From an uncultured Croceitalea sp. (GTDB lineage Bacteria > Bacteroidota > Bacteroidia > Flavobacteriales > Flavobacteriaceae): a stretch of 64,000 bases of DNA. Numbering within the stretch: position 1 is the first letter of the stretch; each line of letters begins with the position of its first letter. The position numbers and the translations under genes are program-made. The DNA is taken from assembly GCA_947503285.1 (NCBI GenBank), contig CANNDD010000002.1:682001-746000 (forward strand). Direction: 5' to 3'. Under the pieces are notes generated by a model. That model saw only the letters and a list, made by a program, of their open reading frames with translations. It was not told the DNA's origin and searched no databases. Positions 1-64,000 of the stretch are shown piece after piece.

Positions 1-288
1 GGGCACATTATCTTGTATCAGGTTTGGAAAATCGGTAGTCTTGAAGATGGAGTCAAGTTCTTTGGCCGAATATCCTGATGCATAGAGGGCCCCAACGATT
101 GCTCCCATACTGGTGCCTCCGATATAGTCGATTTTGATGCCTGCTTCTTCAATAACCTTCAATACGCCAATATGGGCCAACCCTTTGGCACCACCACCAC
201 TTAGCACTAGACCGATCTTAGGCCCGTCTTGAGCCCGAACAAAGTTGAGCAGGCCGAATACTACTAGAACTATTATTTTCTTTGACAT
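1..288 (-). CDS. Patatin-like phospholipase, N-terminal part (cut by window start)
   Basis: The reading frame is open from the ATG at 288 to the window edge, giving 96 residues. A short signal peptide ([20 protein letters not shown]) is followed by the patatin oxyanion loop 'LSGGGAKG' near residue 35 and the nucleophile elbow 'GGTSMG' near residue 65, where Ser is the catalytic serine of the Ser-Asp dyad. The family hydrolyses acyl esters of lipids. The Asp and the rest of the protein lie outside the window. The start is 9 bp after the uvrC stop on the same strand, so it is probably transcribed with uvrC. A periplasmic or outer-membrane location is inferred from the signal peptide; many Bacteroidota patatins carry a C-terminal barrel, which cannot be seen here. 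Confidence 0.88.
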
Positions 289-297
289 AGACTGATA

Positions 298-2082
298 TCA
301 ATGAAATGACTCAAAGACTTTTTTTGCTTTTGCCATACCAATGGATTTTGCCAAGGTATCAATTGATGCCTCTCGTATACGTTTCACACTCTTGAATTCT
401 TTCAAGAGTTGTTCAGCGGTTTTTTCGCCTATGCCCTCAATACCTTCGAGTTCTGAGTTTATGGCCGCGGCACTTCTTTTGTTTCGGTGAAATGTGATGC
501 CAAAGCGGTGGGCCTCATTGCGTAGCTGCTGAATGATCTTTAAGGTCTCTGATTTTTTATCCAAGTATAAAGGTATGGGATCATCGGGGAAATAAATTTC
601 CTCTAGTCGTTTGGCAATACCGATTATCGCTATTTTTCTTCGCAAGCCTAAAATATCCAAACTTTTTAAGGCAGAGGACAACTGCCCCTTACCACCGTCG
701 ATTACAATGAGTTGCGGCAACGATTCGCCTTCGTTCAATAGGCGTTTGTACCTTCGAAAAACCACCTCTTCCATAGATGCGAAATCATCTGGCCCGGTCA
801 CTGTTTTAATATTGAAGTGACGGTACTCTTTTTTTGAAGGTTTTCCATTTTTAAACACAACACATGCCGCAACAGGATTGCTCCCTTGAATATTCGAGTT
901 GTCAAAACATTCGATATGTACAGGTTCTTCAGAAAGCCTCAAATCACTTTTCATTTGGGCCATCACCCTTTTCGTATGGCGATCGGGATCGGTGATCTTT
1001 ATTTGTTTGAATCGGTCTTGTCGATAGAACTTGGCATTTCGAATTGACAAATCGAGTAACTTTCTTTTATCGCCAAGTTTAGGGAGTGTGATTTTCAAGT
1101 TCTCATCAAGTTCTACATGGAAAGGGAGGTAAATTTCTTTTGATACGGACTTAAAACGTTGTCTGATCTCAACTATGGCCAGCTGTAGCAATTCCGCATC
1201 GGTCTCGTCGAGCTTTTTCTTCACCTCTAAAGTGTGCGACCTGATAATGGAACCATGCGAAACTTGCAAATAATTGACATAGCCATATGATTCGTCGGAA
1301 AAAATGGAAAAAACATCGACATCGCTGATTTTTGGATTTACAATAGTCGATTTCACCTGATAACTTTCAAGCACTTCGATTTTTTCTTTGATGCGTTGCG
1401 CTTTTTCAAATTCCATCTCAGCGGCAAGCGCTTTCATTTGATGTTTGAAGTATTGTAATGAACTCTTGAAATTTCCTTTGATGATGTCACGTATATCATC
1501 GATTTGCTTGTGGTAGGCATCGGCCGATTGTAGTCCCTCGCAGGGCCCTTTGCAATTGCCTAAATGAAATTCGAGGCAACGCTTGTACTTGCCGGCACTT
1601 ATTTTTTCATGCAACAGATCGTAATTACAGGTTCTGAGCGGATAGACACTTCTGATAAGATCAAGCAGCGTTTTGACCGTTTTCATACTGGTATAAGGCC
1701 CAAAGTATTCCGATCCATCCTTGATTACTTTTCTCGTAGGAAAAATTCTTGGAAAACGCTCATTTTTAATACAGATCCAAGGGTATGTCTTATCATCCCT
1801 CAGCAAGACATTATACCTGGGCTGATGTTTTTTAATGAGACTGTTTTCGAGTAAAAGTGCATCAGATTCAGTGGCTACGACAATATGCCTGATAAGATTG
1901 ACTTTTTTGACCATTACTCTGGTCTTGCCATACTCATGTTTTTTTGTAAAATAAGATGAGACACGTTTTTTTAGGTTTTTAGCCTTGCCGACATATAATA
2001 TCTTATCATTGCCATCATAAAATTGGTATACCCCGGGGTTGGTCGGTAACGCGCTCAATTGGACTTCTATAGGTACTGGCAT
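298..2082 (-). CDS. uvrC: Excinuclease ABC subunit C
   Basis: This is the 594-residue UvrC nuclease, which cuts damaged DNA on both sides of the lesion after UvrA/UvrB loading. The N-terminal GIY-YIG domain shows 'GVYQF' and 'ILYVGKAKNLKKR' (residues about 18-42). A cysteine set follows ('RTCNYDLL', 'RCLEF', 'GNCKGPC', residues about 150-182), then a UVR helical hairpin (about 210-240, 'AAEMEFEKAQRIKEKIE'). The RNase H-like second nuclease domain includes 'IECFDNSNIQG' and 'IVIDGGKGQLSSA'. Tandem helix-hairpin-helix motifs end the protein ('GIEGIGEKTAEQLL'). Length is normal for the family and all expected domains are present. A patatin gene follows 9 bp downstream. Confidence 0.97.
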   Translation of the reverse strand: MPVPIEVQLSALPTNPGVYQFYDGNDKILYVGKAKNLKKRVSSYFTKKHEYGKTRVMVKKVNLIRHIVVATESDALLLENSLIKKHQPRYNVLLRDDKTYPWICIKNERFPRIFPTRKVIKDGSEYFGPYTSMKTVKTLLDLIRSVYPLRTCNYDLLHEKISAGKYKRCLEFHLGNCKGPCEGLQSADAYHKQIDDIRDIIKGNFKSSLQYFKHQMKALAAEMEFEKAQRIKEKIEVLESYQVKSTIVNPKISDVDVFSIFSDESYGYVNYLQVSHGSIIRSHTLEVKKKLDETDAELLQLAIVEIRQRFKSVSKEIYLPFHVELDENLKITLPKLGDKRKLLDLSIRNAKFYRQDRFKQIKITDPDRHTKRVMAQMKSDLRLSEEPVHIECFDNSNIQGSNPVAACVVFKNGKPSKKEYRHFNIKTVTGPDDFASMEEVVFRRYKRLLNEGESLPQLIVIDGGKGQLSSALKSLDILGLRRKIAIIGIAKRLEEIYFPDDPIPLYLDKKSETLKIIQQLRNEAHRFGITFHRNKRSAAAINSELEGIEGIGEKTAEQLLKEFKSVKRIREASIDTLAKSIGMAKAKKVFESFH

Positions 2083-2337
2083 GAGTATTTGACGAAAGCG
2101 TATTTATTAAAGGTGAAATTACTATGTTTTTTAAACATTGCCGGTTTTGACACTACTAAATGTTCTAAACCAACAATTACCTTAATTGTTCTAAGGTTTT
2201 TCCGCAATTGAATTGTCACCCATATTTGGGTTCGTTAAATTTTTTATAAAAATTGTGCATTTCAACGATAAAAAAATGCATTTCATAGGACATTTAGAAA
2301 AAAAATTGCTATTTTTAATTCAAATTAAGGTTAACAA

Positions 2338-2424
2338 ATGGAAAATTATTTAATTGTATTGGGCATGTACTTGATTTTGATGTTATTCTTCAAAATTTAT
2401 TTTGCCGCATCGACTAGAGAGTAG
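2338..2424 (+). CDS. Candidate 28-residue membrane miniprotein
   Basis: An ATG at 2338 opens a 28-codon frame: a hydrophobic helix 'ENYLIVLGMYLILMLFFKIY' followed by a short polar tail (FAASTRE) and TAG. It lies alone in the gap between uvrC (divergent) and the 5-formyl-THF cyclo-ligase gene (2473). A TATTTTTA stretch at 2310-2317 resembles the Bacteroidota -7 element, but no well-spaced TTG precedes it. The composition is that of a single-pass inner-membrane miniprotein. I do not recognise a family and the frame could be chance. Nothing else was seen in 2083-2337 apart from AT-rich DNA. Confidence 0.4.
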   Translation: MENYLIVLGMYLILMLFFKIYFAASTRE

Positions 2425-2472
2425 TTTTTGTTCCCCAAAGACCTACCCAATTTTACCTATCTACTTCCGTAG

Positions 2473-3033
2473 ATGACGAAAGAAGAACTTAGATTAGCAT
2501 ACCGGAAAAAGAGAGACCTACTTGATTCCAGTTTAATTGAAAGTCATAGTTTAGAAATAGCCAATAGGTTGCTTGCTTTACCTATATGGAATTTTTCTTT
2601 TTACCATATTTTCTTATCCATTATTTCAAATAAAGAAGTCGATACTACTTCCATACTTACGGTACTTCAAGGGAAAGACAAGAATATCGTTGTTCCAAAG
2701 ATGATTGCTAACGGCCTACTTCAAAATTACCTATTGACGGATAGCACGATTTTAATATCCAACACATTGAATATTCCTGAGCCAGTTGATGGGATTAGGA
2801 TTGATGAACCTAAAATAGACGTTGTTTTTATACCCCTATTGGCATTCGATAAAATGGGAAATCGCGTTGGCTATGGCAAAGGATACTATGATACCTTTTT
2901 GAAAAAATGTAAATCAGGCGTAATTAAAGTAGGATTGTCCTTTTTTGAAGCCGAATCAAAGATTAATGACACCAACGAATACGATGTTCCGCTAGATTAT
3001 TGTGTCACCCCAGAAAAAGTGTATAAATTCTAA
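2473..3033 (+). CDS. 5-formyltetrahydrofolate cyclo-ligase
   Basis: The 186-residue protein converts 5-formyl-THF to 5,10-methenyl-THF with ATP, recycling folate in the cytoplasm. The family signature is near the C-terminus: 'VVFIPLLAFDKMGNRVGYGKG' region followed by 'GYYDTFL' (residues about 116-143), the ATP/folate-binding glycine motif. The N-terminus 'KEELRLAYRKKRDLL' is the usual basic first helix. Length is normal. It is convergent with lspA, and the two coding regions overlap by 4 bp at their stop codons (3030-3033), so no separate terminator exists between them. Confidence 0.94.
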   Translation: MTKEELRLAYRKKRDLLDSSLIESHSLEIANRLLALPIWNFSFYHIFLSIISNKEVDTTSILTVLQGKDKNIVVPKMIANGLLQNYLLTDSTILISNTLNIPEPVDGIRIDEPKIDVVFIPLLAFDKMGNRVGYGKGYYDTFLKKCKSGVIKVGLSFFEAESKINDTNEYDVPLDYCVTPEKVYKF

Positions 3034-3653
3034 TGCCCTACTTTGGCGAAGGCCTTTTTATTGAAAAAGATCAAGATACCTACCCCAGTGCTGATTGCAG
3101 TATCCGCAATATTGAAAATTGGGTCGAAAAAAGAAAAATTGTTCCCTCCGATTATTGGAAACCAAGAAGGCCATGTGGCATTTTTAATGATAGGAAAATA
3201 TAGCATGTCCACCACCTTTCCATAAAATAGCTTACCGTAGGGTTCTTCTGAAAATAAAGTGGCTACTTCATTGTAACTGTCATTAAAGATTACCCCGTAG
3301 AAAATAGAGTCTATGATATTGCCCAAAGCACCAGCAAAAATTAGGGAGACCGCTAAAATCAAAACCTTCGGGGACTTCTTTTGAATAATGTCATACAACC
3401 AATAACCGATACCACAAATGGCAAAAAGGCGAAAGATGGTTAAAATCAATTTACCGGCAGAATCTGAAATGGGTAGAATATCACTTAGCTTGGTTCCCCA
3501 AGCAGCTCCTTCATTTTCAATGAAAAGTATTTTGAACCAACTGAATACCTCTATGGACTCTTGGTATAGAAAATGTGTTTTGATATAAATTTTACTCAGC
3601 TGATCAATAAGTAAAATTATACTGATTAAAATAAGGGATCTTTTTAAATTCAT
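3030..3653 (-). CDS. lspA: Signal peptidase II (prolipoprotein peptidase)
   Basis: LspA cleaves the signal peptide of diacylated prolipoproteins in the inner membrane. The 207-residue sequence has four hydrophobic segments and the conserved motifs 'IENEGAAWG' (residues about 45-53), 'GNIIDSIFYG' (about 110-119, catalytic Asp) and 'FNIADTAISTG' (about 180-190, second catalytic Asp). It is longer than the ~160-residue E. coli enzyme because of loop insertions around residues 55-75 and 125-165, as is common in Bacteroidota. It lies downstream of the DksA-like and DUF genes on the same strand, and many lipoproteins in this window would be its substrates. Confidence 0.95.
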   Translation of the reverse strand: MNLKRSLILISIILLIDQLSKIYIKTHFLYQESIEVFSWFKILFIENEGAAWGTKLSDILPISDSAGKLILTIFRLFAICGIGYWLYDIIQKKSPKVLILAVSLIFAGALGNIIDSIFYGVIFNDSYNEVATLFSEEPYGKLFYGKVVDMLYFPIIKNATWPSWFPIIGGNNFSFFDPIFNIADTAISTGVGILIFFNKKAFAKVGH

Positions 3654-3686
3654 TTTTTACATACGAATTGGGCAAAAGTAGCTATA

Positions 3687-4310
3687 TTATTTTGGATTAC
3701 TTACAACGATATTGCCTTCAATGGACTTCAGCGAATAACTAAAATTACCTTTTGGTAGGTCCGCTATTTCCACCATTCCATAAGCACTTCTGGCATCAAT
3801 CATTCCTGCTGGGGTTATCACATGAATATTACCTTTTTGGGTCTTGACTTCGACGGTCTCGGAAACATCTTGTAAAATACAGTCACCCTCTGCCAAAGTA
3901 ACTTTTAGGTTGCGGTACTTTCCAGAACCCGTAACATTGGTATTCGTGCCATATATAGTGACATTACTATATTCAGGGATGATGATATCCAATTTAATGG
4001 AAATTACCTTGTGCGCACTTAATTTGTCATTCGGAGCGATAAAATTGGGCAAAAAATCGGTGCTTAAGAAAACATTTTGTCCGTCTTCTTCTATCCTTAC
4101 TACTAAATCTTTGGCATATTCACCTTCAATAAAGGCCTTGACACGCAATTCTTGACTATCAGCAGTATGGAATTTTACTTCATAGCAGTTTTTAGTATCA
4201 ACCTGGATAAATCTTGTATCTGGATTTGTCAGGATTTTTCGAACCACCTTTTGACCCAATACGAGACTTGAGAAAAAGAAAAGGACCAAAAAAGAACCGA
4301 AAACCTTCAT
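3687..4310 (-). CDS. Secreted beta-rich protein, DUF2807/DUF4097-like
   Basis: This 207-residue protein begins with a signal peptide (MKVFGSFLVLFFFSSLVLGQ) and continues as short beta-strand segments. The pattern 'VEVKTQKGNIHV' and 'IEGNIVVSNPK' at the C-terminus resembles the right-handed beta-solenoid of DUF4097/DUF2807 (putative adhesin head) proteins. It is an exported protein of unknown role. It lies between the DksA-like gene (upstream, with a terminator between them) and lspA 33 bp downstream on the same strand. The family assignment is inferred from pattern only. Confidence 0.6.
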   Translation of the reverse strand: MKVFGSFLVLFFFSSLVLGQKVVRKILTNPDTRFIQVDTKNCYEVKFHTADSQELRVKAFIEGEYAKDLVVRIEEDGQNVFLSTDFLPNFIAPNDKLSAHKVISIKLDIIIPEYSNVTIYGTNTNVTGSGKYRNLKVTLAEGDCILQDVSETVEVKTQKGNIHVITPAGMIDARSAYGMVEIADLPKGNFSYSLKSIEGNIVVSNPK

Positions 4311-4314
4311 TTAC

Positions 4315-4339
4315 AAAAAAAACGCCCTAAGGCGTTTTA
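4315..4339 (-). terminator. Rho-independent terminator after the DksA-like gene
   Basis: On the minus strand an 8-bp stem (AAAACGCC / GGCGTTTT) with loop TTAG is followed by a run of T. It starts within 3 bp of the stop codon of the DksA-like gene, so it should end that transcript (and ileS if co-transcribed) before the DUF2807-like gene. Confidence 0.8.
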
Positions 4340-4723
4340 TTATTTTTGCATATTTTTTGCCTCAATGCTCAAGGTGGCGTGCGGTACTAGTTTCAAGCGT
4401 TCTTTATTGATAAGTTTTCCGGTAACGCGACATATACCATAAGTCTTGTTTTCAATACGCAAAAGGGCGTTTTTTAAATCACGGATAAATTTTTCTTGAC
4501 GAATGGCCAATTGGGTATTGGCTTCTTTGCTCATGGTCTCAGAACCTTCTTCAAATGCCTTAAAAGTAGGTGAGGTATCATCGGTACCATTATTGCCATC
4601 GTTCATATAGGCACTTTTCAATAATTCTAAGTGACTTTGCGCTTTTTCGATTTTTTCTTCAATCAAAGTCTTGAACTCCCCAAGGTCTTTGTCTGAATAT
4701 CTAATTTTTAAATCTTCTGCCAT
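4340..4723 (-). CDS. TraR/DksA-family protein
   Basis: The 127-residue protein has a long charged N-terminal coiled-coil hairpin (residues about 10-95) and a C-terminal globular end containing 'TYGICRVTGKLINKERLKLV'. In classical DksA this end is a four-Cys zinc finger. Here only one Cys (GICRVTG) remains, which is usual in Bacteroidota homologues as far as I recall. DksA-type proteins bind the RNA polymerase secondary channel and alter promoter response; that role is inferred by family. The gene starts 3 bp after the ileS stop on the same strand, so the two are likely co-transcribed, and a terminator abuts its own stop codon. Confidence 0.85.
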   Translation of the reverse strand: MAEDLKIRYSDKDLGEFKTLIEEKIEKAQSHLELLKSAYMNDGNNGTDDTSPTFKAFEEGSETMSKEANTQLAIRQEKFIRDLKNALLRIENKTYGICRVTGKLINKERLKLVPHATLSIEAKNMQK

Positions 4724-4726
4724 TTT

Positions 4727-7700
4727 TTAATGTTTTTGGATAAACAATTTAGTGTTCACGTCATCAAAGGCAACTTCAATACCCTTTTCTAGATGATCTT
4801 CATATTTCAATTCTGCGGTTAGCGTCTCACTTTTTAAATACTGTTCATTCTTGGCGATGGCATTTTCAATATGCCCATCTTTTAAAATACTAAGGTCGAT
4901 TTTATCGGTTACTTCAAAACCGGATTCTTTTCGCAGGTTTTGAATTCGATTGACCAGTTCCCTAGCGATGCCCTCATTTTTAAGATTCTCGTCAATGGTA
5001 ATATCCAATGCAACGGTCAAAGGTCCAGAACTTGCTACTAACCACCCCTCGATATCCTGCGAGGTGATTTCTACATCTGACAACTGTAAAATAATACTTT
5101 TATTTTCTAATTGCACCGATAATTCGCCTTCTTGCTCGATTTTTTGGATATCACCTTGTTCCAACGTATTGATCGCATTGGCGACCAGCTTCATCTCTTT
5201 GCCAAATTTTGGGCCTAGAACCTTAAAATTAGGCTTGATTTGTTTGACGAGGATTTCTGAGGCGTCATCCATTAATTCTATGGTTTTAACGTTTACCTCT
5301 GATTTGATCAAATCGGATACTGCCTCAATCTCATTACGTTGCCCTTGGTTTAGCACCGGGATCATTATTTTATGTAAGGGCTGGCGGACCTTGATTTTTT
5401 CCTTTTGTCTAATGGAAAGTACCAACGAGGAAATTTTTTGCGCGGTTTGCATTTTGCGCTCGAGGCCGTCGTCTACCATGGTTTGATCAAACTTTGGAAA
5501 TTCAGCCAAATGAACACTTTCAAAACCTTCTTTTTTGGTTACGGCATCCAAATCAGTATAGAGCCTGTCCATAAAAAATGGCGCAATTGGTGCGGCTAGC
5601 TTTGCGACCGTCTGTAAACAGGTGAACAAGGTTTGGTAAGCGGCAATTTTATCGTGCTGATAGTCTCCTTTCCAAAAGCGCCTTCTACTTAATCTCACAT
5701 ACCAATTACTGAGGTTTTCTTGAACAAAATCAGCAATAAGCCTTGCCGCTTTTGTGGGCTCGTAATCATTATAAGCTTCATCAACCCTTCTAATAACGCT
5801 ATGGAGCTCAGATAGTATCCATTGGTCAAGTTCGGGTCTTTCATCTATTATGATGGTAGCCTCGGCATATGAAAAGCCATCGATGTTCGCGTACAATGAA
5901 AAGAACGAATAGGTGTTGTACAAGGTGCCAAAAAACTTACGCTTTACTTCAATGACACCGTCTAAGTCGAACTTCAGATTGTCCCATGGGTTGGCATTTG
6001 AGATCATGTACCATCTTATGGCGTCTGCCCCATGCTCTGGCAATGTAACAAAAGGGTCTACCGCGTTACCCAAACGTTTTGACATTTTCTTGCCCTCTTT
6101 GTCCAATACAAGACCGTTTGAAACCACGTTTTTATAGGCTACGGAATCAAAGACCATGGTGCCAATGGCATGCAGGGTATAGAACCAGCCTCTTGTTTGA
6201 TCAACACCCTCTGCGATAAAATCAGCCGGAAACGTTTCGTTATTGTCTATGAAGTTTTTGTTTTCAAAGGGATAATGCCATTGTGCATAAGGCATGGACC
6301 CACTATCAAACCAAACATCGATGAGGTCGGATTCCCGCTTCATGGGTTTGCCTGATGCCGACACCAATGTAATCTGGTCTACAATATTTTTATGCAGGTC
6401 GATTTTGTCATAGTTGGCCTCGCTCATATCACCCACCACGAAATCTTCGAAAATATCCTTCTCAAGTATTCCTGTGGAAACCGCTTTTGCCATTTCTTTT
6501 TTCAGCTCTTCCACAGAGCCGATCATAATTTCCTCTGAGCCATCTTCGGTACGCCATATGGGAAGCGGAATGCCCCAATAACGAGAACGGGAAAGGTTCC
6601 AATCATTGGCATTGGCCAACCAGTTGCCAAAACGCCCTTCCCCAGTGGATTTCGGTTTCCAATTAATGGTTTCGTTTAGTTCGAACATGCGGTCTTTAAT
6701 GTCAGTGACTTTAATAAACCACGAATCCAATGGATAGTATAGAATAGGCTTATCGGTACGCCAACAGTTCGGATAACTGTGTAGGTATTTCTCAACCTTA
6801 AATGCCTTATTTTCTTCTTTTAGTTTAATCGCCAATTCTACATCAATGGAACGCTCTGGGGCATCGCCATCATCATAATATTCGTTTTTGACATACTTGC
6901 CACCAAACTCTTTTAGTTCTGGTCTGAACCTACCCTGTAAATCCACCAGGGGAACGGGGTTGTCGTTTTCATCTAAAACCAACATTGGTGGTACTTCGGG
7001 TTTCGCCTGTTTTGCAACGAGGGCATCATCGGCCCCAAAAGTCGGGGCGGTATGAACAATACCCGTACCATCTTCAGTGGTCACAAAATCACCGGCGATT
7101 ACACGAAATGCGTTTTCAGCGTTTTGATAGGGTTGAACATAGTTAATTAATTGCTCATATCGAATTCCCACCAAATCGGAACCTTTGGCTTGGGTAAGCA
7201 TCTGGTAAGGTATCTTTTTATCCCCTTCTTTAAAGTTCGTAAAATCTTCTTGGCTTTCAGTTTCAAAATATTTCCCTGAAAATTGTTTGCCCACTAAGGC
7301 TTTTGCCAAGACGACGTTGATGGGCTCAAAGGTATATTGGTTAAAGGTCTTTACCAGTACATAATCAATCTTGGGTCCGACTGTCAATGCCGTATTCGAA
7401 GGTAAGGTCCAGGGTGTGGTCGTCCAGGCTAAAAAATATAAGTCTCCTTCAATACCCCTTAGGGCATCTGGCAACATTTCTTTTTTAGCTTTAAACTGCG
7501 CCGTTACCGTGGTATCGGTTACATCTTGGTAGGTTCCGGGTTGGTTCAGTTCATGGGAGCTTAATCCGGTACCCGCTTTAGGGGAGTAGGGTTGAATGGT
7601 ATATCCTTTATAAATAAGCCCTTTATCATGGATTTGTTTTAAAAGCCACCAAACCGATTCCATGTATTTAGGCTTGAACGTGATGTAGGGATCTTCCATA

Positions 7701-8128
7701 TCGACCCAATACCCCACTTTTTCGGTCATATCGTTCCAGACATCGGTATAACGCATGACCGCTTTTTTACAGGCGGCATTATATGCTTCAACACTTATTT
7801 TCGTACCAATGTCTTCTTTGGTAATGCCCAGCTCTTTCTCTACGCCGAGTTCAATGGGCAAGCCATGGGTGTCCCAACCTGCCTTTCGCTTTACTTGAAA
7901 GCCTTTCATGGTTTTATACCTGGGGAAAATATCCTTTATGGTACGTGCCATCACATGATGGATACCCGGCATACCATTTGCAGATGGGGGACCTTCGTAA
8001 AAGACATAATTCGGCTTGCCTTCGCGGGTGTCCACGCTCTTTTCGAAGATGTTGTTTTCCTTCCAATAGGCCAAGATTTCATCGGCAATCTTCGGTAGGT
8101 CCAATCCTTTATATTCTGCAAACTTCAT
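4727..8128 (-). CDS. ileS: Isoleucyl-tRNA synthetase
   Basis: A class I aminoacyl-tRNA synthetase of 1133 residues that charges tRNA-Ile. The HIGH-equivalent motif is 'PPSANGMPGIHH' (residues about 47-58), the editing CP1 domain contains 'AWTTTPWTLPSNTAL' (about 233-247) and 'GTGIVHTAPTFGADD', and the catalytic loop is 'KKMSKRLGNAVDP' (about 680). An anticodon-binding helical domain follows, plus a long C-terminal extension typical of the eukaryote-like, larger IleS type, which often lacks the C-terminal zinc site. Length fits that class. No T-box leader was seen upstream. The DksA-like gene follows 3 bp downstream. Confidence 0.97.
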   Translation of the reverse strand: MKFAEYKGLDLPKIADEILAYWKENNIFEKSVDTREGKPNYVFYEGPPSANGMPGIHHVMARTIKDIFPRYKTMKGFQVKRKAGWDTHGLPIELGVEKELGITKEDIGTKISVEAYNAACKKAVMRYTDVWNDMTEKVGYWVDMEDPYITFKPKYMESVWWLLKQIHDKGLIYKGYTIQPYSPKAGTGLSSHELNQPGTYQDVTDTTVTAQFKAKKEMLPDALRGIEGDLYFLAWTTTPWTLPSNTALTVGPKIDYVLVKTFNQYTFEPINVVLAKALVGKQFSGKYFETESQEDFTNFKEGDKKIPYQMLTQAKGSDLVGIRYEQLINYVQPYQNAENAFRVIAGDFVTTEDGTGIVHTAPTFGADDALVAKQAKPEVPPMLVLDENDNPVPLVDLQGRFRPELKEFGGKYVKNEYYDDGDAPERSIDVELAIKLKEENKAFKVEKYLHSYPNCWRTDKPILYYPLDSWFIKVTDIKDRMFELNETINWKPKSTGEGRFGNWLANANDWNLSRSRYWGIPLPIWRTEDGSEEIMIGSVEELKKEMAKAVSTGILEKDIFEDFVVGDMSEANYDKIDLHKNIVDQITLVSASGKPMKRESDLIDVWFDSGSMPYAQWHYPFENKNFIDNNETFPADFIAEGVDQTRGWFYTLHAIGTMVFDSVAYKNVVSNGLVLDKEGKKMSKRLGNAVDPFVTLPEHGADAIRWYMISNANPWDNLKFDLDGVIEVKRKFFGTLYNTYSFFSLYANIDGFSYAEATIIIDERPELDQWILSELHSVIRRVDEAYNDYEPTKAARLIADFVQENLSNWYVRLSRRRFWKGDYQHDKIAAYQTLFTCLQTVAKLAAPIAPFFMDRLYTDLDAVTKKEGFESVHLAEFPKFDQTMVDDGLERKMQTAQKISSLVLSIRQKEKIKVRQPLHKIMIPVLNQGQRNEIEAVSDLIKSEVNVKTIELMDDASEILVKQIKPNFKVLGPKFGKEMKLVANAINTLEQGDIQKIEQEGELSVQLENKSIILQLSDVEITSQDIEGWLVASSGPLTVALDITIDENLKNEGIARELVNRIQNLRKESGFEVTDKIDLSILKDGHIENAIAKNEQYLKSETLTAELKYEDHLEKGIEVAFDDVNTKLFIQKH

Positions 8129-8226
8129 AAAGCGTTCCTTCTGGATTTACAAGTTTGCAAAAATAAAAATTTAGATGGAATTTAATGGTATTCAGTGACC
8201 TAAAACACTTTAGAGGTGTCTTACTA

Positions 8227-8256
8227 TTGATGAGATACGTCTAAAACCTATTTTTG
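8227..8256 (+). promoter_or_regulatory. Bacteroidota-type promoter for the repeat lipoprotein
   Basis: TTG at 8227-8229, a spacer of exactly 19 bp, then TATTTTTG at 8249-8256, which matches the Bacteroidota consensus TTG-N19-TAnnTTTG. The expected start site is near 8262, leaving a leader of about 35 nt before the ATG at 8297. Confidence 0.7.
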
Positions 8257-8296
8257 AACGTAGCTATAGCGATTATAAACACTTAAAACCTTAAAA

Positions 8297-8665
8297 ATGA
8301 AAAAAGTAGTATTGGCTTTTTTGGCCTTAACGATGACAACATCAGTATTGGTTTCATGTAAAGAAGCTACGAAAAAGGCCGAAGATGCTGCCGAAGCAAC
8401 TGAAAATGCTCTTGAAGAGGCAGGTGAAAACCTTAAAGAAGCCGGAACGGAAGCCATGGACAAGGCAAAAGAAGCTGGTGAAGATATGAAAGAGGCTGGC
8501 GAGCAGGCGATGGACAGTATCAAAAAAGCAGGTGAAAACCTTAAGGAAGGTGCCGAAAAAATGGGTGAAGATGCCAAAGATGCGGTAAACAAAGCAGGTG
8601 AAGAGGTTAAAGATGCTGCAAATAAAGCAGCAAAAGAGGTAGAGGAAGCCACCGACGATCATTAA
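8297..8665 (+). CDS. Small lipoprotein of amphipathic, charged repeats
   Basis: A 122-residue lipoprotein. The signal peptide ends in the lipobox 'SVLVSC' (Cys about residue 21). The mature part is almost entirely Ala/Glu/Lys/Asp/Gly in roughly 11-residue units such as 'EEAGENLKEAG', 'KEAGEDMKEAG' and 'KKAGENLKEG', with no tryptophan and few hydrophobic residues beyond Ala, Val, Leu and Met. The pattern is that of an extended amphipathic helix, like LEA/YtxH/apolipoprotein-type proteins. It sits alone between its own promoter and a strong terminator, so it is probably a highly expressed monocistronic gene. Envelope stress or spacer roles are only guesses. Confidence 0.85.
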   Translation: MKKVVLAFLALTMTTSVLVSCKEATKKAEDAAEATENALEEAGENLKEAGTEAMDKAKEAGEDMKEAGEQAMDSIKKAGENLKEGAEKMGEDAKDAVNKAGEEVKDAANKAAKEVEEATDDH

Positions 8666-8687
8666 CCGATATTCGTATTAGAAGCAT

Positions 8688-8719
8688 AAGCCCTGGTCTT
8701 CAATGATCGGGGCTTTTTT
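8688..8719 (+). terminator. Rho-independent terminator after the repeat lipoprotein
   Basis: An 11-bp stem (AAGCCCTGGTC / GATCGGGGCTT, with G-T pairs) with loop TTCAAT is followed by TTTTT. It lies 22 bp after the lipoprotein stop and abuts the end of the convergent TonB receptor gene. Confidence 0.85.
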
Positions 8720-11132
8720 AAAATGAATACCCTAAACCCAAAATCAAATTGATTCCGGGTGCGGCAATACCTGAAGAGTAGGTTCGATACCGCTGATCGG
8801 TAATGTTCTCTAGACTGAAATTGGTTCTTAATGCATTTGAAATATGGTATTGCGATCTAAAGTTTAAAGTGTACCATGAAGGGGAAAAGGGATTTCCGTT
8901 TTCGTCACTGGCATAGATAAATTCTTTACTTCGTTCAGAAAGTGCCAAATCATCAAATGGGATTTCACCGTTATAGTTCAAAAAGAAATCGGCTTTAAAT
9001 TTTTGATTCTTCCAAATAAGATGTGCATCGGCAAATGTTGGTGCCACGTGACGGGCGGCGGAATCAACCCCATTGTCATCTTCTTCCGTCCCTTCCGTAA
9101 GGGTTAGATTACCGAGAAATGAGATGTTCTCGGTCATAAACGCCTCTACCCCGAACTCAAATCCGTAGACATAAGCTTTAGCGGCATTCTGAATAGCCTG
9201 TACATTGCTTAGTTCCCCATTGAATTCAATTTCAGATTGTCCATCAAACAAAAAATCCCTACGTACGAGGGCATCTACCAGATAGGTATAAAAAGTGGCC
9301 CCTTTTAAGACGAGTTTGTCATTGAAGTTTTTTTGGATTCCGAAATCAATATTATAGGCATATTCGGGATCTAACTCCGGATTTGGCACTACGACTGAGC
9401 CGGGCTCTGAATCAAAAACCTTTCCGATATCATCAATATTCGGGGCCCTAAAACCAGTGGAACCATTCAAGGTCAGCTGTAAATCAGCTTTGGGGAACCA
9501 ACTCATGCCCAAGCTACCCGTCAAAGCCCCCGTAATCAAATCGGCCTCATCGAAAGGGAACGGGAAAAATGTGTTATCGAACTGTGCATCGACCCAAACT
9601 TGACTATACCGCATTCCAGAAAGTAGGGTCAAATTTGGCTTAAGCTGGTAACTTCCATTGACGTAGCCTGCAAAAGTCTGCCAAGTAGAATCATCAGGGT
9701 GCCGTGATACGGCCCCCGTCACTTCATTGGTCTCAATATTGCGGTTTTGACCAATGGACCCCACTTTATTGAAAACATACTCCGCACCATAGTACAACTG
9801 TAAATCCCCAATTTTTTTATTTTCAAAATCAAGATTTAAAGAGAGTGCATCTACTGTTTCGGTAGTCGTATTGCGAATGGTATTTTGAAAATTCCGTGTG
9901 TTTCTACTTTCTTCGAAAAATTGATAGGCCGTGGTCAATTTTACGGCATCATAAAATTTTCCTTTTCCCTGTTTAGTTACCTGTAGGTTGCCCATAAACC
10001 ATTTTTGGGGGCCATAGAACCATTCGGCCGACCGCAGGCCATCACCAGCATTATTCGGGCGTATCAATCGGTCATACCTTCCATAGTCAGAGGTTTCAGA
10101 GTAGTAAAGTCCTAAATCATAGTTCCAATTGGCATTAGGGCGATATCTTACTTTTTGTAAAAAGTTCACTTGGTCATAACCCGAACCTACCTGTAGCTTG
10201 GGGTCTTCGTTCGTAACAAGCACATCTTGACCATTTTCACGAACTACAAAGTTATCCCTTAGGTAAGAGTCACGACCATGTTCGCCCATTCTTAAGTCAT
10301 CAAAACTATTATAGGTAAAACTGGTAAATGAGGCCCACGTGGTATGCCCCACATTGACATCGGCATGAATCGTATTTTCGGTATTTGCAGACGCGAAACG
10401 GTAACTCGTATTGCCGGAAATGGTGAGGCTGTCGGTATACGAAAACCTAGGGGTCTTTGTAAAGAAGTTCATAACGCCACCTATGGCATCACTGCCGTAG
10501 ATTACCGAGCCGGGGCCAAAGATCACTTCGGTATTTTTAACGGTGAAGGGGTCGATGGATATGATATTTTGAACATTACCGCCCCTAAATATGGCGTTGT
10601 TCATACGAACACCATCAACGGATAGTAACAATCTATTTGTTGAAAACCCCCGGATTAAAGGGCTACCACCGCCCAATTGACTTTTTTGAACGAAAACCTT
10701 ACCGCTGTTTTGAAGTAGGTCTGCTGAGGTCTGCGGATTGGTAAACACAATGCTTTTCGCATCTATGGTAGCTATCTTTTGTGGAATGTCTTTGCGCTGC
10801 TGTTCCCATTTTGATACCGATAAGACCACCTCATCCAGTTCAGAGGGTTTTAAACTCAAATAAACGGTATTACCCTTTCTAGCCAGTTGTGCCTTCGTGG
10901 TCTTGAAGGTTTCATAGCTAATGTGCTTGATGCTTAAGCGCTCGTTAGGTCTGAAAATTGAAATATCGAAGCGGCCGTCGAAATCAGTTACCGAGGTTTT
11001 TGATTTGTCTGCATTGAATATCGCTACATTCACAATGGGACTGCCTGAATCAATATCCAAAACAATAACCTGTTGCGTGTATGCAAAATAGGAAAAGCAC
11101 AAAAAAAAGAATAGGATTACTACATTGCGCAT
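8718..11132 (-). CDS. TonB-dependent outer-membrane receptor
   Basis: The protein (804 residues from the chosen ATG) imports a ligand across the outer membrane using TonB energy. After a signal peptide (MRNVVILFFFLCFSYFAYTQ) comes a carboxypeptidase-regulatory-like beta-sandwich (about 20-95), then the plug domain (about 100-230, 'PQTSADLLQNSGKVFVQKS', 'GGSPLIRGFSTNRLL', 'IYGSDAIGGVMNF'), and a 22-strand barrel ending in the aromatic C-terminal strand 'NLILGLGYSF'. An upstream ATG at 11150 would overlap recO by 17 bp; the ATG at 11132 starts 1 bp after the recO stop and gives a normal signal peptide, so I chose it. The plug resembles siderophore/vitamin-type receptors rather than SusC. The substrate is unknown. 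Confidence 0.92.
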   Translation of the reverse strand: MRNVVILFFFLCFSYFAYTQQVIVLDIDSGSPIVNVAIFNADKSKTSVTDFDGRFDISIFRPNERLSIKHISYETFKTTKAQLARKGNTVYLSLKPSELDEVVLSVSKWEQQRKDIPQKIATIDAKSIVFTNPQTSADLLQNSGKVFVQKSQLGGGSPLIRGFSTNRLLLSVDGVRMNNAIFRGGNVQNIISIDPFTVKNTEVIFGPGSVIYGSDAIGGVMNFFTKTPRFSYTDSLTISGNTSYRFASANTENTIHADVNVGHTTWASFTSFTYNSFDDLRMGEHGRDSYLRDNFVVRENGQDVLVTNEDPKLQVGSGYDQVNFLQKVRYRPNANWNYDLGLYYSETSDYGRYDRLIRPNNAGDGLRSAEWFYGPQKWFMGNLQVTKQGKGKFYDAVKLTTAYQFFEESRNTRNFQNTIRNTTTETVDALSLNLDFENKKIGDLQLYYGAEYVFNKVGSIGQNRNIETNEVTGAVSRHPDDSTWQTFAGYVNGSYQLKPNLTLLSGMRYSQVWVDAQFDNTFFPFPFDEADLITGALTGSLGMSWFPKADLQLTLNGSTGFRAPNIDDIGKVFDSEPGSVVVPNPELDPEYAYNIDFGIQKNFNDKLVLKGATFYTYLVDALVRRDFLFDGQSEIEFNGELSNVQAIQNAAKAYVYGFEFGVEAFMTENISFLGNLTLTEGTEEDDNGVDSAARHVAPTFADAHLIWKNQKFKADFFLNYNGEIPFDDLALSERSKEFIYASDENGNPFSPSWYTLNFRSQYHISNALRTNFSLENITDQRYRTYSSGIAAPGINLILGLGYSF

Positions 11133-11133
11133 A

Positions 11134-11853
11134 CTAATCAAACACTGCATTTAAAACTGCCAAGGACTTGGGTTTTCTGAATCCGTGCAAATGTAATTCA
11201 AAATACAGAATTACAGATTTCAACAGTGATTCTCGGTCGGCCTTCGCGATTCTTATCGATGATAGTGTATCAAAATTTATGCCCAATAGCGCTTTAAAGG
11301 GTGAAATATTTTCATTGGTAATTAGGGGGTTCAGGTTAGGTTGTGCCACAAACTCTCCCTCAAGCAAATCGAAATAGTCTTTTGAAGTATGATTTTCATC
11401 CGGATAGAAACCCAGGTGTTTGGTCAAGTTCAGTAAGAAGAGCAAATGAAAATTGGTAATTTGGTTGTTTTTGTCCAACCAATTGAGGGCACCTTCGATA
11501 TAATTATAGAGCTGTTCGTCTTGCTGTTGTTCTTGAATACTATTGCCCAACATTTCCGCTATAAACAGTACAAGACTGTTCTTAATGATATTGGTATGTA
11601 ATGTTGTATAGGGATGAATGACCTTTGCCTCTCGAATATTTTCCAAGGTCCCCTTGTTTTTATGGACCGCGGTAATTTCCAGTTGCATCAAGGGAAAAAA
11701 ATAGGCTGCTTTTAGTTTTCCTTTTTTTGAGGCCAACACCCCCTTTAGCAAATACGATTTTATGCCGTCAGAGGCGGTGAGTGCCTTAACAATAAGGCTG
11801 GTGTCCCCATATTTAAGAGAAGATAGCACAATGGCTTTGGTGGTGACCTGCAT
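11134..11853 (-). CDS. recO: DNA repair protein RecO
   Basis: RecO works with RecR and RecF to load RecA on SSB-coated gaps. The 239-residue sequence starts with the OB-fold signature 'TKAIVLSSLKYGDTSLIVK' (residues 5-23) and 'LLKGVLASKKGKLKAAYFFPL' around 35-55, followed by the all-helical C-terminal domain. The zinc Cys cluster found in some homologues is absent. Length is typical. The TonB receptor gene begins directly after its stop on the same strand, so they are probably co-transcribed. Confidence 0.93.
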   Translation of the reverse strand: MQVTTKAIVLSSLKYGDTSLIVKALTASDGIKSYLLKGVLASKKGKLKAAYFFPLMQLEITAVHKNKGTLENIREAKVIHPYTTLHTNIIKNSLVLFIAEMLGNSIQEQQQDEQLYNYIEGALNWLDKNNQITNFHLLFLLNLTKHLGFYPDENHTSKDYFDLLEGEFVAQPNLNPLITNENISPFKALLGINFDTLSSIRIAKADRESLLKSVILYFELHLHGFRKPKSLAVLNAVFD

Positions 11854-11867
11854 GTTTTCGTAAACGG

Positions 11868-11930
11868 TTAAAAAAAACAGTGAACGGTAAAAGTAGTCTT
11901 CTTTAGACTAAACTTAAAACCGTTCACTGC
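11868..11930 (-). terminator. Nested hairpin terminator downstream of gdhA
   Basis: Perfect 11-bp arms CAGTGAACGGT (11878-11888) and ACCGTTCACTG (11919-11929) enclose a second stem TAGTCT / AGACTA. On the minus strand the stem is followed by eight T, and it lies about 25 bp past the gdhA stop. It fits a strong terminator isolating gdhA from recO. Confidence 0.8.
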
Positions 11931-11954
11931 TTAGGGTGCTATTGAAAACTATGT

Positions 11955-13298
11955 TCAGATAACCCCTTGGGCTAGCATTGCATCGGCTACTTTAACAAAA
12001 CCGGCAATGTTGGCGCCCTTCACATAGTTGCAGTAACCATTCCCCTCTTTACCGTATTCGATACAAGAGTCGTGAATATCTTTCATGATTCCCTGAAGTC
12101 TTTCATCAACTTCTTCGCGGGTCCAACTGATCCGCAATGAATTTTGGGACATTTCCAAACCAGAGGTAGCTACACCACCTGCATTCGAAGCCTTGCCAGG
12201 GGCAAAAAGGATTTTTGCATCGTGAAAGGCATGGATAGCTTCGGGGGTAGAGGGCATGTTCGCACCTTCTGCGACACAGATACATCCATTTTTGATCAAG
12301 GTTTTTGCATCGTTGCCGTCCAACTCATTTTGCGTTGCACATGGCAGGGCCACATCGCATTGAATATCCCAGGGGGTTTTCCCTTTATGGTATTCGGCCG
12401 AAGGATATTGGGCCGTATATTCAGAGATCCTGCCGCGTCGATTGTTCTTTAAATCCATGACAAAGGCCAGTTTATCGCTGTCGATACCATCCTTATCATA
12501 GATATATCCGCCAGAATCAGATAGTGTAACTACTTTGCCACCTAAGGCGATGACCTTTTCCGCTGCATACTGCGCGACGTTACCTGAACCCGAAATCACC
12601 ACGGTTTTTCCGTTGAAACCATCACTTTTGGTTTCCAACATGCTTTGGGCAAAATAGACGGTTCCGTAACCAGTTGCTTCAGGTCTTATTTTTGAGCCAC
12701 CCCATGACAGCCCTTTACCGGTCAATACCCCGGTAAACTCATTCCTTAATTTCTTATACATGCCGAAAAGGAAACCTATTTCGCGTGCACCTACACCAAT
12801 ATCACCTGCGGGTACGTCGGTATTTGGCCCAATATGACGACATAGCTCGGTCATAAAGGCATGGCAAAAACGCATTACCTCGTCATCTGATTTTCCTTTG
12901 GGGTCAAAATCGGATCCCCCTTTACCACCACCCATAGGTAACGTGGTCAAACTATTTTTGAAGACTTGTTCAAAAGCCAAGAATTTTAGTACACTAGCAT
13001 TCACCGTAGGGTGAAAACGAAGACCACCCTTATATGGGCCAATAGCGGAATTCATTTGAATACGGTACCCACGGTTTACGTGAATTTCCCCCTCATCGTC
13101 AACCCATGCTACCCTGAACGAAAGCAAACGTTCAGGTTCGACCATGCGCAGTAAGATATTCTTGCCGTTGTAAATTTCATGCTTCGCAATGTACGGGATC
13201 ACAGTTTCGGCGACTTCTTGTACAGCTTGGATAAATTCAGGCTCATGACCATTTCTGGCCGTGACCTCATCCATGAATGCTTTGATTTTTTCTTCCAT
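11955..13298 (-). CDS. gdhA: Glutamate dehydrogenase, NADP-type (hexameric, 450-residue class)
   Basis: The enzyme interconverts glutamate with 2-oxoglutarate plus ammonia. The 447-residue length and motifs match the short hexameric class: 'KGGLRFHPTVNASVLKFLAF' (about 90-110), the catalytic lysine segment 'PMGGGKGGSDFDPKG' (about 122-136), 'PAGDIGVGAREIG' (about 163-175) and a Rossmann segment 'VVISGSGNVAQYAAEK' (about 235). The NADP preference is inferred from overall similarity to biosynthetic enzymes. It is monocistronic, with a strong terminator downstream. Confidence 0.95.
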   Translation of the reverse strand: MEEKIKAFMDEVTARNGHEPEFIQAVQEVAETVIPYIAKHEIYNGKNILLRMVEPERLLSFRVAWVDDEGEIHVNRGYRIQMNSAIGPYKGGLRFHPTVNASVLKFLAFEQVFKNSLTTLPMGGGKGGSDFDPKGKSDDEVMRFCHAFMTELCRHIGPNTDVPAGDIGVGAREIGFLFGMYKKLRNEFTGVLTGKGLSWGGSKIRPEATGYGTVYFAQSMLETKSDGFNGKTVVISGSGNVAQYAAEKVIALGGKVVTLSDSGGYIYDKDGIDSDKLAFVMDLKNNRRGRISEYTAQYPSAEYHKGKTPWDIQCDVALPCATQNELDGNDAKTLIKNGCICVAEGANMPSTPEAIHAFHDAKILFAPGKASNAGGVATSGLEMSQNSLRISWTREEVDERLQGIMKDIHDSCIEYGKEGNGYCNYVKGANIAGFVKVADAMLAQGVI

Positions 13299-13429
13299 AA
13301 ACGGATTGCTAATTTGTTAATCTTTTAACCTATAAAAAGACCTATTTTATTGAATTAGGAATATAACGGCAAAATTATGCTATTTGTACAATTTCAGGCC
13401 CTATTTTTTAGAAATATTTAAAAAAAGAT

Positions 13430-14584
13430 TTATCCGATTGCCTGCTCCAAATCGGCGATTAAGTCATCGGCATCCTCAATGCCCACGCTCAACCGAATCA
13501 AAGCATCAACAACCCCGCTTTTTTCCCTTTCTTCTTTTGGAATACTGGCATGGGTCATGCTTGCAGGATGACCTGCTAAACTTTCTACGCCACCCAATGA
13601 TTCCGCCAAGGTGAATACTTGTAATCGCTCTACTATTTTAATGGCGTCATCATAACTACTGCCATTGGGCACGAAGGAAATCATACCACCAAAATCATCC
13701 ATTTGCGCTTTTGCAATCTCATGATTGGGATGATTTTCGAAACCTGGCCAATATACTTTTCCAATTTTAGGGTGATTGGCCAAATATGCTGCGACCTGTT
13801 TTCCATTTTCAGAATGTCGTTGCATACGAACATGCAAGGTCTTGATTCCACGAAGTGTCAAAAAACTATCCATTGGTCCGCAAACAGCGCCGCTGGCGTT
13901 TTGAATAAAATAAAGTTTATCGGCCAACTCCTTATCCTTGACAACCAAGGCGCCGACAACAACATCGCTATGGCCACCAAGATATTTTGTTGCGGAATGC
14001 ATGACGATATCCGCTCCCAAATCCAACGGGCGTTGCAAATACGGGGTGGCAAAGGTATTATCGACCGCTAGTAGCAAATTATGTTTTTTAGATAAGGCCG
14101 AAACCGCTTTAATATCAATCACGTTCATCATTGGGTTGGTCGGTGTCTCTACCCAAATCAATTTAGTGTTGGAGTTGATTTTTGCCTCAATGTCGGCAAT
14201 GGATTGCATTCCGATAAAATGAAATTTAATTCCGAATTTTTCAAATACTTGCTTGAACAAACGGTAACTGCCGCCGTACAGATCATTGGTTGAAACAACT
14301 TCGTCACCGGGGCTTAACAGCTTTATAACGGCATCTATGGCCGCAAGTCCACTGGCAAATGCAAGACCATAAGTTCCATTTTCGATGCTCGCCAATGAAT
14401 TTTCAAGGGCGGTACGTGTAGGGTTGGCACTTCGCGAATATTCAAATCCCTGATGGCCTCCTGGGGTACTCTGCGCATAGGTTGAGGTTTGATAAATGGG
14501 GGGCATTACGGCGCCATAGGCGGCATCTGGTTGCTGACCACCGTGTATTGTCTTGCTATTGAATTTTAAATCTTTTTTACTCAT
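13430..14584 (-). CDS. metB: Cys/Met-metabolism PLP enzyme, cystathionine gamma-synthase type
   Basis: A PLP-dependent trans-sulfuration enzyme of 384 residues. The PLP lysine is in 'DIVMHSATKYLGGHSDVV' (residues about 190-207), preceded by 'VDNTFATPYLQRPL' with the cofactor Asp and by 'YSRSANPTR' near residue 50, which contacts the phosphate and substrate. The C-terminus 'RLSVGIEDADDLIADLEQAI' is the family signature. It could act as cystathionine gamma-synthase or gamma-lyase; the sequence alone does not separate these. No riboswitch was recognised upstream. Confidence 0.88.
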   Translation of the reverse strand: MSKKDLKFNSKTIHGGQQPDAAYGAVMPPIYQTSTYAQSTPGGHQGFEYSRSANPTRTALENSLASIENGTYGLAFASGLAAIDAVIKLLSPGDEVVSTNDLYGGSYRLFKQVFEKFGIKFHFIGMQSIADIEAKINSNTKLIWVETPTNPMMNVIDIKAVSALSKKHNLLLAVDNTFATPYLQRPLDLGADIVMHSATKYLGGHSDVVVGALVVKDKELADKLYFIQNASGAVCGPMDSFLTLRGIKTLHVRMQRHSENGKQVAAYLANHPKIGKVYWPGFENHPNHEIAKAQMDDFGGMISFVPNGSSYDDAIKIVERLQVFTLAESLGGVESLAGHPASMTHASIPKEEREKSGVVDALIRLSVGIEDADDLIADLEQAIG

Positions 14585-14620
14585 GATGTCAAATTATGTT
14601 TCAAAGGTATCGTTAAGTTT

Positions 14621-14648
14621 TTGAGTAATCAATGAAAGCTTATTTTTG
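14621..14648 (+). promoter_or_regulatory. Bacteroidota-type promoter
   Basis: TTG at 14621-14623, a 17-bp spacer and TATTTTTG at 14641-14648 match TTG-N17-23-TAnnTTTG. The start codon of the DUF3298-like lipoprotein gene (14668) lies 19 bp further on. Confidence 0.65.
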
Positions 14649-14667
14649 GCCTTTATTTTAGGTGCCC

Positions 14668-15417
14668 ATGAAAATACTTAAACTAGTACCCTTACTATCA
14701 ATTTTGCTCTTTGGTTGTAAAACGGATACAAAACTTACATACGAGCAACGCAGTCTAAATGGTCGCGATTGTAGCATCTGCGCTGATATCCTTATCAAGG
14801 TACCCTACGCGCTTGATGATCTTAAAATTTCAAGAACCATTAACTCGGTCATTGATGAAGAAATCATGTATGCCTTAAAATTTGATGAAACGCACGAGGT
14901 AACATCGGTTGAAGGGGCAATGGCCTCTTTTGATGGAAGCTATCAAAAAATGTTGGCCGAGTTTGGTGGCGTAGCAGAACCATGGGAAGCTAAGGTGTCG
15001 GGCATCGTTACTTTTGAAAATAGTGATTTGGTGACCATAGCCCTTGAAAACTATACCTATACCGGGGGTGCGCATGGCTATTTTTACAAGATTTTTTTGA
15101 GCTTTGATAGAAAAAGAGGTCTGGAAATCGAACCCAATGAACTGTTCGGGAATTTAGACGGATTTCAACAATTGGCTGAATCAAAATTTAGGGAGGAGTA
15201 TGAAGTTGCCGCTGATGTCAATATCAATGCTACCGGATTCATGTTCGATAATGATACGTTCCATTTGCCAGAAAACTTCGGATTTACTGCTGAAGGAATC
15301 GAATTGCACTACAATCAATATGAGGCAGCATCATATGCCGATGGTCCCTTAGTGGTTACGATATCATTTACAGAAGCGAACCCTTTTTTGAAAGAATCCT
15401 ATCGGGTTAAACCGTAA
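14668..15417 (+). CDS. Lipoprotein with DUF4163/DUF3298 (RsiV-like) domains
   Basis: The mature protein follows a lipobox 'ILLFGC' at residue about 17. The body shows the DUF4163-like first half ('CSICADILIKVPYALDD') and the DUF3298-like second half with 'YTYTGGAHGYFYK' (GGAHG signature, about residue 135) and a C-terminal 'LHYNQYEAASYADG' that typifies this fold, also found in the anti-sigma factor RsiV. The ATG at 14668 is preferred to a GTG two codons upstream because it gives a normal lipoprotein signal. It is convergent with the DinB gene, overlapping it by 11 bp. The function is not known. Confidence 0.8.
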   Translation: MKILKLVPLLSILLFGCKTDTKLTYEQRSLNGRDCSICADILIKVPYALDDLKISRTINSVIDEEIMYALKFDETHEVTSVEGAMASFDGSYQKMLAEFGGVAEPWEAKVSGIVTFENSDLVTIALENYTYTGGAHGYFYKIFLSFDRKRGLEIEPNELFGNLDGFQQLAESKFREEYEVAADVNINATGFMFDNDTFHLPENFGFTAEGIELHYNQYEAASYADGPLVVTISFTEANPFLKESYRVKP

Positions 15418-15868
15418 TTGCTTTGGCCAATGCCATAATGGTGCCTAAATGCAATCCCTCATGAAAGGTATTAAAGGCAATGGCATCTTCCACGGTTCGC
15501 AGTTCTACCTTTGCGGAGGTCATGTAATTTTTAAACGAATTGAATTTACCGGCTTCATAATCCAACCTTGTTTTTTGAGGGAGGGATGTGAGCATTTCAG
15601 CAATCGTTTTTAGTTCTTTGTCACTCGGTTCGCCCTTTGGTGAAGTCCCCTTTTGGTATTTCTCGACCAATTCTTGTGGAATGTTGAGGGCAAGACCACT
15701 CAAGCCATAGACCAATTTTTGTTCCGTAACCACAATGTGGGCAATATTCCACCAGATATTGTTATTGAACCCTTTTGGAATTTTATGTAATTCGTCTTTG
15801 GTTTTTTGTGCTAGAAAGTGTTGCAGTGCTTTACGGTTTTGTGCAATGATGGGGAACAAATTTTCCAA
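15407..15868 (-). CDS. DinB-family protein
   Basis: A 153-residue four-helix protein of the DinB/YfiT superfamily. Candidate metal-ligand histidines sit in 'WWNIAHIVVTEQKLVYGL' (residues about 39-56, His in IAH) and 'FNTFHEGLHLGTIMALAKAI' (about 131-150, FHEGLH). Members are metal-binding and often act as thiol transferases (bacillithiol-type) or have unknown roles. It is divergent from the ArsR-type regulator at 15936, and the palindromic operator in their 67-bp gap suggests it is under that regulator's control. Confidence 0.85.
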   Translation of the reverse strand: MENLFPIIAQNRKALQHFLAQKTKDELHKIPKGFNNNIWWNIAHIVVTEQKLVYGLSGLALNIPQELVEKYQKGTSPKGEPSDKELKTIAEMLTSLPQKTRLDYEAGKFNSFKNYMTSAKVELRTVEDAIAFNTFHEGLHLGTIMALAKAITV

Positions 15869-15889
15869 GAAAAAGAATTTAGGATTAAA

Positions 15890-15913
15890 ACATATCTAAT
15901 TTTCTAGATATGT
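15890..15913. promoter_or_regulatory. Palindromic operator between dinB-like and arsR-like genes
   Basis: Perfect 9-bp arms ACATATCTA (15890-15898) and TAGATATGT (15905-15913) are separated by 6 bp. The site lies in the 67-bp divergent gap and just upstream of the promoter of the ArsR-type gene. It is the obvious candidate binding site for that regulator. Confidence 0.65.
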
Positions 15914-15923
15914 AAATATATTA

Positions 15924-15931
15924 TATATTTG
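15924..15931 (+). promoter_or_regulatory. -7 element TATATTTG of the arsR-like gene
   Basis: TATATTTG matches the Bacteroidota -7 consensus TAnnTTTG exactly. No well-spaced TTG was found upstream; the operator occupies that region. The GTG start is only 5 bp downstream, so the message would be nearly leaderless. Confidence 0.45.
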
Positions 15932-15935
15932 TAAC

Positions 15936-16238
15936 GTGAATATAGTCGAAATAAGTAAGATTCTATCAAACCAAACACGGGTAGCTATTTTGAAATGGTT
16001 GAAAAATCCGGAGGAGAATTTTCCTCCCCATCAAGATATCGATCATTTTGATGATGGGGTGTGCGTTGGTTTTATTCAAGATAAAGCGGGGTTATCACAA
16101 TCAACGATTTCCACCTATTTGAATTCGATGCAGAATGCAAAATTGGTGATTCCTACCAGACATGGTAAATGGACCTACTATAAAAGAAATGAAGAAGTGA
16201 TACAGGCTTATTTGAAGGAATTAAAGGAACAGCTCTAA
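15936..16238 (+). CDS. ArsR-family winged-helix transcriptional regulator
   Basis: A 100-residue regulator beginning with GTG. The opening 'MNIVEISKILSNQTRVAILK' is the typical ArsR first helix pair; the HTH is 'QDKAGLSQSTISTYLNSMQN' (about 48-68) and the wing is 'VIPTRHGKWTYYKRNEEV'. A single Cys (GVCVG) and acidic/His-rich 'PPHQDIDHFDDG' sit before the recognition helix; whether these sense metal or a thiol stress signal is unknown. A perfect operator palindrome lies upstream and a half-site (ACATATCTATA) just after the gene, so it probably represses itself, dinB and the following racemase-SDR-ArsC-EamA run. Confidence 0.85.
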   Translation: MNIVEISKILSNQTRVAILKWLKNPEENFPPHQDIDHFDDGVCVGFIQDKAGLSQSTISTYLNSMQNAKLVIPTRHGKWTYYKRNEEVIQAYLKELKEQL

Positions 16239-16249
16239 TTTTTTGTCTA

Positions 16250-16260
16250 ACATATCTATA
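16250..16260 (+). promoter_or_regulatory. Half operator upstream of the racemase operon
   Basis: ACATATCTATA repeats the 9-bp left arm of the palindrome at 15890-15898 exactly and lies 18 bp before the next ORF. The second arm is missing, so binding here is only inferred. Confidence 0.35.
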
Positions 16261-16277
16261 AATAGCGAAATCTAAAA

Positions 16278-16406
16278 ATGAATACAACTACTTTTTGCCA
16301 TGAAGCACAGGCCAGGCCAAAAAATAAAAATCCTTTGAGGGTTTTTTTGAATTGGCTTTTAAGACAAAAGATTGTGGGCGCCGAAGAAATGTCAAAAACA
16401 AAATAG
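16278..16406 (+). CDS. Candidate 42-residue small protein
   Basis: An ATG-to-TAG frame of 42 codons ('MNTTTFCHEAQARPKNKNPL' then 'RVFLNWLLRQKIVGAEEM', ending SKTK). It is basic in the middle with a short amphipathic helix. It lies between the ArsR-type regulator and the racemase, ending 6 bp before the racemase ATG, which fits an operon member. I recognise no family. It may instead be a non-coding leader. Confidence 0.4.
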   Translation: MNTTTFCHEAQARPKNKNPLRVFLNWLLRQKIVGAEEMSKTK

Positions 16407-16412
16407 GAAAAA

Positions 16413-17105
16413 ATGAAAACCATAGGATTAATAGGAGGTATGAGTTGGGAATCCTCAAAAGTATATTATGAATATTTGAATAGGTTGGTACAACAAGAAT
16501 TGGGGGGCTCGCATTCAGCAAAAATCATAATGAGCTCTGTCGATTTCTCTGAAATTGAACAATATTCGTTTGAAGGCAATTGGAATGCCATTGGATTGCT
16601 TATGGCGACCGAAGCTGCCAAATTGGAAAAAGCGGGAGCGGATATGGTTGTTTTATGCACTAATACGATTCATTTGGTCAGTGATAAAATAGAGCAAGCA
16701 ATTTCGATTCCATTTTTACACATCGCTGAAGCCGCAGGTAGGGCGATACAAGAAGAGGGGGTACAAAAAGTAGCCCTTTTAGGAACCCAATTTACCATGG
16801 AAAAGAATTTCTACACCAAAATCTTAGAGGAGAAGTATGGTTTAGAGGTGTTGCTTCCTAAATTGGAGGATAGAAAATCGCTGCAAGACATTATTTATAA
16901 TGAACTGGTGAAAGGAAAATTCACCGAAATGGCCAAAACAAAGTGTCTCGAAATCATCCGTGAACTTGAGGCTGAAGGCGCTCAAGGTGTTATCTTGGGT
17001 TGTACGGAGCTTCCGATATTGATTCCGGATGATGCGGTTGAAATTCCAACGTTCGATACCACCTTGTTACATTCAAAAATGGCATTGGATTTTGCCCTAA
17101 ACTAA
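16413..17105 (+). CDS. Aspartate/glutamate racemase family protein
   Basis: A 230-residue cofactor-independent racemase-like enzyme. The start 'KTIGLIGGMSWESSKVYYEYL' (residues 2-22) is the YgeA/RacX signature. The two catalytic cysteines are in 'VVLCTNTIHL' (about residue 85) and 'VILGCTELPILI' (about 195). Such enzymes racemise broad-specificity amino acids (RacX/YgeA) or aspartate; the exact substrate cannot be read. It is the first long gene of a tight run with an SDR, an ArsC/Spx-like protein and an EamA exporter. Confidence 0.9.
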   Translation: MKTIGLIGGMSWESSKVYYEYLNRLVQQELGGSHSAKIIMSSVDFSEIEQYSFEGNWNAIGLLMATEAAKLEKAGADMVVLCTNTIHLVSDKIEQAISIPFLHIAEAAGRAIQEEGVQKVALLGTQFTMEKNFYTKILEEKYGLEVLLPKLEDRKSLQDIIYNELVKGKFTEMAKTKCLEIIRELEAEGAQGVILGCTELPILIPDDAVEIPTFDTTLLHSKMALDFALN

Positions 17106-17117
17106 AAATGGCCTAGT

Positions 17118-17720
17118 ATGAAAATCTTGATAATCGGGGGTTATGGAACCATTGGCAAATCACTGGCAGATCATTTTGAACAAGACCATGAAGTGCTCGT
17201 AGCAGGCAGAACAAAAGGGGACGTACGTGTCGATATTGCCAATAGTAAGTCTATACAGGCCCTATTTGACAAAATAGGAAAAGTCGATGCCATCATTTGT
17301 GCCGCTGGTGAGGCAAAATGGGAAAGCTTCGACAAGCTCTTTGAAGAAGATTATTACATTGGTTTTAAGAGCAAACTGATGGGTCAGGTAAACCTGGTCC
17401 GTATCGGGCAACACTATTTGAGTGCTAATGGTTCCATTACCCTGACCACAGGAATCTTGGCAGATGATCCCGTAATTAAAACTGCAAGTGCTGCAATGGT
17501 GAACGGTGCAATTCATAGCTTTGTAAAAGCCGTTGTGCTTGAGATTGGAAATACATGCCGGATTAATGTGGTTTCTGCGGGAATGGTGGAAGCGGCCTAT
17601 GAAAAGTATAAAGACTATTTTCCGGGGCATAATCCGGTCTCAATGAAAAAAGTAGTCAAAGGCTATGAGCGAAGCGTATTGGGTCGGGACAACGGAAAAA
17701 TAATTAGGATTTACGAGTAA
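17118..17720 (+). CDS. Short-chain dehydrogenase/reductase
   Basis: A short (200-residue) SDR. The nucleotide-binding start is 'MKILIIGGYGTIGKSLADHF' (GGYGTIG), the NNAG-equivalent is 'AIICAAGEAKW' (about 60), and the active-site region around 'SITLTTGILADDPVIKTASA' lacks the usual YxxxK, having 'AAMVNGAIHSFVKA' instead. That loss is known in small NAD(P)-binding SDRs of the YbbO/MoxR-neighbour type and may mean altered catalysis. It starts 12 bp after the racemase gene. Confidence 0.85.
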   Translation: MKILIIGGYGTIGKSLADHFEQDHEVLVAGRTKGDVRVDIANSKSIQALFDKIGKVDAIICAAGEAKWESFDKLFEEDYYIGFKSKLMGQVNLVRIGQHYLSANGSITLTTGILADDPVIKTASAAMVNGAIHSFVKAVVLEIGNTCRINVVSAGMVEAAYEKYKDYFPGHNPVSMKKVVKGYERSVLGRDNGKIIRIYE

Positions 17721-17745
17721 AATATACACAACTAATTTACAGAAC

Positions 17746-18096
17746 ATGAAAAAAATATTCCATTTGGAAACCTGTAAGACCTGTCAAAAAATCTTGAAAG
17801 AACTCGAACCTTTGGACGGGATAGAACTTCGAGAAATCAAATCAAAAGGGGTTACCCCTGAGGAATTGGAAGCCATGCGGGCATTGACCGATAGCTATGA
17901 ATCACTCTTTAGTAGACGGGCGATGCTTTTTCGCCAACGCGGCTTGAACAACCAAGAATTGGGTGAAGACGACTATAAAAACCTGATTTTAGAACATTAT
18001 ACCTTTTTAAAACGTCCGGTAGTAGTCGTAGATGATCAGATCTTTATTGGCAACGCCAAAAAGCAGGTCGAGGGGGCTAAAGCAGCATTGCATTAA
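17746..18096 (+). CDS. ArsC/Spx/MgsR-like thioredoxin-fold protein
   Basis: A 116-residue thioredoxin-fold protein with 'FHLETCKTCQKILKEL' near the N-terminus, where the CxxC pair (about residues 9 and 12) would be the redox site. The rest follows the ArsC/YffB pattern: 'EIKSKGVTPEELEAM' and 'LKRPVVVVDDQIFIGNAKK' (family RPV/xxG motif near the C-terminus). It could be a glutaredoxin-like arsenate reductase or a redox regulator; the extra N-terminal CxxC leans to Spx/MgsR. Its stop overlaps the EamA start (TAATG), so translation is coupled. Confidence 0.85.
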   Translation: MKKIFHLETCKTCQKILKELEPLDGIELREIKSKGVTPEELEAMRALTDSYESLFSRRAMLFRQRGLNNQELGEDDYKNLILEHYTFLKRPVVVVDDQIFIGNAKKQVEGAKAALH

Positions 18097-18989
18097 TGAG
18101 CAAACGTACCCTAGCCTTGTTGGCCGCAATAACGGCCACTACCATATATGGCATCAACCACACCATTGCCAAAGGCGTGATGCCTATCTACATTACCCCT
18201 TTTGGGTTTATTTTTGTCAGGGTAGTTGGTGCCGCCCTGCTGTTTTGGGGAATATCCTTTTTAGGACCAAAAGAAAAAATCGAGGGAAAAGATTGGGGTA
18301 GACTGGTTTTGGCGGCCCTTTTAGGGATGGTCATCAATATGCTTTCTTTTTTTAAAGGCTTGGAATTATCAACGCCTATCAACAGTGCGGTATTGGTCAC
18401 CATTAGCCCTATAATCGTAGTGGTGTTGTCAGCGTTCTTTTTAAAAGAGCGCATTACCCTGAATAAAGGATTGGGTATCGCTTTAGGCTTTATCGGGGCG
18501 GTATCCTTGGTGTTGTTTGGTGCGGAACTGCGGCAAGATGCCCCGAACATTCCCTTTGGTAATGCCTTATTTATTTTGAATGCAACGGCTTATGGCTCTT
18601 ATCTGATCGTGGCTAAAAAATTAGTAGGTAAATACCATCCGTTTACCTTGATGAAATGGCTATTTACCATTGCGGTCGTTATCAACTTCCCCATTACTTT
18701 TAACGATTTTTTGATGATTGAATGGACGACCATGCCTTTGTGGGCCTATGGGGTAGTTGCTTTTGTGGTCATTGGAACCACGTTCTGTACCTATCTCTTT
18801 AACATTTTTGCCATGACCGAGCTCAAGGCTTCAACCATAGGGGCATTTATTTATGTACAGCCATTATTCGGTATCGTTTTCGCATTGCTAACGGGTAAAG
18901 ATGCACTTACCATAGTTAAAATTGGGGCAACCGTGCTAGTATTGGTCGGGGTGTACTTGGCAAGTAAAAAGGTCAAGGCAAAGCCTTAA
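18096..18989 (+). CDS. EamA-family (DMT superfamily) transporter
   Basis: A 297-residue inner-membrane protein with ten hydrophobic segments in two EamA repeats. The first repeat starts 'LALLAAITATTIYGINHTIA' and ends 'NKGLGIALGFIGAVSLVLFG' (about 125-145); the second begins about 150 ('GNALFILNATAYGSYLIVAK') and ends in 'VKIGATVLVLVGVYLASKK'. DMT transporters export amino acids and other metabolites; with an amino-acid racemase in the same run, an amino-acid-related substrate is a reasonable guess. The ATG overlaps the stop of the previous gene. Confidence 0.9.
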   Translation: MSKRTLALLAAITATTIYGINHTIAKGVMPIYITPFGFIFVRVVGAALLFWGISFLGPKEKIEGKDWGRLVLAALLGMVINMLSFFKGLELSTPINSAVLVTISPIIVVVLSAFFLKERITLNKGLGIALGFIGAVSLVLFGAELRQDAPNIPFGNALFILNATAYGSYLIVAKKLVGKYHPFTLMKWLFTIAVVINFPITFNDFLMIEWTTMPLWAYGVVAFVVIGTTFCTYLFNIFAMTELKASTIGAFIYVQPLFGIVFALLTGKDALTIVKIGATVLVLVGVYLASKKVKAKP

Positions 18990-19063
18990 AGAAATTCAAG
19001 GGTTTTTCTGAGTACTTTAGTACTACTTGTAAAAAGAGGGTCAATTTAAATTATCACTTAGAA

Positions 19064-19804
19064 ATGACAAGTTTTTTTAAGAGGTTTAGACAAAAAATGC
19101 TTGCCAAAAACAAGTTGCGTAAATATTTAATTTATGCTTCGGGGGAAATAATGCTATTGGTCATTGGAATTTTGATCGCGCTGCAAATAAACAATTGGAA
19201 CGAACGTCGAAAATTGAACGACGAAAGGGAGAATTATTATCATCACCTGATAGCTGATTTAAATACTGATAAAGTATATGCAAAGAATTTAATTATCGCC
19301 TTTGAAGCGGTTTTGAAGCAATACGAGAAATACAAAGAGACCTTTAATAACCGTCAACTAAATACCCAAAAGACTATTGAAAATTTAGAGAGCCTTCAAT
19401 ATTCCTCCCAGCCCGTTATATTTGAAACTAACACAATTAAAACACTTATAAACACCGGAGATATAGGTATTCTTCCTCAAAGCATTAATACCAGCCTAAC
19501 CACCTATCTTGGAAACCAAAATAATTTAATCGATGCCAATACCCTAAATAGTAAGGAAATGATTAAAATGTTAAATAATGCCACTTCCAATGGTGCGAAT
19601 CCGTCGTTGCTAGCTAGAATTCAAAAGCAGCCAGAACTAATGGAACAATTAAAAATCGCTGAAAATTATTCACGGATAATCTTGCAGCTGGAAGCTTACC
19701 ACTTATGGCAAGAAATGACCTCAAAAACATCAATTTACAACTTAAGTTCCTTAATCGAAGAAGCTGATTCGAATATAGCTGCCATTAAGAAGGAATTGGA
19801 ATAA
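19064..19804 (+). CDS. DUF6090-type membrane-anchored protein
   Basis: A 246-residue protein with the typical Bacteroidota start: a basic N-terminus ('FFKRFRQKMLAKNKLRKYL'), then one transmembrane segment 'GEIMLLVIGILIALQINNWN' (residues about 30-50) and a charged helical periplasmic part beginning 'ERRKLNDERENYY'. Proteins of this type are usually annotated DUF6090 and are abundant in flavobacteria, with no known function. It stands alone between the EamA gene and a convergent thioesterase gene. Confidence 0.85.
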   Translation: MTSFFKRFRQKMLAKNKLRKYLIYASGEIMLLVIGILIALQINNWNERRKLNDERENYYHHLIADLNTDKVYAKNLIIAFEAVLKQYEKYKETFNNRQLNTQKTIENLESLQYSSQPVIFETNTIKTLINTGDIGILPQSINTSLTTYLGNQNNLIDANTLNSKEMIKMLNNATSNGANPSLLARIQKQPELMEQLKIAENYSRIILQLEAYHLWQEMTSKTSIYNLSSLIEEADSNIAAIKKELE

Positions 19805-19830
19805 CTATATTAATTCAACAAAAACGGGAT

Positions 19831-20307
19831 TTAAACCAAATTTTCAGGTTTTCGCACAAATTTCCGTGTATCTGCCTTGGTCAAGATTTTAAAATCATCG
19901 GTTTTTTCCATAAGGTCAAAAGCGTCTAAAAAGTCTTTCGGCAAAGCGGTAAGTTTGCGAGCTTCTAAATCCATCCATCCGCCCATCATTTCACAACGGG
20001 CGAAATTTACCCCTTGGGCATCATAAAAATCATGTTGAAATTCGAATAACATGCCATCTTCGCTCATTCCCTTGAACCCCAATGATACCTGAACCGGTTT
20101 TCCTGGAAAAACCTCTTTGAAGTAATACATATGTTCATAAAATACTACGGGGCCGATATTGTATTGCGCCATTGTTTTTTGGTTAAATCCCATCTGCCCT
20201 AGATAAGCCATTCGGGTATGGCTCATAAAGTTGATATAGGCAGAATTTGCCAAGTGTCTATTGGCATCGAGATCACTCCAACGAATATCGAATTCTTTTA
20301 AAAACAT
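19831..20307 (-). CDS. Acyl-CoA thioesterase, 4HBT/YbgC-FadM type
   Basis: A 158-residue hot-dog-fold thioesterase. The N-terminal active-site segment 'FDIRWSDLDANRHLANSAY' (residues about 5-23) carries the Asp (WSDLDANRH) that defines the 4-hydroxybenzoyl-CoA thioesterase group; 'YYFKEVFPGKPVQVSLGFKG' follows as the central helix-strand. The family cleaves acyl-CoA thioesters in the cytoplasm. The substrate is not predictable. It is a single gene between two divergent neighbours. Confidence 0.88.
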   Translation of the reverse strand: MFLKEFDIRWSDLDANRHLANSAYINFMSHTRMAYLGQMGFNQKTMAQYNIGPVVFYEHMYYFKEVFPGKPVQVSLGFKGMSEDGMLFEFQHDFYDAQGVNFARCEMMGGWMDLEARKLTALPKDFLDAFDLMEKTDDFKILTKADTRKFVRKPENLV

Positions 20308-20502
20308 ATCCTTCTATATTTTAACGAATAGCTTATTTATAGGGTGAACTACGAAGTAGTTTATACACCCTGTTTTACTCAACCAGTTTTCTTGAACACT
20401 GAATTCTTTTCCTATGCACGCATAAGAGTTGCCAAAAATAACATAGATTTGAATAACGTCTACCAGAAAAAGGCGATTTTATCACCAATTTAATTTATTA
20501 CG

Positions 20503-21480
20503 ATGAGCCAAAAAGCACCTTTTATCGATTCCCTCTCTTTGCCCGCTATCGCTGCCCCCATGTTTTTAATTTCTGGTCCAAAACTGGTCATAGAATGTTG
20601 TAAGAATGGTATTGTTGGCACTTTTCCGGCATTGAACCAACGTACTAGCGAAGGTTTCGAAGAATGGCTGCTCGAAATTAAGACCGAGCTCCAAAAATGG
20701 GAAGATGAAACCGGCAAAAAAGCGGCTCCTTTCGGGGTGAATCTAATTGTACACCCCACCAATCCAAGGTTGGAAGCCGATGTAAAACTCTGCGTTAAAC
20801 ACAGGGTGCCCTTGGTGATTACATCATTGGGCGCAGTATCACAGGTAATCGATGCAGTACATAGTTATGGTGGTCTGGTCTTTCACGATGTGATTAAAAA
20901 AAGACATGCCGAGAAAGCTGCAGGTGCTGGCGTTGACGGTCTCATTCTGGTTGCTGCGGGCGCTGGGGGCCATGCAGGTACCATCAATCCCATGAGTCTT
21001 GTGGCCGAAGTGAAAAAATTCTTTGACAAAACGGTGATTTTATCAGGATGTATTTCGACGGGTCGCGATATTGCATCCGCGATGCAGATGGGTGCCGACC
21101 TGGCCTATATGGGTACGCGTTTTATCAATGCGGAGGAAAGTAAGGCCCCGCAAGAATATAAGGATATGATCATTGCGGCGGGCGCTAGCGATGTTACCTA
21201 TACCGCGGCTATCTCTGGTGTTCATGCGAATTTTTTGGCAGCGAGTCTAAAAGCCGCGGGACTTACTGAAGAAGATCTTAAAAAAAATACCAAAATCGAC
21301 TTTGGAAAAGAACTGGATACGGAAGCAAAGGCGTGGAAAACCATCTGGTCGGCCGGTCAAGGGGTTACTACCATTGAAAAGACGCTTCCAGTGGCAGCAT
21401 TGGTCCGACAGTTGAAAGGCGGGTTTAAAGCGGCAATTGAAGAACAAACCAAGCTTTTAGAGCGGTTTCCAAAAGATTAG
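20503..21480 (+). CDS. Nitronate monooxygenase-like FMN protein
   Basis: A 325-residue TIM-barrel flavoprotein of the NPD/nitronate monooxygenase family. The N-terminal 'LPAIAAPMFLISGPKLVIEC' (about 13-32) is the FMN/substrate loop; 'VDGLILVAAGAGGHAG' (about 143-158) holds the usual HAG motif and 'ILSGCISTGRDIASAMQMGA' followed by 'AYMGTRFINAEES' (about 180-210) holds the phosphate-binding part. The enzyme oxidises alkyl nitronates. An alpha/beta hydrolase gene starts 9 bp downstream. Confidence 0.9.
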   Translation: MSQKAPFIDSLSLPAIAAPMFLISGPKLVIECCKNGIVGTFPALNQRTSEGFEEWLLEIKTELQKWEDETGKKAAPFGVNLIVHPTNPRLEADVKLCVKHRVPLVITSLGAVSQVIDAVHSYGGLVFHDVIKKRHAEKAAGAGVDGLILVAAGAGGHAGTINPMSLVAEVKKFFDKTVILSGCISTGRDIASAMQMGADLAYMGTRFINAEESKAPQEYKDMIIAAGASDVTYTAAISGVHANFLAASLKAAGLTEEDLKKNTKIDFGKELDTEAKAWKTIWSAGQGVTTIEKTLPVAALVRQLKGGFKAAIEEQTKLLERFPKD

Positions 21481-21489
21481 TCGCTGTAA

Positions 21490-22449
21490 ATGCCGTTGGT
21501 TCCTTCAAATTATAGACCACCTTTTCCTTTTAGAAACGGACATTTTGCAACCATTTACGCTGGGGTATTCAGAAAAGTAAAAGGTCTGGTCCAACACCGC
21601 GAACGGGTGAACCTATCAGACGGCGATTTTCTTGATTTGGACTGGAGTAAAAGCAATGCACCCACTTCGAAACTCGTTGTGCTGTTGCATGGCCTAGAGG
21701 GTGATGCGCAACGGCACTACATCGTGGGCAGTGCCAAAAAATTCAATCAACATGGCTATGATGCTTGTGCGGTCAATTTTAGGAGTTGTAGTGGAGAACC
21801 CAATACGTTATATCGTTCGTACCATTCTGGAGCCACTGAAGATTTGATTGAAGTTATCCACCATATTTTAAATTCCAAAGAGTACCAAGAAATCTATTTG
21901 ATGGGTTTTAGCTTGGGCGGCAATCTGGTTTTAAAGTATTTGGGGGAGGGAAATCAAGTTCCCAAACAGCTAAAGGCCGCGGTAGGCGTATCGGTTCCAT
22001 GTAGTTTAAAAAGTGCCTGTGATGAATTGTTGAACTCCAAAAACGTGTTATACTCGGCAAGGTTCAAAAAACACTTATTGGCCAAGTTGCGACAAAAGCA
22101 ACAGCTATTCCCCAATCGTATTTCAGTAGCCGAAATAGAATCAATAGCAACGCTAAAAGATTTTGATGACATTTATACCAGCCGTGCCCATGGCTTTATA
22201 GACGCGTTTGATTATTATGACAAATGTAGTAGCAACCAATTTTTGCTAGATATCGAGACACCAAGTTTAATCTTGAATGCAAAAAATGATTCATTCTTGG
22301 GGGTAGAATGCTACCCTTATGAAGCTGCAAAGACCAATGATGCCATTTATTTGGAAACCCCGGATTTTGGGGGGCATGTTGGATTTTGGGGTGCAACGAG
22401 CAGCTATGCAGAAGAACGTGCCGTCGAGTTTTTTAACTCACTTACGTAG
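21490..22449 (+). CDS. Alpha/beta hydrolase, YheT family
   Basis: A 319-residue YheT/EMB8-type alpha/beta hydrolase. Early residues 'YRPPFPFRNGHFATIYAGVF' match the family's N-terminal signature; 'LVVLLHGLEGDAQRHYIVG' is the oxyanion region (HGLEG, about residue 72); the nucleophile elbow is 'YLMGFSLGGNLVLKYLGE' (GFSLG, Ser about 142). The catalytic Asp is probably in 'SLILNAKNDSFLG' and the His in 'TPDFGGHVGF'. The triad is therefore complete. Substrate unknown. Likely co-transcribed with the nitronate monooxygenase gene 9 bp upstream. Confidence 0.92.
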   Translation: MPLVPSNYRPPFPFRNGHFATIYAGVFRKVKGLVQHRERVNLSDGDFLDLDWSKSNAPTSKLVVLLHGLEGDAQRHYIVGSAKKFNQHGYDACAVNFRSCSGEPNTLYRSYHSGATEDLIEVIHHILNSKEYQEIYLMGFSLGGNLVLKYLGEGNQVPKQLKAAVGVSVPCSLKSACDELLNSKNVLYSARFKKHLLAKLRQKQQLFPNRISVAEIESIATLKDFDDIYTSRAHGFIDAFDYYDKCSSNQFLLDIETPSLILNAKNDSFLGVECYPYEAAKTNDAIYLETPDFGGHVGFWGATSSYAEERAVEFFNSLT

Positions 22450-22493
22450 TAGTAAATACATTTCTTACATTTACAAAATGCCATTGACAAACC

Positions 22494-23855
22494 ATGTTAC
22501 GTAGATTTTACTTGACCTTATCGGCAATTATTTGCTTTTGTGTATCATGTGTAAACTCAAGTGAGTTTGACGTGCCTCAAGAAAGTTGTGTCGAAAATCT
22601 ACAGGTAAATGCCACTTTTGCCGAGGTTAAGGCACTTTACCAAGGTGAATTGCTTCAAATTCAAGATGATTTGGTCATTGAGGGTTACGTGGTCTCTTCA
22701 GATAGGGCAGGAAATTTTTTTAGTGTCCTACATTTTCAAGATGAAGTTGACAATCCTACCCAAGGCTTTCAGATAGAGCTCGATATCAGACAGTCGTATT
22801 TGCTATTTGAACCGGGCAGTAAAGTTTTGATAAGGCTCAAAGGCCTTTATTTAGACCAAAGTAAAGCCGTTTTTAAATTGGGTGGAACTTTTGCAGGTTT
22901 TGGAACGGTTTCCGTAGGTCGATTACCGGCATCAAAAATACCGGAGCATATTTTTCTGGCCTGTGATACTGTGGAAGCTATAATACCAACCAACGTTTCC
23001 ATAACCAGTCTAGAGCCTAACCTCACCAATACGCTTGTACGTTTTGAAAACCTTGAAATCATTGATGAAGAACGTACCTTGCCTTTTGCAATCGAACGTG
23101 AGGAGACCCAGCGCATCTTGGTCGATTGTTTTGATAACGAACTTATCCTATTGAACAGCGGTTTCTCTAATTTTCAGCAAGAGTTGCTTCCTAACGGAAA
23201 TGGAAGTATAACGGGTGTATTACTTCGTGAAAATGAGGATTTCTTTTTGGCGATACGCGAATTGACGGATATTGATTTTTCTAATGAACGATGTGTTGAC
23301 GTTGTCACTGAATTTACATCAGAACAGGTTTTCTTTTCCGAATTGGCCGATCCCAACAACAATTCCGGGGCGCGTTTTGTAGAGCTATTCAACGCTTCTG
23401 AAACGGCATTGGATTTAAACGGATGGTCTATAAGAAGGTATACTAATGCCAATACCACAGTAAGTTCAACCCTAGATCTCACCGGCAACACTATGGATGC
23501 GGGGTCAACTTTGGTAATTTCACCCAATGCGGATGAATTTGAAATTGTTTATGGCTTTGCACCAGATTTAGCAGTGGGTACCAATAGCCCTGCAGACTCA
23601 AACGGGGATGACAATTTAGAATTGGTGGACCCATTCGGTGTAGTGATCGATACTTTCGGGGTCATTGGTGAAGATGGTACGGGTACCAACCATGAATTTG
23701 AAGATGGTAGGGCGGTGCGAAACAGCACCGTTATACAAGCAAATGCGAACTATACCTTTTCTGAATGGATCATTTTTAACGATTCAGGTGATGCAGGTAC
23801 CATAAACCAACCCCAAAACGCGCCTGAGGATTTCTCCCCAAAAGAGCGAAACTAA
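22494..23855 (+). CDS. Lipoprotein with DUF5689 and lamin-tail domains
   Basis: A 453-residue lipoprotein (signal 'MLRRFYLTLSAIICFCVSC'). The first part (about 25-265) looks like the Bacteroidota DUF5689 OB-like domain ('GYVVSSDRAGNFFSVLHFQD', 'GFQIELDIRQSYLLFEPG'). The C-terminal part (about 275-430) is a lamin-tail-like immunoglobulin domain: 'VFFSELADPNNNSGARFVEL' then 'LDLNGWSIRRYTNAN', 'LVISPNADEFEIVYG'. Such proteins often go with extracellular nucleases, but no nuclease domain is visible. A bidirectional hairpin terminator lies just after the stop. Confidence 0.82.
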   Translation: MLRRFYLTLSAIICFCVSCVNSSEFDVPQESCVENLQVNATFAEVKALYQGELLQIQDDLVIEGYVVSSDRAGNFFSVLHFQDEVDNPTQGFQIELDIRQSYLLFEPGSKVLIRLKGLYLDQSKAVFKLGGTFAGFGTVSVGRLPASKIPEHIFLACDTVEAIIPTNVSITSLEPNLTNTLVRFENLEIIDEERTLPFAIEREETQRILVDCFDNELILLNSGFSNFQQELLPNGNGSITGVLLRENEDFFLAIRELTDIDFSNERCVDVVTEFTSEQVFFSELADPNNNSGARFVELFNASETALDLNGWSIRRYTNANTTVSSTLDLTGNTMDAGSTLVISPNADEFEIVYGFAPDLAVGTNSPADSNGDDNLELVDPFGVVIDTFGVIGEDGTGTNHEFEDGRAVRNSTVIQANANYTFSEWIIFNDSGDAGTINQPQNAPEDFSPKERN

Positions 23856-23888
23856 AAAAAGGGAACATCTGAACAGATGTTCCCTTCT
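23855..23888. terminator. Bidirectional terminator between DUF5689 and SnoaL-like genes
   Basis: A perfect 11-bp stem GGGAACATCTG / CAGATGTTCCC with a 2-base loop (23861-23884). It is flanked by seven A on the left and TTCTT on the right, so it can terminate both convergent transcripts, best in the minus direction. Confidence 0.85.
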
Positions 23889-23908
23889 TGCTGCTTAAAG
23901 ATGTGAAT

Positions 23909-24286
23909 TTATACGTGATAATATCTTTCTTCGATGATTTTTCCCTCATCGTTCCAAGTAGTTCGCACTACCTGTTCGAAAGTATGGCTTTGGCCATCAT
24001 TGGTGTCAAATTTCATGACCGCTTCGTAGAAAGAGGTGTTGCCTTTTACCGCAGGACCGTTTTTCAACTCATAGCCGTGAAAAGCGGTAACCGTGGCCAA
24101 TAGCTCTTTTTCTTTTTCAATGTTGAAGGCTTTGCCCACTTTTGGTGCGGCATTACCTTCAATAAGTTGTACGTCGTCTGCTAGGTATCCATCCATCGCT
24201 TCTAAAAATTGACCTTTAGCCAATAATTCCAATACGTCGTTTGCGTTGTTTAAAATAGTCTGTTCTTGATTTTCCAATACTTCCAT
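23909..24286 (-). CDS. SnoaL/NTF2-like protein
   Basis: A 125-residue NTF2-fold protein. It opens with helices 'NDVLELLAKGQFLEAMDGYL' (about 17-36), which precede the 'ADDVQLIEGNAAPKVGKAFN' segment and the curved sheet ('SFYEAVMKFDTNDGQSHTFE', 'QVVRTTWNDEGKIIEERYYH'). The cone-shaped fold binds small molecules or catalyses simple isomerisations. No catalytic residue set is obvious. Monocistronic, with a terminator at its 3' end. Confidence 0.85.
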   Translation of the reverse strand: MEVLENQEQTILNNANDVLELLAKGQFLEAMDGYLADDVQLIEGNAAPKVGKAFNIEKEKELLATVTAFHGYELKNGPAVKGNTSFYEAVMKFDTNDGQSHTFEQVVRTTWNDEGKIIEERYYHV

Positions 24287-24551
24287 GATAAGTTGTTTTT
24301 ATTGTGTGAATAATTGTTTGATTTTCTTTGGTTCAAAAGTACTATGGGTTAACCTGTAAAAGTTTACAGGTATTTCCCGTTAACTTGTCGTTATTTCCCA
24401 AAAACTACTTTAAACCGACCGAATGGTGGAAAATTGGCGAAAACACCTTATTATATACTTTCATCACCTACTCGGATTACAATAGGGAAGCCCTATTTTA
24501 GGTAAGGAAAAATGAACGTTTTTTTATACCTTCAAAAGCTCTAATACGATT

Positions 24552-25031
24552 ATGACGAACAAGGAATCTTTTTTTAACGCCATACGAACAGGTGATCTTG
24601 AAAAGGTGCGGCAATTGCTCAAAAAGTACCCCCATCTGAACAATGTTACTGACGAACGTGGTTCTACCCCATTGATTTTGGCTACCTACTACGGGCATGA
24701 ACACATCGCGGACCACTTGATGGATAATGGGGCAACAATCGATACGAAAGATAGCTCTGGCAATACGGCACTTATGGGTGTGTGTTTTAAGGGATACACT
24801 GAAATTGCCAAAAGCTTGATTAAAGCAGGTGCCAATGTGAATGTTAGCAATGCTATGGGGGGAACCTGTTTGATCTATGCGGCCACATTCAATAGAATTG
24901 AAATTGCCAAACTGCTTTTGGAACATGGTGCGGATACCTCCATTAAGGATGCCCGGGGCCATACGGCCTTGGATCATGCCAAAATGCAAGAGGCTTCAGA
25001 AATGATGACTTTATTACAGAAAACCAATTGA
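24552..25031 (+). CDS. Ankyrin-repeat protein
   Basis: A 159-residue cytoplasmic protein made of about four ankyrin repeats. The clearest are 'DERGSTPLILATYYGHEHIA' (about 34-53), 'DSSGNTALMGVCFKGYTEIA' (about 67-86), 'NAMGGTCLIYAATFNRIEIA' (about 100-119) and the last, 'DARGHTALDHAKMQEASEMM'. No signal peptide is present. Ankyrin repeats mediate protein-protein contact; the partner is unknown. The NUDIX gene begins 7 bp downstream. Confidence 0.93.
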   Translation: MTNKESFFNAIRTGDLEKVRQLLKKYPHLNNVTDERGSTPLILATYYGHEHIADHLMDNGATIDTKDSSGNTALMGVCFKGYTEIAKSLIKAGANVNVSNAMGGTCLIYAATFNRIEIAKLLLEHGADTSIKDARGHTALDHAKMQEASEMMTLLQKTN

Positions 25032-25038
25032 AGGTTTT

Positions 25039-25662
25039 ATGCAACCAAAACAACTGCTTGAACTGGTCAAAAGAATAAAGGCAATCGCCGATACAGGGCT
25101 GGTCTACGCCGAAAGTCCCTACGATTTGGAACGTTATGGGGAATTAAGGGAAATCGGCCTAAAGCTAATGGCCCATGTCACTGACGAGCCCGTAGCCAAA
25201 CTCAACAGTTTCTTTTTACCACAAACGGATTATCCTACCCCTAAGGTCGATGTGAGGGGATTTGTACTGAATGGGCAGCATCAAATATTGATGGCGAAGG
25301 AAAGTGTGGATAATAAATGGACGATACCTGGGGGTTGGGCCGATATTGGCATTACGCCAAAAGAAGTGGTCATTAAAGAAATCAAGGAAGAAACGGGAAT
25401 CGATGTTGAGGTAATCCGCTTGTTGGCTATTTACGATAAACAGCGACATGAACACCCCGCCGAGCCCTATTACATCTATAAACTGATGTTTTTCTGTAAA
25501 GCCACGGGAGGTGAATTACAACCGGGCTTTGACATGAAAGGTGCGGCCTATTTTTCTCTGGACGATTTGCCAGAACTTTCTGAAGATCGCATTTTAAAGA
25601 GCCAGTTGCACCATTTGTATCAATTGGTAGAGGAGGGTAAGAACGAGGTTTATGTTGACTGA
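25039..25662 (+). CDS. NUDIX hydrolase, YjhB/ADP-ribose pyrophosphatase type
   Basis: A 207-residue NUDIX protein with the extra N-terminal helical domain (residues about 1-60) seen in the YjhB group, followed by the catalytic domain. The NUDIX box is 'GGWADIGITPKEVVIKEIKE' then 'ETGI' (about 99-122); the metal-binding KEIKEE core is intact, while the first Glu of the classical Gx5E position is Ile, which I recall as common in this subgroup. The family cleaves nucleoside diphosphates linked to another moiety. It follows the ankyrin gene closely and precedes a terminator. Confidence 0.88.
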   Translation: MQPKQLLELVKRIKAIADTGLVYAESPYDLERYGELREIGLKLMAHVTDEPVAKLNSFFLPQTDYPTPKVDVRGFVLNGQHQILMAKESVDNKWTIPGGWADIGITPKEVVIKEIKEETGIDVEVIRLLAIYDKQRHEHPAEPYYIYKLMFFCKATGGELQPGFDMKGAAYFSLDDLPELSEDRILKSQLHHLYQLVEEGKNEVYVD

Positions 25663-25799
25663 GAAATACGTTGGTCATAAATATTCGGAAAGTCCGTAAT
25701 CAGTCAAAATGTTTCGGTAAGGAAATGTCAGGTTGAGCACCCTTTTACCAGCCTGGTAGACAGTTGAAACCCAAACCGGAAAAATGAGGGTTTATCAAT

Positions 25800-25838
25800 T
25801 GCCCCGAATAGACCCCTTAGGGTACTATCGGGGTTTTA
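25800..25838 (+). terminator. Terminator downstream of the NUDIX gene
   Basis: Arms CCCCGA/TCGGGG, TAG/CTA and ACCC/GGGT form a stem with single-base bulges, followed by TTTT at 25834-25837. It lies 140 bp after the NUDIX stop and before the nitrilase-family gene. The rest of 25663-25886 shows nothing recognisable. Confidence 0.6.
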
Positions 25839-25886
25839 ATAAAATCATGGCAGAAAAGGTATTTTCCATTTTCAAATGACAACATC

Positions 25887-26660
25887 ATGAGCGATAATTT
25901 ACACATAGCACTAGTGCAATCCCACTTGCTTTGGGAAAACCCCGAGGGTAACCGAAAATTATTCGATACCAAAATCCAAGAAATTCAAGAAGGTGTGGAT
26001 TTGGTTATATTGCCAGAGATGTTCTCAACCGCATTTACCATGCATCCTGAAAATGTTGATAAATCCCAAACGCCCAAAACATTACAATGGATGAGATCCT
26101 GGGCGCAACGAAAGCAAATTGCAATTACGGGCAGTATGATCTTTCATGAAACGGATAGGTATTACAATCGGTTGTTCTTTGTGTATCCTGATGGAAATCA
26201 TGAAACGTATGACAAACGCCACACCTTTACCTTGGCCGGCGAACATGAGGTATATCGGGCAGGGGACCATAAATTGATTCTTGACTTTAAAGGGTTTAAG
26301 ATTTGCCCCCTTATTTGTTACGACCTGCGATTTCCGGTTTGGGCCAGAAACGTCGAAAACTATGATGTTTTAGTATACGTCGCCAATTGGCCCAAACCCA
26401 GGGTCAATGCTTGGGATGCATTACTTAAGGCAAGGGCAATCGAGAATATGGCGTATTGTATCGGGGTAAACCGAATAGGATTGGATGCTTCAGGTCATGA
26501 ATATGTTGGCCATTCTGCAGTTTACGATGTTTTGGGTGAAGAATTGGTTTTTTCTACAAAGGAAGAAGTCTTGTACGCTACCTTATCCAAGACGCATATT
26601 AAAACTTACCGAAACAAGCTCAAATTTTTAGAGGATCAAGATTCGTTTAATTTGTTATAA
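25887..26660 (+). CDS. Nitrilase-superfamily amidohydrolase (omega-amidase/YafV type)
   Basis: A 257-residue carbon-nitrogen hydrolase. The catalytic triad is visible: Glu in 'DLVILPEMFSTAF' (about residue 43), Lys in 'YDKRHTFTLAGEHEVY' (about 112) and Cys in 'ICPLICYDLRFPVWARN' (about 146). The sequence follows the YafV/omega-amidase group, which hydrolyses 2-oxoglutaramate or 2-oxosuccinamate to recycle transamination products. The cytoplasmic location is inferred from the lack of a signal peptide. Its 3' end overlaps the convergent lipoprotein gene by 14 bp. Confidence 0.92.
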   Translation: MSDNLHIALVQSHLLWENPEGNRKLFDTKIQEIQEGVDLVILPEMFSTAFTMHPENVDKSQTPKTLQWMRSWAQRKQIAITGSMIFHETDRYYNRLFFVYPDGNHETYDKRHTFTLAGEHEVYRAGDHKLILDFKGFKICPLICYDLRFPVWARNVENYDVLVYVANWPKPRVNAWDALLKARAIENMAYCIGVNRIGLDASGHEYVGHSAVYDVLGEELVFSTKEEVLYATLSKTHIKTYRNKLKFLEDQDSFNLL

Positions 26661-28266
26661 TAAATGTTTCATTGTAAATGGAAAATGCCCGAACATCAAT
26701 TAAATCTGGGTAATATTTCACGACCTCTGGTTGTCGTTTTTTCAAGTAGCTGCCAGGATCCCATTTTCCATTTCCATTTTCATCAAAAATGATTCGAAAA
26801 CCGTAGCGTTTTGGCTCTAAATGATTGAATTCAAAAACTTTTGGTTCCGTAGCATAAATCTCACGTAATTTTTCCCCTTTATCTGAAATTAATTCTACAA
26901 TCAGAGGGTATTTCACCTTTCCTTCCAAGTTCAATGTCAAGTCCCCATAATCGGCATAGCTACCAGTACTCAACTTGTACTGAAGGGTGTCATTTTGTTC
27001 CCCGAAAAAATCTTGTATGGCACCGGGCAAGAGTGAAATGTAATAGTCTTGATTATCAATTATTTCAAAATCGAAATCCACTTTATTTTTTACGGTGTCC
27101 AGCGATACGCTGAAAGGCATTTGAAGGGAATCTTTATCCAAAATCCCGATTTGTGCCGTATCAAGTTGTACCAATGGGGTCGTGGCCAGAATTTCAAATT
27201 TATCATTGAAACCTATCTTACCTCGCTTGGGGGCGTCTAAACGAAGGGTGTCCAATGGAAGTTTTCTGGTTTTGACCGTAAAGGTATCGACCAGTTTCAA
27301 GGTATCATTGGTAACCGTGAACATAATGGAATCAATATCTGTGGGTGTCAACCAATAGTTAATAGTGTCCCGTTCACGATCTTTATTGATTAGGGTCTTA
27401 ACGGAATCGGGCAGTTGGGTCAACGTTTCGATATTGAAGTCATTTTCATCACCATTATACCCAAAAAGAATCCTATTCTTTGCGACGTAACTGGGTACTG
27501 AAATACTATAATCGGGCTCTTCCATAAAAAGGTTCAAAAGGTAGACCGAATCGGTGGGTAGGGTGATGGTGTCGGTCAAAAATCCAATTTTATCGGATCG
27601 TTGGTCAAACACGTTGTTTTTTCCTTTATCCGTAATGCCCGTTAAAATATACTTTCCTGCCTTTAGATTGTTCAACGTGAACAAGGGCAAACTATCTGAG
27701 GTATTGGCAATGTAGTTAGGGGGGTACTTGTAAATGGTCGAATCATTGTAAGCACTATCTATCTCATAAAGCATTACGCTCACAAAAGTGTCCGCATTTC
27801 TATTGAAAGCATCTTTGACGGCACCCGATAGGGACAATGAATCAATATAATCCCCCGTTGAAAAAACGTAGCTCAGAAAGCTGTTCGGATTACCCTCGTT
27901 ATGGTCTACGATACTTTGTCCGAAATTTATGGTGTATGTGGTGTTCTCACGAAGGGTATCCTTAAAAGTGATCTCGATGAACTTACTGGCGCCGCCCAAC
28001 GGTTTTATCTCTGGGGTATATTTCAACGGGGGCGAAATGATCAATTGGTTCTGAACATCTTGAAGTTTAATATATTCATCGAAATAAAGCCGAATACTCT
28101 TACTATCGAAATTAATGCTGAGGTTTTCGGGATCTGTTCGAAGCAGTACCGGTGGTGTAACATCTTTTGGTCCACCAGAGGGATTTCCCCTTCTAGCACA
28201 TTGCCAGAAGGCAAAAATGAAAAGCAACAGAAATAAGAAGCATAAAAGCTTTTTTAACAATGCCAT
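26647..28266 (-). CDS. Lipoprotein with N-terminal Ig-like (Big_5) domain
   Basis: About 539 residues from the chosen start. The signal peptide 'MALLKKLLCFLFLLLFIFAF' ends in WQC, and the mature protein begins 'ARRGNPSGGPKDVTPPVLLR', the standard opening of a Bacteroidota Ig-like-domain protein (Big_5, residues about 30-130). The rest is beta-rich and ends with 'YGFRIIFDENGNGKWDPGSY' (a DxNxNGxxD loop, possibly calcium-binding). An ATG eight codons earlier (28290) is possible but gives an odd N-region. Role unknown; cell-surface or periplasmic by signal. comF lies 54 bp upstream on the same strand. Confidence 0.85.
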   Translation of the reverse strand: MALLKKLLCFLFLLLFIFAFWQCARRGNPSGGPKDVTPPVLLRTDPENLSINFDSKSIRLYFDEYIKLQDVQNQLIISPPLKYTPEIKPLGGASKFIEITFKDTLRENTTYTINFGQSIVDHNEGNPNSFLSYVFSTGDYIDSLSLSGAVKDAFNRNADTFVSVMLYEIDSAYNDSTIYKYPPNYIANTSDSLPLFTLNNLKAGKYILTGITDKGKNNVFDQRSDKIGFLTDTITLPTDSVYLLNLFMEEPDYSISVPSYVAKNRILFGYNGDENDFNIETLTQLPDSVKTLINKDRERDTINYWLTPTDIDSIMFTVTNDTLKLVDTFTVKTRKLPLDTLRLDAPKRGKIGFNDKFEILATTPLVQLDTAQIGILDKDSLQMPFSVSLDTVKNKVDFDFEIIDNQDYYISLLPGAIQDFFGEQNDTLQYKLSTGSYADYGDLTLNLEGKVKYPLIVELISDKGEKLREIYATEPKVFEFNHLEPKRYGFRIIFDENGNGKWDPGSYLKKRQPEVVKYYPDLIDVRAFSIYNETFIITN

Positions 28267-28319
28267 AAGCCCGTAGTAGATTCTAAACAAAGAAACAACA
28301 TATTCAAAAACCTTTAAAG

Positions 28320-29036
28320 TTAATTCATTAGTTTGGGTACAAAGGCCATTGTGGCCACGTAGATTTCTATTCCTTCAATCCTATTCAATGCACTGCAGCA
28401 GGCTTCGATTGTTGCACCCGTAGTGATAATATCGTCTACCAAAAGCACTTTTTTATGGGTCAGCGATTTGCCATTATCGACCTCATAAAGATTTTTTTTG
28501 TTTTGCCATCGGTTCAACCTTGTTTTCTTGGTCTGTGTTTTCGTGTTCGCCGTTTTTAATAGGGCATTGGCCTTAAATTCTGCCTGCAGGTGTTTGGCAA
28601 GTTGCCTTGCAAAGGCGTCGACCTGATTATATCCTCTTTTCTTTAATTTTTTGGGATGTAATGGAACGGGTACCACAATATCGATATGGTTCAGATACCC
28701 ATTGGCAACTATGGTTTCCCCATACCAGTTACCAATAAAATCCCCAACGATTTCTTGGTTTTTGTATTTCAAGTGGTGCAAAAGGTTTTTTACGATGCCG
28801 GTTTTTGAGAAAAAAAGGAAGGAATTGGCTTTGACGATGTGGGCGCGGCCATAGAAAACACGGTCAATTTCGTTCTCTTGGCCAAAATTGTAATCGGTAA
28901 TCGGCAAATCGTGTCGACAAACGGTACAAAGTAGGTGTTCTCCACTGATTAATGGTGCATTACATCCAAAACAACAGTACGGCAATAGTATTGAGTTAAT
29001 ATCGTTTATTATCTTTGAAACCCTATAACCAAACAT
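28320..29036 (-). CDS. comF: ComF-family phosphoribosyltransferase-like protein
   Basis: A 238-residue protein. The N-terminal zinc ribbon shows 'CCFGCNAPL' and 'LLCTVCRHDLP' (CxxC pairs, residues about 19-45). The C-terminal PRTase domain has the signature 'VLLVDDIITTGATIEACCSA' (about 196-215) and 'VPVPLHPKKLKKRGYNQVDA' (about 120-140, the ComF RGYNQ motif). In naturally competent bacteria ComF helps DNA uptake and interacts with replication-repair proteins; its activity elsewhere is less clear. Confidence 0.92.
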   Translation of the reverse strand: MFGYRVSKIINDINSILLPYCCFGCNAPLISGEHLLCTVCRHDLPITDYNFGQENEIDRVFYGRAHIVKANSFLFFSKTGIVKNLLHHLKYKNQEIVGDFIGNWYGETIVANGYLNHIDIVVPVPLHPKKLKKRGYNQVDAFARQLAKHLQAEFKANALLKTANTKTQTKKTRLNRWQNKKNLYEVDNGKSLTHKKVLLVDDIITTGATIEACCSALNRIEGIEIYVATMAFVPKLMN

Positions 29037-29061
29037 ACCTAGACCTACCTATTTAGCTTAA

Positions 29062-29958
29062 ATGGAATCTCAAGATACCACTTTCAACTATAAAATAATT
29101 CTGGCGGCATTGGTAGCGGTGATAATTGCTATGCTCATAGCTTTTTATTACAGTTATGCCCAATCACGGAATGAGTTGAGTTATCTTGAGGATGAAAAAA
29201 AACTTCTGGTCAAAGAAATGACCTTAATGAAGGCCGAGGTAGATCGTTTATCAGGTGAAAACGAAATCAATGAAATCGATTTGCGATCTTCCCAAGATCA
29301 GATACAAAACCTATTGGACTCCGTTGGCCAACTCAATTTTAATATCACGAAACTTCGAGAAAACCAGAAGGCACTTCGGGTGTTGGAAGCGAGGTATGAC
29401 AGCCTGAAATTAAAGAACAACTTTTTACGCTATAACAATGGGGTGTTGACCGAGCGGTACGAACGTACCCGTCGTGAAATTGACGAATTAAGGGGTAAAA
29501 CCAGTTCTTTGCAACAAGCCGAAGCGTTGGCACGACAAAAAACCAAAGAGCTGGCCCGTGAACTAAAGGTCAAAAGCTATCTCAAAATGGAAGGTGCCGA
29601 GGGTAGTGGTTTTCGATTACGGGCGGGTAGACCGTTAAAAACCAATAAGGCTTCGACCATTGAAAAACTAAGGGGTTGTGTCACCATTTTAGGTAACCCG
29701 AATGAAGAAGGTGATGTAAAGGTCATCTATCTTCAGTTTTTGAATCCTGATATGAAGGTTATTGAAGACAACGCCAATGTCGTTGCCGTTAGCGGTAATA
29801 CCTATAGTAAACGGGTTGAGGTGGTCTATTTGGGCAAAGAATTAAGTGTTTGCGATGCGATAACCGTTCCAGAAGGCTCGTTAACCGAAGGGATATACAC
29901 CCTAAATGTTTTTGAAGACGAACGACTACTGTCTTCAACCGAATTTCAATTAAAATAA
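29062..29958 (+). CDS. Membrane-anchored coiled-coil protein, unknown function
   Basis: A 298-residue protein with one N-terminal transmembrane segment ('IILAALVAVIIAMLIAFYYS', residues about 10-30), a long coiled coil (about 32-190, rich in Leu/Glu/Lys, e.g. 'YLEDEKKLLVKEMTLMKAEV') and a compact C-terminal domain (about 190-298) containing 'RGCVTILGNPNEEGDVKVIY' and 'SVCDAITVPEGSLTEGIYTL'. It lies between comF (divergent) and glycyl-tRNA synthetase. It resembles chromosome-partition-style coiled-coil annotations found in Bacteroidota, but the function is not established. Confidence 0.8.
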   Translation: MESQDTTFNYKIILAALVAVIIAMLIAFYYSYAQSRNELSYLEDEKKLLVKEMTLMKAEVDRLSGENEINEIDLRSSQDQIQNLLDSVGQLNFNITKLRENQKALRVLEARYDSLKLKNNFLRYNNGVLTERYERTRREIDELRGKTSSLQQAEALARQKTKELARELKVKSYLKMEGAEGSGFRLRAGRPLKTNKASTIEKLRGCVTILGNPNEEGDVKVIYLQFLNPDMKVIEDNANVVAVSGNTYSKRVEVVYLGKELSVCDAITVPEGSLTEGIYTLNVFEDERLLSSTEFQLK

Positions 29959-29995
29959 ACTTCACTCTTTTTGGCCATTATACTATTTTTGCGCA

Positions 29996-31537
29996 ATGGC
30001 AAAGCAAGAAGATATTTTCAAAAAGGTTATTTCACATGCCAAAGAATACGGTTATGTATTTCAAAGTAGTGAGATTTATGATGGTTTGAGCGCGGTATAT
30101 GATTATGCCCAGAATGGGGTTGAGCTCAAAAAGAATATTCGCGAATATTGGTGGCAGGCCATGGTACAGCTCAATGATAATATCGTTGGCTTGGATGCTG
30201 CTATTTTCATGCACCCCACTACTTGGAAAGCCTCAGGTCATGTTGATGCCTTCAATGATCCTTTGATAGATAATAAAGATTCTAAAAAACGTTATCGCGC
30301 CGATGTCTTGGTAGAAGATTATGTTGCGAAAATAGAAGCGAAGATCGATAAGGAAGTAGCTAAGGCGGCCAAACGTTTTGGCGACAGTTTTGATAAAGCA
30401 CAGTTCTTAGAAACCAATGGTCGTGTTGTTGAGTACCAAAAAAAGGCCGATGGTATTCTAAAGCGATTAGGGAAATCATTGGAAAATGAAGATTTGGCCG
30501 ATGTTAAAGCCTTAATCGAGGAATTGGAAATTGCCTGTCCGCTTTCAGGTTCTAAAAACTGGACCGAGGTAAAACAGTTCAACTTGATGTTCGGCACCAA
30601 ACTCGGTGCTTCGGCTGATTCTACCATGGACCTATACCTACGCCCAGAAACGGCACAAGGTATTTTTGTAAACTTCTTGAATGTTCAAAAAACAGGACGG
30701 ATGAAGATTCCGTTCGGAATCGCCCAGACCGGAAAAGCATTCCGCAATGAAATCGTGGCAAGACAATTTATTTTCAGGATGCGTGAGTTCGAACAGATGG
30801 AGATGCAATACTTCATCAAGCCAGGTACCCAACAAGAATGGTATGCTAAATGGAAAGAGAAGCGTATGAATTGGCACTTATCATTGGGTATGGGCGCGGA
30901 CAATTACCGTTTTCATGATCATGAAAAGTTGGCACATTACGCTGACGCTGCTGCGGATATTGAATTTAAATTTCCATTCGGATTTAAAGAATTGGAAGGA
31001 ATCCATTCCAGAACCGATTTTGATTTGAGCCAACACGAAGCACATTCGGGTAAAAAACTACAGTATTTTGATCCAGAAGAGAACAAGAGCTTTGTACCCT
31101 ATGTTCTAGAAACATCCATTGGTTTAGATCGAATGTTCTTGGCCGTTTTCAGTAATTCATTACAAGAAGAAGAACTCGAAAATAATACCACGCGAACCGT
31201 TTTGAAATTACCGGCGGTATTGGCCCCTACAAAAGCAGCAATTTTGCCCTTGTTAAAACGCGATGGATTACCAGAGGTGGCGAAGAAATTGGTTGACGAT
31301 TTAAAATGGGATTTCAACATTGCCTATGATGAAAAAGACGCGGTAGGGCGTCGCTACCGTCGACAAGATGCCGTCGGCACACCTTTTTGCATTACAGTCG
31401 ACCATCAAACCTTAGAAGATGAAACGGTGACTATTCGGCATCGCGATACCATGGAACAGCAACGTGTTGCGATTACTGAGCTAAAGGGTATCATCGCTAA
31501 AGAAGTGGACATGCGCGAGTGGTTAAAGCGTATTTAA
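29996..31537 (+). CDS. glyS: Glycyl-tRNA synthetase (homodimeric, eukaryote-like type)
   Basis: A class II synthetase of 513 residues, single chain, of the alpha2 GRS1 type used by Bacteroidota, in place of the separate alpha/beta subunits of E. coli. Motif 2 region: 'GIAQTGKAFRNEIVARQFIF' followed by 'RMREFEQMEMQYF' (about 240-273). Motif 3 region: 'YVLETSIGLDRMFLAVFSN' (about 368-386). The anticodon-binding domain follows ('LAPTKAAILPLLKRDGLPEV', C-terminal). The N-terminus has the usual 'IFKKVISHAKEYGYVFQSSE'. A TATTTTTG stands only 4 bp before the ATG; that is too close to be its promoter. Confidence 0.95.
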   Translation: MAKQEDIFKKVISHAKEYGYVFQSSEIYDGLSAVYDYAQNGVELKKNIREYWWQAMVQLNDNIVGLDAAIFMHPTTWKASGHVDAFNDPLIDNKDSKKRYRADVLVEDYVAKIEAKIDKEVAKAAKRFGDSFDKAQFLETNGRVVEYQKKADGILKRLGKSLENEDLADVKALIEELEIACPLSGSKNWTEVKQFNLMFGTKLGASADSTMDLYLRPETAQGIFVNFLNVQKTGRMKIPFGIAQTGKAFRNEIVARQFIFRMREFEQMEMQYFIKPGTQQEWYAKWKEKRMNWHLSLGMGADNYRFHDHEKLAHYADAAADIEFKFPFGFKELEGIHSRTDFDLSQHEAHSGKKLQYFDPEENKSFVPYVLETSIGLDRMFLAVFSNSLQEEELENNTTRTVLKLPAVLAPTKAAILPLLKRDGLPEVAKKLVDDLKWDFNIAYDEKDAVGRRYRRQDAVGTPFCITVDHQTLEDETVTIRHRDTMEQQRVAITELKGIIAKEVDMREWLKRI

Positions 31538-31715
31538 ATTTCGATACTAAAAGTAGCGGAACGATTTGCACATTGTTGTATGTCATTGTGCTTCAAAGTG
31601 TCCGCAAATTCCGATATTCCTTGGTTTGATTTTAAATGATTAAGGGCAGCATCTTATCTCGGTATTGGATTATGTAAATGGATTGCCTAATAATGCACTT
31701 TGTATTAAAATTGGC

Positions 31716-31758
31716 TTAAAAAGGCCTGCTTTTTATCTAGGCGTTTTGCTGGCCTTTA
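31716..31758 (-). terminator. Terminator of the decayed S41 peptidase gene
   Basis: Arms AAAGGCCTGC (31720-31729) and GCTGGCCTTT (31748-31757), one mismatch, followed on the minus strand by TTTTT. The last codons of the peptidase remnant lie in the loop. Confidence 0.5.
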
Positions 31759-32070
31759 TTTTTTCCTCTAACAACGCAATAGCCTTCACAATCAATGGGT
31801 CGGCACCATTACGTATTTCTTCAGGTCGGTTTACCAACTTATGGTCAGGGGGGATTCCAACACCCTCATAATTCACCATATCAGGTGAAAAATATTGTTG
31901 GTGTGATAGCGTTACCTTCCATTTATTCGGGAGTCTAAAACCATATTGATCAGAGAGCATGCCATCGGTATTGTCACCAACGATTGTGACATACATATGG
32001 TAATTCTCGTATGGCTAGAGGTGAACTCTTCAGCCGCCCTAGCCTTCCAATCACTTATTATTGCCCTAGG
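31733..32070 (-). pseudogene. S41-family peptidase, frameshifted C-terminal remnant
   Basis: An open 87-residue stretch (31733-31996) reads 'YVTIVGDNTDGMLSDQYGFR', 'LPNKWKVTLSHQQYFSPDMV' and 'NYEGVGIPPDHKLVNRPEEI', the C-terminal half of the S41 (C-terminal processing peptidase) catalytic domain. Just upstream, in another frame, 'ISDWKARAAEEFTSSHTRIT' (about 32000-32060) matches the segment with the usual serine region (T-x-x-x-S-A-A-E-E-F), with Ser apparently replaced. The two pieces are joined by a frameshift and no N-terminal part exists. A further open stretch up to 32165 ('YVDSQGDLEKFGHSYKDRQ') is unassigned. Confidence 0.75.
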
Positions 32071-32165
32071 TATAAAGCCAAAACCTTGTTTTGGCGGTCT
32101 TTGTAACTATGCCCAAACTTTTCTAAATCACCTTGACTATCCACATATTGCGGTGATATAATGGG

Positions 32166-32690
32166 TTATTTTTTTAGAACCCCTAAATAGTCGATCCAAG
32201 GTCCAACTTCGTTTTTGTATTGTTTCGACATAACCCGTGATATTTGTGCTAAATGACCTAAATCGTGAACTGCCCAAGTCGAAATAAGTTGCTTTAAATT
32301 CACTTCTCCGAATTCTGGGTGGATTCCTGTTCGATTCAAATCGTTAAGTGTAATATTTAGGGCATTCAATTCGTTGAGATTCCTCCTTCTCAAATCCCTA
32401 AATTCATGTATTAGTCCACTAATTGTCTTTTCTTGATTTTCGGTCAGTTGGGCATATCTGTCAAATGGTTCAAAAAGTTTGTTCTCGGATTCGCTTAAAA
32501 TGGTTTTTATTCTTACCATCCAGTCTGTTTTCTCACCAAAAATTAAATGCCCAACAATATCAAATGGACTCCAAGTATTTTCACCTTCATTATTTTCAAT
32601 CCATTCTTTAGATAAACCGTTCAGTAAAGCATCTAAAACCAGAGGGGTTTTCGCTAAAATTTCCAATGATTTACTTAATTCGAAGTTCAT
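32166..32690 (-). CDS. DinB-family protein
   Basis: A 174-residue four-helix DinB-superfamily protein. Metal-type histidines occur in 'WSPFDIVGHLIFGEKTDWMV' (about residues 41-60, GHL) and 'STWAVHDLGHLAQISRVMSK' (about 136-155, HDLGH); the third is possibly in the central helix. The arrangement H...HDLxH is the family's usual metal site. It sits just outside the left end of the cassette array, on the same strand, with the IS110 remnant starting about 20 bp upstream of its ATG. No attC follows it, so it is probably chromosomal. Confidence 0.85.
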   Translation of the reverse strand: MNFELSKSLEILAKTPLVLDALLNGLSKEWIENNEGENTWSPFDIVGHLIFGEKTDWMVRIKTILSESENKLFEPFDRYAQLTENQEKTISGLIHEFRDLRRRNLNELNALNITLNDLNRTGIHPEFGEVNLKQLISTWAVHDLGHLAQISRVMSKQYKNEVGPWIDYLGVLKK

Positions 32691-32710
32691 TCTTATGTTT
32701 TTTGATGTAC

Positions 32711-32791
32711 TGTAATGAAATCATGGCCGTTTGATGAAAATTATGTGTTTAAATTATCATAGTAAGAACTTGTTGTTTACCTCAGTTCTTT
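32711..32791 (+). mobile_element. 3' remnant of an IS110-family element
   Basis: The plus-strand frame reads 'VMKSWPFDENYVFKLS' then stop, matching the end of the intact IS110 transposase at 41864 ('AIAKSGLPYDENYVSKLN'). The non-coding 3' end also matches: AAGAACTTGTT and CTCAGTTCTTTGTT occur in both. Everything further upstream in the transposase is gone. As in the intact copy, the right end directly abuts a GTT core 7-mer of an attC site. Confidence 0.8.
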
Positions 32792-33916
32792 GTTGTGTGC
32801 AGTTATTTCTTTTTTAATGTTTAAAGCGAGTTCTTCAAGCCTATCATCTATTCCTTTTGATAGTGCGTTACCTCCGAAACTGGCATTCGATAATACAGCA
32901 ATTCCAATGTTAGATTCTGGGAAAACCATAAGCCAATTCTGCATTCCCCAAATTCCACCGTGATGACGATAACATACTTCGTTCTCAATTTCAACAATAT
33001 TCCAATGATATCCGATATCAAAACCGTATTGGGTCCTGAAAAAGTTTTTATGGGATTCTTGAACTTCTGGTATTGATTCGTTCAAATGGTATTTGATATA
33101 CTTGATTAAATCCTTTGTGTTTGAATGAATGCCAGCAATTCCGCCCCAAAGATTGTTTTGAAAATGATCTTGTGGTTGCTTCTCTCCATTGTAGCCTTGT
33201 ATCAACAAAATTTTGTCGTTTGCATTGAGGACAAATTTGGTGTTTGTCATTTCGTTTGGTTCTAAAATATATTGCTCAATCAGTTTTTGATATGGAACTC
33301 CATAAGTTTTTTCAAGGATATATGCAGTTATTTCAGGTGCAGTATTTGAGTATTGGAATTCCGTTCCGGGTTTAGAGCTTATTTCTACCTGATGCAATCC
33401 ATTCCAAAATGCTTTCTTGTTTTCATCATTAGGCGGAAAATTTGGAAAACCGCCTGTATGAGTTATGATATCTTTAATTGTTATTTTTTCTCCTTCGTAT
33501 TCAAAATTAGGATATTCCTGTGGTAAATAGTTACGAATATCATCGTCAAGCGATATTTTACCATCAAGAACCGCCTTTGCAACCATTGTTCCGGTAAAGG
33601 TCTTGGTTACAGAGGCCAGTTCATAAAGCGTAGAGTCGGTTGGTGGGTTTTTCTTGTTTGGATTTTGTTCGCCAAAATGAAATGTAGTTTCTTTTCCGTT
33701 ATTGTAGAGTGCAATTGAAACGGAATGAATTCTGTCATCATCTAAAAACTCGGTAGCAAAATGTTCGACAATTTCCTCTGGGCTTTTGTTCTCGATTGAT
33801 TTATTTCGATTGCAACTGACTATTAAAAAAGTTACAAATCCAAAAAGTATTGTTTTCTGAATGTTTCTTATCAATGTTTTTCGATTTTTGGTAATTGCAC
33901 ACAACGTTTTGTGCAT
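32777..33916 (-). CDS. Serine hydrolase (beta-lactamase/class C-like), cassette gene
   Basis: A lipoprotein-like penicillin-binding/serine hydrolase of about 379 residues. Motifs: SxxK in 'YELASVTKTFTGTMVAKAVL' (SVTK, about 100), YxN in 'FQYSNTAPEITAYILEKTYG' (YSN, about 185), and HGG in 'CYRHHGGIWGMQNWLMVFPE' (about 325). The signal 'TILFGFVTFLIVSC' ends in a lipobox. The first ATG (33916) lies inside the neighbouring attC; the next usable start is TTG at 33874, giving a normal lipoprotein signal, so the start is uncertain. The last residues (KELR-stop) are encoded by the IS110 remnant, so the native C-terminus has been replaced. Confidence 0.85.
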   Translation of the reverse strand: MHKTLCAITKNRKTLIRNIQKTILFGFVTFLIVSCNRNKSIENKSPEEIVEHFATEFLDDDRIHSVSIALYNNGKETTFHFGEQNPNKKNPPTDSTLYELASVTKTFTGTMVAKAVLDGKISLDDDIRNYLPQEYPNFEYEGEKITIKDIITHTGGFPNFPPNDENKKAFWNGLHQVEISSKPGTEFQYSNTAPEITAYILEKTYGVPYQKLIEQYILEPNEMTNTKFVLNANDKILLIQGYNGEKQPQDHFQNNLWGGIAGIHSNTKDLIKYIKYHLNESIPEVQESHKNFFRTQYGFDIGYHWNIVEIENEVCYRHHGGIWGMQNWLMVFPESNIGIAVLSNASFGGNALSKGIDDRLEELALNIKKEITAHNKELR

Positions 33917-34030
33917 TGTTAGTCACGTGGTTCAGTAACTAATTTAATAAACAAGAACTTGCCAGAAAAAATTCCGAAGGAATTTTCAAGTAGGCGAGAA
34001 CCAAGCAATTGATTATACATGCTGTTGTAT
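33899..34030 (-). repeat. attC-like site, 132 bp
   Basis: Core 7-mers ACACAAC (33899) and GTTGTAT (34024) bound an imperfect palindrome whose centre holds the hairpin AAATTCC / GGAATTT. It closes the cassette of the 34039-36126 serine hydrolase. Confidence 0.75.
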
Positions 34031-34038
34031 GCTGTTTT

Positions 34039-36126
34039 CTATTTTTGATAAATTAACTCTCCAAGTTTTTGCACTTCCATCGGTAGACCATCATCAGAAT
34101 CGACTAAGATTGGCATATTAGCAAGAAGGGATATGACAATACCTTCGTCTGGATATAGTATTAAAACAGCGCCTGAAGAAGGCCCTTGCCCTACGTGATA
34201 CCAAATTCTCCAACCATTTATATCTTTTGCTATATACCAACCCAGTCCATAGTTTGTTGGAGTTTTATCAGTAGTATATTGTGTTTCAAATAATTTCTTT
34301 TTGAAATTATTGTCAAAATAGTGCCCGTATATGAGTTCATTGCCAAATTTCAATAAATCTTCGGTTGTAGAGATTAAGCCTCCGGATGCGTGGGCATAAC
34401 TTAAATCATAAGGTTCTGCTTCTGATTCGTTTGGATAGTAAAACTTAGTTTTATTTATCATCGTACTATCTGCAATATCTCCATAGGTATTGGACATTAA
34501 AAGCGGCTTCCAGATATTATCTTGCATATACTCTAAATACGTTTGTCCTGATGCTCCTTCAATAGCAGCTCCGAGTAAATTATATCCAAAAGAAGTGTAT
34601 AAATATTGATTGCCTGGTTTAGCCATTAACGTATCATTTTTGAATACGTTAATGGCTTCGGTTGCATTTTCGAAATGCGGATTTTTAATCACTTCATCGA
34701 TGCTGATTTCAAAATAATCACGGATTCCACCTAAATGCCCTGCCAATTGACGCGTAGTTAGCATATATTTTTTTTCGGGAAAAGAAGAGACATACGTTCT
34801 CACATCAGCATCCAAATCTAATTTCCCTTCAGAAGCTAATTTAATCATTGCAGTGGCTGTAATTGGTTTAGTTACACTTGCAATTCTAAAACGTGTTTGC
34901 GGATTTACTTTCTTTTCATTTTCAACATCAGAATAGCCAAAACCTTCTGAAAAAATGGTCTCGTTTTTTGAGCTTACAGAAAGTTGCATCCCAGGAATGT
35001 TATAATTTTCTATAAAGGCATTACCCCATTTTGCAATTTTAGACTCTAGTGTTTCTTCTTGATTATCGTCTTCGTTATTTGATATTATCCTATGTTCGTC
35101 TGATGAATTTGAATTTATTGGAGATTTATTACTCATCAAGATTTTGGCGGAAAGAATATCAGGTGTCCTTTCCCATTCAGCAAAACTACTACTACGCGCA
35201 TAACAATAGTAATTTTTTCGATCAGCCATGGTTCTGGTATCTCCGAATAATATTATTGGTGTTTTTCCCACACCTGAAATTTCTTCCGTAAATACCTTTT
35301 TTCCATCAATTAGTACAGAATCTCTTTTTATTTTATTAGGATTTAATTTCCAATATTCAGCAAACCCATTAAACAGTTTGAGGCGATCTTTATCTTCTAA
35401 AATCCATTCAAAAACCAAGAAGAAAGATTCCTCATTTATTTTATAATTATAGGATGATAAATCAAAAGTTAACCAGCCTCTTTTTTTATCTGATGTAACT
35501 ACAATACTTTCATTAAAGAGATCGTCTCCGGGTAAATTATTATTCGATTTATCCACTTCAAGAAATCTAACACGTACTTTAAATTGGGGTTCCGTATTTT
35601 TAGCAATAAATAATCGTGCTTTGTCAATGAATTTTAAATCAACATCATCTTTCTTTTCAATTAACAAAGCCATAGCTCCACCAGCAGATACCGAATCTAC
35701 ATACGTTTGGCCTTGAACAAATAAATTCCTCTTACGGTTTCCAAGCCAATTGTGTTTTTCTTTTATTTTTCTTGTAGAAGCAGAAATTACTACTTCATCA
35801 AGTGCAATTTCTTTCTCAATCAAATAAATAGCGTTTTCTTTATTATTTGCAAAGGAATTTATTGCTAAAGATTTTTTTTCATAACCAATAGCAGAAAATA
35901 ATAAATTTTCTTTTAAATGAGAAGCTGGTATTTTAATCGAGAAGCTGCCATCGCCATTTGAAATTGTCCCAAAAGAAGAATTCAGAACACCAATATTCAC
36001 GAAAGCTAACGGTTCTTTATTATTTTGAGATATTACATGTCCTTTAATGGTCAATTGTCCAAAAACGGATGTGAAAACTCCAAAAGACAGTAAGCAGATT
36101 AAAAATGTATTTTTAATTTTATTCAT
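34039..36126 (-). CDS. Carboxypeptidase-regulatory domain fused to serine hydrolase, cassette gene
   Basis: About 695 residues from the preferred ATG (an in-frame ATG at 36180 would add 18 residues before a good signal peptide, 'KIKNTFLICLLSFGVFTSVF'). Residues about 25-110 are a carboxypeptidase-regulatory beta-sandwich ('TIKGHVISQNNKEPLAFVNI', 'GDGSFSIKIPASHL'), typical of Bacteroidota exported proteins. A middle beta region follows. The C-terminal ~330 residues are a class C-type serine hydrolase: SxxK in 'RIASVTKPITATAMIKLASE', YxN-like 'YLYTSFGYNLLGAAIEG', and HxG in 'IWYHVGQGPSSGAVLILYPD'. At about 2.1 kb it is the largest cassette gene here, unusually long for an integron cassette. Confidence 0.85.
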   Translation of the reverse strand: MNKIKNTFLICLLSFGVFTSVFGQLTIKGHVISQNNKEPLAFVNIGVLNSSFGTISNGDGSFSIKIPASHLKENLLFSAIGYEKKSLAINSFANNKENAIYLIEKEIALDEVVISASTRKIKEKHNWLGNRKRNLFVQGQTYVDSVSAGGAMALLIEKKDDVDLKFIDKARLFIAKNTEPQFKVRVRFLEVDKSNNNLPGDDLFNESIVVTSDKKRGWLTFDLSSYNYKINEESFFLVFEWILEDKDRLKLFNGFAEYWKLNPNKIKRDSVLIDGKKVFTEEISGVGKTPIILFGDTRTMADRKNYYCYARSSSFAEWERTPDILSAKILMSNKSPINSNSSDEHRIISNNEDDNQEETLESKIAKWGNAFIENYNIPGMQLSVSSKNETIFSEGFGYSDVENEKKVNPQTRFRIASVTKPITATAMIKLASEGKLDLDADVRTYVSSFPEKKYMLTTRQLAGHLGGIRDYFEISIDEVIKNPHFENATEAINVFKNDTLMAKPGNQYLYTSFGYNLLGAAIEGASGQTYLEYMQDNIWKPLLMSNTYGDIADSTMINKTKFYYPNESEAEPYDLSYAHASGGLISTTEDLLKFGNELIYGHYFDNNFKKKLFETQYTTDKTPTNYGLGWYIAKDINGWRIWYHVGQGPSSGAVLILYPDEGIVISLLANMPILVDSDDGLPMEVQKLGELIYQK

Positions 36127-36234
36127 AAATATTAATTGGATATCTCTTATTTTAATCAAATGCGGAATGATCTTATACATCTAGAGACACAAAAAATTAA
36201 GGAATGGTTGCTTTGCAGTAATGTTTTTAATTGC

Positions 36235-36443
36235 ATACAACGGTCTCGGCTTAGCGTAGGGCGGAAGTAATGAAACTTTTCGTTTCCGTCTGTGCACGTA
36301 GCTAAAGCTTATTGCTTTGCTTTTTCTTTTTTATTCCAAAGCTACCCCGAAGCGTCGGGGCCAAAGATTTAGCGACAATATAAATATACACTGACCTTTC
36401 GGTTTTGCCCTAAAGTTAGCATTACGTTTAGGCTGTGTTACCT
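36235..36443 (-). repeat. attC-like site, long type (about 209 bp)
   Basis: Core 7-mers ATACAAC (36235) and GTTACCT (36437). The arms GGTCTCGGCTTAGCG and the matching right arm pair imperfectly. Two extra internal hairpins occur: GAAACTTTTCGTTTC and CCCCGAAGCGTCGGGG. It closes the DUF1569 cassette. Confidence 0.65.
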
Positions 36444-36467
36444 GCTGGCTTTTTTTGGAGAATTAAT

Positions 36468-36863
36468 CTATTCCATTGCGTGTTTTTTTAACTGATACAA
36501 GGAAAATAGTCCAAGTAGCAGTTCAGCAATTATTCCAAAAATATAACCACCAGTTGGGAATCCATCAATTATCATACTCAACGCTCGTCCCGTTGCCAGA
36601 GTCAGCATAAATAAAACATTCAGTTGAGTAGCAATTTTCCAATATTTTGTTTTCCAGATTCCTAAAGTCCATATGAGCGAGATTCCCAGATATAAACACA
36701 TAATAGCTTTCAACATATTTGAAAGGTCAATCGTATTTACTTGAATATCTAAATGTTCGGGCAATACTGAAGGCGAACCATAAACTATTGCTGTAGGAAC
36801 TACTATTGATAAGGAAATGATAAGATGTAAACTTTTAAAAATCCACTTTAAATTGTTATTCAT
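36468..36863 (-). CDS. Four-helix membrane protein of unknown function, cassette gene
   Basis: A 131-residue protein with about four hydrophobic segments: 'LHLIISLSIVVPTAIVYG' (about 12-29), 'MLKAIMCLYLGISLIWTLGI' (about 50-70), 'QLNVLFMLTLATGRALSMII' (about 78-97) and 'GGYIFGIIAELLLGLFSLY' (about 103-122). The layout resembles DUF4345-type small membrane proteins but I would not assign a family. It shares a cassette with the DUF1569 gene, 3 bp upstream. Confidence 0.75.
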   Translation of the reverse strand: MNNNLKWIFKSLHLIISLSIVVPTAIVYGSPSVLPEHLDIQVNTIDLSNMLKAIMCLYLGISLIWTLGIWKTKYWKIATQLNVLFMLTLATGRALSMIIDGFPTGGYIFGIIAELLLGLFSLYQLKKHAME

Positions 36864-36866
36864 TCG

Positions 36867-37316
36867 TTAAGAATCAAATTGTCTTAAATGATGGTCGAAA
36901 TGTTTCCATTGCGCAATTGCCCATTCATTTGGTGTTAAATTACCGAAGAATGGGTGAGGTTGCTTAGTGCATTGTTCAGGGCCATTTTCATAAAACATCT
37001 TTATAAGTGACAGAGCTTTGTTTTTTTCCTTTTCAAAGTCTTTTTCACCAGTAAAAATATAGTTTTTCCCTGTTGGTGAATTTTTAGAAAATTGTTTTTT
37101 ACTTACATATCGTCCTTTAAAAAACCTGCCTAGAATTATTCCTATGAACATTCTTTCTTGAAAATTGATATTCAATGCAGTTTCAAGAAAAGCATTTAGG
37201 TGAGCTAACATTTGAGCTATATTCATTTTTCCCCACTTTCTTTCTGCATTTGGAGTGAGTTTTTCTAACCTTTCTATAATTCCGTTTACATCGGATTGAT
37301 TATATAAGTTATTCAT
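36867..37316 (-). CDS. DUF1569 (DinB-like) protein, cassette gene
   Basis: A 149-residue protein with 'ERKWGKMNIAQMLAHLNAFL' (residues about 25-44) and the closing 'KQPHPFFGNLTPNEWAIAQW' then 'KHFDHHLRQFDS' (about 118-149), the typical DUF1569 pattern. Its helical bundle is like DinB, with histidines in AHL and HFDHHLRQF forming a possible metal site. The function is unknown. It heads the two-gene cassette with the membrane protein 3 bp downstream. Confidence 0.9.
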   Translation of the reverse strand: MNNLYNQSDVNGIIERLEKLTPNAERKWGKMNIAQMLAHLNAFLETALNINFQERMFIGIILGRFFKGRYVSKKQFSKNSPTGKNYIFTGEKDFEKEKNKALSLIKMFYENGPEQCTKQPHPFFGNLTPNEWAIAQWKHFDHHLRQFDS

Positions 37317-37345
37317 GATTTTTGTAGATTCAATTTTTGGCTTGC

Positions 37346-37545
37346 AGGCAACGGCCCCGGCTATGATCTCGTTGCGATTTGGTGACTAAGCGAACGTTGT
37401 GTGGCGGATGCTGCGATTTTCCAGTGAGCCAAAAGGAGCATGTAGCATCTGTTCCGGTTTGATTTTAGTCTGTTTGAAGGTAAGAAAAGTTCCTTGCATT
37501 AACTCATTAGCAATGGATTATGGCCAATTTTAGCATTAGTTATTT
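37346..37545 (-). repeat. Degenerate attC-like site (about 200 bp)
   Basis: Core 7-mers AGGCAAC (37346) and GTTATTT (37539). Arms GGCTATGATCTCGTTGCG and the right-hand GCAATGGATTATGGCC pair only partly. It occupies the gap between the 37552-38682 esterase and the DUF1569 cassette. This is the weakest site of the set. Confidence 0.4.
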
Positions 37546-37551
37546 CAACAC

Positions 37552-38682
37552 TTAATCGATTTTTATAGCAGTCATAACTCGGGAGGGATCAGCATCTAAC
37601 TGACTAGAAAAACCAATAACTTCCCCCTTTTTATTTCTATTAAAACGAAAATCAAAATATCTTCCATGGATTGCAAATACGTTTTTTGTAATCGCCTTAA
37701 TATTCGCACCACTAGACGCCTGTTTACGTTTTAAGCTTAGTTCGCCATCCGTAATAACAATCTCACGAATATAATCACCATCTTTATATGTCCCGCAGTA
37801 TTCTTTTAACTCGTCTTCTGGTATATTGATAGTTGGTCTTCTGTAAACAAAGCTCATACCTTGGTTAATGGCTTCAGCTTCACCTCCCAAATGCCCCATG
37901 TTTTCAACCATTCGAAAATCTAAGGTTAAATTATCGTAGTTATGTCCTTTTATTTGTTCAACCATTTGTTCGACTTTTTCCACGGCATCGAACTCTCCAC
38001 TTAAAAAGATTACTTTGGCATTTAAGGTTTTGTTGTTTTTATAAAATTCATCTTCCAGTTTGTATGAATAATCATTGTCCCACCAAAAAGTAGGATTGTT
38101 GATAATGTAGTTCTTAAATAAAGTGGGTTTCGTGAAAAGTGTATAATATGCGAATAATCCTGCAAATGATGTGCCTGCTAGCGTTCGATTGACTCTATCT
38201 GACCTGTAGTGACTGTCTATGAATGGGATTATTTCATCAGCTAATACTTTTAAAAAATTGGAAGCACCACCAGAAGAAGCTATCCTATCTATATTGGTAG
38301 GGGTTAAATCTCTAGACCTATTCAAATTTGGGTTGGTTTTTGAACCACTATAGGTAATACCGACGATAATCATTTCGGGAACAAAACCATCATCCCAAAT
38401 ACCATTGTAAATGCGTGTTGTAACATCAAAGGTACGGTTACCATCTAATGCATAATATACAGGATACGTTTTCTTTGAAGCAATATCATAACTTTCTGGG
38501 AGATTAATGTATAATTTGTATTCACTATTAGTAATATCCGATTGAAAATTGATTGATTCATTACCGATAACAATCAAATCTTCAGGTGCTTTGGAAATAA
38601 CCTGTGAATTTCCCAGTATAGGAAATAACAATAATAAAGCCAAGGTATTACATGTACTGAGTGCGTTTTTAATAGTCTTCAT
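37552..38682 (-). CDS. Secreted alpha/beta-hydrolase esterase (esterase D-like), cassette gene
   Basis: A 376-residue secreted protein (signal to about residue 26, 'LALLLLFPILGNSQ'). The hydrolase fold is that of ferric-enterobactin esterase/esterase D: 'KTYPVYYALDGNRTFDVTTR' (about 72-90), nucleophile region 'TLAGTSFAGLFAYYTLF' (Ser about 173; GTSFAG replaces the usual GHSFGG), and the presumed His in 'FRMVENMGHLGGEAEAINQG' (about 265). A C-terminal beta segment follows ('RREIVITDGELSLKRKQ'-like, about 300-376). The substrate is unknown. It fills a single-gene cassette. Confidence 0.85.
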   Translation of the reverse strand: MKTIKNALSTCNTLALLLLFPILGNSQVISKAPEDLIVIGNESINFQSDITNSEYKLYINLPESYDIASKKTYPVYYALDGNRTFDVTTRIYNGIWDDGFVPEMIIVGITYSGSKTNPNLNRSRDLTPTNIDRIASSGGASNFLKVLADEIIPFIDSHYRSDRVNRTLAGTSFAGLFAYYTLFTKPTLFKNYIINNPTFWWDNDYSYKLEDEFYKNNKTLNAKVIFLSGEFDAVEKVEQMVEQIKGHNYDNLTLDFRMVENMGHLGGEAEAINQGMSFVYRRPTINIPEDELKEYCGTYKDGDYIREIVITDGELSLKRKQASSGANIKAITKNVFAIHGRYFDFRFNRNKKGEVIGFSSQLDADPSRVMTAIKID

Positions 38683-38744
38683 TCTTTAAATTTCGTTGTT
38701 TTAGTTCAGTACAAACTAATTTTTAAGATAATCTTTGCAATTAA

Positions 38745-38876
38745 TGCTAACGGTCTTGTGTATGATTAGTTGCGGACTTTTCCAGCGGAAAATCTCCGCC
38801 TGTACCGAAGATAGTTAATTGCAAGGATTTCCATTTTGGGAAATCCGACCACAATTAATCATATACCTTGTTGTAT
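38745..38876 (-). repeat. attC-like site, 132 bp
   Basis: Core 7-mers TGCTAAC (38745) and GTTGTAT (38870). Paired arms: TCTTGTGTATGATTAGTTG on the left and CACAATTAATCATATACC on the right. It closes the 38967-40514 lipoprotein cassette. Confidence 0.75.
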
Positions 38877-38966
38877 GCAGTTTTCAAATCGAATAGACCT
38901 TAAATAATAGCCGCTAATCTTTATTCAGGTTTATAATTGAATTAATTTTTGATCTTTCAGAAGATA

Positions 38967-40514
38967 TCAGTTTTCGAGTGGAATAGTCCAATAAAACGCA
39001 TCGCCGAATTCCCTTCTTAAGGGAAAGTGAAACACTGCGTTGGGAAAAAGTTTATTTTGATAATTTGTGATTCTGAGCTCCATTTCACCAACATTGTCCT
39101 TTGTATCGATTCCTAAGCCCCGCTCATTAATGATTTGAACAACTTCTTCCGGAATTTCAAATGTTTCGAACGGTATTTCAATCACATTCAAAGCGTAATT
39201 TTTATAAATCATTCGGAAAATATCATTCTTTTCCGGGTCGGGGTGCGCTATCTCCAAATTGAGTTCTGAAAAATCATGTTCACCATTTATTTCAATGATT
39301 CCTTCTTTGTTTTGAACCATTAGATCTGGAATGGTAATATCAGGAGTCCCTCTTTGGTCGAATATCATTTGATCTCCATCGAGAAAATCAAGTACAGTAC
39401 TTTTGACAACTATTGGATATTCTTCCAAGATCGGATAACCAATTGAATATCCCGATGTTTCCGTTTCAACGCTGTTACCAAAAAGTAATCTAAAAAAATC
39501 TTCCCTATAGTCGTTCTCACTGGCAAAGCCAAAAAGGCTTATGCTGGCTCTTTCAACCGTTTCAGGTAACTCAAAAGTGAAAATATCATCGGTTTCTAGT
39601 AATGACATTTCTTCAAACTGCAGAGTTTGGTCCGTGAGATTATCAATGTAGGCGTAACGATAATTGTCCAAGATATTTTCATTGGATTGGTTAAAATAAT
39701 ACAGAAAAACATCCTCGGTTAGCGCTTCATCATATTTGATTTCAAATGTTGGAAAAGATGAATTACCAAAATTATAACTCCTGCCAATTAAAGAAAACAG
39801 GCCAGAATTGGTATTGCCTTCTAAGGTTATATTTAAACTAGATGCATTATTTGTCCCGATAAAATCAAGCTCTAGTTCATCAGCCACTTCTTGAATGCCG
39901 ATTAACTCGGTACCCGGTTTTACGTTACCATACATTCTAGCTAAATGAAAACCAGAGTTAGCACCAAGTAGGTATTGAGTTATTATAATGTCTTCTTCAA
40001 TAAAATTGTCCTCCGCATGGAAAAAAATAGGATCGTCGTAGGTGATTATTTTTTTAAAGGCGACCAATTCTCCTGTGCTTTGGAGATTTATTGCCAAGTA
40101 GGAGTCCACAGACTCGCTTGATAACCCTGCAATGGACCTAAACAATAATTTTTTTATTTCAAATTCCTCGTTCGTTACACTTTCCTCGTTACTGGACGTA
40201 ACTGATTTTACTGTCATGACCGTTTGTCCATTGGGATAATCGAAGGGGTTGATTTCAAACTCGAAATTCTTTTGGCTTGTCGAAACCAATTCATCATTAT
40301 TTATTAGAACCTTGGTATTAGTCTCTGAATCAGCCCCGGAAACCGATACTCTAAAACCAGTTCTTTTTTCTATGACGTTATCAAATTCGGATATAGAAAT
40401 TACAGGCAATGCTTCTTCAGTTTGATCCGGTTCAATGTTCTGATTCTCTTCGTTGTCCTTTGAGCAATTAATAAATAATGTGATGAGTAGCAGAAAGAAT
40501 GCTTTTTTCTCCAT
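38967..40514 (-). CDS. Large lipoprotein of unknown function, cassette gene
   Basis: A 515-residue lipoprotein: signal 'MEKKAFFLLLITLFINC' with the lipid Cys at residue 17, then an acidic linker (SKDNEENQNIEPDQTEEA). The body is beta-rich and negatively charged with no recognised catalytic motif. The region 'VSGADSETNTKVLINNDEL' (about 57-75) looks like an Ig-like strand pattern. I do not recognise a family. Surface-exposed or periplasmic by signal. It is a single-gene cassette with 50 bp between its ATG and the next attC. Confidence 0.75.
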   Translation of the reverse strand: MEKKAFFLLLITLFINCSKDNEENQNIEPDQTEEALPVISISEFDNVIEKRTGFRVSVSGADSETNTKVLINNDELVSTSQKNFEFEINPFDYPNGQTVMTVKSVTSSNEESVTNEEFEIKKLLFRSIAGLSSESVDSYLAINLQSTGELVAFKKIITYDDPIFFHAEDNFIEEDIIITQYLLGANSGFHLARMYGNVKPGTELIGIQEVADELELDFIGTNNASSLNITLEGNTNSGLFSLIGRSYNFGNSSFPTFEIKYDEALTEDVFLYYFNQSNENILDNYRYAYIDNLTDQTLQFEEMSLLETDDIFTFELPETVERASISLFGFASENDYREDFFRLLFGNSVETETSGYSIGYPILEEYPIVVKSTVLDFLDGDQMIFDQRGTPDITIPDLMVQNKEGIIEINGEHDFSELNLEIAHPDPEKNDIFRMIYKNYALNVIEIPFETFEIPEEVVQIINERGLGIDTKDNVGEMELRITNYQNKLFPNAVFHFPLRREFGDAFYWTIPLEN

Positions 40515-40564
40515 ATTTAGTAGATTATAGGTTGTTTTTAACGTTTTTTTTGAAGACCAATTGC

Positions 40565-40687
40565 ATACAACGTTGTTATGGATGGTTTGCTGCGTGTTTA
40601 TGAACTAAATTTAGCAAATACAAACCGAATAGAAAATCCGCGAGGATTTTCGTAAGCAGGTGAGGACAAGCAATTACTTATAGCCAA
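40565..40687 (-). repeat. attC-like site, left part, interrupted by IS110
   Basis: Core 7-mer ATACAAC (40565) and most of the palindrome (AAAATCC / GGATTTT hairpin, then AATTACTTATAGCCAA) are here. The right core GTTAGGC is at 41893-41899, on the other side of the IS110 element. Without the insert the two parts rejoin into a normal attC for the 41907-42464 gene. Confidence 0.7.
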
Positions 40688-40898
40688 CTTAAGTTTGGTT
40701 TTGATTAATTTATCTGTATAAACCAGAAAGAACAAAAGGGAGGATCAAGGCCAATATAGCCATGGGAACTTCAGATTCCGTCAACATTGATGGTCCCCTC
40801 TCTTTTCCATCCAAGAATTCGTTCAGTTCTGTGAGACCTAGATCTCGTTTTTAAGTTGTTGAAGCTTAGATGGAGCGTCCTTTCCAAAACATTTACTT
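40688..40898 (+). ncRNA. Candidate bridge-RNA region of the IS110 element
   Basis: IS110-group elements encode a structured bridge RNA in the non-coding left end, which pairs with target and donor DNA. This 210-bp leader is the only large non-coding part of the element. It contains TATAGCCA at 40755-40762, identical to the target flank TATAGCCA at 40679-40686 just left of the insertion point, as a left-target guide would be. GGGAAC...GTCCCC (about 40764-40797) could close the loop. The folding was not computed. Confidence 0.45.
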
Positions 40899-41864
40899 AT
40901 GAATAAAGATATGGAAATCCACGGAGTGGATATCAGTAAAGATGTGTTCGATGTAGTGGATTGCAGTGGTAACCACTTTCAATATCCCAATACCCTTAAG
41001 GGGTTCAAGGGCTATCTGAAAGTTTTGGGGAAAGACATCTTGGTCGTCATGGAAGCTACAGGATATTACCACTATTTATTGGCGCAGTTCCTTTATGGTT
41101 CAGGTATCAAGGTATCGGTCGTGAACCCTTTGTCGGTAAAACGGTTCAGACAGATGAAACTGTCCAAGGTAAAGACCGATAAGAGTGATGCCATGACCAT
41201 ACGGGATTATGGTCGTGTCAATGAAGTTCCGCTCTATGATGGCAAAGGAAAGGAGCAAGCAGAGAGTCTTCAGTTATTGGCTTTAATGGACATCTACCTA
41301 AAACAGCGCACCCAGATAAAGAACAAGCTTCACGGAGAGAAGGTTTTGGGCATACCTTCAAATGCGGTCCACCGTTCCTTGCAACGCATGTTAAAGGATT
41401 TGGACCGGGAACTGGGTTCACTCAATGAACGGTTACTCTGTTTGGTCAAAGGGTCCCAACGGGAACAACTCACCAATTTAAAGAGCATACCTGGGTTGGG
41501 GGACAGGACAGTTGCGCTGTTGATTGTTCTGACCGAGGGTTTCACCAAGTTCGAGAATGCAGGACAACTTTGTAATTATGCGGGAATCACGCCCACCATA
41601 AGACGTTCTGGAAGCAGTGTAAGGGGCAAGAGTAGGATCAGCAAGATGGGCAACAGGAAATTACGGAACCTATTGTTCTTATGTGCCTTCTCGGCCTGTA
41701 GGCACAATAAGGGATGTAGGGAGATTTATGAACGGATAACGGCAAAGGGGAAAAGCAAGAAACTGGCATTGATCGCCGTGTCGAACAAACTATTGAAACA
41801 AGCGTTTGCAATTGCAAAATCAGGTCTGCCCTATGATGAGAATTATGTGTCGAAATTGAACTAA
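40899..41864 (+). CDS. IS110-family transposase (DEDD recombinase)
   Basis: A 321-residue recombinase with the RuvC-like DEDD domain: 'MEIHGVDISKDVFDVVD' (first Asp), 'ILVVMEATGYYHYLLA' (Glu) and 'LSKVKTDKSDAMTIRDYG' (KTDKSDA, two Asp, about residue 90). The C-terminal Transposase_20 part contains 'LKSIPGLGDRTVALLIVLTE' (about 192-211, HhH-like) and the serine region 'RRSGSSVRGKSRISKMGNRK' (about 236-255). The element uses Asp/Glu metal catalysis plus a catalytic serine. The frame is intact, so it may be active. It is the only long plus-strand gene in the array. Confidence 0.93.
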   Translation: MNKDMEIHGVDISKDVFDVVDCSGNHFQYPNTLKGFKGYLKVLGKDILVVMEATGYYHYLLAQFLYGSGIKVSVVNPLSVKRFRQMKLSKVKTDKSDAMTIRDYGRVNEVPLYDGKGKEQAESLQLLALMDIYLKQRTQIKNKLHGEKVLGIPSNAVHRSLQRMLKDLDRELGSLNERLLCLVKGSQREQLTNLKSIPGLGDRTVALLIVLTEGFTKFENAGQLCNYAGITPTIRRSGSSVRGKSRISKMGNRKLRNLLFLCAFSACRHNKGCREIYERITAKGKSKKLALIAVSNKLLKQAFAIAKSGLPYDENYVSKLN

Positions 41865-41870
41865 AAGAAC

Positions 41871-41899
41871 TTGTTTTTTAACTCAGTTCTTTGTTAGGC
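41871..41899 (-). repeat. attC core GTTAGGC (41893-41899) beside the IS110 right end
   Basis: GTTAGGC is an exact match to the classical attC core GTTRRRY, complementary to GCCTAAC. It immediately follows the IS right end and forms the right boundary of the interrupted attC of the 41907-42464 cassette. Confidence 0.65.
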
Positions 41900-41906
41900 A
41901 ACGTTT

Positions 41907-42464
41907 TTATTCAATTACGGTCCAGTTCGGGTCAATTTCTTTTACTGGATTTATTGCTACATTTCCCCAATCGTAATTCACGAAAGCACCTTTAACATTG
42001 TTATATTGACAATCGTATGCTAATACAAAACCGACGATTAGAATTTCGTCAACAATTCCTTTCTTCATTTTGATTGAATACTCATCCGCTCCGAATGAAA
42101 CTTTTCTATTTTTGTCAATCAGTCCAATTTGATTTTCGTTAAGAAAAATTCCAATCAAGTTATTCTTTTGTTCGTAAAAGTGGATAGTCCCTTTGGAATT
42201 TCTAATTGAAAATGCTATCAAGGAATCCGTGTTAATGTCAACCGACGCATTTGCACCAAATCTCAAAGTATAGTGAAGTCCAACTATATTTTCAGATTTC
42301 TTATCCACAGATAGTAATTCCTTATTTTCAAGATTGTAAATGGCAATTTTGGGATAAAATGTCAGCAATTTAGATTTTGCTTGATATTTCTGTTCATCAT
42401 TGACTCTGACCTCGTATTTGTCTTGAAAAAAATTAAATTTTCTTTGTTTGATTTCAATTCTCAT
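41907..42464 (-). CDS. Uncharacterised beta-rich protein, cassette gene
   Basis: A 185-residue protein without signal peptide. Regular short strands alternate with turns: 'KFNFFQDKYEVRVNDEQKYQ', 'LENKELLSVDKKSENIVGLH', 'IRNSKGTIHFYEQKNNLIGI', 'IGLIDKNRKVSFGADEYSIK'. The succession 'KYxVxxN..KYxAKSKLLTF' recalls tubby/LURP-one-type barrels, but this is a weak impression. No catalytic residues stand out. It is a single-gene cassette whose attC has been split by the IS110. Confidence 0.7.
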   Translation of the reverse strand: MRIEIKQRKFNFFQDKYEVRVNDEQKYQAKSKLLTFYPKIAIYNLENKELLSVDKKSENIVGLHYTLRFGANASVDINTDSLIAFSIRNSKGTIHFYEQKNNLIGIFLNENQIGLIDKNRKVSFGADEYSIKMKKGIVDEILIVGFVLAYDCQYNNVKGAFVNYDWGNVAINPVKEIDPNWTVIE

Positions 42465-42484
42465 TTATAATTGGTCAAAATTAA

Positions 42485-42682
42485 TTACAACGGTTGAGCT
42501 AAGAACGGTACGCGAGCAAATTAGCGTTTGCTTTCCGCCACGCACATAGCGAAATCTTTTGGTTTTCTTTTTTTCTTTGTCCCGCTAAAAAGCAAAATCC
42601 CAAAGATTTTGCGGACTTCATAAGAATACACAAACCTAGTGACCAAGCCCGAAGCCCTTATTGTTTATAGGTTTTGTTGTAA
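42485..42682 (-). repeat. attC-like site, long type (198 bp)
   Basis: Core 7-mers TTACAAC (42485) and GTTGTAA (42676). An extra internal hairpin AAAATCCCAAAGATTTT is present, shared in form with the sites at 36235 and 49244. It closes the HigBA cassette. Confidence 0.7.
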
Positions 42683-42694
42683 AACGTACTTTTT

Positions 42695-43006
42695 TCACAC
42701 GTCAATTGAGATAGTAACCTTTCCTCCAAGTCCCTTTTCCACGATTTCATACAACGTTTTTAACGTGAGATTACTCCCGTTATTTTCAACTCTTGAAATG
42801 TAAGTTCGTTTTTTGTCTACAAGTTCGCCAAGCTGCTCTTGAGTCAAGTTTTTTTCCTCCCGAGCGTTGCGAAGAAGCAGACCGATTTTAAAGGATTCAA
42901 AATCTCTTTCCAGTCCATCTCTGCGCTCCGTTCCTTTTTTTCCGTAAACGGTGTCCTTGATGTCTTTCCAGCTTTTAGTGTCCATCTTATCTTTTTTTGT
43001 CTTCAT
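42695..43006 (-). CDS. higA: HigA-type antitoxin (XRE family HTH)
   Basis: A 103-residue antitoxin. A charged N-terminal tail is followed by an XRE helix-turn-helix: 'GLLLRNAREEKNLTQEQLGE' then 'LVDKKRTYISRVENNGSNLT' and 'LKTLYEIVEKGLGGKV' (about 42-98). In HigBA pairs the antitoxin gene comes second, as here, and binds a palindrome in the promoter. Its start overlaps the toxin gene end by 20 bp. It neutralises the toxin and represses the operon (family knowledge). Confidence 0.88.
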   Translation of the reverse strand: MKTKKDKMDTKSWKDIKDTVYGKKGTERRDGLERDFESFKIGLLLRNAREEKNLTQEQLGELVDKKRTYISRVENNGSNLTLKTLYEIVEKGLGGKVTISIDV

Positions 43007-43280
43007 AGTATGAATTCATTAGTCCGACCGCTTTGTCGATTTCTTTTTTAGGCGTCTTTTGCGTTTTCTTGGCAAATCCATTTAGCAGGATTACCAATTT
43101 GCCTTTGTCGAAAAAACAGAATACTCTCCAAATGTTTGAGCCCAATTTTATACGAGCCTCATAAAGTCCTTTTGTTCCAACAATTGCTTTAATATAGGTT
43201 GAGGGAACCCTTTCATATGTTTCGATGACCTTGAATATCTTGTCTTGAACCTTTTTCGGCTGTTTAAGCAAGAATTCCAC
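42987..43280 (-). CDS. higB: HigB-type toxin (RelE/ParE-like, phage Gp49-like)
   Basis: A 97-residue RelE-superfamily toxin. The core 'KAIVGTKGLYEARIKLGSNI' then 'WRVFCFFDKGKLVILLNGFA' and 'KKTQKTPKKEIDKAVGLMNS' (about residues 33-92) is the Gp49/HigB fold; the conserved Arg in WRVF and Lys in 'KKTQKTPK' are the presumed ribosome-dependent mRNA-cleavage residues. Toxin-first order is typical of HigBA. It has its own promoter and operator, unlike most cassettes here. TA cassettes are known to stabilise large integrons. Confidence 0.88.
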   Translation of the reverse strand: MEFLLKQPKKVQDKIFKVIETYERVPSTYIKAIVGTKGLYEARIKLGSNIWRVFCFFDKGKLVILLNGFAKKTQKTPKKEIDKAVGLMNSYYEDKKR

Positions 43281-43326
43281 GAAATAGTTTTTGTATTGGA
43301 TTACCTCCCTAACTTTCTACATTACT

Positions 43327-43356
43327 CAAATGTAACTTAAAAGTTACTATTTTCAA
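43327..43356 (-). promoter_or_regulatory. Promoter and HigA operator of the higBA cassette
   Basis: Read on the minus strand, TTG (43356-43354), 19-bp spacer, then TACATTTG (43334-43327) matches the Bacteroidota consensus perfectly. A 16-bp palindrome with arms GTAACTT and AAGTTAC and centre AA (43332-43347) lies between the -33 and -7 elements, where HigA binding would block the polymerase. Confidence 0.75.
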
Positions 43357-43405
43357 AACAATAACGGCGAATGTAGATAAAATGTTGTGGCTAGGGCAGT
43401 AAGTT

Positions 43406-43534
43406 TTACAACGGTTTTGTGTATGGCTCGTTGCGGAAAATCATAGCTGATTTTCCGCCGTAACCGAAAGATTGCAAATTGCAATGAATTCCAATTAGGA
43501 ATTCAGCCGCAATGAGCTATACACGTTGTTGTAG
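43406..43534 (-). repeat. attC-like site, 129 bp
   Basis: Core 7-mers TTACAAC (43406) and GTTGTAG (43528). Arms GTGTATGGCTCGTTGCGG and CCGCAATGAGCTATACAC pair almost perfectly. Internal hairpins include GGAAAATC / GATTTTCC and GAATTCC / GGAATTC. It closes the 43539-44108 cassette. Confidence 0.85.
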
Positions 43535-43538
43535 CACG

Positions 43539-44108
43539 TTATTTTATTCGGTTTTTTATTTCGTTTAATAATTTATTCTGTTCGAGATTTTTTTCAAATT
43601 CCGCTTCTTGGTCAAATACATTGTCCTTTCCAAAAAAGAGCTGACTCTCGTGATAATAAAATAATGCCCAATTCAGACTTCCGTCAAAGATTACTAAATC
43701 AGTTGCGAAAAACATTCCTTTCCAATATTTAATAACCATTTTCCAAGTCAGCATAATTGCCTGTCCAGAATTATCAGAATCCACGAAAACATATTTGTCG
43801 AATGGAATTCCGAGATTATAGAGCCATTTTTTAATTTCCGAATCACAGTCCATTGTAATTTGAAACTTCTTTTCGGTTTTGAAATATCTTTTCGTAAATG
43901 GACTCCAATCAGTTCCAGTTGAGTAAGCTAACATTTTAGAAGAATTCAGATATTCTTTTACAATTTCAGTTCCTTTTTTATTCAGAAAATGAATTTGGTC
44001 TTTATGTTCTTCAGAAATTTTTTCGGCTTCTTCAGGCGACCAAAGAAAAGACCAACTTTTTGGAAAGTTTGTTTTATATTCCACTAAATCTTCTTCTAAA
44101 ACGTTCAT
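43539..44108 (-). CDS. Uncharacterised protein, cassette gene
   Basis: A 189-residue protein with no signal peptide. Charged and aromatic-rich throughout: 'WSFLWSPEEAEKISEEHKDQ' (about 18-37), 'YLNSSKMLAYSTGTDWSPFT' and 'SLNWALFYYHESQLFFGKDN'. The C-terminus is helical and polar (about 168-189). No family recognised. It starts 12 nt after the next attC core and ends 5 bp before its own site, so it carries no promoter of its own. Confidence 0.7.
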   Translation of the reverse strand: MNVLEEDLVEYKTNFPKSWSFLWSPEEAEKISEEHKDQIHFLNKKGTEIVKEYLNSSKMLAYSTGTDWSPFTKRYFKTEKKFQITMDCDSEIKKWLYNLGIPFDKYVFVDSDNSGQAIMLTWKMVIKYWKGMFFATDLVIFDGSLNWALFYYHESQLFFGKDNVFDQEAEFEKNLEQNKLLNEIKNRIK

Positions 44109-44120
44109 TTTTTTAATGTG

Positions 44121-44254
44121 CTACAACGGTTGGGCTATGATTAGTTGCGGAAATGTCCGTTAGGACGTTTCCAGCGAAGTTTGAAGTTACTAATTATTGC
44201 GAAAGATTTTCCGTGAGGAAAATCCGGAGCAATTAATTATAGGTATTGTTACAA
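44121..44254 (-). repeat. attC-like site, 134 bp
   Basis: Core 7-mers CTACAAC (44121) and GTTACAA (44248). Arms GGGCTATGATTAGTTGCGG and GAGCAATTAATTATAGG pair imperfectly. Internal hairpins GAAATGTCC / GGACGTTTC and GATTTTCC / GGAAAATC are present. The 44249-44800 gene's TAA lies inside the right core. Confidence 0.85.
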
Positions 44255-44800
44255 CACGTTTTTTATTCCGCTAAATATTTCATTCAGATCAATTTTCCGT
44301 TTTTCAATTCCGTCCATTTGTTCAATCTTTTTTCCGAATAGTTTTTTCCAAAATCCTCTGCCTGTAAAGTCATAATTACTATGAAATTCCGTGTCCATTA
44401 GCCAAACTGAAGATTTAAGTATTTTTTGATTCAAAACATATTGGATTTCCTCGCCTTCAAGTCCAGAGTCCAGAATGTCACTTATTTCTTTTTTATTTTT
44501 TTCCGTGAATTCTAGCCCAGGATCTCCAAAATTCTTTGTTTCATGGAAATCATATTTTTCAAAGTATTCCCCTTCAACTAATTTATTATAGCCTGGAATT
44601 AAGGGATTAAATATTTGCAGATAAATTAGGCGGTTATTTTTTAAAAATCCAACTCGAATTTCAGTTTGAGAATTTTTGTCCAACGTTTTATAAACTTTGG
44701 ATTCCGTATCAGCTTTTAAGTCCGTAATCGGCTCCTCAAATAATTCGCTACCAATCAAAGTCTGATTTATATACTCTTTCCAGTCCTTAAAATCGGTCAT
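44249..44800 (-). CDS. Uncharacterised protein, cassette gene
   Basis: A 183-residue cytoplasmic protein, acidic in its N-terminal half: 'DFKDWKEYINQTLIGSELFE' (residues 3-22), 'YLQIFNPLIPGYNKLVEGEY' and a central 'KNKKEISDILDSGLEGEEIQ'. No motif suggests catalysis. The stop codon TAA is part of the attC core, as in many classical integron cassettes, and the ATG is 20-odd nt after the previous junction. Family not recognised. Confidence 0.7.
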   Translation of the reverse strand: MTDFKDWKEYINQTLIGSELFEEPITDLKADTESKVYKTLDKNSQTEIRVGFLKNNRLIYLQIFNPLIPGYNKLVEGEYFEKYDFHETKNFGDPGLEFTEKNKKEISDILDSGLEGEEIQYVLNQKILKSSVWLMDTEFHSNYDFTGRGFWKKLFGKKIEQMDGIEKRKIDLNEIFSGIKNVL

Positions 44801-44823
44801 TTTCTATTGTCTACTAAAATGTG

Positions 44824-44955
44824 TTGTAACGGTAACGTATAAGAATAGTAGCGGATTTTATGCACTTACTTCTTGGTTTGTTACTGTCGTTAGATTTATA
44901 AATTTCATTTTCGTTTTAGCGATTAAACCACTATTATTTTTATACAATGTTAGGT
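44824..44955 (-). repeat. attC-like site, 132 bp
   Basis: Core 7-mers TTGTAAC (44824) and GTTAGGT (44949). The arms ACGTATAAGAATAGTAGCG and GCGATTAAACCACTATTATT pair weakly, with AT-rich internal stems. It closes the 44968-45759 cassette. Confidence 0.65.
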
Positions 44956-44967
44956 ACTGCTTTTTCA

Positions 44968-45759
44968 TTATTTCTCCCAAATTTTTCGCACAAGTTTTAA
45001 AATCGAAAGTTTAGAAACATCCAATTTCACTTTTCCTGGTTCAGTATTTATTTGTTCAGTTGGTTCTACCTTATCAGAATTTTCTCTTTCCGCCATTTCA
45101 ACTTCCCATAATTCATCTTCGTCAGGTGGTTGAACTAAATCCGTTCCACCTTTATGAGGAATTTGTACATAATTTTTTAGTGGTTTTGGCAAATTCTGTT
45201 CACACTCTTTTGAGCAAAGATTTGCAAGCATTGGTATTGTGTCAGTTCCAACGTGTGCAGTAATCCACATTTGATTGGTTGTTTCGTATGTCAATTCCTT
45301 TTCGCAGACACTACATTTTAAATTGTCTCCAAAGTATCGTACAGGATTGTGGTCAAGTCTTGGAAATCCCATTTGGTTTTTATAATTTCCATAAAGTGCT
45401 CTTGTACTAATTCGGCTGTCTTTTAGTTTTTTGCATTTGTAAATCTCAAATGGAAACCAATGCAAATCGTAGGAAGTATAAGGGTCAAAATATTCAAGTG
45501 ATTCCATTTGTCCGATTTCGGGTGGAATTCTCTTTAGATTGCTCCCATAAAGTCCAATTTTCTTTACTTTATTAAGTTTTCCGATTGACTCGGGAAGAGT
45601 GAAAATTTGAGCAAACAATTCGTCTCCAAGCGCTTCTCTTGGAACAAACTCATCGGTTCCGTTTTGAGCAACTTGGTCAATATATTCACATAGCTTTTTC
45701 CAAGCAACAGAACTTCTGTCTTGAACGTTATTCGGTATTTTGGAAATTCTATTGTTCAT
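44968..45759 (-). CDS. Leucine-rich-repeat protein with a Cys pair domain, cassette gene
   Basis: A 263-residue protein. Residues about 52-125 hold two to three leucine-rich repeats: 'LPESIGKLNKVKKIGLYGSN' and 'LKRIPPEIGQMESLEYFDPY', plus 'WFPFEIYKCKKLKDSRISTR'. A CxxC...CxxxC set follows ('LKCSVCEKELTYETTNQMWI' and 'NLCSKECEQNLP', about 148-190), likely zinc-binding. The C-terminal tail is acidic and low-complexity. No signal peptide. The combination is unusual for a cassette. Target unknown. Confidence 0.75.
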   Translation of the reverse strand: MNNRISKIPNNVQDRSSVAWKKLCEYIDQVAQNGTDEFVPREALGDELFAQIFTLPESIGKLNKVKKIGLYGSNLKRIPPEIGQMESLEYFDPYTSYDLHWFPFEIYKCKKLKDSRISTRALYGNYKNQMGFPRLDHNPVRYFGDNLKCSVCEKELTYETTNQMWITAHVGTDTIPMLANLCSKECEQNLPKPLKNYVQIPHKGGTDLVQPPDEDELWEVEMAERENSDKVEPTEQINTEPGKVKLDVSKLSILKLVRKIWEK

Positions 45760-45776
45760 CGTTTGGTTTAGCTTGT

Positions 45777-45909
45777 GCCTAACGGTCTCGTATAACCTTC
45801 AGTTACGGGTTAATGTGCGTTAATTTTCGGTTAAGAACTGGCGTTAGCAATTCCGAGTGGATTCGGACGTAGTCGAATCCGCCGTAATTGCGGTTATACA
45901 TTGTTGTAA
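45777..45909 (-). repeat. attC-like site, 133 bp
   Basis: Core 7-mers GCCTAAC (45777; exact RYYYAAC) and GTTGTAA (45903). Nearly the same sequence as the site at 47275: TCTCGTATAACC, AGTTACGGGTTAAT, GTTAGCAATTCCGAGTGG are shared. It closes the 2OG-oxygenase cassette (45918-46466). Confidence 0.9.
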
Positions 45910-45917
45910 GCAGTTTT

Positions 45918-46466
45918 TTATTCCTCAAACCTATACATTATATCAGTCCTCAAAATATATTTTTCGCCCGATTCCAATTTCGTTCCCTCGTGTTCCAAAT
46001 CGTGAAAGAATATCAAACAACTACCTTTTTTTGGTGTTATTTTTAAATTCCCGAAAGTTGTTTCTCCACCAACAAAATTGTCATTCAGATAAATCATAAA
46101 CGTGTAGTAGCTCGATTCAAATTCATTCCGAATGTAACTTTGGTCGCGATGCTTTTTGAACTCCTGATTCGGTTCATATTTGTAAAATCGGAACATTTCA
46201 TTTAGTCCAATGGCTTTAGTTTTTCCGAGTTTCGGGTTCACGAATTTTTTTATGTCGCTCCAGATATTTTCGGCAAGTTCAAAGTCGGTAAAAAGTATTC
46301 GTTGATTATTTCTTACGCTTTTAACCACCTTTTGTCCGCTTTCAGTTTGAACCATTGCTGGCTCATATCCAATTAGTTCACTTTTAGAAATGAATTCATC
46401 ACACTTAATTGGTGCCCAAAAATTTTCAACTTCTGAAATATGTTCCGTATGCTTAATTAAGTTCAT
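45918..46466 (-). CDS. 2OG-Fe(II) oxygenase, prolyl-4-hydroxylase-like, cassette gene
   Basis: A 182-residue double-stranded beta-helix oxygenase. The iron triad and 2-oxoglutarate residues are visible: HxD in 'FKKHRDQSYIRNEFESSYYT' (about residues 98-117), distal His and basic residue in 'LIFFHDLEHEGTKLESGEKY' then 'ILRTDIMYRF' (about 151-180). The central 'YTFMIYLNDNFVGGETTFG' is the typical core strand. The family uses iron, O2 and 2-oxoglutarate to hydroxylate a substrate, here unknown. It starts 12 nt after the attC junction. Confidence 0.88.
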   Translation of the reverse strand: MNLIKHTEHISEVENFWAPIKCDEFISKSELIGYEPAMVQTESGQKVVKSVRNNQRILFTDFELAENIWSDIKKFVNPKLGKTKAIGLNEMFRFYKYEPNQEFKKHRDQSYIRNEFESSYYTFMIYLNDNFVGGETTFGNLKITPKKGSCLIFFHDLEHEGTKLESGEKYILRTDIMYRFEE

Positions 46467-46478
46467 TTATCAAATTGC

Positions 46479-46613
46479 TTACAACGGTCTCGTGTATGGC
46501 TTCGTTGCGGAAAATGTCCAATGGACTTTTCCGCCGTAGCCTCAAGTTAGCGAATCAGGCTGAAATTTCCATTTGGAAATTCCGACCGCAATGAGCTATA
46601 CACAATGTTATGT
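46479..46613 (-). repeat. attC-like site, 135 bp
   Basis: Core 7-mers TTACAAC (46479) and GTTATGT (46607). Arms CGTGTATGGCTTCGTTGCGG and CCGCAATGAGCTATACAC pair well, with the GGAAAATGTCC / GGACTTTTCC and GAAATTTCC / GGAAATTCC hairpins inside. The stop codon of the 46608-47255 gene is in the right core. Confidence 0.9.
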
Positions 46614-47255
46614 GCTGTACTTTTTATGCTCGTGAATTTCAATACTTGTAGTTTTTCCTTTAGCCTCATATGTCACTTTTTTTATATTCCCCTCGCTATC
46701 TCTTTCGAATTTGCTATTGCTGATATAAGTACTTCGGTCTCGACTAAATACTAGTGATTTCACTAAGACCCTAAGATTGTTTTCGTCAAATTCCACCTCA
46801 GTTTGCAACAATTCTGGTTTTTCTTTTATCCGCCATACTTTGGTGGTATTTCCGTTTTCGTCATATTCGTATCTAAAGATTCCGTTATCACTAAATTCCT
46901 TTAAAGGTTCTTTTTTCCCTGAGAGGTCATATTCTTGGTCAATTCGTTCTATTTCTTTCTCTCGTTTGTCCAATGAGATTAATATTCTGGTTTTTGGACT
47001 GGGGTGTTCAAATTTGTAATGAGTCTTTATTTTTCCATTAGGGAAATATCTTTTCGATTCCACTAACCGACCTTCACGGTCATAAGAATTCCAGTCCCAG
47101 AGCCTCTTTTTATTCGGATTTTCAAGGTCCACTTGATATATACAGGTTTCTTTGATTTTATTATTCTTTCTAACGTCCGCTAACTTTTTCCAGATGCTTT
47201 GGGAAAATCCCGAACAAGAGATTAAAAGTGTGGTAAGCAAAATAACTTTTTTCAT
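46608..47255 (-). CDS. Secreted protein with YD-like repeats, cassette gene
   Basis: A 215-residue exported protein (signal 'MKKVILLTTLLISCSGFSQS'). The body has recurring turn-strand units of the toxin_15/YD-like kind: 'NSYDREGRLVESKRYFPNGK', 'YKFEHPSPKTRILISLDKRE', 'YEYDENGNTTKVWRIKEKPE' and 'FERDSEGNIKKVTYEAKGKT'. Such short MORN/YD-like strings occur in many Bacteroidota secreted proteins with unknown roles. The stop TAA overlaps the attC core. Confidence 0.75.
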   Translation of the reverse strand: MKKVILLTTLLISCSGFSQSIWKKLADVRKNNKIKETCIYQVDLENPNKKRLWDWNSYDREGRLVESKRYFPNGKIKTHYKFEHPSPKTRILISLDKREKEIERIDQEYDLSGKKEPLKEFSDNGIFRYEYDENGNTTKVWRIKEKPELLQTEVEFDENNLRVLVKSLVFSRDRSTYISNSKFERDSEGNIKKVTYEAKGKTTSIEIHEHKKYST

Positions 47256-47274
47256 TTCGATTTATAGGTATTGC

Positions 47275-47407
47275 ACATAACGGTCTCGTATAACCGTCAG
47301 TTACGGGTTAATATGTGTTAATTTTCGGTTTAGCTCAGACGTTAGCAATTCCGAGTGGTTTCGCTAGCGGTCGAATCCGCCGTAGTTGCGGTTATACATT
47401 GTTAGCT
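47275..47407 (-). repeat. attC-like site, 133 bp
   Basis: Core 7-mers ACATAAC (47275) and GTTAGCT (47401). Close copy of the 45777 site. It closes the two-gene cassette of the quinol-monooxygenase-like and DUF6157 genes. Confidence 0.9.
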
Positions 47408-47416
47408 GCTGGCTTT

Positions 47417-47842
47417 TTATTCTATTCCAGTTCCACCGAGTATATTCCATTCTTGTCCTTTTTCTGGGCTTCCATTTAGAATAGGAATTGCTTTTCCAAT
47501 TAGTTCTCTTACTCCAGGAACATTTAATGAATTATCGTGGTCAACTTTACTGTCCCAAATTTCAGTAATCCAAATTTCGTCAGGATTATTTTTGTCAACG
47601 CCAACAACATAGAGATGACAACCCTTTGCAGATTTCATTAATGAAGCAGCATCGAGCAGAATTTTAGCCAGTTCATTGCCTTTTCCATCTTGAGCTACAA
47701 GTTTTCCGTGCAATGCATATTTAATCGAGTTATCCATTTTCTCGATAGTTGGTTCAGTTTGCTTTTGTGATTCTTGTGCATTGACTTTTAAAAAGCAAGA
47801 AAAAGCGAGACAGAATATTAAGACTATGGCTTCTTTTTTCAT
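47417..47842 (-). CDS. Exported putative quinol monooxygenase (ABM domain), cassette gene
   Basis: A 141-residue protein with a signal peptide (to about residue 22, ending VNAQ) and an antibiotic-biosynthesis-monooxygenase (ABM) ferredoxin-like fold: 'YALHGKLVAQDGKGNELAKI' (about 42-61), 'GCHLYVVGVDKNNPDEIWIT' (about 74-93) and 'EIWDSKVDHDNSLNVPGVRE' (about 94-113, SxxxHxxS with His). The family oxidises small aromatics without cofactor or has unknown tasks. The upstream gene of the same cassette (DUF6157) ends 20 bp before it. Confidence 0.88.
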   Translation of the reverse strand: MKKEAIVLIFCLAFSCFLKVNAQESQKQTEPTIEKMDNSIKYALHGKLVAQDGKGNELAKILLDAASLMKSAKGCHLYVVGVDKNNPDEIWITEIWDSKVDHDNSLNVPGVRELIGKAIPILNGSPEKGQEWNILGGTGIE

Positions 47843-47862
47843 TCCAATGTTTTTTTGGTTAA

Positions 47863-48276
47863 TTATTTCTTTGACCTCATAGCCTTTACGACTTTTAAGT
47901 CCTTTCGTTTTGTGAATTTCTCATATTCTTCTGATTCCATAGGGAACATAGCTACCTTTCCTCCAGCGTCTGAATGAATTCCATAACCATATTTCTTAGT
48001 TAATGGTGATGCTCTGAAACAGGGTTTTCCTTTTGAAAAGAAATTTTCACGTTCTGTCGTCATATCTTGTTCAATCAAGTCGTTTCTTATTGCAAAAACC
48101 TTAAAGAAAACATCATCAGAGGTATATTTGTAAGGATTGTTTTTTAATATATCGAACTGATAATTTGCTATTGACTTTTTTCCATTTCTTTCAGGTGGTT
48201 CAGTTCCTTTATCTACAGGACAATCTGGTGCAACTTCAATAAAAGTGTTTATATAATTTGTCGTATGTTCTTTCAT
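47863..48276 (-). CDS. DUF6157-family protein, cassette gene
   Basis: A 137-residue protein. The N-terminal 'TNYINTFIEVAPDCPVDKGT' (residues 6-25) and the central 'FDILKNNPYKYTSDDVFFKV' then 'RENFFSKGKPCFRASPLTKK' and 'YGYGIHSDAGGKVAMFPMES' are the pattern I know as DUF6157, widespread in soil and marine bacteria without known function. No signal peptide. It heads the two-gene cassette with the quinol-monooxygenase-like gene. Confidence 0.88.
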   Translation of the reverse strand: MKEHTTNYINTFIEVAPDCPVDKGTEPPERNGKKSIANYQFDILKNNPYKYTSDDVFFKVFAIRNDLIEQDMTTERENFFSKGKPCFRASPLTKKYGYGIHSDAGGKVAMFPMESEEYEKFTKRKDLKVVKAMRSKK

Positions 48277-48297
48277 TCGGTATGTTTTTCAGCTTGC

Positions 48298-48365
48298 AGC
48301 TGACGTTTCTTGTATGGTGCGTTTGCATCCCGCAGGGTGCATATGCATTATACAAATTGTTGTAG
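48298..48365 (-). repeat. Short attC-like site, 68 bp
   Basis: Core 7-mers AGCTGAC (48298; AAC replaced by GAC) and GTTGTAG (48359). The arms TTGTATGGTGCGTTTGCA and TGCATATGCATTATACAA pair well around CCCGCAGGG. It is half the length of the other sites but keeps the fold. Confidence 0.75.
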
Positions 48366-48372
48366 GCAGTTT

Positions 48373-48852
48373 TTATTCAATATTTTCTTTTTCAATTATC
48401 AGGTCAACAAAATCAGCATCTCTTAGAAGTCCAATAATAAATTCAAAATCTTCCATTCCGAAAATTTTTTCAAGTGTTTTGGTCCCGATAATTTCAATTA
48501 TACAATCTCCTGGAAAACCCGGACCTTCTGCTGTAATCGCATCATTAAATGCGTCAAGATTTTTTCCGAAATATTTCGCAGATTCAGATTCAATTTCCGC
48601 AACATATCTGTTCCAAAAGTCCTCTTTAGTTTTACAAAATTCCCCATTTATGAAAATCTTTCTTAGATGTCTAATTTTTCCATTCTCATCCTCGATGATG
48701 CTAACAAACGTATCTCTTCCATAAGCCATTTTGTCTAATACTTTGGAATAACCATAATTTAACCACCTTTTGTAAATCAATTTGTCATTGAAATACAAGT
48801 AAAGTTCATTATCATCTTTTATTTCCTTTCGTATTACCAAAATTTCCACCAT
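48373..48852 (-). CDS. Barstar-family (barnase-inhibitor-like) protein, cassette gene
   Basis: A 159-residue protein. The C-terminal half has the barstar pattern: 'INGEFCKTKEDFWNRYVAEI' (about 68-87), 'SAKYFGKNLDAFNDAITAEG' (YFGKNLDAFND, the classical YGxNLDALWD helix, about 92-111) and 'DCIIEIIGTKTLEKIFG' (strand). The N-terminal ~65 residues are a separate part, 'LYLYFNDKLIYKRWLNYGYS'. Barstar inhibits secreted RNases, and many relatives act as immunity proteins. Its start overlaps the upstream gene in the same cassette by 19 bp, so the two are co-translated. Confidence 0.8.
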   Translation of the reverse strand: MVEILVIRKEIKDDNELYLYFNDKLIYKRWLNYGYSKVLDKMAYGRDTFVSIIEDENGKIRHLRKIFINGEFCKTKEDFWNRYVAEIESESAKYFGKNLDAFNDAITAEGPGFPGDCIIEIIGTKTLEKIFGMEDFEFIIGLLRDADFVDLIIEKENIE

Positions 48853-49229
48853 TTATTTTTGTCGTCAGAAACAATTTCAATTTCAGGTTTATTTAGCCAT
48901 TCAATTTCATTTCCAACTTCTCCTTCTTCTATTTCTCCAACTTTAAATTCTAAAATTTCCGTTGCTACTTTTTTAATTTCGGATTTCCATTCAGTCCATT
49001 CGTTCAGTTCCATTTTAGCTACAAAGTGAAGTCCGCTAGGTTCTACTGAGGCATATATTGATTTTTCATTTTCATTGTAGCTAAACCAATAAGGGATTCC
49101 ATTTTCTCCTTTTCCTTCTTGTCCAAATCCAATCCAACCGTTCATTTTTTCATAAACCAAAGGTATTTTATCCCAAATCTCTTTAGGTAAATCATATCTT
49201 ATGTTCAAATTGCATTCGTGAAGTTCCAT
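48834..49229 (-). CDS. Uncharacterised protein coupled to the barstar gene, cassette gene
   Basis: About 131 residues from the ATG at 49229 (an in-frame TTG three codons earlier is less likely). 'IPLVYEKMNGWIGFGQEGKG' and 'IYASVEPSGLHFVAKMELNE' are strand-turn segments, and the C-terminus 'DDKNKWWKFW' is strongly aromatic. No toxin residue set (no His/Arg/Glu RNase triad) is visible, so it is not an obvious barnase. The 19-bp overlap with the barstar-family gene suggests a joint function. Family not recognised. Confidence 0.7.
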   Translation of the reverse strand: MELHECNLNIRYDLPKEIWDKIPLVYEKMNGWIGFGQEGKGENGIPYWFSYNENEKSIYASVEPSGLHFVAKMELNEWTEWKSEIKKVATEILEFKVGEIEEGEVGNEIEWLNKPEIEIVSDDKNKWWKFW

Positions 49230-49243
49230 TTTTGTCAAATTAC

Positions 49244-49441
49244 CTACAACGGTTCGGCTATGGCAAGTAGGGCAGGCAAGGAAACTTTTCGTTTCCGTCT
49301 GGTCTGCGAGCCAGAGCTTTTTGTTTTGTAATTATCTTTTCTTTTTTAATTGCCAAATACAAAAGATTTGGCGGACTTTGTAAATGAGCGCAGCCTTTAA
49401 ATTAAACACTTTTGCCCTATTTGCTATAGGTATTGTTGCCA
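49244..49441 (-). repeat. attC-like site, long type (198 bp)
   Basis: Core 7-mers CTACAAC (49244) and GTTGCCA (49435). Internal hairpins GAAACTTTTCGTTTC and GCCAAATACAAAAGATTTGGC are present. Same layout as the sites at 36235 and 42485. It closes the DUF4145 cassette. Confidence 0.75.
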
Positions 49442-49448
49442 TCAGTTT

Positions 49449-50081
49449 TTATTTATTCCGACGTTTTTTTAATTCCTGATATTGATTTACCAAATGATAT
49501 AGATAAGTAATCAAAGCTTCAAAAAAATCCAGAGAGTCTTTTGCGTCTTCTTGTCCCACTGAGAGGTCGTGAGAGTGAGCTCCATCATTGCCAATTAACC
49601 TCAATTCATTAGCCCAATCAAAAAGGGTATTTTCCAAAATTCCTTTCGAATTCAGGTTTTCAAGTCTTGATACAAGCTTGCCTTTCTTTTCTCCTTTATC
49701 AATACAAATCGCTTCAATTCCCTTTCGGCACATGATTGCACATGCATCATATGCATTGGCCCGATAACATTTTATTGCTTCTTGGTACGGGTTAATTACA
49801 ATTTTTGGGCAATTCTTGGCAAAAGGTTTTTCTCTGTCCGGAAAAAATTGTGTTTCGTTTGTTAAATATGAATTTCCATCAATGATTTGGTAATCATGCT
49901 CTTTTAAAAAAGGATTTCCACAGTTCAAGCATTTGCTTAGTAGAATTTCAGTAGAATGACCATGTAGTTCCTCATTCATTACTTGGTCTTTGGTATAATG
50001 AAATTCTATTTGCGATTCGACAACCGAATTGCAAGTCGGACAGAAATTTAATTCCTTCTCTATTTCTCCATTTGTACTCAT
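49449..50081 (-). CDS. DUF4145 protein with zinc ribbon, first cassette gene
   Basis: A 210-residue protein. The zinc ribbon shows CxxC pairs in 'LNFCPTCNSVVESQIEFHYT' (about 11-30) and 'LLSKCLNCGNPF'. The DUF4145 part includes 'YRANAYDACAIMCRKGIEAI' then 'LFDWANELRLIGNDGAHSHD' (about 120-170, HS/HEPN-like helices). The upstream frame begins at 50135, but the ATG at 50081 lies 13 nt past the junction TGGCAAC and is preferred. DUF4145 proteins are HEPN-like and often near restriction or defence genes. It is the first cassette next to the integrase remnant. Confidence 0.85.
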   Translation of the reverse strand: MSTNGEIEKELNFCPTCNSVVESQIEFHYTKDQVMNEELHGHSTEILLSKCLNCGNPFLKEHDYQIIDGNSYLTNETQFFPDREKPFAKNCPKIVINPYQEAIKCYRANAYDACAIMCRKGIEAICIDKGEKKGKLVSRLENLNSKGILENTLFDWANELRLIGNDGAHSHDLSVGQEDAKDSLDFFEALITYLYHLVNQYQELKKRRNK

Positions 50082-50093
50082 TTGCAAAATTGG

Positions 50094-50177
50094 TGGCAAC
50101 TTGTTTATATAGATGTAAAATACATCTATATACACCTAAAATAGGAATAAAACCGATGAAAAGGGTTGTTGTTTATT
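50094..50177 (-). other. Candidate attI region with a 27-bp palindrome
   Basis: TGGCAAC (50094-50100) is the junction of the first cassette. Next to it, 12-bp arms TATATAGATGTA (50106-50117) and TACATCTATATA (50121-50132) form a perfect inverted repeat around AAA. The rest up to the integrase stop is AT-rich without further signal. In an integron with the integrase facing the array, attI would be exactly here. Promoter Pc not seen. Confidence 0.45.
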
Positions 50178-50456
50178 TTAAAGCTCAAAATCATCAAAAG
50201 GGTTTTTTATTTTATCCAGACTCGTAGTACTGACATGGGTGTATATCATGGTTGTTTTAGGACTATTGTGACCCAAAAGTTCTTGAATAAACCTTAAATC
50301 CGTGCCATTTTCCAATAAATGTGTCGCATGACTATGTCTTAAGATCGTGTATAAATCATTAATGGGGTATATAGCTATGACATGCAGAACTAAGATAATC
50401 AAAAACAATACTTCTACTCGGGGGTCATAAGCATTCGTAATAGCCTCATAACGCAA
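50178..50456 (-). pseudogene. Truncated tyrosine recombinase (integron-integrase-like C-terminus)
   Basis: The last ~54 codons (50178-50342) read '[20 protein letters not shown]' then '[20 protein letters not shown]' and '[14 protein letters not shown]'. This is the end of the tyrosine-recombinase catalytic domain: box II Arg (LRHS), the GH, and the nucleophile Tyr (MIYTHV). The His normally three residues before the Arg is missing at the break. The N-terminal part of the frame (to 50456, '[17 protein letters not shown]') is unrelated. The sequence resembles the integron-type integrases of Bacteroidota. Its 3' end faces the cassettes, so no active integrase is encoded here. Confidence 0.8.
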
Positions 50457-50470
50457 AAAAATTAATGGCT

Positions 50471-50502
50471 TTGCATTTTTAAAGACAAGTACATTACTTT
50501 TA
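50471..50502 (+). promoter_or_regulatory. Putative katG promoter
   Basis: TTG (50471-50473), 21-bp spacer and TACTTTTA (50495-50502) resemble TTG-N17-23-TAnnTTTG with one mismatch at the last base. It is 38 bp upstream of the katG ATG at 50540. Confidence 0.45.
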
Positions 50503-50503
50503 G

Positions 50504-52735
<2,232 letters not shown>

Positions 52736-52764
52736 TAATAAGTTCGAAATTGCAATAAAACAGA

Positions 52765-52800
52765 AGGCATCCTGATATCGTTCAGGGTGCCTTTTTATTT
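52765..52800 (+). terminator. Rho-independent terminator after katG
   Basis: An 11-bp stem AGGCATCCTGA / TCAGGGTGCCT with loop TATCGT is followed by TTTTTATTT, about 30 bp beyond the katG stop. Confidence 0.85.
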
Positions 52801-52877
52801 AATAAGGACGGTAACCATTACTATTCATTATCTTCTTACGGGAAATTCTCCCATTGATCAAATCTAAATTGTTGTCA

Positions 52878-54062
52878 CTAGCGTATTTTCTTGATATCCT
52901 CCAAAAAAAGCACATGGCTTAAGCCCTTGAATTTTTTGAAATCCGCACTGCTTTTTTGTCCTTTAAAAGGGCCGAAATAGTGATTTGGCCAGGCATTTCG
53001 CCAAAAAAGTGCCCAAGCAATACCGGTATTCGCAACACTTTTGTCCAGCACATTGGTCCACCAGTCTTCAACCGGAACCATATTCAGCCCACCTTCGGTC
53101 ATGGCGAAAGGCTTGTTTTTAAACTTACCGATTTTTGACAGAAGGGAAAGGTTATCCTTCAATAGCTCGATATATCTTTCCGTAGAATTTTTATGATAGA
53201 GGTCTATTCCCAAAATATCCACATAGTTATCCCCTGGATAGAACTTAAGGTATTCCTTTTCATTTTTCACAACGTCTGTAGAATAGCAATACAAAAGGTT
53301 GTGAACGTTATAGGTATTGGTCAAGAGTTCATAGGTTTGTCGCCAAAGCAACTGAAACTCTTTCGGGGTACAACTTTTTCGTCCCCACCAAAACCAAGAA
53401 CCGTTCATTTCGTGAAAGGGGCGAAATACGATAGGGATGGGTTTTCCAGTCTGTGTCTTAAGGCCATGCATAAAGTCGGCCACTTTGGCCACCCATGCCT
53501 GGTACTTAGGATGCATCAACCCACCTTCTAAAATTTCTGCCACTGCAGGAGATGGGTCCCATGCCGATTTATTGGTGACCGGGTTGTCAGGATGCCAACT
53601 TATGCTGATAATACCCCCTGATTTATGGGCTTTTTGAATAAGCCTCGTCATCAAATCAAAATCGACGGAATCTAAATTTTGTTGATGCCCTAGTTCGATA
53701 TGGCCAATTTCAAAACCATAAACGGCGGGGAAATCACCAGAGACCTCAGCCACATCACTTCTATAACTTGTTCCATCATTTTTCCATCCCATACCATAGG
53801 CGGTCGCATCTTGATGCCCAAAAGCATAGCCGTTTTTCGGAATTTCCCTAATACGAAGCATTAAATGCTTGGCACTTTCATCTGCATTGGGGTCGGTAAC
53901 GTTTACGGTGGTGCTATTTGTCAGTAATGTACTTTTACAGCTCATCACAAAAATGCTTATCAAAATAAGTGTCGCACATTTTCCGGTTTTTGCATGACGA
54001 TGATATCGCTTTGCTGAACTGTTCAGACCGTGATTTCTGATATTTAGGGTTTCCATTAGCAT
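52878..54062 (-). CDS. GH26 beta-mannanase, lipoprotein
   Basis: A 394-residue GH26 glycoside hydrolase predicted to cleave beta-1,4-mannan. The signal is long but ends in the lipobox 'ISIFVMSC' (about residue 42). The acid/base Glu is in 'IPIVFRPFHEMNGSWFWWGR' (about residues 215-234, HEMN), and the nucleophile Glu in 'NKPFAMTEGGLNMVP' (about 320-334). The GH26 start 'YAFGHQDATAYGMGWKNDG' follows the signal. It is likely anchored on the outer membrane or periplasmic. It follows the VCBS/LacI operon on the same strand but with a 373-bp gap. Confidence 0.92.
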   Translation of the reverse strand: MLMETLNIRNHGLNSSAKRYHRHAKTGKCATLILISIFVMSCKSTLLTNSTTVNVTDPNADESAKHLMLRIREIPKNGYAFGHQDATAYGMGWKNDGTSYRSDVAEVSGDFPAVYGFEIGHIELGHQQNLDSVDFDLMTRLIQKAHKSGGIISISWHPDNPVTNKSAWDPSPAVAEILEGGLMHPKYQAWVAKVADFMHGLKTQTGKPIPIVFRPFHEMNGSWFWWGRKSCTPKEFQLLWRQTYELLTNTYNVHNLLYCYSTDVVKNEKEYLKFYPGDNYVDILGIDLYHKNSTERYIELLKDNLSLLSKIGKFKNKPFAMTEGGLNMVPVEDWWTNVLDKSVANTGIAWALFWRNAWPNHYFGPFKGQKSSADFKKFKGLSHVLFLEDIKKIR

Positions 54063-54435
54063 GGGCAGCTGTTTTTAGCATTTGGTATGGTTCATTTGAG
54101 CGCATAAGATGTCACAAGACATAAGGCACCACGTTTTAATTTCTTTTTTATGGGTTACATCGATTAAAACAATTTTTGTGCTATAACCCAATGAACGAAT
54201 TTACTATTTCTCAAGATGTTCTGAATGTACTATTCGACTTCCCGTAGTGATGAACCTAATTCGTTATATATCCATGGTGAATGAAACCCATGGGAATACC
54301 TTAAAAACGTATTTTATGATTTGGAATTTTCCAATCTTAAAGGACCCCGTCCCGTTCACATCGCCATCTAAGAAACAATTCCATTGGAAAAACCAAATCA
54401 AAGACTGGAAAACAAGTAATTTTTTACGCTAATAA
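54063..54435. other. 373-bp gap with no convincing gene
   Basis: AT-rich spacer between the GH26 gene and the VCBS protein. It holds an 18-codon frame (54191-54247, plus strand) and a 61-codon frame (54247-54432, plus, GTG start). Neither has recognisable similarity or a promoter, so both are treated as chance. Confidence 0.4.
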
Positions 54436-55662
54436 TCAATCATTTAGGGTGTTTTTCAATAACTGATAGGTCGTAGCGTCGTGGGTCTGATACCTGAAGA
54501 TATCCAAATCCCCGTCGTTGTCATAATCCACTACCTGACCGTTATAGATACCTTCTTCAGAAAGTAGTAAAGGCTTCCACTGCGAATGATTTTCATTGGC
54601 CAGAAAAATCGTGACCGGAAAGGTGTCATATTCGAGGCCCTGCGCCCGTGATTTATTGACCCCGGCCAATACGTCATAATCCCCATCCAAGTCAAAATCG
54701 AAGACCTGAAGCGTATGACAGGCAACAATACTATCGGCAAGCACCTGTTCTTTCCATACACCATTTTTATTTGTATAACGGGAAAGCGGAAAACCTGCAC
54801 GTTCGGAATGACTTATGAATACTTCGCTTTTTTCATCGCCATCTAAATCCCTTAAGAAGATCTTGGTGCCGTTTCTGGACCAATCCCCTGTTTGGTCATT
54901 CCATTTTCCATCTATTGTATCGGTTTTCCAAGTAGTGCTTAAATCCGTTCCAGGACTATAAAACAAATGTGCCCCAGCGACGATATCCGTAAAGCCGTCA
55001 CCATCGACATCCCCGACATGCATACCTTCATGAAGGTTGCCATAATCCGCATATTCTTGCACCATTACCCAATCATCAGCAGAATTTTGTTGAAAAATAC
55101 GTAAACTGTTGGTTTCAAAACATAAAACGGCGATGTCCATGCTACCATCATTGTTGAAATCGGAAATACTTAGATCCTTAATGAAATTTGGTGCTTCGCC
55201 AATAAAGTGTTCTTCCCAACTGGGGTTTTCGAACCAAAAAACCGATGAGGGTTCATTGGCAGCCTCCCATTCCCCACTGTGTTTTGCGGCTACGATATCA
55301 AGATCCCCGTCATTATCCATATCGGCAGCTTCAATATCACCCATCGCGAGTTCTTCTGGCACATCAATAAGGACTTTTGTCCAGAGGCCCTGCTCTTTTT
55401 GCCCTTTGTAATACCCTAGTTTTCCACCGAAACCATTGTTATCGATAAAAAGTAAATCGGCAATGCCATCACCAGTGAGGTCAACAGGGGCATGGGCCCA
55501 TAAAAACGTTAGGGAATCGGCAATCGTGGTTTGCTCAAATGCAAGTACCTTGGGTGCCGCGGCATTTGGTATTGAAGATTCTTTCTTTTGTTCCTTACAG
55601 CTTAAACCCATTGAAATAAGGCCTAATGTAACGAGATATAGTCTTGGTGTCTTCATAGTCAT
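54436..55662 (-). CDS. VCBS/FG-GAP repeat lipoprotein
   Basis: A 408-residue lipoprotein (signal ending 'GLISMGLSC', Cys about 22). At least six FG-GAP/VCBS repeats with calcium-loop DxDxDG motifs can be picked out: 'DMDNDGDLDIVAAKHSG', 'FNNDGSMDIAVLCFET', 'DVDGDGFTDIVAGAHLF', 'DLDGDEKSEVFISHSE', 'DFDLDGDYDVLAGVNK' and 'DYDNDGDLDIFRYQTHD'. A seven-bladed propeller is likely. The start overlaps the preceding stop (ATGA), so it is translationally coupled to the longer VCBS gene. Confidence 0.9.
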   Translation of the reverse strand: MTMKTPRLYLVTLGLISMGLSCKEQKKESSIPNAAAPKVLAFEQTTIADSLTFLWAHAPVDLTGDGIADLLFIDNNGFGGKLGYYKGQKEQGLWTKVLIDVPEELAMGDIEAADMDNDGDLDIVAAKHSGEWEAANEPSSVFWFENPSWEEHFIGEAPNFIKDLSISDFNNDGSMDIAVLCFETNSLRIFQQNSADDWVMVQEYADYGNLHEGMHVGDVDGDGFTDIVAGAHLFYSPGTDLSTTWKTDTIDGKWNDQTGDWSRNGTKIFLRDLDGDEKSEVFISHSERAGFPLSRYTNKNGVWKEQVLADSIVACHTLQVFDFDLDGDYDVLAGVNKSRAQGLEYDTFPVTIFLANENHSQWKPLLLSEEGIYNGQVVDYDNDGDLDIFRYQTHDATTYQLLKNTLND

Positions 55663-57665
55663 TTATGGATAAAACGTGTGGTCAAAAAATCAGAAAAAAT
55701 ATGATGTTGTTTTTCGTCTTTGATTTCTTTAGGATAGAGGCCAATAATGAATTTTTGTTGTCCTGAAAGCAATGGGTCGGTCGCTTCGCCACGACCAAAA
55801 CCAAAAACGGTCATACCATCGGTACTATCTGCGCCAGCATCACTATTGCCCAAATAAGAAATGAGTCCTTTTTGTGGCGTATCGGTTTTGTGTAGCATGT
55901 AAAAGGTGACGTCGAGATTTTGTGCCCCTACATAAACCCATTGCAAGGGTTGAAATCTGGCTTTTCCATTATAAAAATCAGGGGTGTCGAGGCTTTTTTT
56001 ATGGACATTGGAACCGTAGTAATACGAACTGGGATTGAATTTTCCACCCGGGGTGCCTTCATATAAAAACCAATAGTTGCGTGATGGGTCGGCTTTTAAA
56101 ACCTCCAATTCAGCATGATCATCGTGAAACGTCCACCGCCATTTCCATTTTTTGTTTTTCGATTCAGAATAGAGTATTCCGTTTTCAAACCATGAATGGC
56201 ATCGGTCAAAACCTGGGTGGCCCGCACCGTTGTCGTCACCTTGATAGACTAAATTGGGTAGCCCCCGAAAGGTTCCGGCGGCACCTTGGGGATAATCGGA
56301 AGTAAGTTGTTTAAAGGCAATCCAGTCGTTGCCATAGGTGTCGATCATTCTCGAAAAGCCACCCCCGACGATATCGTAGTAGTAAGTTATATTTTTGGTC
56401 TTGATGACAAAATGGTCTTTGCCTTGGTATTGGGTAACAATGCTGTCTTTAGGCTTGACCTCGGTTGATCGTGGTCGTGGTGCGCTTTTTTTTGGAGTGT
56501 GGGCTTGATTGGTCCAAAGGTGCATCCATCGGTAATTATCCCATGCTGCGCCGATAATGTCCAAATCCCCATCATTATCGATATCAAAGGTTTTCGCACC
56601 CAAGTGGTTTTCCTTTCCGGTATCCAAAACGGTTTTTGAAAAGGAAGCGGTTCCGTCATTCGACCAGAGCTGCAGTTCCAATAGTCCACCCTTATGTTCT
56701 GCGGTTAGAATGTCTAAATCCCCATCGGTATCCATATCCAAAAGGTCTAGGTTATTACTTGAATATTGGGTGGTCAGGGTATGTGCCGACCATGGATTTT
56801 CGGTATCCTGACCTCGGGTAAACCAGATGATATTGCTATCGGGTTTGAGTCCTGGATAACGTTCTTCCGCTATAATGATCTCAAGGCTGCCATCACCATC
56901 TAAATCCCCCGTTTTCACGCGATCGATTGGATGTTCGGTCGTACCGATTTCATGGGCCTTCCACGGGGCATCATGCTTTTCCTCATTTTCAAACCAGACC
57001 AAAATCTTGGGTTCGCCTTCGCCCTCTGGCCGTCTGCCGCAAGCAATGTCCAGGTCTCCGTCCCCATCAACGTCCCCAACGCCGATACCTTCATCAGAGG
57101 TATTGGCCCCAATCAAATCGGTAGGCCATAAACCGTTACCATCGGTATTTTCAGGTATGGTGATAAGGTATACATTACCATTGCCGGCGATTAAGAGTTC
57201 TTCTTTTCCACCAGGGATGATCTGGGCTTTTTCAAAGCCTTGACTGTTCACATGTGAGGTAGCCGGTACTTCGGCGATTTTCTTTCGCGTATACCTTGTT
57301 CCGGCAAGATTTATGGCTTCGTACCAATAGATGTTGGGCAGGGCCTGTGCGATGATATCCGCATAGGCATCTCCATCAACATCCATAATAAAGATACCAT
57401 CACTATTGTCATCAAGTACCGTTCGCACCCAGGGTTCTGTAACACCTTGTTGTGGTTGATGGTAAATGTACCTTCCTGAAACGATGTCCAATAGACCATC
57501 GTTATTTACATCGCCGGCATCTAGACCAAAATAGCGCAGCCATTCCGGTTCGTTCCAATCACCCCATTTTTGTTTCGTACTGTCCAGTGGGGTATAGGTA
57601 AATTCTTGAGCGGCAAGAGAACCTGCTACGAAAAAACAAGTGAAGAATATTATGGACTTTCTCAT
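55659..57665 (-). CDS. VCBS/FG-GAP repeat protein, exported
   Basis: A 668-residue exported protein (signal 'MRKSIIFFTCFFVAGSLAAQ'). The N-terminal ~400 residues hold repeated FG-GAP units with acidic loops: 'DVNNDGLLDIVSGRYIY', 'DVDGDGDLDIACGRRPE', 'DLDGDGSLEIIIAEER', 'DTDGDLDILTAEHKGG', 'DIDNDGDLDIIGAAWD'. The C-terminal ~260 residues form a separate beta-rich domain ('YDIVGGGFSRMIDTYGNDWI', 'RFQPLQWVYVGAQNLDVTFY'), perhaps carbohydrate-related. Its ATG overlaps the stop of the LacI gene by 4 bp (ATGA). Confidence 0.88.
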   Translation of the reverse strand: MRKSIIFFTCFFVAGSLAAQEFTYTPLDSTKQKWGDWNEPEWLRYFGLDAGDVNNDGLLDIVSGRYIYHQPQQGVTEPWVRTVLDDNSDGIFIMDVDGDAYADIIAQALPNIYWYEAINLAGTRYTRKKIAEVPATSHVNSQGFEKAQIIPGGKEELLIAGNGNVYLITIPENTDGNGLWPTDLIGANTSDEGIGVGDVDGDGDLDIACGRRPEGEGEPKILVWFENEEKHDAPWKAHEIGTTEHPIDRVKTGDLDGDGSLEIIIAEERYPGLKPDSNIIWFTRGQDTENPWSAHTLTTQYSSNNLDLLDMDTDGDLDILTAEHKGGLLELQLWSNDGTASFSKTVLDTGKENHLGAKTFDIDNDGDLDIIGAAWDNYRWMHLWTNQAHTPKKSAPRPRSTEVKPKDSIVTQYQGKDHFVIKTKNITYYYDIVGGGFSRMIDTYGNDWIAFKQLTSDYPQGAAGTFRGLPNLVYQGDDNGAGHPGFDRCHSWFENGILYSESKNKKWKWRWTFHDDHAELEVLKADPSRNYWFLYEGTPGGKFNPSSYYYGSNVHKKSLDTPDFYNGKARFQPLQWVYVGAQNLDVTFYMLHKTDTPQKGLISYLGNSDAGADSTDGMTVFGFGRGEATDPLLSGQQKFIIGLYPKEIKDEKQHHIFSDFLTTRFIHK

Positions 57666-58663
57666 GACTTGGAAATGTTTCTGACCGACGCCCTTTCAAT
57701 AAGGCTAGGTATGAGTTTGCTACTGGTTACTTTTTTCCCTTCCAAAAGGTCGAACAAGGTAGCTACGGCTGTTTTACCGATGCCTTCCATAGGTTGTTTA
57801 ACTGCGGAAAGCGGTGGGGACAAGAGTTCAAAATAATATTGTTCGTCGAAGGAGATCAATGAAATATCTTCTGGAATGTTCAAGCGTGCTTCATTGATGG
57901 CTTTCATGGCCCCTAGTGCAATTTGGTTGTTCAGGGCAAAGATCGCTGTTGGCCGTGTTGCTTTTTGAAGTAATGATCGGGTCGATTCATAACCATTTTC
58001 CGCACTGTAATCAGTTCCTAAAATAAAGCGGTCTTGTTGGGAGATGTCATGGTCGTCCAATGCTTGTATAAAACCCCGTATCCTATTTTTATTCGGGGAG
58101 GTATTGACCAGACCTTGAATACATGCAATGTTTTGATGTCCTTTAGCGATAAGAAACGAAGTGGCATCATAAGCCCCTTGGTAGTTGTCGGTCGTTACAT
58201 AAGCAAAGTCGTTATTCTCAAAATAACGGTCGATCAATACCAGCGGAATGTCTACGTTATTTTTTAAATGCTCCCATTTCTCTCCGATAGGCGCTATCAA
58301 GAGGCCATCAACTTTTCGAGCCAACAACAGTTCTATGGCTTCTTTTTCTAGCGAAGTATCATCTTTGGTATCGCAAAGTAAAACCATTTTTCCACGTTTG
58401 CGCAGCCCTTCTTCCACGGTTCTTGCTAAGTTTGCAAAGAAGGGATTGCTGATGTTGGGGATAATCAAACCAATGGTGTTGGTCTTCTGCAAACGAAGGT
58501 TTCGTGCGATTTGGTTAGGGGCAAAATCCACCTTGCTGGCCACCTCACGGACTCTTTGGGCAGTTTTCTCGCTGATACGGTATTTTTTCCCTTGCCCGGT
58601 AAGCACACGGGAAACCGTGGTGGTCGACATCTCCAATTCTTGGGCGAGTTCTTTTATGGTCAT
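57662..58663 (-). CDS. LacI-family transcriptional regulator
   Basis: A 333-residue regulator. N-terminal HTH: 'MTIKELAQELEMSTTTVSRV' (residues 1-20) with the hinge 'VDFAPNQIARNLRLQKTNTI' (about 50-70), the periplasmic-binding-type effector domain ('LIIPNISNPFFANLARTVEE'; 'IALGAMKAINEARLNIPEDI' later). It is divergent from ribokinase and heads an operon with two VCBS proteins. A 20-bp palindrome in the divergent gap (58727-58746) is a likely binding site. The effector is probably a sugar. Confidence 0.93.
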   Translation of the reverse strand: MTIKELAQELEMSTTTVSRVLTGQGKKYRISEKTAQRVREVASKVDFAPNQIARNLRLQKTNTIGLIIPNISNPFFANLARTVEEGLRKRGKMVLLCDTKDDTSLEKEAIELLLARKVDGLLIAPIGEKWEHLKNNVDIPLVLIDRYFENNDFAYVTTDNYQGAYDATSFLIAKGHQNIACIQGLVNTSPNKNRIRGFIQALDDHDISQQDRFILGTDYSAENGYESTRSLLQKATRPTAIFALNNQIALGAMKAINEARLNIPEDISLISFDEQYYFELLSPPLSAVKQPMEGIGKTAVATLFDLLEGKKVTSSKLIPSLIERASVRNISKS

Positions 58664-58726
58664 TGCCGATGGTGTTGTACGCGCCTATTTTTTGGAAACT
58701 TGGTGGATGGGATTTTAATCCTTAAA

Positions 58727-58746
58727 TTGCGCAATCGATTGTGCAA
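58727..58746. promoter_or_regulatory. LacI-type operator palindrome
   Basis: Arms TTGCGCAATC (58727-58736) and GATTGTGCAA (58737-58746) form an even-length palindrome with one mismatch, the classical LacI-family operator form. It lies between the divergent regulator and ribokinase genes. Confidence 0.7.
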
Positions 58747-58759
58747 ATCTATATGTTTA
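58727..58759 (+). promoter_or_regulatory. Candidate ribokinase promoter overlapping the operator
   Basis: TTG (58727-58729), 22-bp spacer, TATGTTTA (58752-58759; last base differs from TAnnTTTG). The -33 element is part of the operator arm, so a bound repressor would block it. The start codon is 16 bp further. Confidence 0.45.
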
Positions 58760-58774
58760 TTCGCAACTAGTAAA

Positions 58775-59698
58775 ATGGAAAAGCAAAAAATTGTGGTCGT
58801 TGGAAGTAGCAATACGGATATGGTATTGAAATCCAACCATTTGCCACTTCCTGGGGAAACGGTTCTAGGAGGAAAGTTCACCATGAACCCTGGAGGAAAA
58901 GGCGCAAATCAGGCCGTGGCCGCGGCGCGGTTGCAAGGTGATGTTGTTTTCATCTCGCGGGTCGGTAATGACCTTTTCGGAAAACAAGCGATCAAGGGTT
59001 TTGAAAAACACGGTATCGATACTAGGTTTATAACCCAAGATGAAAAAGAAGCTTCTGGGGTGGCCCTTATCATGGTAGATGAAAAAGGGGAGAATTCCAT
59101 TTCGGTCGCTTTGGGGGCCAATAATACGTTGGGCAAAAGCCATCTGCAACCTGCAAAAGAGGCATTAAAGAACAGCGCTTTTATTTTGACCCAATTAGAG
59201 GCACCATTGGCCACTGTTGAATATTTGGGGGAATTCGCCCGGGAAAATCAATTGAAGTTGATTTTGAATCCGGCACCTGCACAGCCGCTTTCTGATACCT
59301 TATTGGCCTCATTGCACATGCTGACACCGAACGAAATCGAGGCAGAATTATTAAGTGGGGTAAAAGTCGTTGATGAAAGTTCTGCAATGACAGCTGCAAC
59401 CATTTTAAGGCAAAAAGGGGTGGGTATCGTCATCATTACCATGGGTAGCCAGGGAGCCTTTGTACTTTCTGATGAGCTGGCCGAACTTGTACCTTCACAG
59501 AAAGTCAAGGTGGTAGACACCACCGCCGCTGGAGATACCTTCAATGGCGCACTGGTGGTTGCACTATCTGAGGGAAAAGACCTCAAGTCCGCCGTCGAAT
59601 TTGCGAATAAGGCCGCTGCGTATGCCGTCGAAATTTTAGGGGCACAAACCTCGGCCCCTTCAAGAAAGGATATCGAAATACCAACTAAAACCGAATAA
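58775..59698 (+). CDS. rbsK: Ribokinase (PfkB family)
   Basis: A 307-residue kinase with the ribokinase layout: 'IVVVGSSNTDMVLKSNHLPL' (residues 5-24), the first PfkB signature 'GGKFTMNPGGKGANQAVAAA' (about 30-49), and the C-terminal signature 'KVVDTTAAGDTFNGALVVAL' (about 245-264) with the catalytic Asp in 'AAGDTFNG'. It phosphorylates a pentose, presumably ribose, in the cytoplasm. The open frame extends back to 58511, but the ATG at 58775 is the family's start and lies after the promoter and operator. The sugar permease starts 3 bp after its stop. Confidence 0.92.
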   Translation: MEKQKIVVVGSSNTDMVLKSNHLPLPGETVLGGKFTMNPGGKGANQAVAAARLQGDVVFISRVGNDLFGKQAIKGFEKHGIDTRFITQDEKEASGVALIMVDEKGENSISVALGANNTLGKSHLQPAKEALKNSAFILTQLEAPLATVEYLGEFARENQLKLILNPAPAQPLSDTLLASLHMLTPNEIEAELLSGVKVVDESSAMTAATILRQKGVGIVIITMGSQGAFVLSDELAELVPSQKVKVVDTTAAGDTFNGALVVALSEGKDLKSAVEFANKAAAYAVEILGAQTSAPSRKDIEIPTKTE

Positions 59699-59700
59699 TC

Positions 59701-60708
59701 ATGTTTATACCAGCTACCTATGCGTTGGCCGTCGTGCTTTGCATCATAACCATGTTGTGTTGGGGCTCTTGGGCCAACACCCAAAAACTCGCTTCAAAGT
59801 CATGGGCCTTTCCCCTTTTTTATTGGGACTATGTTATTGGAATAGTACTTTTGACCTTGATTTTTGGGCTGACCTTAGGCAGTAATGGGGAATTTGGACG
59901 TGCTTTTATGGACGATCTTAGTCAAGGAAGTCAAAATGCCTACGTTTCGGCATTTATAGGAGGCGTAGTATTCAATATTGCCAACCTGTTGATTGTGGCT
60001 GCCATTTCGATAGCCGGTATGGCCGTTGCGTTTCCCGTCGGCATCGGAATCGCATTGGTGTTGGGGGTCGTGGTTAATTACGTTGCTAACCCTGTTGGAG
60101 ATCCATTGTTATTATTTTTAGGGGTTGCCTTGGTTGTAGTGGCCATCGTTTTAGATGCGATCATTTACCGCCGATTGCCCAATCAAAAAAATACTTCCGT
60201 GGCAAAAGGTTTGTTGTTATCTGTTGCTGGGGGAATATTAATGGGATTCTTTTTTCGATTTGTGGCCGCTTCGGTCTCCACCGATTTTATAAATCCTGAA
60301 GCTGGTCTCTTTACACCATATAGCGCAGTATTTGTTTTTTCCATCGGAATCTTTATTTCCAATTTTTTATGGAACAGTTGGTTCATGTATCGGCCTATTC
60401 AAGGCAAACGGGTAATCTATGCCGATTATATTAGTTTGGGCACGCCTAAACTACACGCTATTGGTATTTTAGGCGGGATTATTTGGGGAATAGGCATGGC
60501 CTTAAGCATGATAGCCTCAGAAAAAGCGGGCTTCGCCATCTCGTACGGCTTAGGTCAAGGGGCCACTATGGTTGCAGCAGCTTGGGGTGTTTTTGTTTGG
60601 AAGGAGTTTAAAAATGCACCCAAGGGAACCAATACCCTTATCGCATTGATGTTTTTACTATTTATAGCAGGCTTGGCCTGTATCGTGTATTCAAGGTTGC
60701 TCGTTTGA
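59701..60708 (+). CDS. GRP-family sugar permease (ten TM helices)
   Basis: A 335-residue inner-membrane protein with about ten hydrophobic segments: 'ALAVVLCIITMLCWGSWANT' (about 8-27, CWGSWANT signature), 'YWDYVIGIVLLTLIFGLTLG', 'NLLIVAAISIAGMAVAFPVG', and 'TLIALMFLLFIAGLACIVYS' at the end. The glucose/ribose porter (GRP, RbsU-like) family moves a monosaccharide, probably with protons. Starting 3 bp after ribokinase and sharing its repressor, it is the likely uptake partner of the kinase. Confidence 0.88.
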   Translation: MFIPATYALAVVLCIITMLCWGSWANTQKLASKSWAFPLFYWDYVIGIVLLTLIFGLTLGSNGEFGRAFMDDLSQGSQNAYVSAFIGGVVFNIANLLIVAAISIAGMAVAFPVGIGIALVLGVVVNYVANPVGDPLLLFLGVALVVVAIVLDAIIYRRLPNQKNTSVAKGLLLSVAGGILMGFFFRFVAASVSTDFINPEAGLFTPYSAVFVFSIGIFISNFLWNSWFMYRPIQGKRVIYADYISLGTPKLHAIGILGGIIWGIGMALSMIASEKAGFAISYGLGQGATMVAAAWGVFVWKEFKNAPKGTNTLIALMFLLFIAGLACIVYSRLLV

Positions 60709-60737
60709 TCCTGGTTTTACCCAACGTAATAAAATAC

Positions 60738-60768
60738 GAAGGCATGAACCTATTGGTTCATGCCTCTG
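60738..60768. terminator. Hairpin between the sugar permease and the propeller gene
   Basis: A perfect 11-bp stem AGGCATGAACC / GGTTCATGCCT with a TATT loop (60740-60765). Only a weak T tail follows on either strand. It separates convergent genes and probably terminates both. Confidence 0.65.
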
Positions 60769-60787
60769 TTAAACCTTTGGGGTTTTC

Positions 60788-61645
60788 TCAATCTTTGATT
60801 TTATAGGCACTTAACTTACCTTCTATCATCTCAGGAACCAGAACAAGGTTATTCCCCTCTTCGTAAAGAATATCGGCAGATCCAGGTGCTAGATCTAGCA
60901 ACTCATTTACATTGCCTTGTGCATCGATAGCAAGCAGACCCCCGGCAATCCAGTCAGAAACTAAAAAGGAATCCCCAAACCTGGCCAGACCATCGAGATT
61001 ACCAAAAGACGTCGAAATGTCTTTTAATTCTGTTGTTTTTAAATCGACCCGTACTAATTTTCCTGGAACCTCGGTTTCAAAAGTTTCAGGGTTGGTGACG
61101 ACACCCCAAGTCGAAACATAAAGGTTGTCACCCTCCAATAACAATCCGTTAGGGTAATTCAATCCTTCATCTTTAAGTAGTAATGAAATTGTCCCTTCAC
61201 TTACTTTATAAATGGCGTTACCCCCAAAAGTGTCCGTAACATATACATTTCCGCTGCTTGAAATTTCAATGTCATTTAGAAAAGTAGCGCTTTCTGCATG
61301 CAGTTTTTTCTTGATTTTACCGGTATTCATATCTACAATGGCAACCACGTCTACATCGGCTACGAACATTTCCGAACCATAAATACCCAATCCTTTCGGA
61401 GCATTAAAACCAACAGCCCATTTTTGGACAACGATCTCACCGTTTTCTGAAATTTTAGAGATATAGCCCAAACCATTTTTTTCGGCAGGTTGCCCCGCCA
61501 CGTTCGATACGTAATAATGACCCTGGTAATGTACTATGGATTCAGGAGCCTCTAAACCCGATGTTTCCCATATTTTTTCCATCTTTTGAGCGTTTGAAAA
61601 GAAGGACAGGAATAGTACTAAACTAAATAAACCGATTTTTTTCAT
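60788..61645 (-). CDS. SMP-30/NHL-like beta-propeller protein, exported
   Basis: A 285-residue protein with a signal peptide (MKKIGLFSLVLFLSFFSNAQ). Six-bladed propeller units are recognised by SMP-30/NHL-style strands: 'GLEAPESIVHYQGHYYVSNV', 'NDIEISSSGNVYVTDTFGGN', 'NYPNGLLLEGDNLYVSTWGV', 'LDGLARFGDSFLVSDWIAGG'. Conserved Asp/Asn at the blade tops ('FLNDIE', 'LDGLA') fit a metal-lactonase type. A lactonase or gluconolactonase-type role is possible but unproven. It lies convergent to the sugar permease gene. Confidence 0.85.
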   Translation of the reverse strand: MKKIGLFSLVLFLSFFSNAQKMEKIWETSGLEAPESIVHYQGHYYVSNVAGQPAEKNGLGYISKISENGEIVVQKWAVGFNAPKGLGIYGSEMFVADVDVVAIVDMNTGKIKKKLHAESATFLNDIEISSSGNVYVTDTFGGNAIYKVSEGTISLLLKDEGLNYPNGLLLEGDNLYVSTWGVVTNPETFETEVPGKLVRVDLKTTELKDISTSFGNLDGLARFGDSFLVSDWIAGGLLAIDAQGNVNELLDLAPGSADILYEEGNNLVLVPEMIEGKLSAYKIKD

Positions 61646-61729
61646 GTTTTTTCTATTAAATAATGGCCAAAATTAGGTGCGCTTTCCTAAGCTGAAATTG
61701 ACCTATGATAAGAAAAGGACTGAAGGCTA

Positions 61730-62308
61730 TTATTTGGAAGCTATGCGTTGCTTTCGAAGTCTGCTCAAACTTTCGGGTGTGATGCCCAAAAAAGAAGCGA
61801 TTTGATAATTTTTGACCCTTTGCTCAATGTCAGGATAAGCCTTGATGAATAGCAGATATCTTTTTTCAGCCGTCTCACGTAGATTGGAAAGTATTCTTGT
61901 TTGAAAGGCTACAAAGGCGTTCTCTAATTGTAATCTGAAAAAACGCTCTACAAGGGGTACTTTGTCAAAAAGTACATGAATATCGGCTTGGTCTATCTTT
62001 AAAAGTGCACAGTCTTCTATACATTCCACCGTCAACACGGCATCGGTATTTTTGTAATAGGCAATGTAATCGCTGACCCACCAGTTCTCAACGGCAAACT
62101 GAATGGTATGTTCCTTTCCGTTCGCGTCAAGCAAAAAGGTTCTCAGACAACCTTTCAATACAAAATACTGATGTGTTATTGATTGTTGGGGAAGGATTAT
62201 TTGATCTCCTTTTTTGAAATGTACTGTTTTAAAATACCCTATAAGGGTATCGAAATCCGCATTGCTGAGCTTGATTTGCCGATTGATATGTTCGTGCAAC
62301 GGATGCAT
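61730..62308 (-). CDS. Crp/Fnr-family transcriptional regulator
   Basis: A 192-residue regulator: cNMP-binding jelly roll in residues about 20-115 ('GDQIILPQQSITHQYFVLKG', 'YIAYYKNTDAVLTVECIEDC') and a C-terminal helical wing region 'RVKNYQIASFLGITPESLSR' then 'LRKQRIASK' (about 163-192) as the HTH. No Fe-S cysteine pattern as in FNR is visible. Bacteroidota members of this type are often regulators with unknown ligand. It is a single gene. Confidence 0.9.
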   Translation of the reverse strand: MHPLHEHINRQIKLSNADFDTLIGYFKTVHFKKGDQIILPQQSITHQYFVLKGCLRTFLLDANGKEHTIQFAVENWWVSDYIAYYKNTDAVLTVECIEDCALLKIDQADIHVLFDKVPLVERFFRLQLENAFVAFQTRILSNLRETAEKRYLLFIKAYPDIEQRVKNYQIASFLGITPESLSRLRKQRIASK

Positions 62309-62384
62309 GCTTCCAAGGTACTAAAAACCCTTTTTCAAAGAAATTAAATTAGGAAAGATATTGCCTCAATCTTCAAGGGAAGCA

Positions 62385-62732
62385 TCAAGACCGTGACTCA
62401 CGCCAAACGGCCAGTTCATTACCAGAGGGATCTAAAAATTGAAATCGACTGCCACCGGGAAATGTAAAGATATCTATTGAGATGGTAGCTCCTGCCGCGA
62501 TTACCCGCTCTTTAATGACTTCAAGATCTGTATGGTGCAATACTACCAAAACCCCATTTGTAATAGGCTCATTCGTCAATTCAAAACCACCATCGACCCC
62601 GCTGTCGGTAAATGCGGTATAGGTTGCCCCATAATCGGTAAATGACCAACCAAAAACGCTGGAATAAAATGTTTTTGTGATTTGAAGGTCCGTAGACTTA
62701 AATTCAATATAATTTATAGGAGTTTTTCCCAT
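62385..62732 (-). CDS. VOC-superfamily (glyoxalase-like) protein
   Basis: A 115-residue VOC-domain protein with paired beta-alpha-beta-beta-beta units: 'INYIEFKSTDLQITKTFYSS' (about 5-24), 'VFGWSFTDYGATYTAFTDSG' and 'ISIDIFTFPGGSRFQFLDPS' then 'GNELAVW' (C-terminal strand with the metal-type Glu). Such proteins bind metals and catalyse glyoxalase-type or dioxygenase reactions, or resist small molecules. No gene-specific function. The start lies 3 bp after the acetyltransferase gene on the same strand. Confidence 0.9.
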   Translation of the reverse strand: MGKTPINYIEFKSTDLQITKTFYSSVFGWSFTDYGATYTAFTDSGVDGGFELTNEPITNGVLVVLHHTDLEVIKERVIAAGATISIDIFTFPGGSRFQFLDPSGNELAVWRESRS

Positions 62733-62735
62733 AAT

Positions 62736-63320
62736 TTAGAGTTGTTTTTGAGCTTTACAGGGGTTGCCAAAAGCCAGTACATTATCAGGAATATTTTTGG
62801 TGACGACACTGCCTGCGCCAATGGTGACGTTGTCTCCGATAGTGACCCCCGGGCAAATAATCGAATTCCCACCGATCCAAACATTATCACCAATGGTAAC
62901 GGATTTGGTAGATGTCAAATATCGGGTACCATCCCCTGTTTTTACTATCCGTTCCGTTGCTTTAAGGGGATGTTGGGCAGTATAAATCTGAACGTAAGGT
63001 GCAATCAATCCGTTCTTGCCAATATTGATCTTATTATTGTCAATAAACATGCAGTTGGCATTGATGAAGGTATTCTCGCCAATTGAGATATGTTCACCGT
63101 AATCACAAAAGAAAGGGGCCTCGATCCAAACGCCTTTTTCAATATGCTCAAACAAGTCACCTAAAATTCTCGAGCGTTCTTCAAGTGCTTTTGAATCAAG
63201 ATTGTTGTATGATTTGAGCAAAGCCCTAGCCTTATGATATTGCCGGAGTAACCCAGTGTCTCTTGAATCATAGGGTAGCCCTTGAAGCATTTTTTCTTTC
63301 TCTGTCACCAAATTTTCCAT
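62736..63320 (-). CDS. Sugar O-acetyltransferase, maltose acetyltransferase type
   Basis: A 194-residue left-handed beta-helix acetyltransferase. N-terminal Mac domain: 'KEKMLQGLPYDSRDTGLLRQ' (about 8-27) and 'EERSRILGDLFEH'. Hexapeptide repeats follow: 'FFCDYGEHISIGENTFINAN', 'VTIGDNVWIGGNSIICPGVT', 'IGDNVTIGAGSVVTKNIPDN'. The catalytic His is probably in 'YTAQHPLKATER' (about 113). It acetylates a sugar with acetyl-CoA. The start is at the ATG at 63320. The VOC gene starts 3 bp after its stop. Confidence 0.92.
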   Translation of the reverse strand: MENLVTEKEKMLQGLPYDSRDTGLLRQYHKARALLKSYNNLDSKALEERSRILGDLFEHIEKGVWIEAPFFCDYGEHISIGENTFINANCMFIDNNKINIGKNGLIAPYVQIYTAQHPLKATERIVKTGDGTRYLTSTKSVTIGDNVWIGGNSIICPGVTIGDNVTIGAGSVVTKNIPDNVLAFGNPCKAQKQL

Positions 63321-63376
63321 TGATAAAAATAAAGATACATGATTCGTACGTAATGCCCCTTTTTCTGAAAATGAAT

Positions 63377-64000
63377 TTAAAAGGTATATGCAGCCCGAAT
63401 ACCAGCAAAATAATTTCGTGCATTACCAGGATAAAAATAGCGTGGTTCCGCACCCCCAAAACCAACGGCATTGATTAAAACGGATTGTGCATAGTTGGTG
63501 TTCAAGAGATTGTTCAAACCAAAATTGAGACCGACCTTGAACTTTTGTGACAGATCAAATTGATATCGCGTAGAAAGATTAAAAATAGTAAAGGAATCAC
63601 TACTTAAGGTGTTGGCATCATTCAGTAAAATTTCATCTACAAATTGATGGGTAATATTAAAAACAAAATTTCGCCCGTTTCTTAATGCGATACCAGAATT
63701 GATACGGTGTCTTGGAACCCCCGCCAAAGTATTGCCGGAAAAATCGTTCTCACCATCTACAAAATCGATAAAACGATGGTTGCTGTAACTGTAGCTCAAA
63801 CGAGGTATCAATAACCAATTGCTAGTGATTTTCTGTCGGTACCTTACATCCAATTCGACGCCTTGGTGTCTGGTCTCGCCGGCATTTCGACCAATAAATT
63901 GGTCTTCATCAATACGTTGTGCCACCAATAAATCGGTAATGTCCATTTGGTATGCGGCCGCATTCAGGCTTAGATGGCCGTTGAAAAGTAAAAAGCGACC
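63377..64000 (-). CDS. TonB-dependent receptor, C-terminal part (cut by window end)
   Basis: The frame is open to the window edge and ends in the aromatic C-terminal strand 'NYFAGIRAAYTF'. The visible ~207 residues are outer-membrane barrel: 'TRHQGVELDVRYRQKITSNW' , 'RLSYSYSNHRFIDFVDGEND', 'FNITHQFVDEILLNDANTLS', 'FKVGLNFGLNNLLNTNYAQS'. An internal Met at 63946 is not the start. The rest lies beyond 64000. The ligand is unknown. Confidence 0.9.
   Translation of the reverse strand, partial: GRFLLFNGHLSLNAAAYQMDITDLLVAQRIDEDQFIGRNAGETRHQGVELDVRYRQKITSNWLLIPRLSYSYSNHRFIDFVDGENDFSGNTLAGVPRHRINSGIALRNGRNFVFNITHQFVDEILLNDANTLSSDSFTIFNLSTRYQFDLSQKFKVGLNFGLNNLLNTNYAQSVLINAVGFGGAEPRYFYPGNARNYFAGIRAAYTF

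What the first reader, a model, noticed from the sequence alone, without database searches (positions are those of the whole stretch)
40688..41890. IS110 element inserted inside an attC, at the same position as a second decayed copy
Seen: the intact IS110 splits one attC next to its GTTAGGC core. At 32711-32791 the end of a related transposase (PFDENYVFKLS) with the same 3' end sequence (CTCAGTTCTTTGTT) abuts another core, GTTGTGT. Two independent copies ending at the same base of two different attC sites imply site-specific targeting. Known: an IS1111 subgroup of the IS110 family targets attC sites in Proteobacteria. Inference: a Bacteroidota lineage does likewise, but with IS110-group architecture (left leader, no IRs).
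Basis: partly seen in the sequence, partly recalled or inferred. Interest (0 to 1): 0.85.

Follow-up and report, generated by a model that had tools for sequence, protein, structure and literature searches.

The report
RNA-guided insertion sequence targeting integron attC
In marine Flavobacteria, a small mobile element seems to use its own guide RNA to insert at one exact place in the recombination sites that separate the genes of integron-like gene arrays, a habit known so far only from a different branch of the same family in Proteobacteria.

Summary
The window holds an intact 1,204-bp IS110-group element (40688-41891) between the spacer and the R'' core (GTTAGGC) of an attC-like site, and a 68-bp 3' stub of a relative (32723-32790) ending at the same base before GTTGTGT. 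Two copies would prove little. However, 42 related copies from 19 Flavobacteriaceae genomes all sit at TATAyACrN|TGTTR or a variant, in one orientation. Within a genome the elements are 97-100% identical while their flanks are mostly unrelated. Unoccupied versions of the same cassettes read straight through the join. The 5' leader folds into a bridge RNA with two guide loops. The target loop matches each copy's own left flank (416/472 positions; shuffled 313±9; 0 of 20,000) and switches along with the target (TATAGCCA, TTAACCG, TCTACC, GGTTACCA). The donor loop matches the element's own ends. So this is a bridge-RNA-guided IS110 lineage specialised on Bacteroidota attC-like sites, convergent with the proteobacterial IS1111-attC group but with IS110 architecture. 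The IS110 core dinucleotide is not clearly shared by donor and target; this is unresolved. No experiment was run.

The parts
40688..41891 (+). complete IS110-group insertion sequence (1,204 bp)
   Evidence: ends fixed by comparing copies within genomes and with empty sites
40565..40571 (-). R' side core of the interrupted attC (ATACAAC on +)
   Evidence: read from sequence; box YAAC as in the other array sites
40668..40687 (+). left target flank in attC (AAGCAATTACTTATAGCCAA); TATAGCCA is matched by the guide
41892..41899 (+). right target flank, TGTTAGGC, with the attC R'' core GTTAGGC
40690..40697 (+). TAAGTTTG, candidate -7 box (TAnnTTTG) of a promoter formed when the IS ends are abutted
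   Evidence: consensus from PMC9723704
41871..41873 (+). TTG, candidate -33 element at fixed 20-nt spacing in the abutted ends
40737..40802 (+). bridge RNA hairpin 1 (target-binding loop)
   Evidence: consensus fold with compensatory changes
40755..40762 (+). left target guide TATAGCCA
   Evidence: identical to the left flank; covariation across 26 guides
40780..40786 (+). right target guide GTCAACA (reverse complement TGTTGAC; pairs with TGTT of R'')
40824..40830 (+). left donor guide CAGTTCT (identical to the IS right end)
40848..40855 (+). right donor guide TTTTTAAG (reverse complement CTTAAAAA; pairs with the IS left end CTTAAG)
40899..41864 (+). IS110-family RNA-guided transposase (321 aa)
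   Evidence: similar to IS621 recombinase, E=2e-33
32723..32790 (+). 3' stub of a second, related IS, ending at the same base before GTTGTGT (32792-32798); left half of its attC is gone
33899..34030 (+). intact attC-like site of the same array (example)
47275..47407 (+). intact attC-like site of the same array (example; folds as a long hairpin)
50181..50342 (-). last 54 aa of the array integrase (the rest is lost)
   Evidence: 54/54 identity to the 388-aa integrase heading another array

Best explanation
This is an IS110-group (bridge-RNA) insertion sequence whose lineage is specialised on attC-like sites of flavobacterial integron-like cassette arrays. When the IS is excised as a circle, its abutted ends form a Bacteroidota-type promoter (TTG-N20-TAAGTTTG) that would drive the 5' leader RNA (inferred). 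The leader folds into two hairpins. The first carries guides for the target: the left guide matches the attC spacer and stem (TATAyACG, or TATAGCCA in this copy), and the right guide pairs with TGTT at the start of the R'' core. The second carries guides for the IS's own ends (CAGTTCT and CTTAAG). The DEDD transposase uses this RNA to recombine the circle into attC between the spacer and R'', in this window in the orientation opposite to the cassette genes and a few bases after a gene's stop codon. Insertion separates R'' from the rest of the attC hairpin and so probably freezes that site. Many copies later shrink to a 3' stub beside R''. Shown here: position, orientation relative to R'', IS ends, empty sites, RNA fold, and guide-target covariation. 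Inferred: circle, promoter activity, RNA-guided catalysis and loss of attC function.
For: Of the full-length copies in which a right end could be recognised, all but two (L013, L018) are followed by TGTT[AG]; the 42 with both ends found come from 19 genomes. Copies within a genome are 97-100% identical while their right flanks are 49-63% identical (random 60-mers ~50%). Unoccupied homologous cassettes read TATAyACrN|TGTT with no extra bases, including one in the same genome with 100% identity over the gene side. The left target guide matches its own flank at 416 of 472 positions against 313±9 shuffled (0 of 20,000), or 180 against 129±6 with one entry per distinct guide. The consensus fold has 26 pairs, 12 with compensatory changes and 10 of 780 cells non-standard. 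TTG lies at one fixed place in the right end in 23 of 25 distinct junctions (read). Exact matches to TATAYACRNTGTTR in G121 lie almost all in the two cassette arrays, 13 against 1 for the reversed control.
Against: Characterised IS110 elements share a core dinucleotide between donor and target. Here the empty target reads N|T and the abutted IS ends read T|C, so the strand-exchange core is not identified. The copies are related, so neither covariation nor fold counts independent events. L013 abuts an integrase gene instead of attC, and L018 abuts a TTTTGTAAG variant. The right target guide is nearly constant and so covaries little. No RNA, circle or transposition data exist. A -7 box that matches TAnnTTTG exactly is present in only about half of the lineages (others TAAGTTTA or TAAGTTAG).
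Confidence: 0.9

Rival explanations
1. The IS inserted once into an attC, and attC sites carrying it were then copied from cassette to cassette by the array's own recombination or by gene conversion, so the common position is inherited and not targeted.
For: This does happen for 3' stubs: L078/L079 in G027 and the pair in L091 share a whole attC with its stub, from AAC core to GTT core, on different genes. The three G021 copies share 98-100% of their left flank.
Against: In G121, G061, G157, G024 and G060 the left flanks of near-identical IS copies differ as well (49-82% identity; some G113 pairs are closer, up to 93%). Guides switch together with targets between lineages.
Confidence: 0.06
2. 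The transposase recognises the folded single-stranded attC hairpin (a structure), not a linear sequence through RNA.
For: The target lies in an imperfect palindrome, and two of four tested sites fold better than shuffles (z -2.6 and -3.8).
Against: Matches to the leader guide follow the linear target sequence, including switches. The other two sites do not fold clearly better than shuffles. Characterised IS110/IS1111 elements use RNA-guided linear targets (PMC11208160, PMC11187229).
Confidence: 0.04

Closest known systems
IS1111-attC group (ISKpn4, ISPst6, ISPa21, ISPa25; Tetu & Holmes 2008, Post & Hall 2009; seekRNA shown in PMC11187229)
   Same: Related DEDD transposase family; inserts at one end of attC sites; short guide RNA from a non-coding region with matches to both strands of the target.
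   Different: In IS1111 the RNA lies downstream of tnp and the element has subterminal inverted repeats. Here the RNA lies upstream and no such repeats were found. The host phylum is Bacteroidota, and attC sequence and array integrase differ. Whether the exact base in attC is the same was not compared.
IS621 and the bridge RNA IS110 elements (PMC11208160)
   Same: 5' leader RNA with a target-binding and a donor-binding loop, LTG/RTG/LDG/RDG layout, long left and short right end; transposase similar to IS621 over its whole length (E=2e-33).
   Different: Target is attC, not REP; no shared CT core between donor and target; candidate junction promoter is of the Bacteroidota TAnnTTTG type; leader not recognised by Rfam.
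ISEc21 (IS110 family, PMC11187229)
   Same: Upstream non-coding region, abutted-end circle with a promoter, no target duplication.
   Different: Its target is a conserved codon region in IS3-family transposases, not a recombination site.

Membership tests
IS110 family (IS110 group) | DEDD transposase with PF01548 and PF02371 | tested here: met
IS110 family (IS110 group) | structured non-coding RNA upstream of tnp with two internal-loop hairpins | tested here: met
   30 leaders, 26 pairs, 12 with compensatory changes
IS110 family (IS110 group) | left target guide covaries with the target | tested here: met
IS110 family (IS110 group) | donor guides match the IS ends | tested here: met
   LDG CAGTTCT = right end; RDG TTTTTAAG pairs with CTTAAG; nearly invariant, so no covariation test
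IS110 family (IS110 group) | core dinucleotide common to donor and target | tested here: inconclusive
   CTT at both IS ends but empty targets lack it
IS110 family (IS110 group) | circular intermediate with promoter at the junction | tested here: inconclusive
   sequence match only: TTG-N20-TAnnTT[TA]G found in 14 of 25 distinct junctions
IS1111-attC group | inserts in attC at one base and orientation | tested here: met
IS1111-attC group | subterminal inverted repeats and RNA downstream of tnp | tested here: not met
   no inverted repeat joins the two ends; 27 nt between the tnp stop codon and the right end; RNA is in the leader
integron attC / IntI | array of genes each followed by an imperfect palindrome with YAAC...GTTR cores, headed by a tyrosine recombinase | tested here: met
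   window 33.9-49.4 kb; L209-L211
integron attC / IntI | integrase over the IntI model cut-off (TIGR02249, 265 bits) | tested here: not met
   array integrases score ~205-211 bits in two stretches; 0 of 149 genomes at E<=1e-40, without a positive control

The most novel reading that the evidence does not exclude
Flavobacterial integron-like arrays, run by a non-IntI XerA-like integrase, coexist with an RNA-guided IS lineage that tracks their attC sequence by changing its guide. Decayed 3' ends of that IS become lasting parts of attC sites and are copied with them onto new cassettes or fuse neighbouring cassettes, so a bridge-RNA element helps to shape integron recombination sites.
Probability: 0.35. 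Interest if true: 0.72.

Novelty: new variant of a known kind. Interest (0 to 1): 0.58.

Why it matters
It shows that attC targeting arose in the IS110 group as well as in IS1111, in another phylum, through a readable guide RNA. attC is a good niche: many copies per genome, a few bases after a stop codon, on mobile cassettes. The 26 distinct natural guides with their targets form a ready data set for bridge-RNA rules outside IS621, including the unguided -1 base and a missing shared core. It also points to a widespread, poorly described integron-like system in Flavobacteriaceae: sequences like these attC sites were found in 260 of 397 genomes.

Tried and rejected
It was dropped because empty cassettes have no CT or CTT at the site. 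Two independent stubs as proof of targeting was rejected as an argument because stubs travel with attC. An integron with canonical IntI was tested with TIGR02249 in own and family genomes and not found over the cut-off; the arrays carry a different integrase. Rfam gave nothing for the leader. The 2008 IS1111-attC paper is not held in the library, so the base at which IS1111-attC elements insert could not be compared. My right-end pattern required TGTT after the end, so copies lacking it were listed and read separately: L013 and L018 are exceptions, L024 has lost its right end, and the G016 relatives (46-47% identical) have another right end.

Full report
WHAT IS THERE. The finding's coordinates are right to one base. 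The insertion sequence runs from 40688 (CTTAAGTTTG...) to 41891 (...CAGTTCTT), 1,204 bp. Its transposase (40899-41864, 321 aa) has the two IS110 domains, is above the NCBI IS110 cut-off and resembles IS621 recombinase over its whole length (E=2e-33). It is on the + strand in an array whose genes are on the - strand, and its right end abuts TGTTAGGC a few bases from a gene's stop codon. At 32723-32790 a 68-bp stub with the same 3' end abuts TGTTGTGT. The rest of the genome has three further 3' stubs.

THE SETTING. Most genes between about 31.7 and 50.1 kb are followed by an imperfect palindrome, typically 130-200 nt, with YAAC...GTTR cores and TATAC stems, as in integron attC sites. Similar sites occur in 260 of 397 Flavobacteriaceae genomes. 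The array ends at 50181-50342 with the last 54 residues of a 388-aa tyrosine recombinase, identical to the intact one heading an array in another genome. In L211 the integrase is followed by ten co-oriented attC-like sites between co-oriented genes. These integrases score 205-211 bits on the IntI model (cut-off 265), in two stretches with a gap, and align end to end with the shorter XerA-like model. None of 149 genomes had an IntI match at E<=1e-40, though that search had no positive control. I therefore call the arrays integron-like and the sites attC-like. The window's own array has lost most of its integrase.

IS THE POSITION TARGETED? In a family search 75 of 199 genomes had a match. With both ends found there are 42 copies in 19 genomes (L001 repeats L006, and the four G007 copies are at contig edges). 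Their left flanks end in TATAyACrN or a variant and their right flanks begin TGTT[AG]. Because my pattern asked for TGTT, I read the others by eye: L013 abuts a recombinase gene and L018 abuts TTTTGTAAG. Within G121, G061, G113, G157, G024 and G060 the elements are 97-100% identical while right flanks are at or near random identity and most left flanks differ. Homologous cassettes without the element read straight through the join, for example TATACACGGTGTTGTGCACTGG in the same genome with 100% identity across the gene side and TATACACGT|TGTT in several others. So the element is CTTAAG...CAGTTCTT, inserted between N and TGTT with nothing duplicated.

HOW IT FINDS THE SITE. The 5' leader (211 nt here) is conserved and folds into two hairpins with internal loops: 26 pairs, 12 with compensatory changes, 10 of 780 cells non-standard in 30 leaders. 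In loop 1 the eight bases before the conserved GTGA-like closing segment match the eight bases to the left of the unguided base N of that copy's own attC: 416 of 472 positions over 59 distinct copies, against 313±9 after shuffling (0 of 20,000), or 180 against 129±6 with one entry per distinct guide. Switches are telling: TATAGCCA in the window and L092, TATAGCCG in L010, TTAACCG in G007, TCTACC in G021, GGTTACCA in L032, TATACCA and CTCAAACA in the distant G016 relatives. The other side of loop 1 carries CAACA, which pairs with TGTTG. Loop 2 carries CAGTTCT (the right end) and TTTTTAAG, whose reverse complement CTTAAAAA matches the left end CTTAAG. This is the LTG/RTG/LDG/RDG layout of bridge RNAs (PMC11208160). 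When the ends are abutted, TTG lies 20 nt before TAAGTTT[GA] or TAAGTTAG; TTG is at that place in 23 of 25 distinct junctions (counted). The flavobacterial sigma-A -7 box is TAnnTTTG (PMC9723704). A junction promoter is therefore likely but unproven. Exact matches to the guide's target are rare and, in G121, cluster in the arrays.

WHAT IS UNRESOLVED. IS621 has a core dinucleotide common to donor and target. Here both IS ends show CTT, yet empty sites have no CTT, and the N left of the IS is the target's. The simplest reading is guides of 7-8 and 6 nt around one unguided base, with exchange just after that base. The chemistry cannot be settled from sequence.

THE STUBS. Most fragments retain only the last 40-110 codons and the right end, without leader. 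Only one fragment (L092) was seen with the leader and tnp start but no right end. In G027 and in G176 (the nearest relative, Croceitalea dokdonensis by its contig) pairs of stubs lie in whole attC units, AAC core to GTT core, shared by different cassettes. So some stubs are copied with attC. In the window the stub has lost its attC left half and lies about 33 bp from the next gene's start codon, so two cassettes appear fused. A deletion towards the gene side would soon hit the gene, which may explain the asymmetry (inference).

COMPARISON. The proteobacterial IS1111-attC group does the same thing with the RNA on the other side of tnp and with subterminal inverted repeats (PMC11187229; also PMC11616780). 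This element lacks both features, so it is not a member of that group but works like it. It meets the tested features of the IS110 group except the shared core and the circle, which stay open. I found no report of an IS110-group element in attC, or of attC-targeting elements in Bacteroidota, in the held library. The library is incomplete.

Noticed in passing
window 50181-50342; L209 1349-2512; L210; L211 1869-3053: Flavobacterial attC-like arrays are headed by a ~390-aa tyrosine recombinase with an extra N-terminal part, co-oriented with the cassettes, below the IntI model cut-off and close to XerA-like models; it may be an undescribed class of integron integrase.
   Followed up: partly
L078/L079 (G027) and L091 (G176): Whole attC units carrying an IS 3' stub (about 490-580 bp from AAC core to GTT core) are shared by different cassettes of one genome, so attC sites with inserts are copied as units.
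   Followed up: partly
L023 2602-3561 and L208 (G100): A different IS110-family element (30% identical tnp) is inserted inside the donor-binding loop of the attC-IS leader, which should disable its bridge RNA.
   Followed up: partly
L013 635-1498 and L024 1501-2658: The IS right end or truncated tnp abuts or is fused in frame with tyrosine recombinase genes, suggesting deletions that join the IS to the integrase.
   Followed up: no
L031, L069, L070 (G016): A sister lineage (46-47% identity) has a longer 3' end and guides TATACCA or CTCAAACA that match its own left flanks; its target was not identified.
   Followed up: no
G000:C2:152781-152794 and 154290-154303 (L212, L213): Two exact unoccupied matches to the window element's guided target (TATAGCCANTGTTG) lie 1.5 kb apart, possibly in a second array.
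   Followed up: no
window 32690-32798: The 3' stub lies about 33 bp from the next gene's start codon with no attC left half, so two cassettes appear fused.
   Followed up: no
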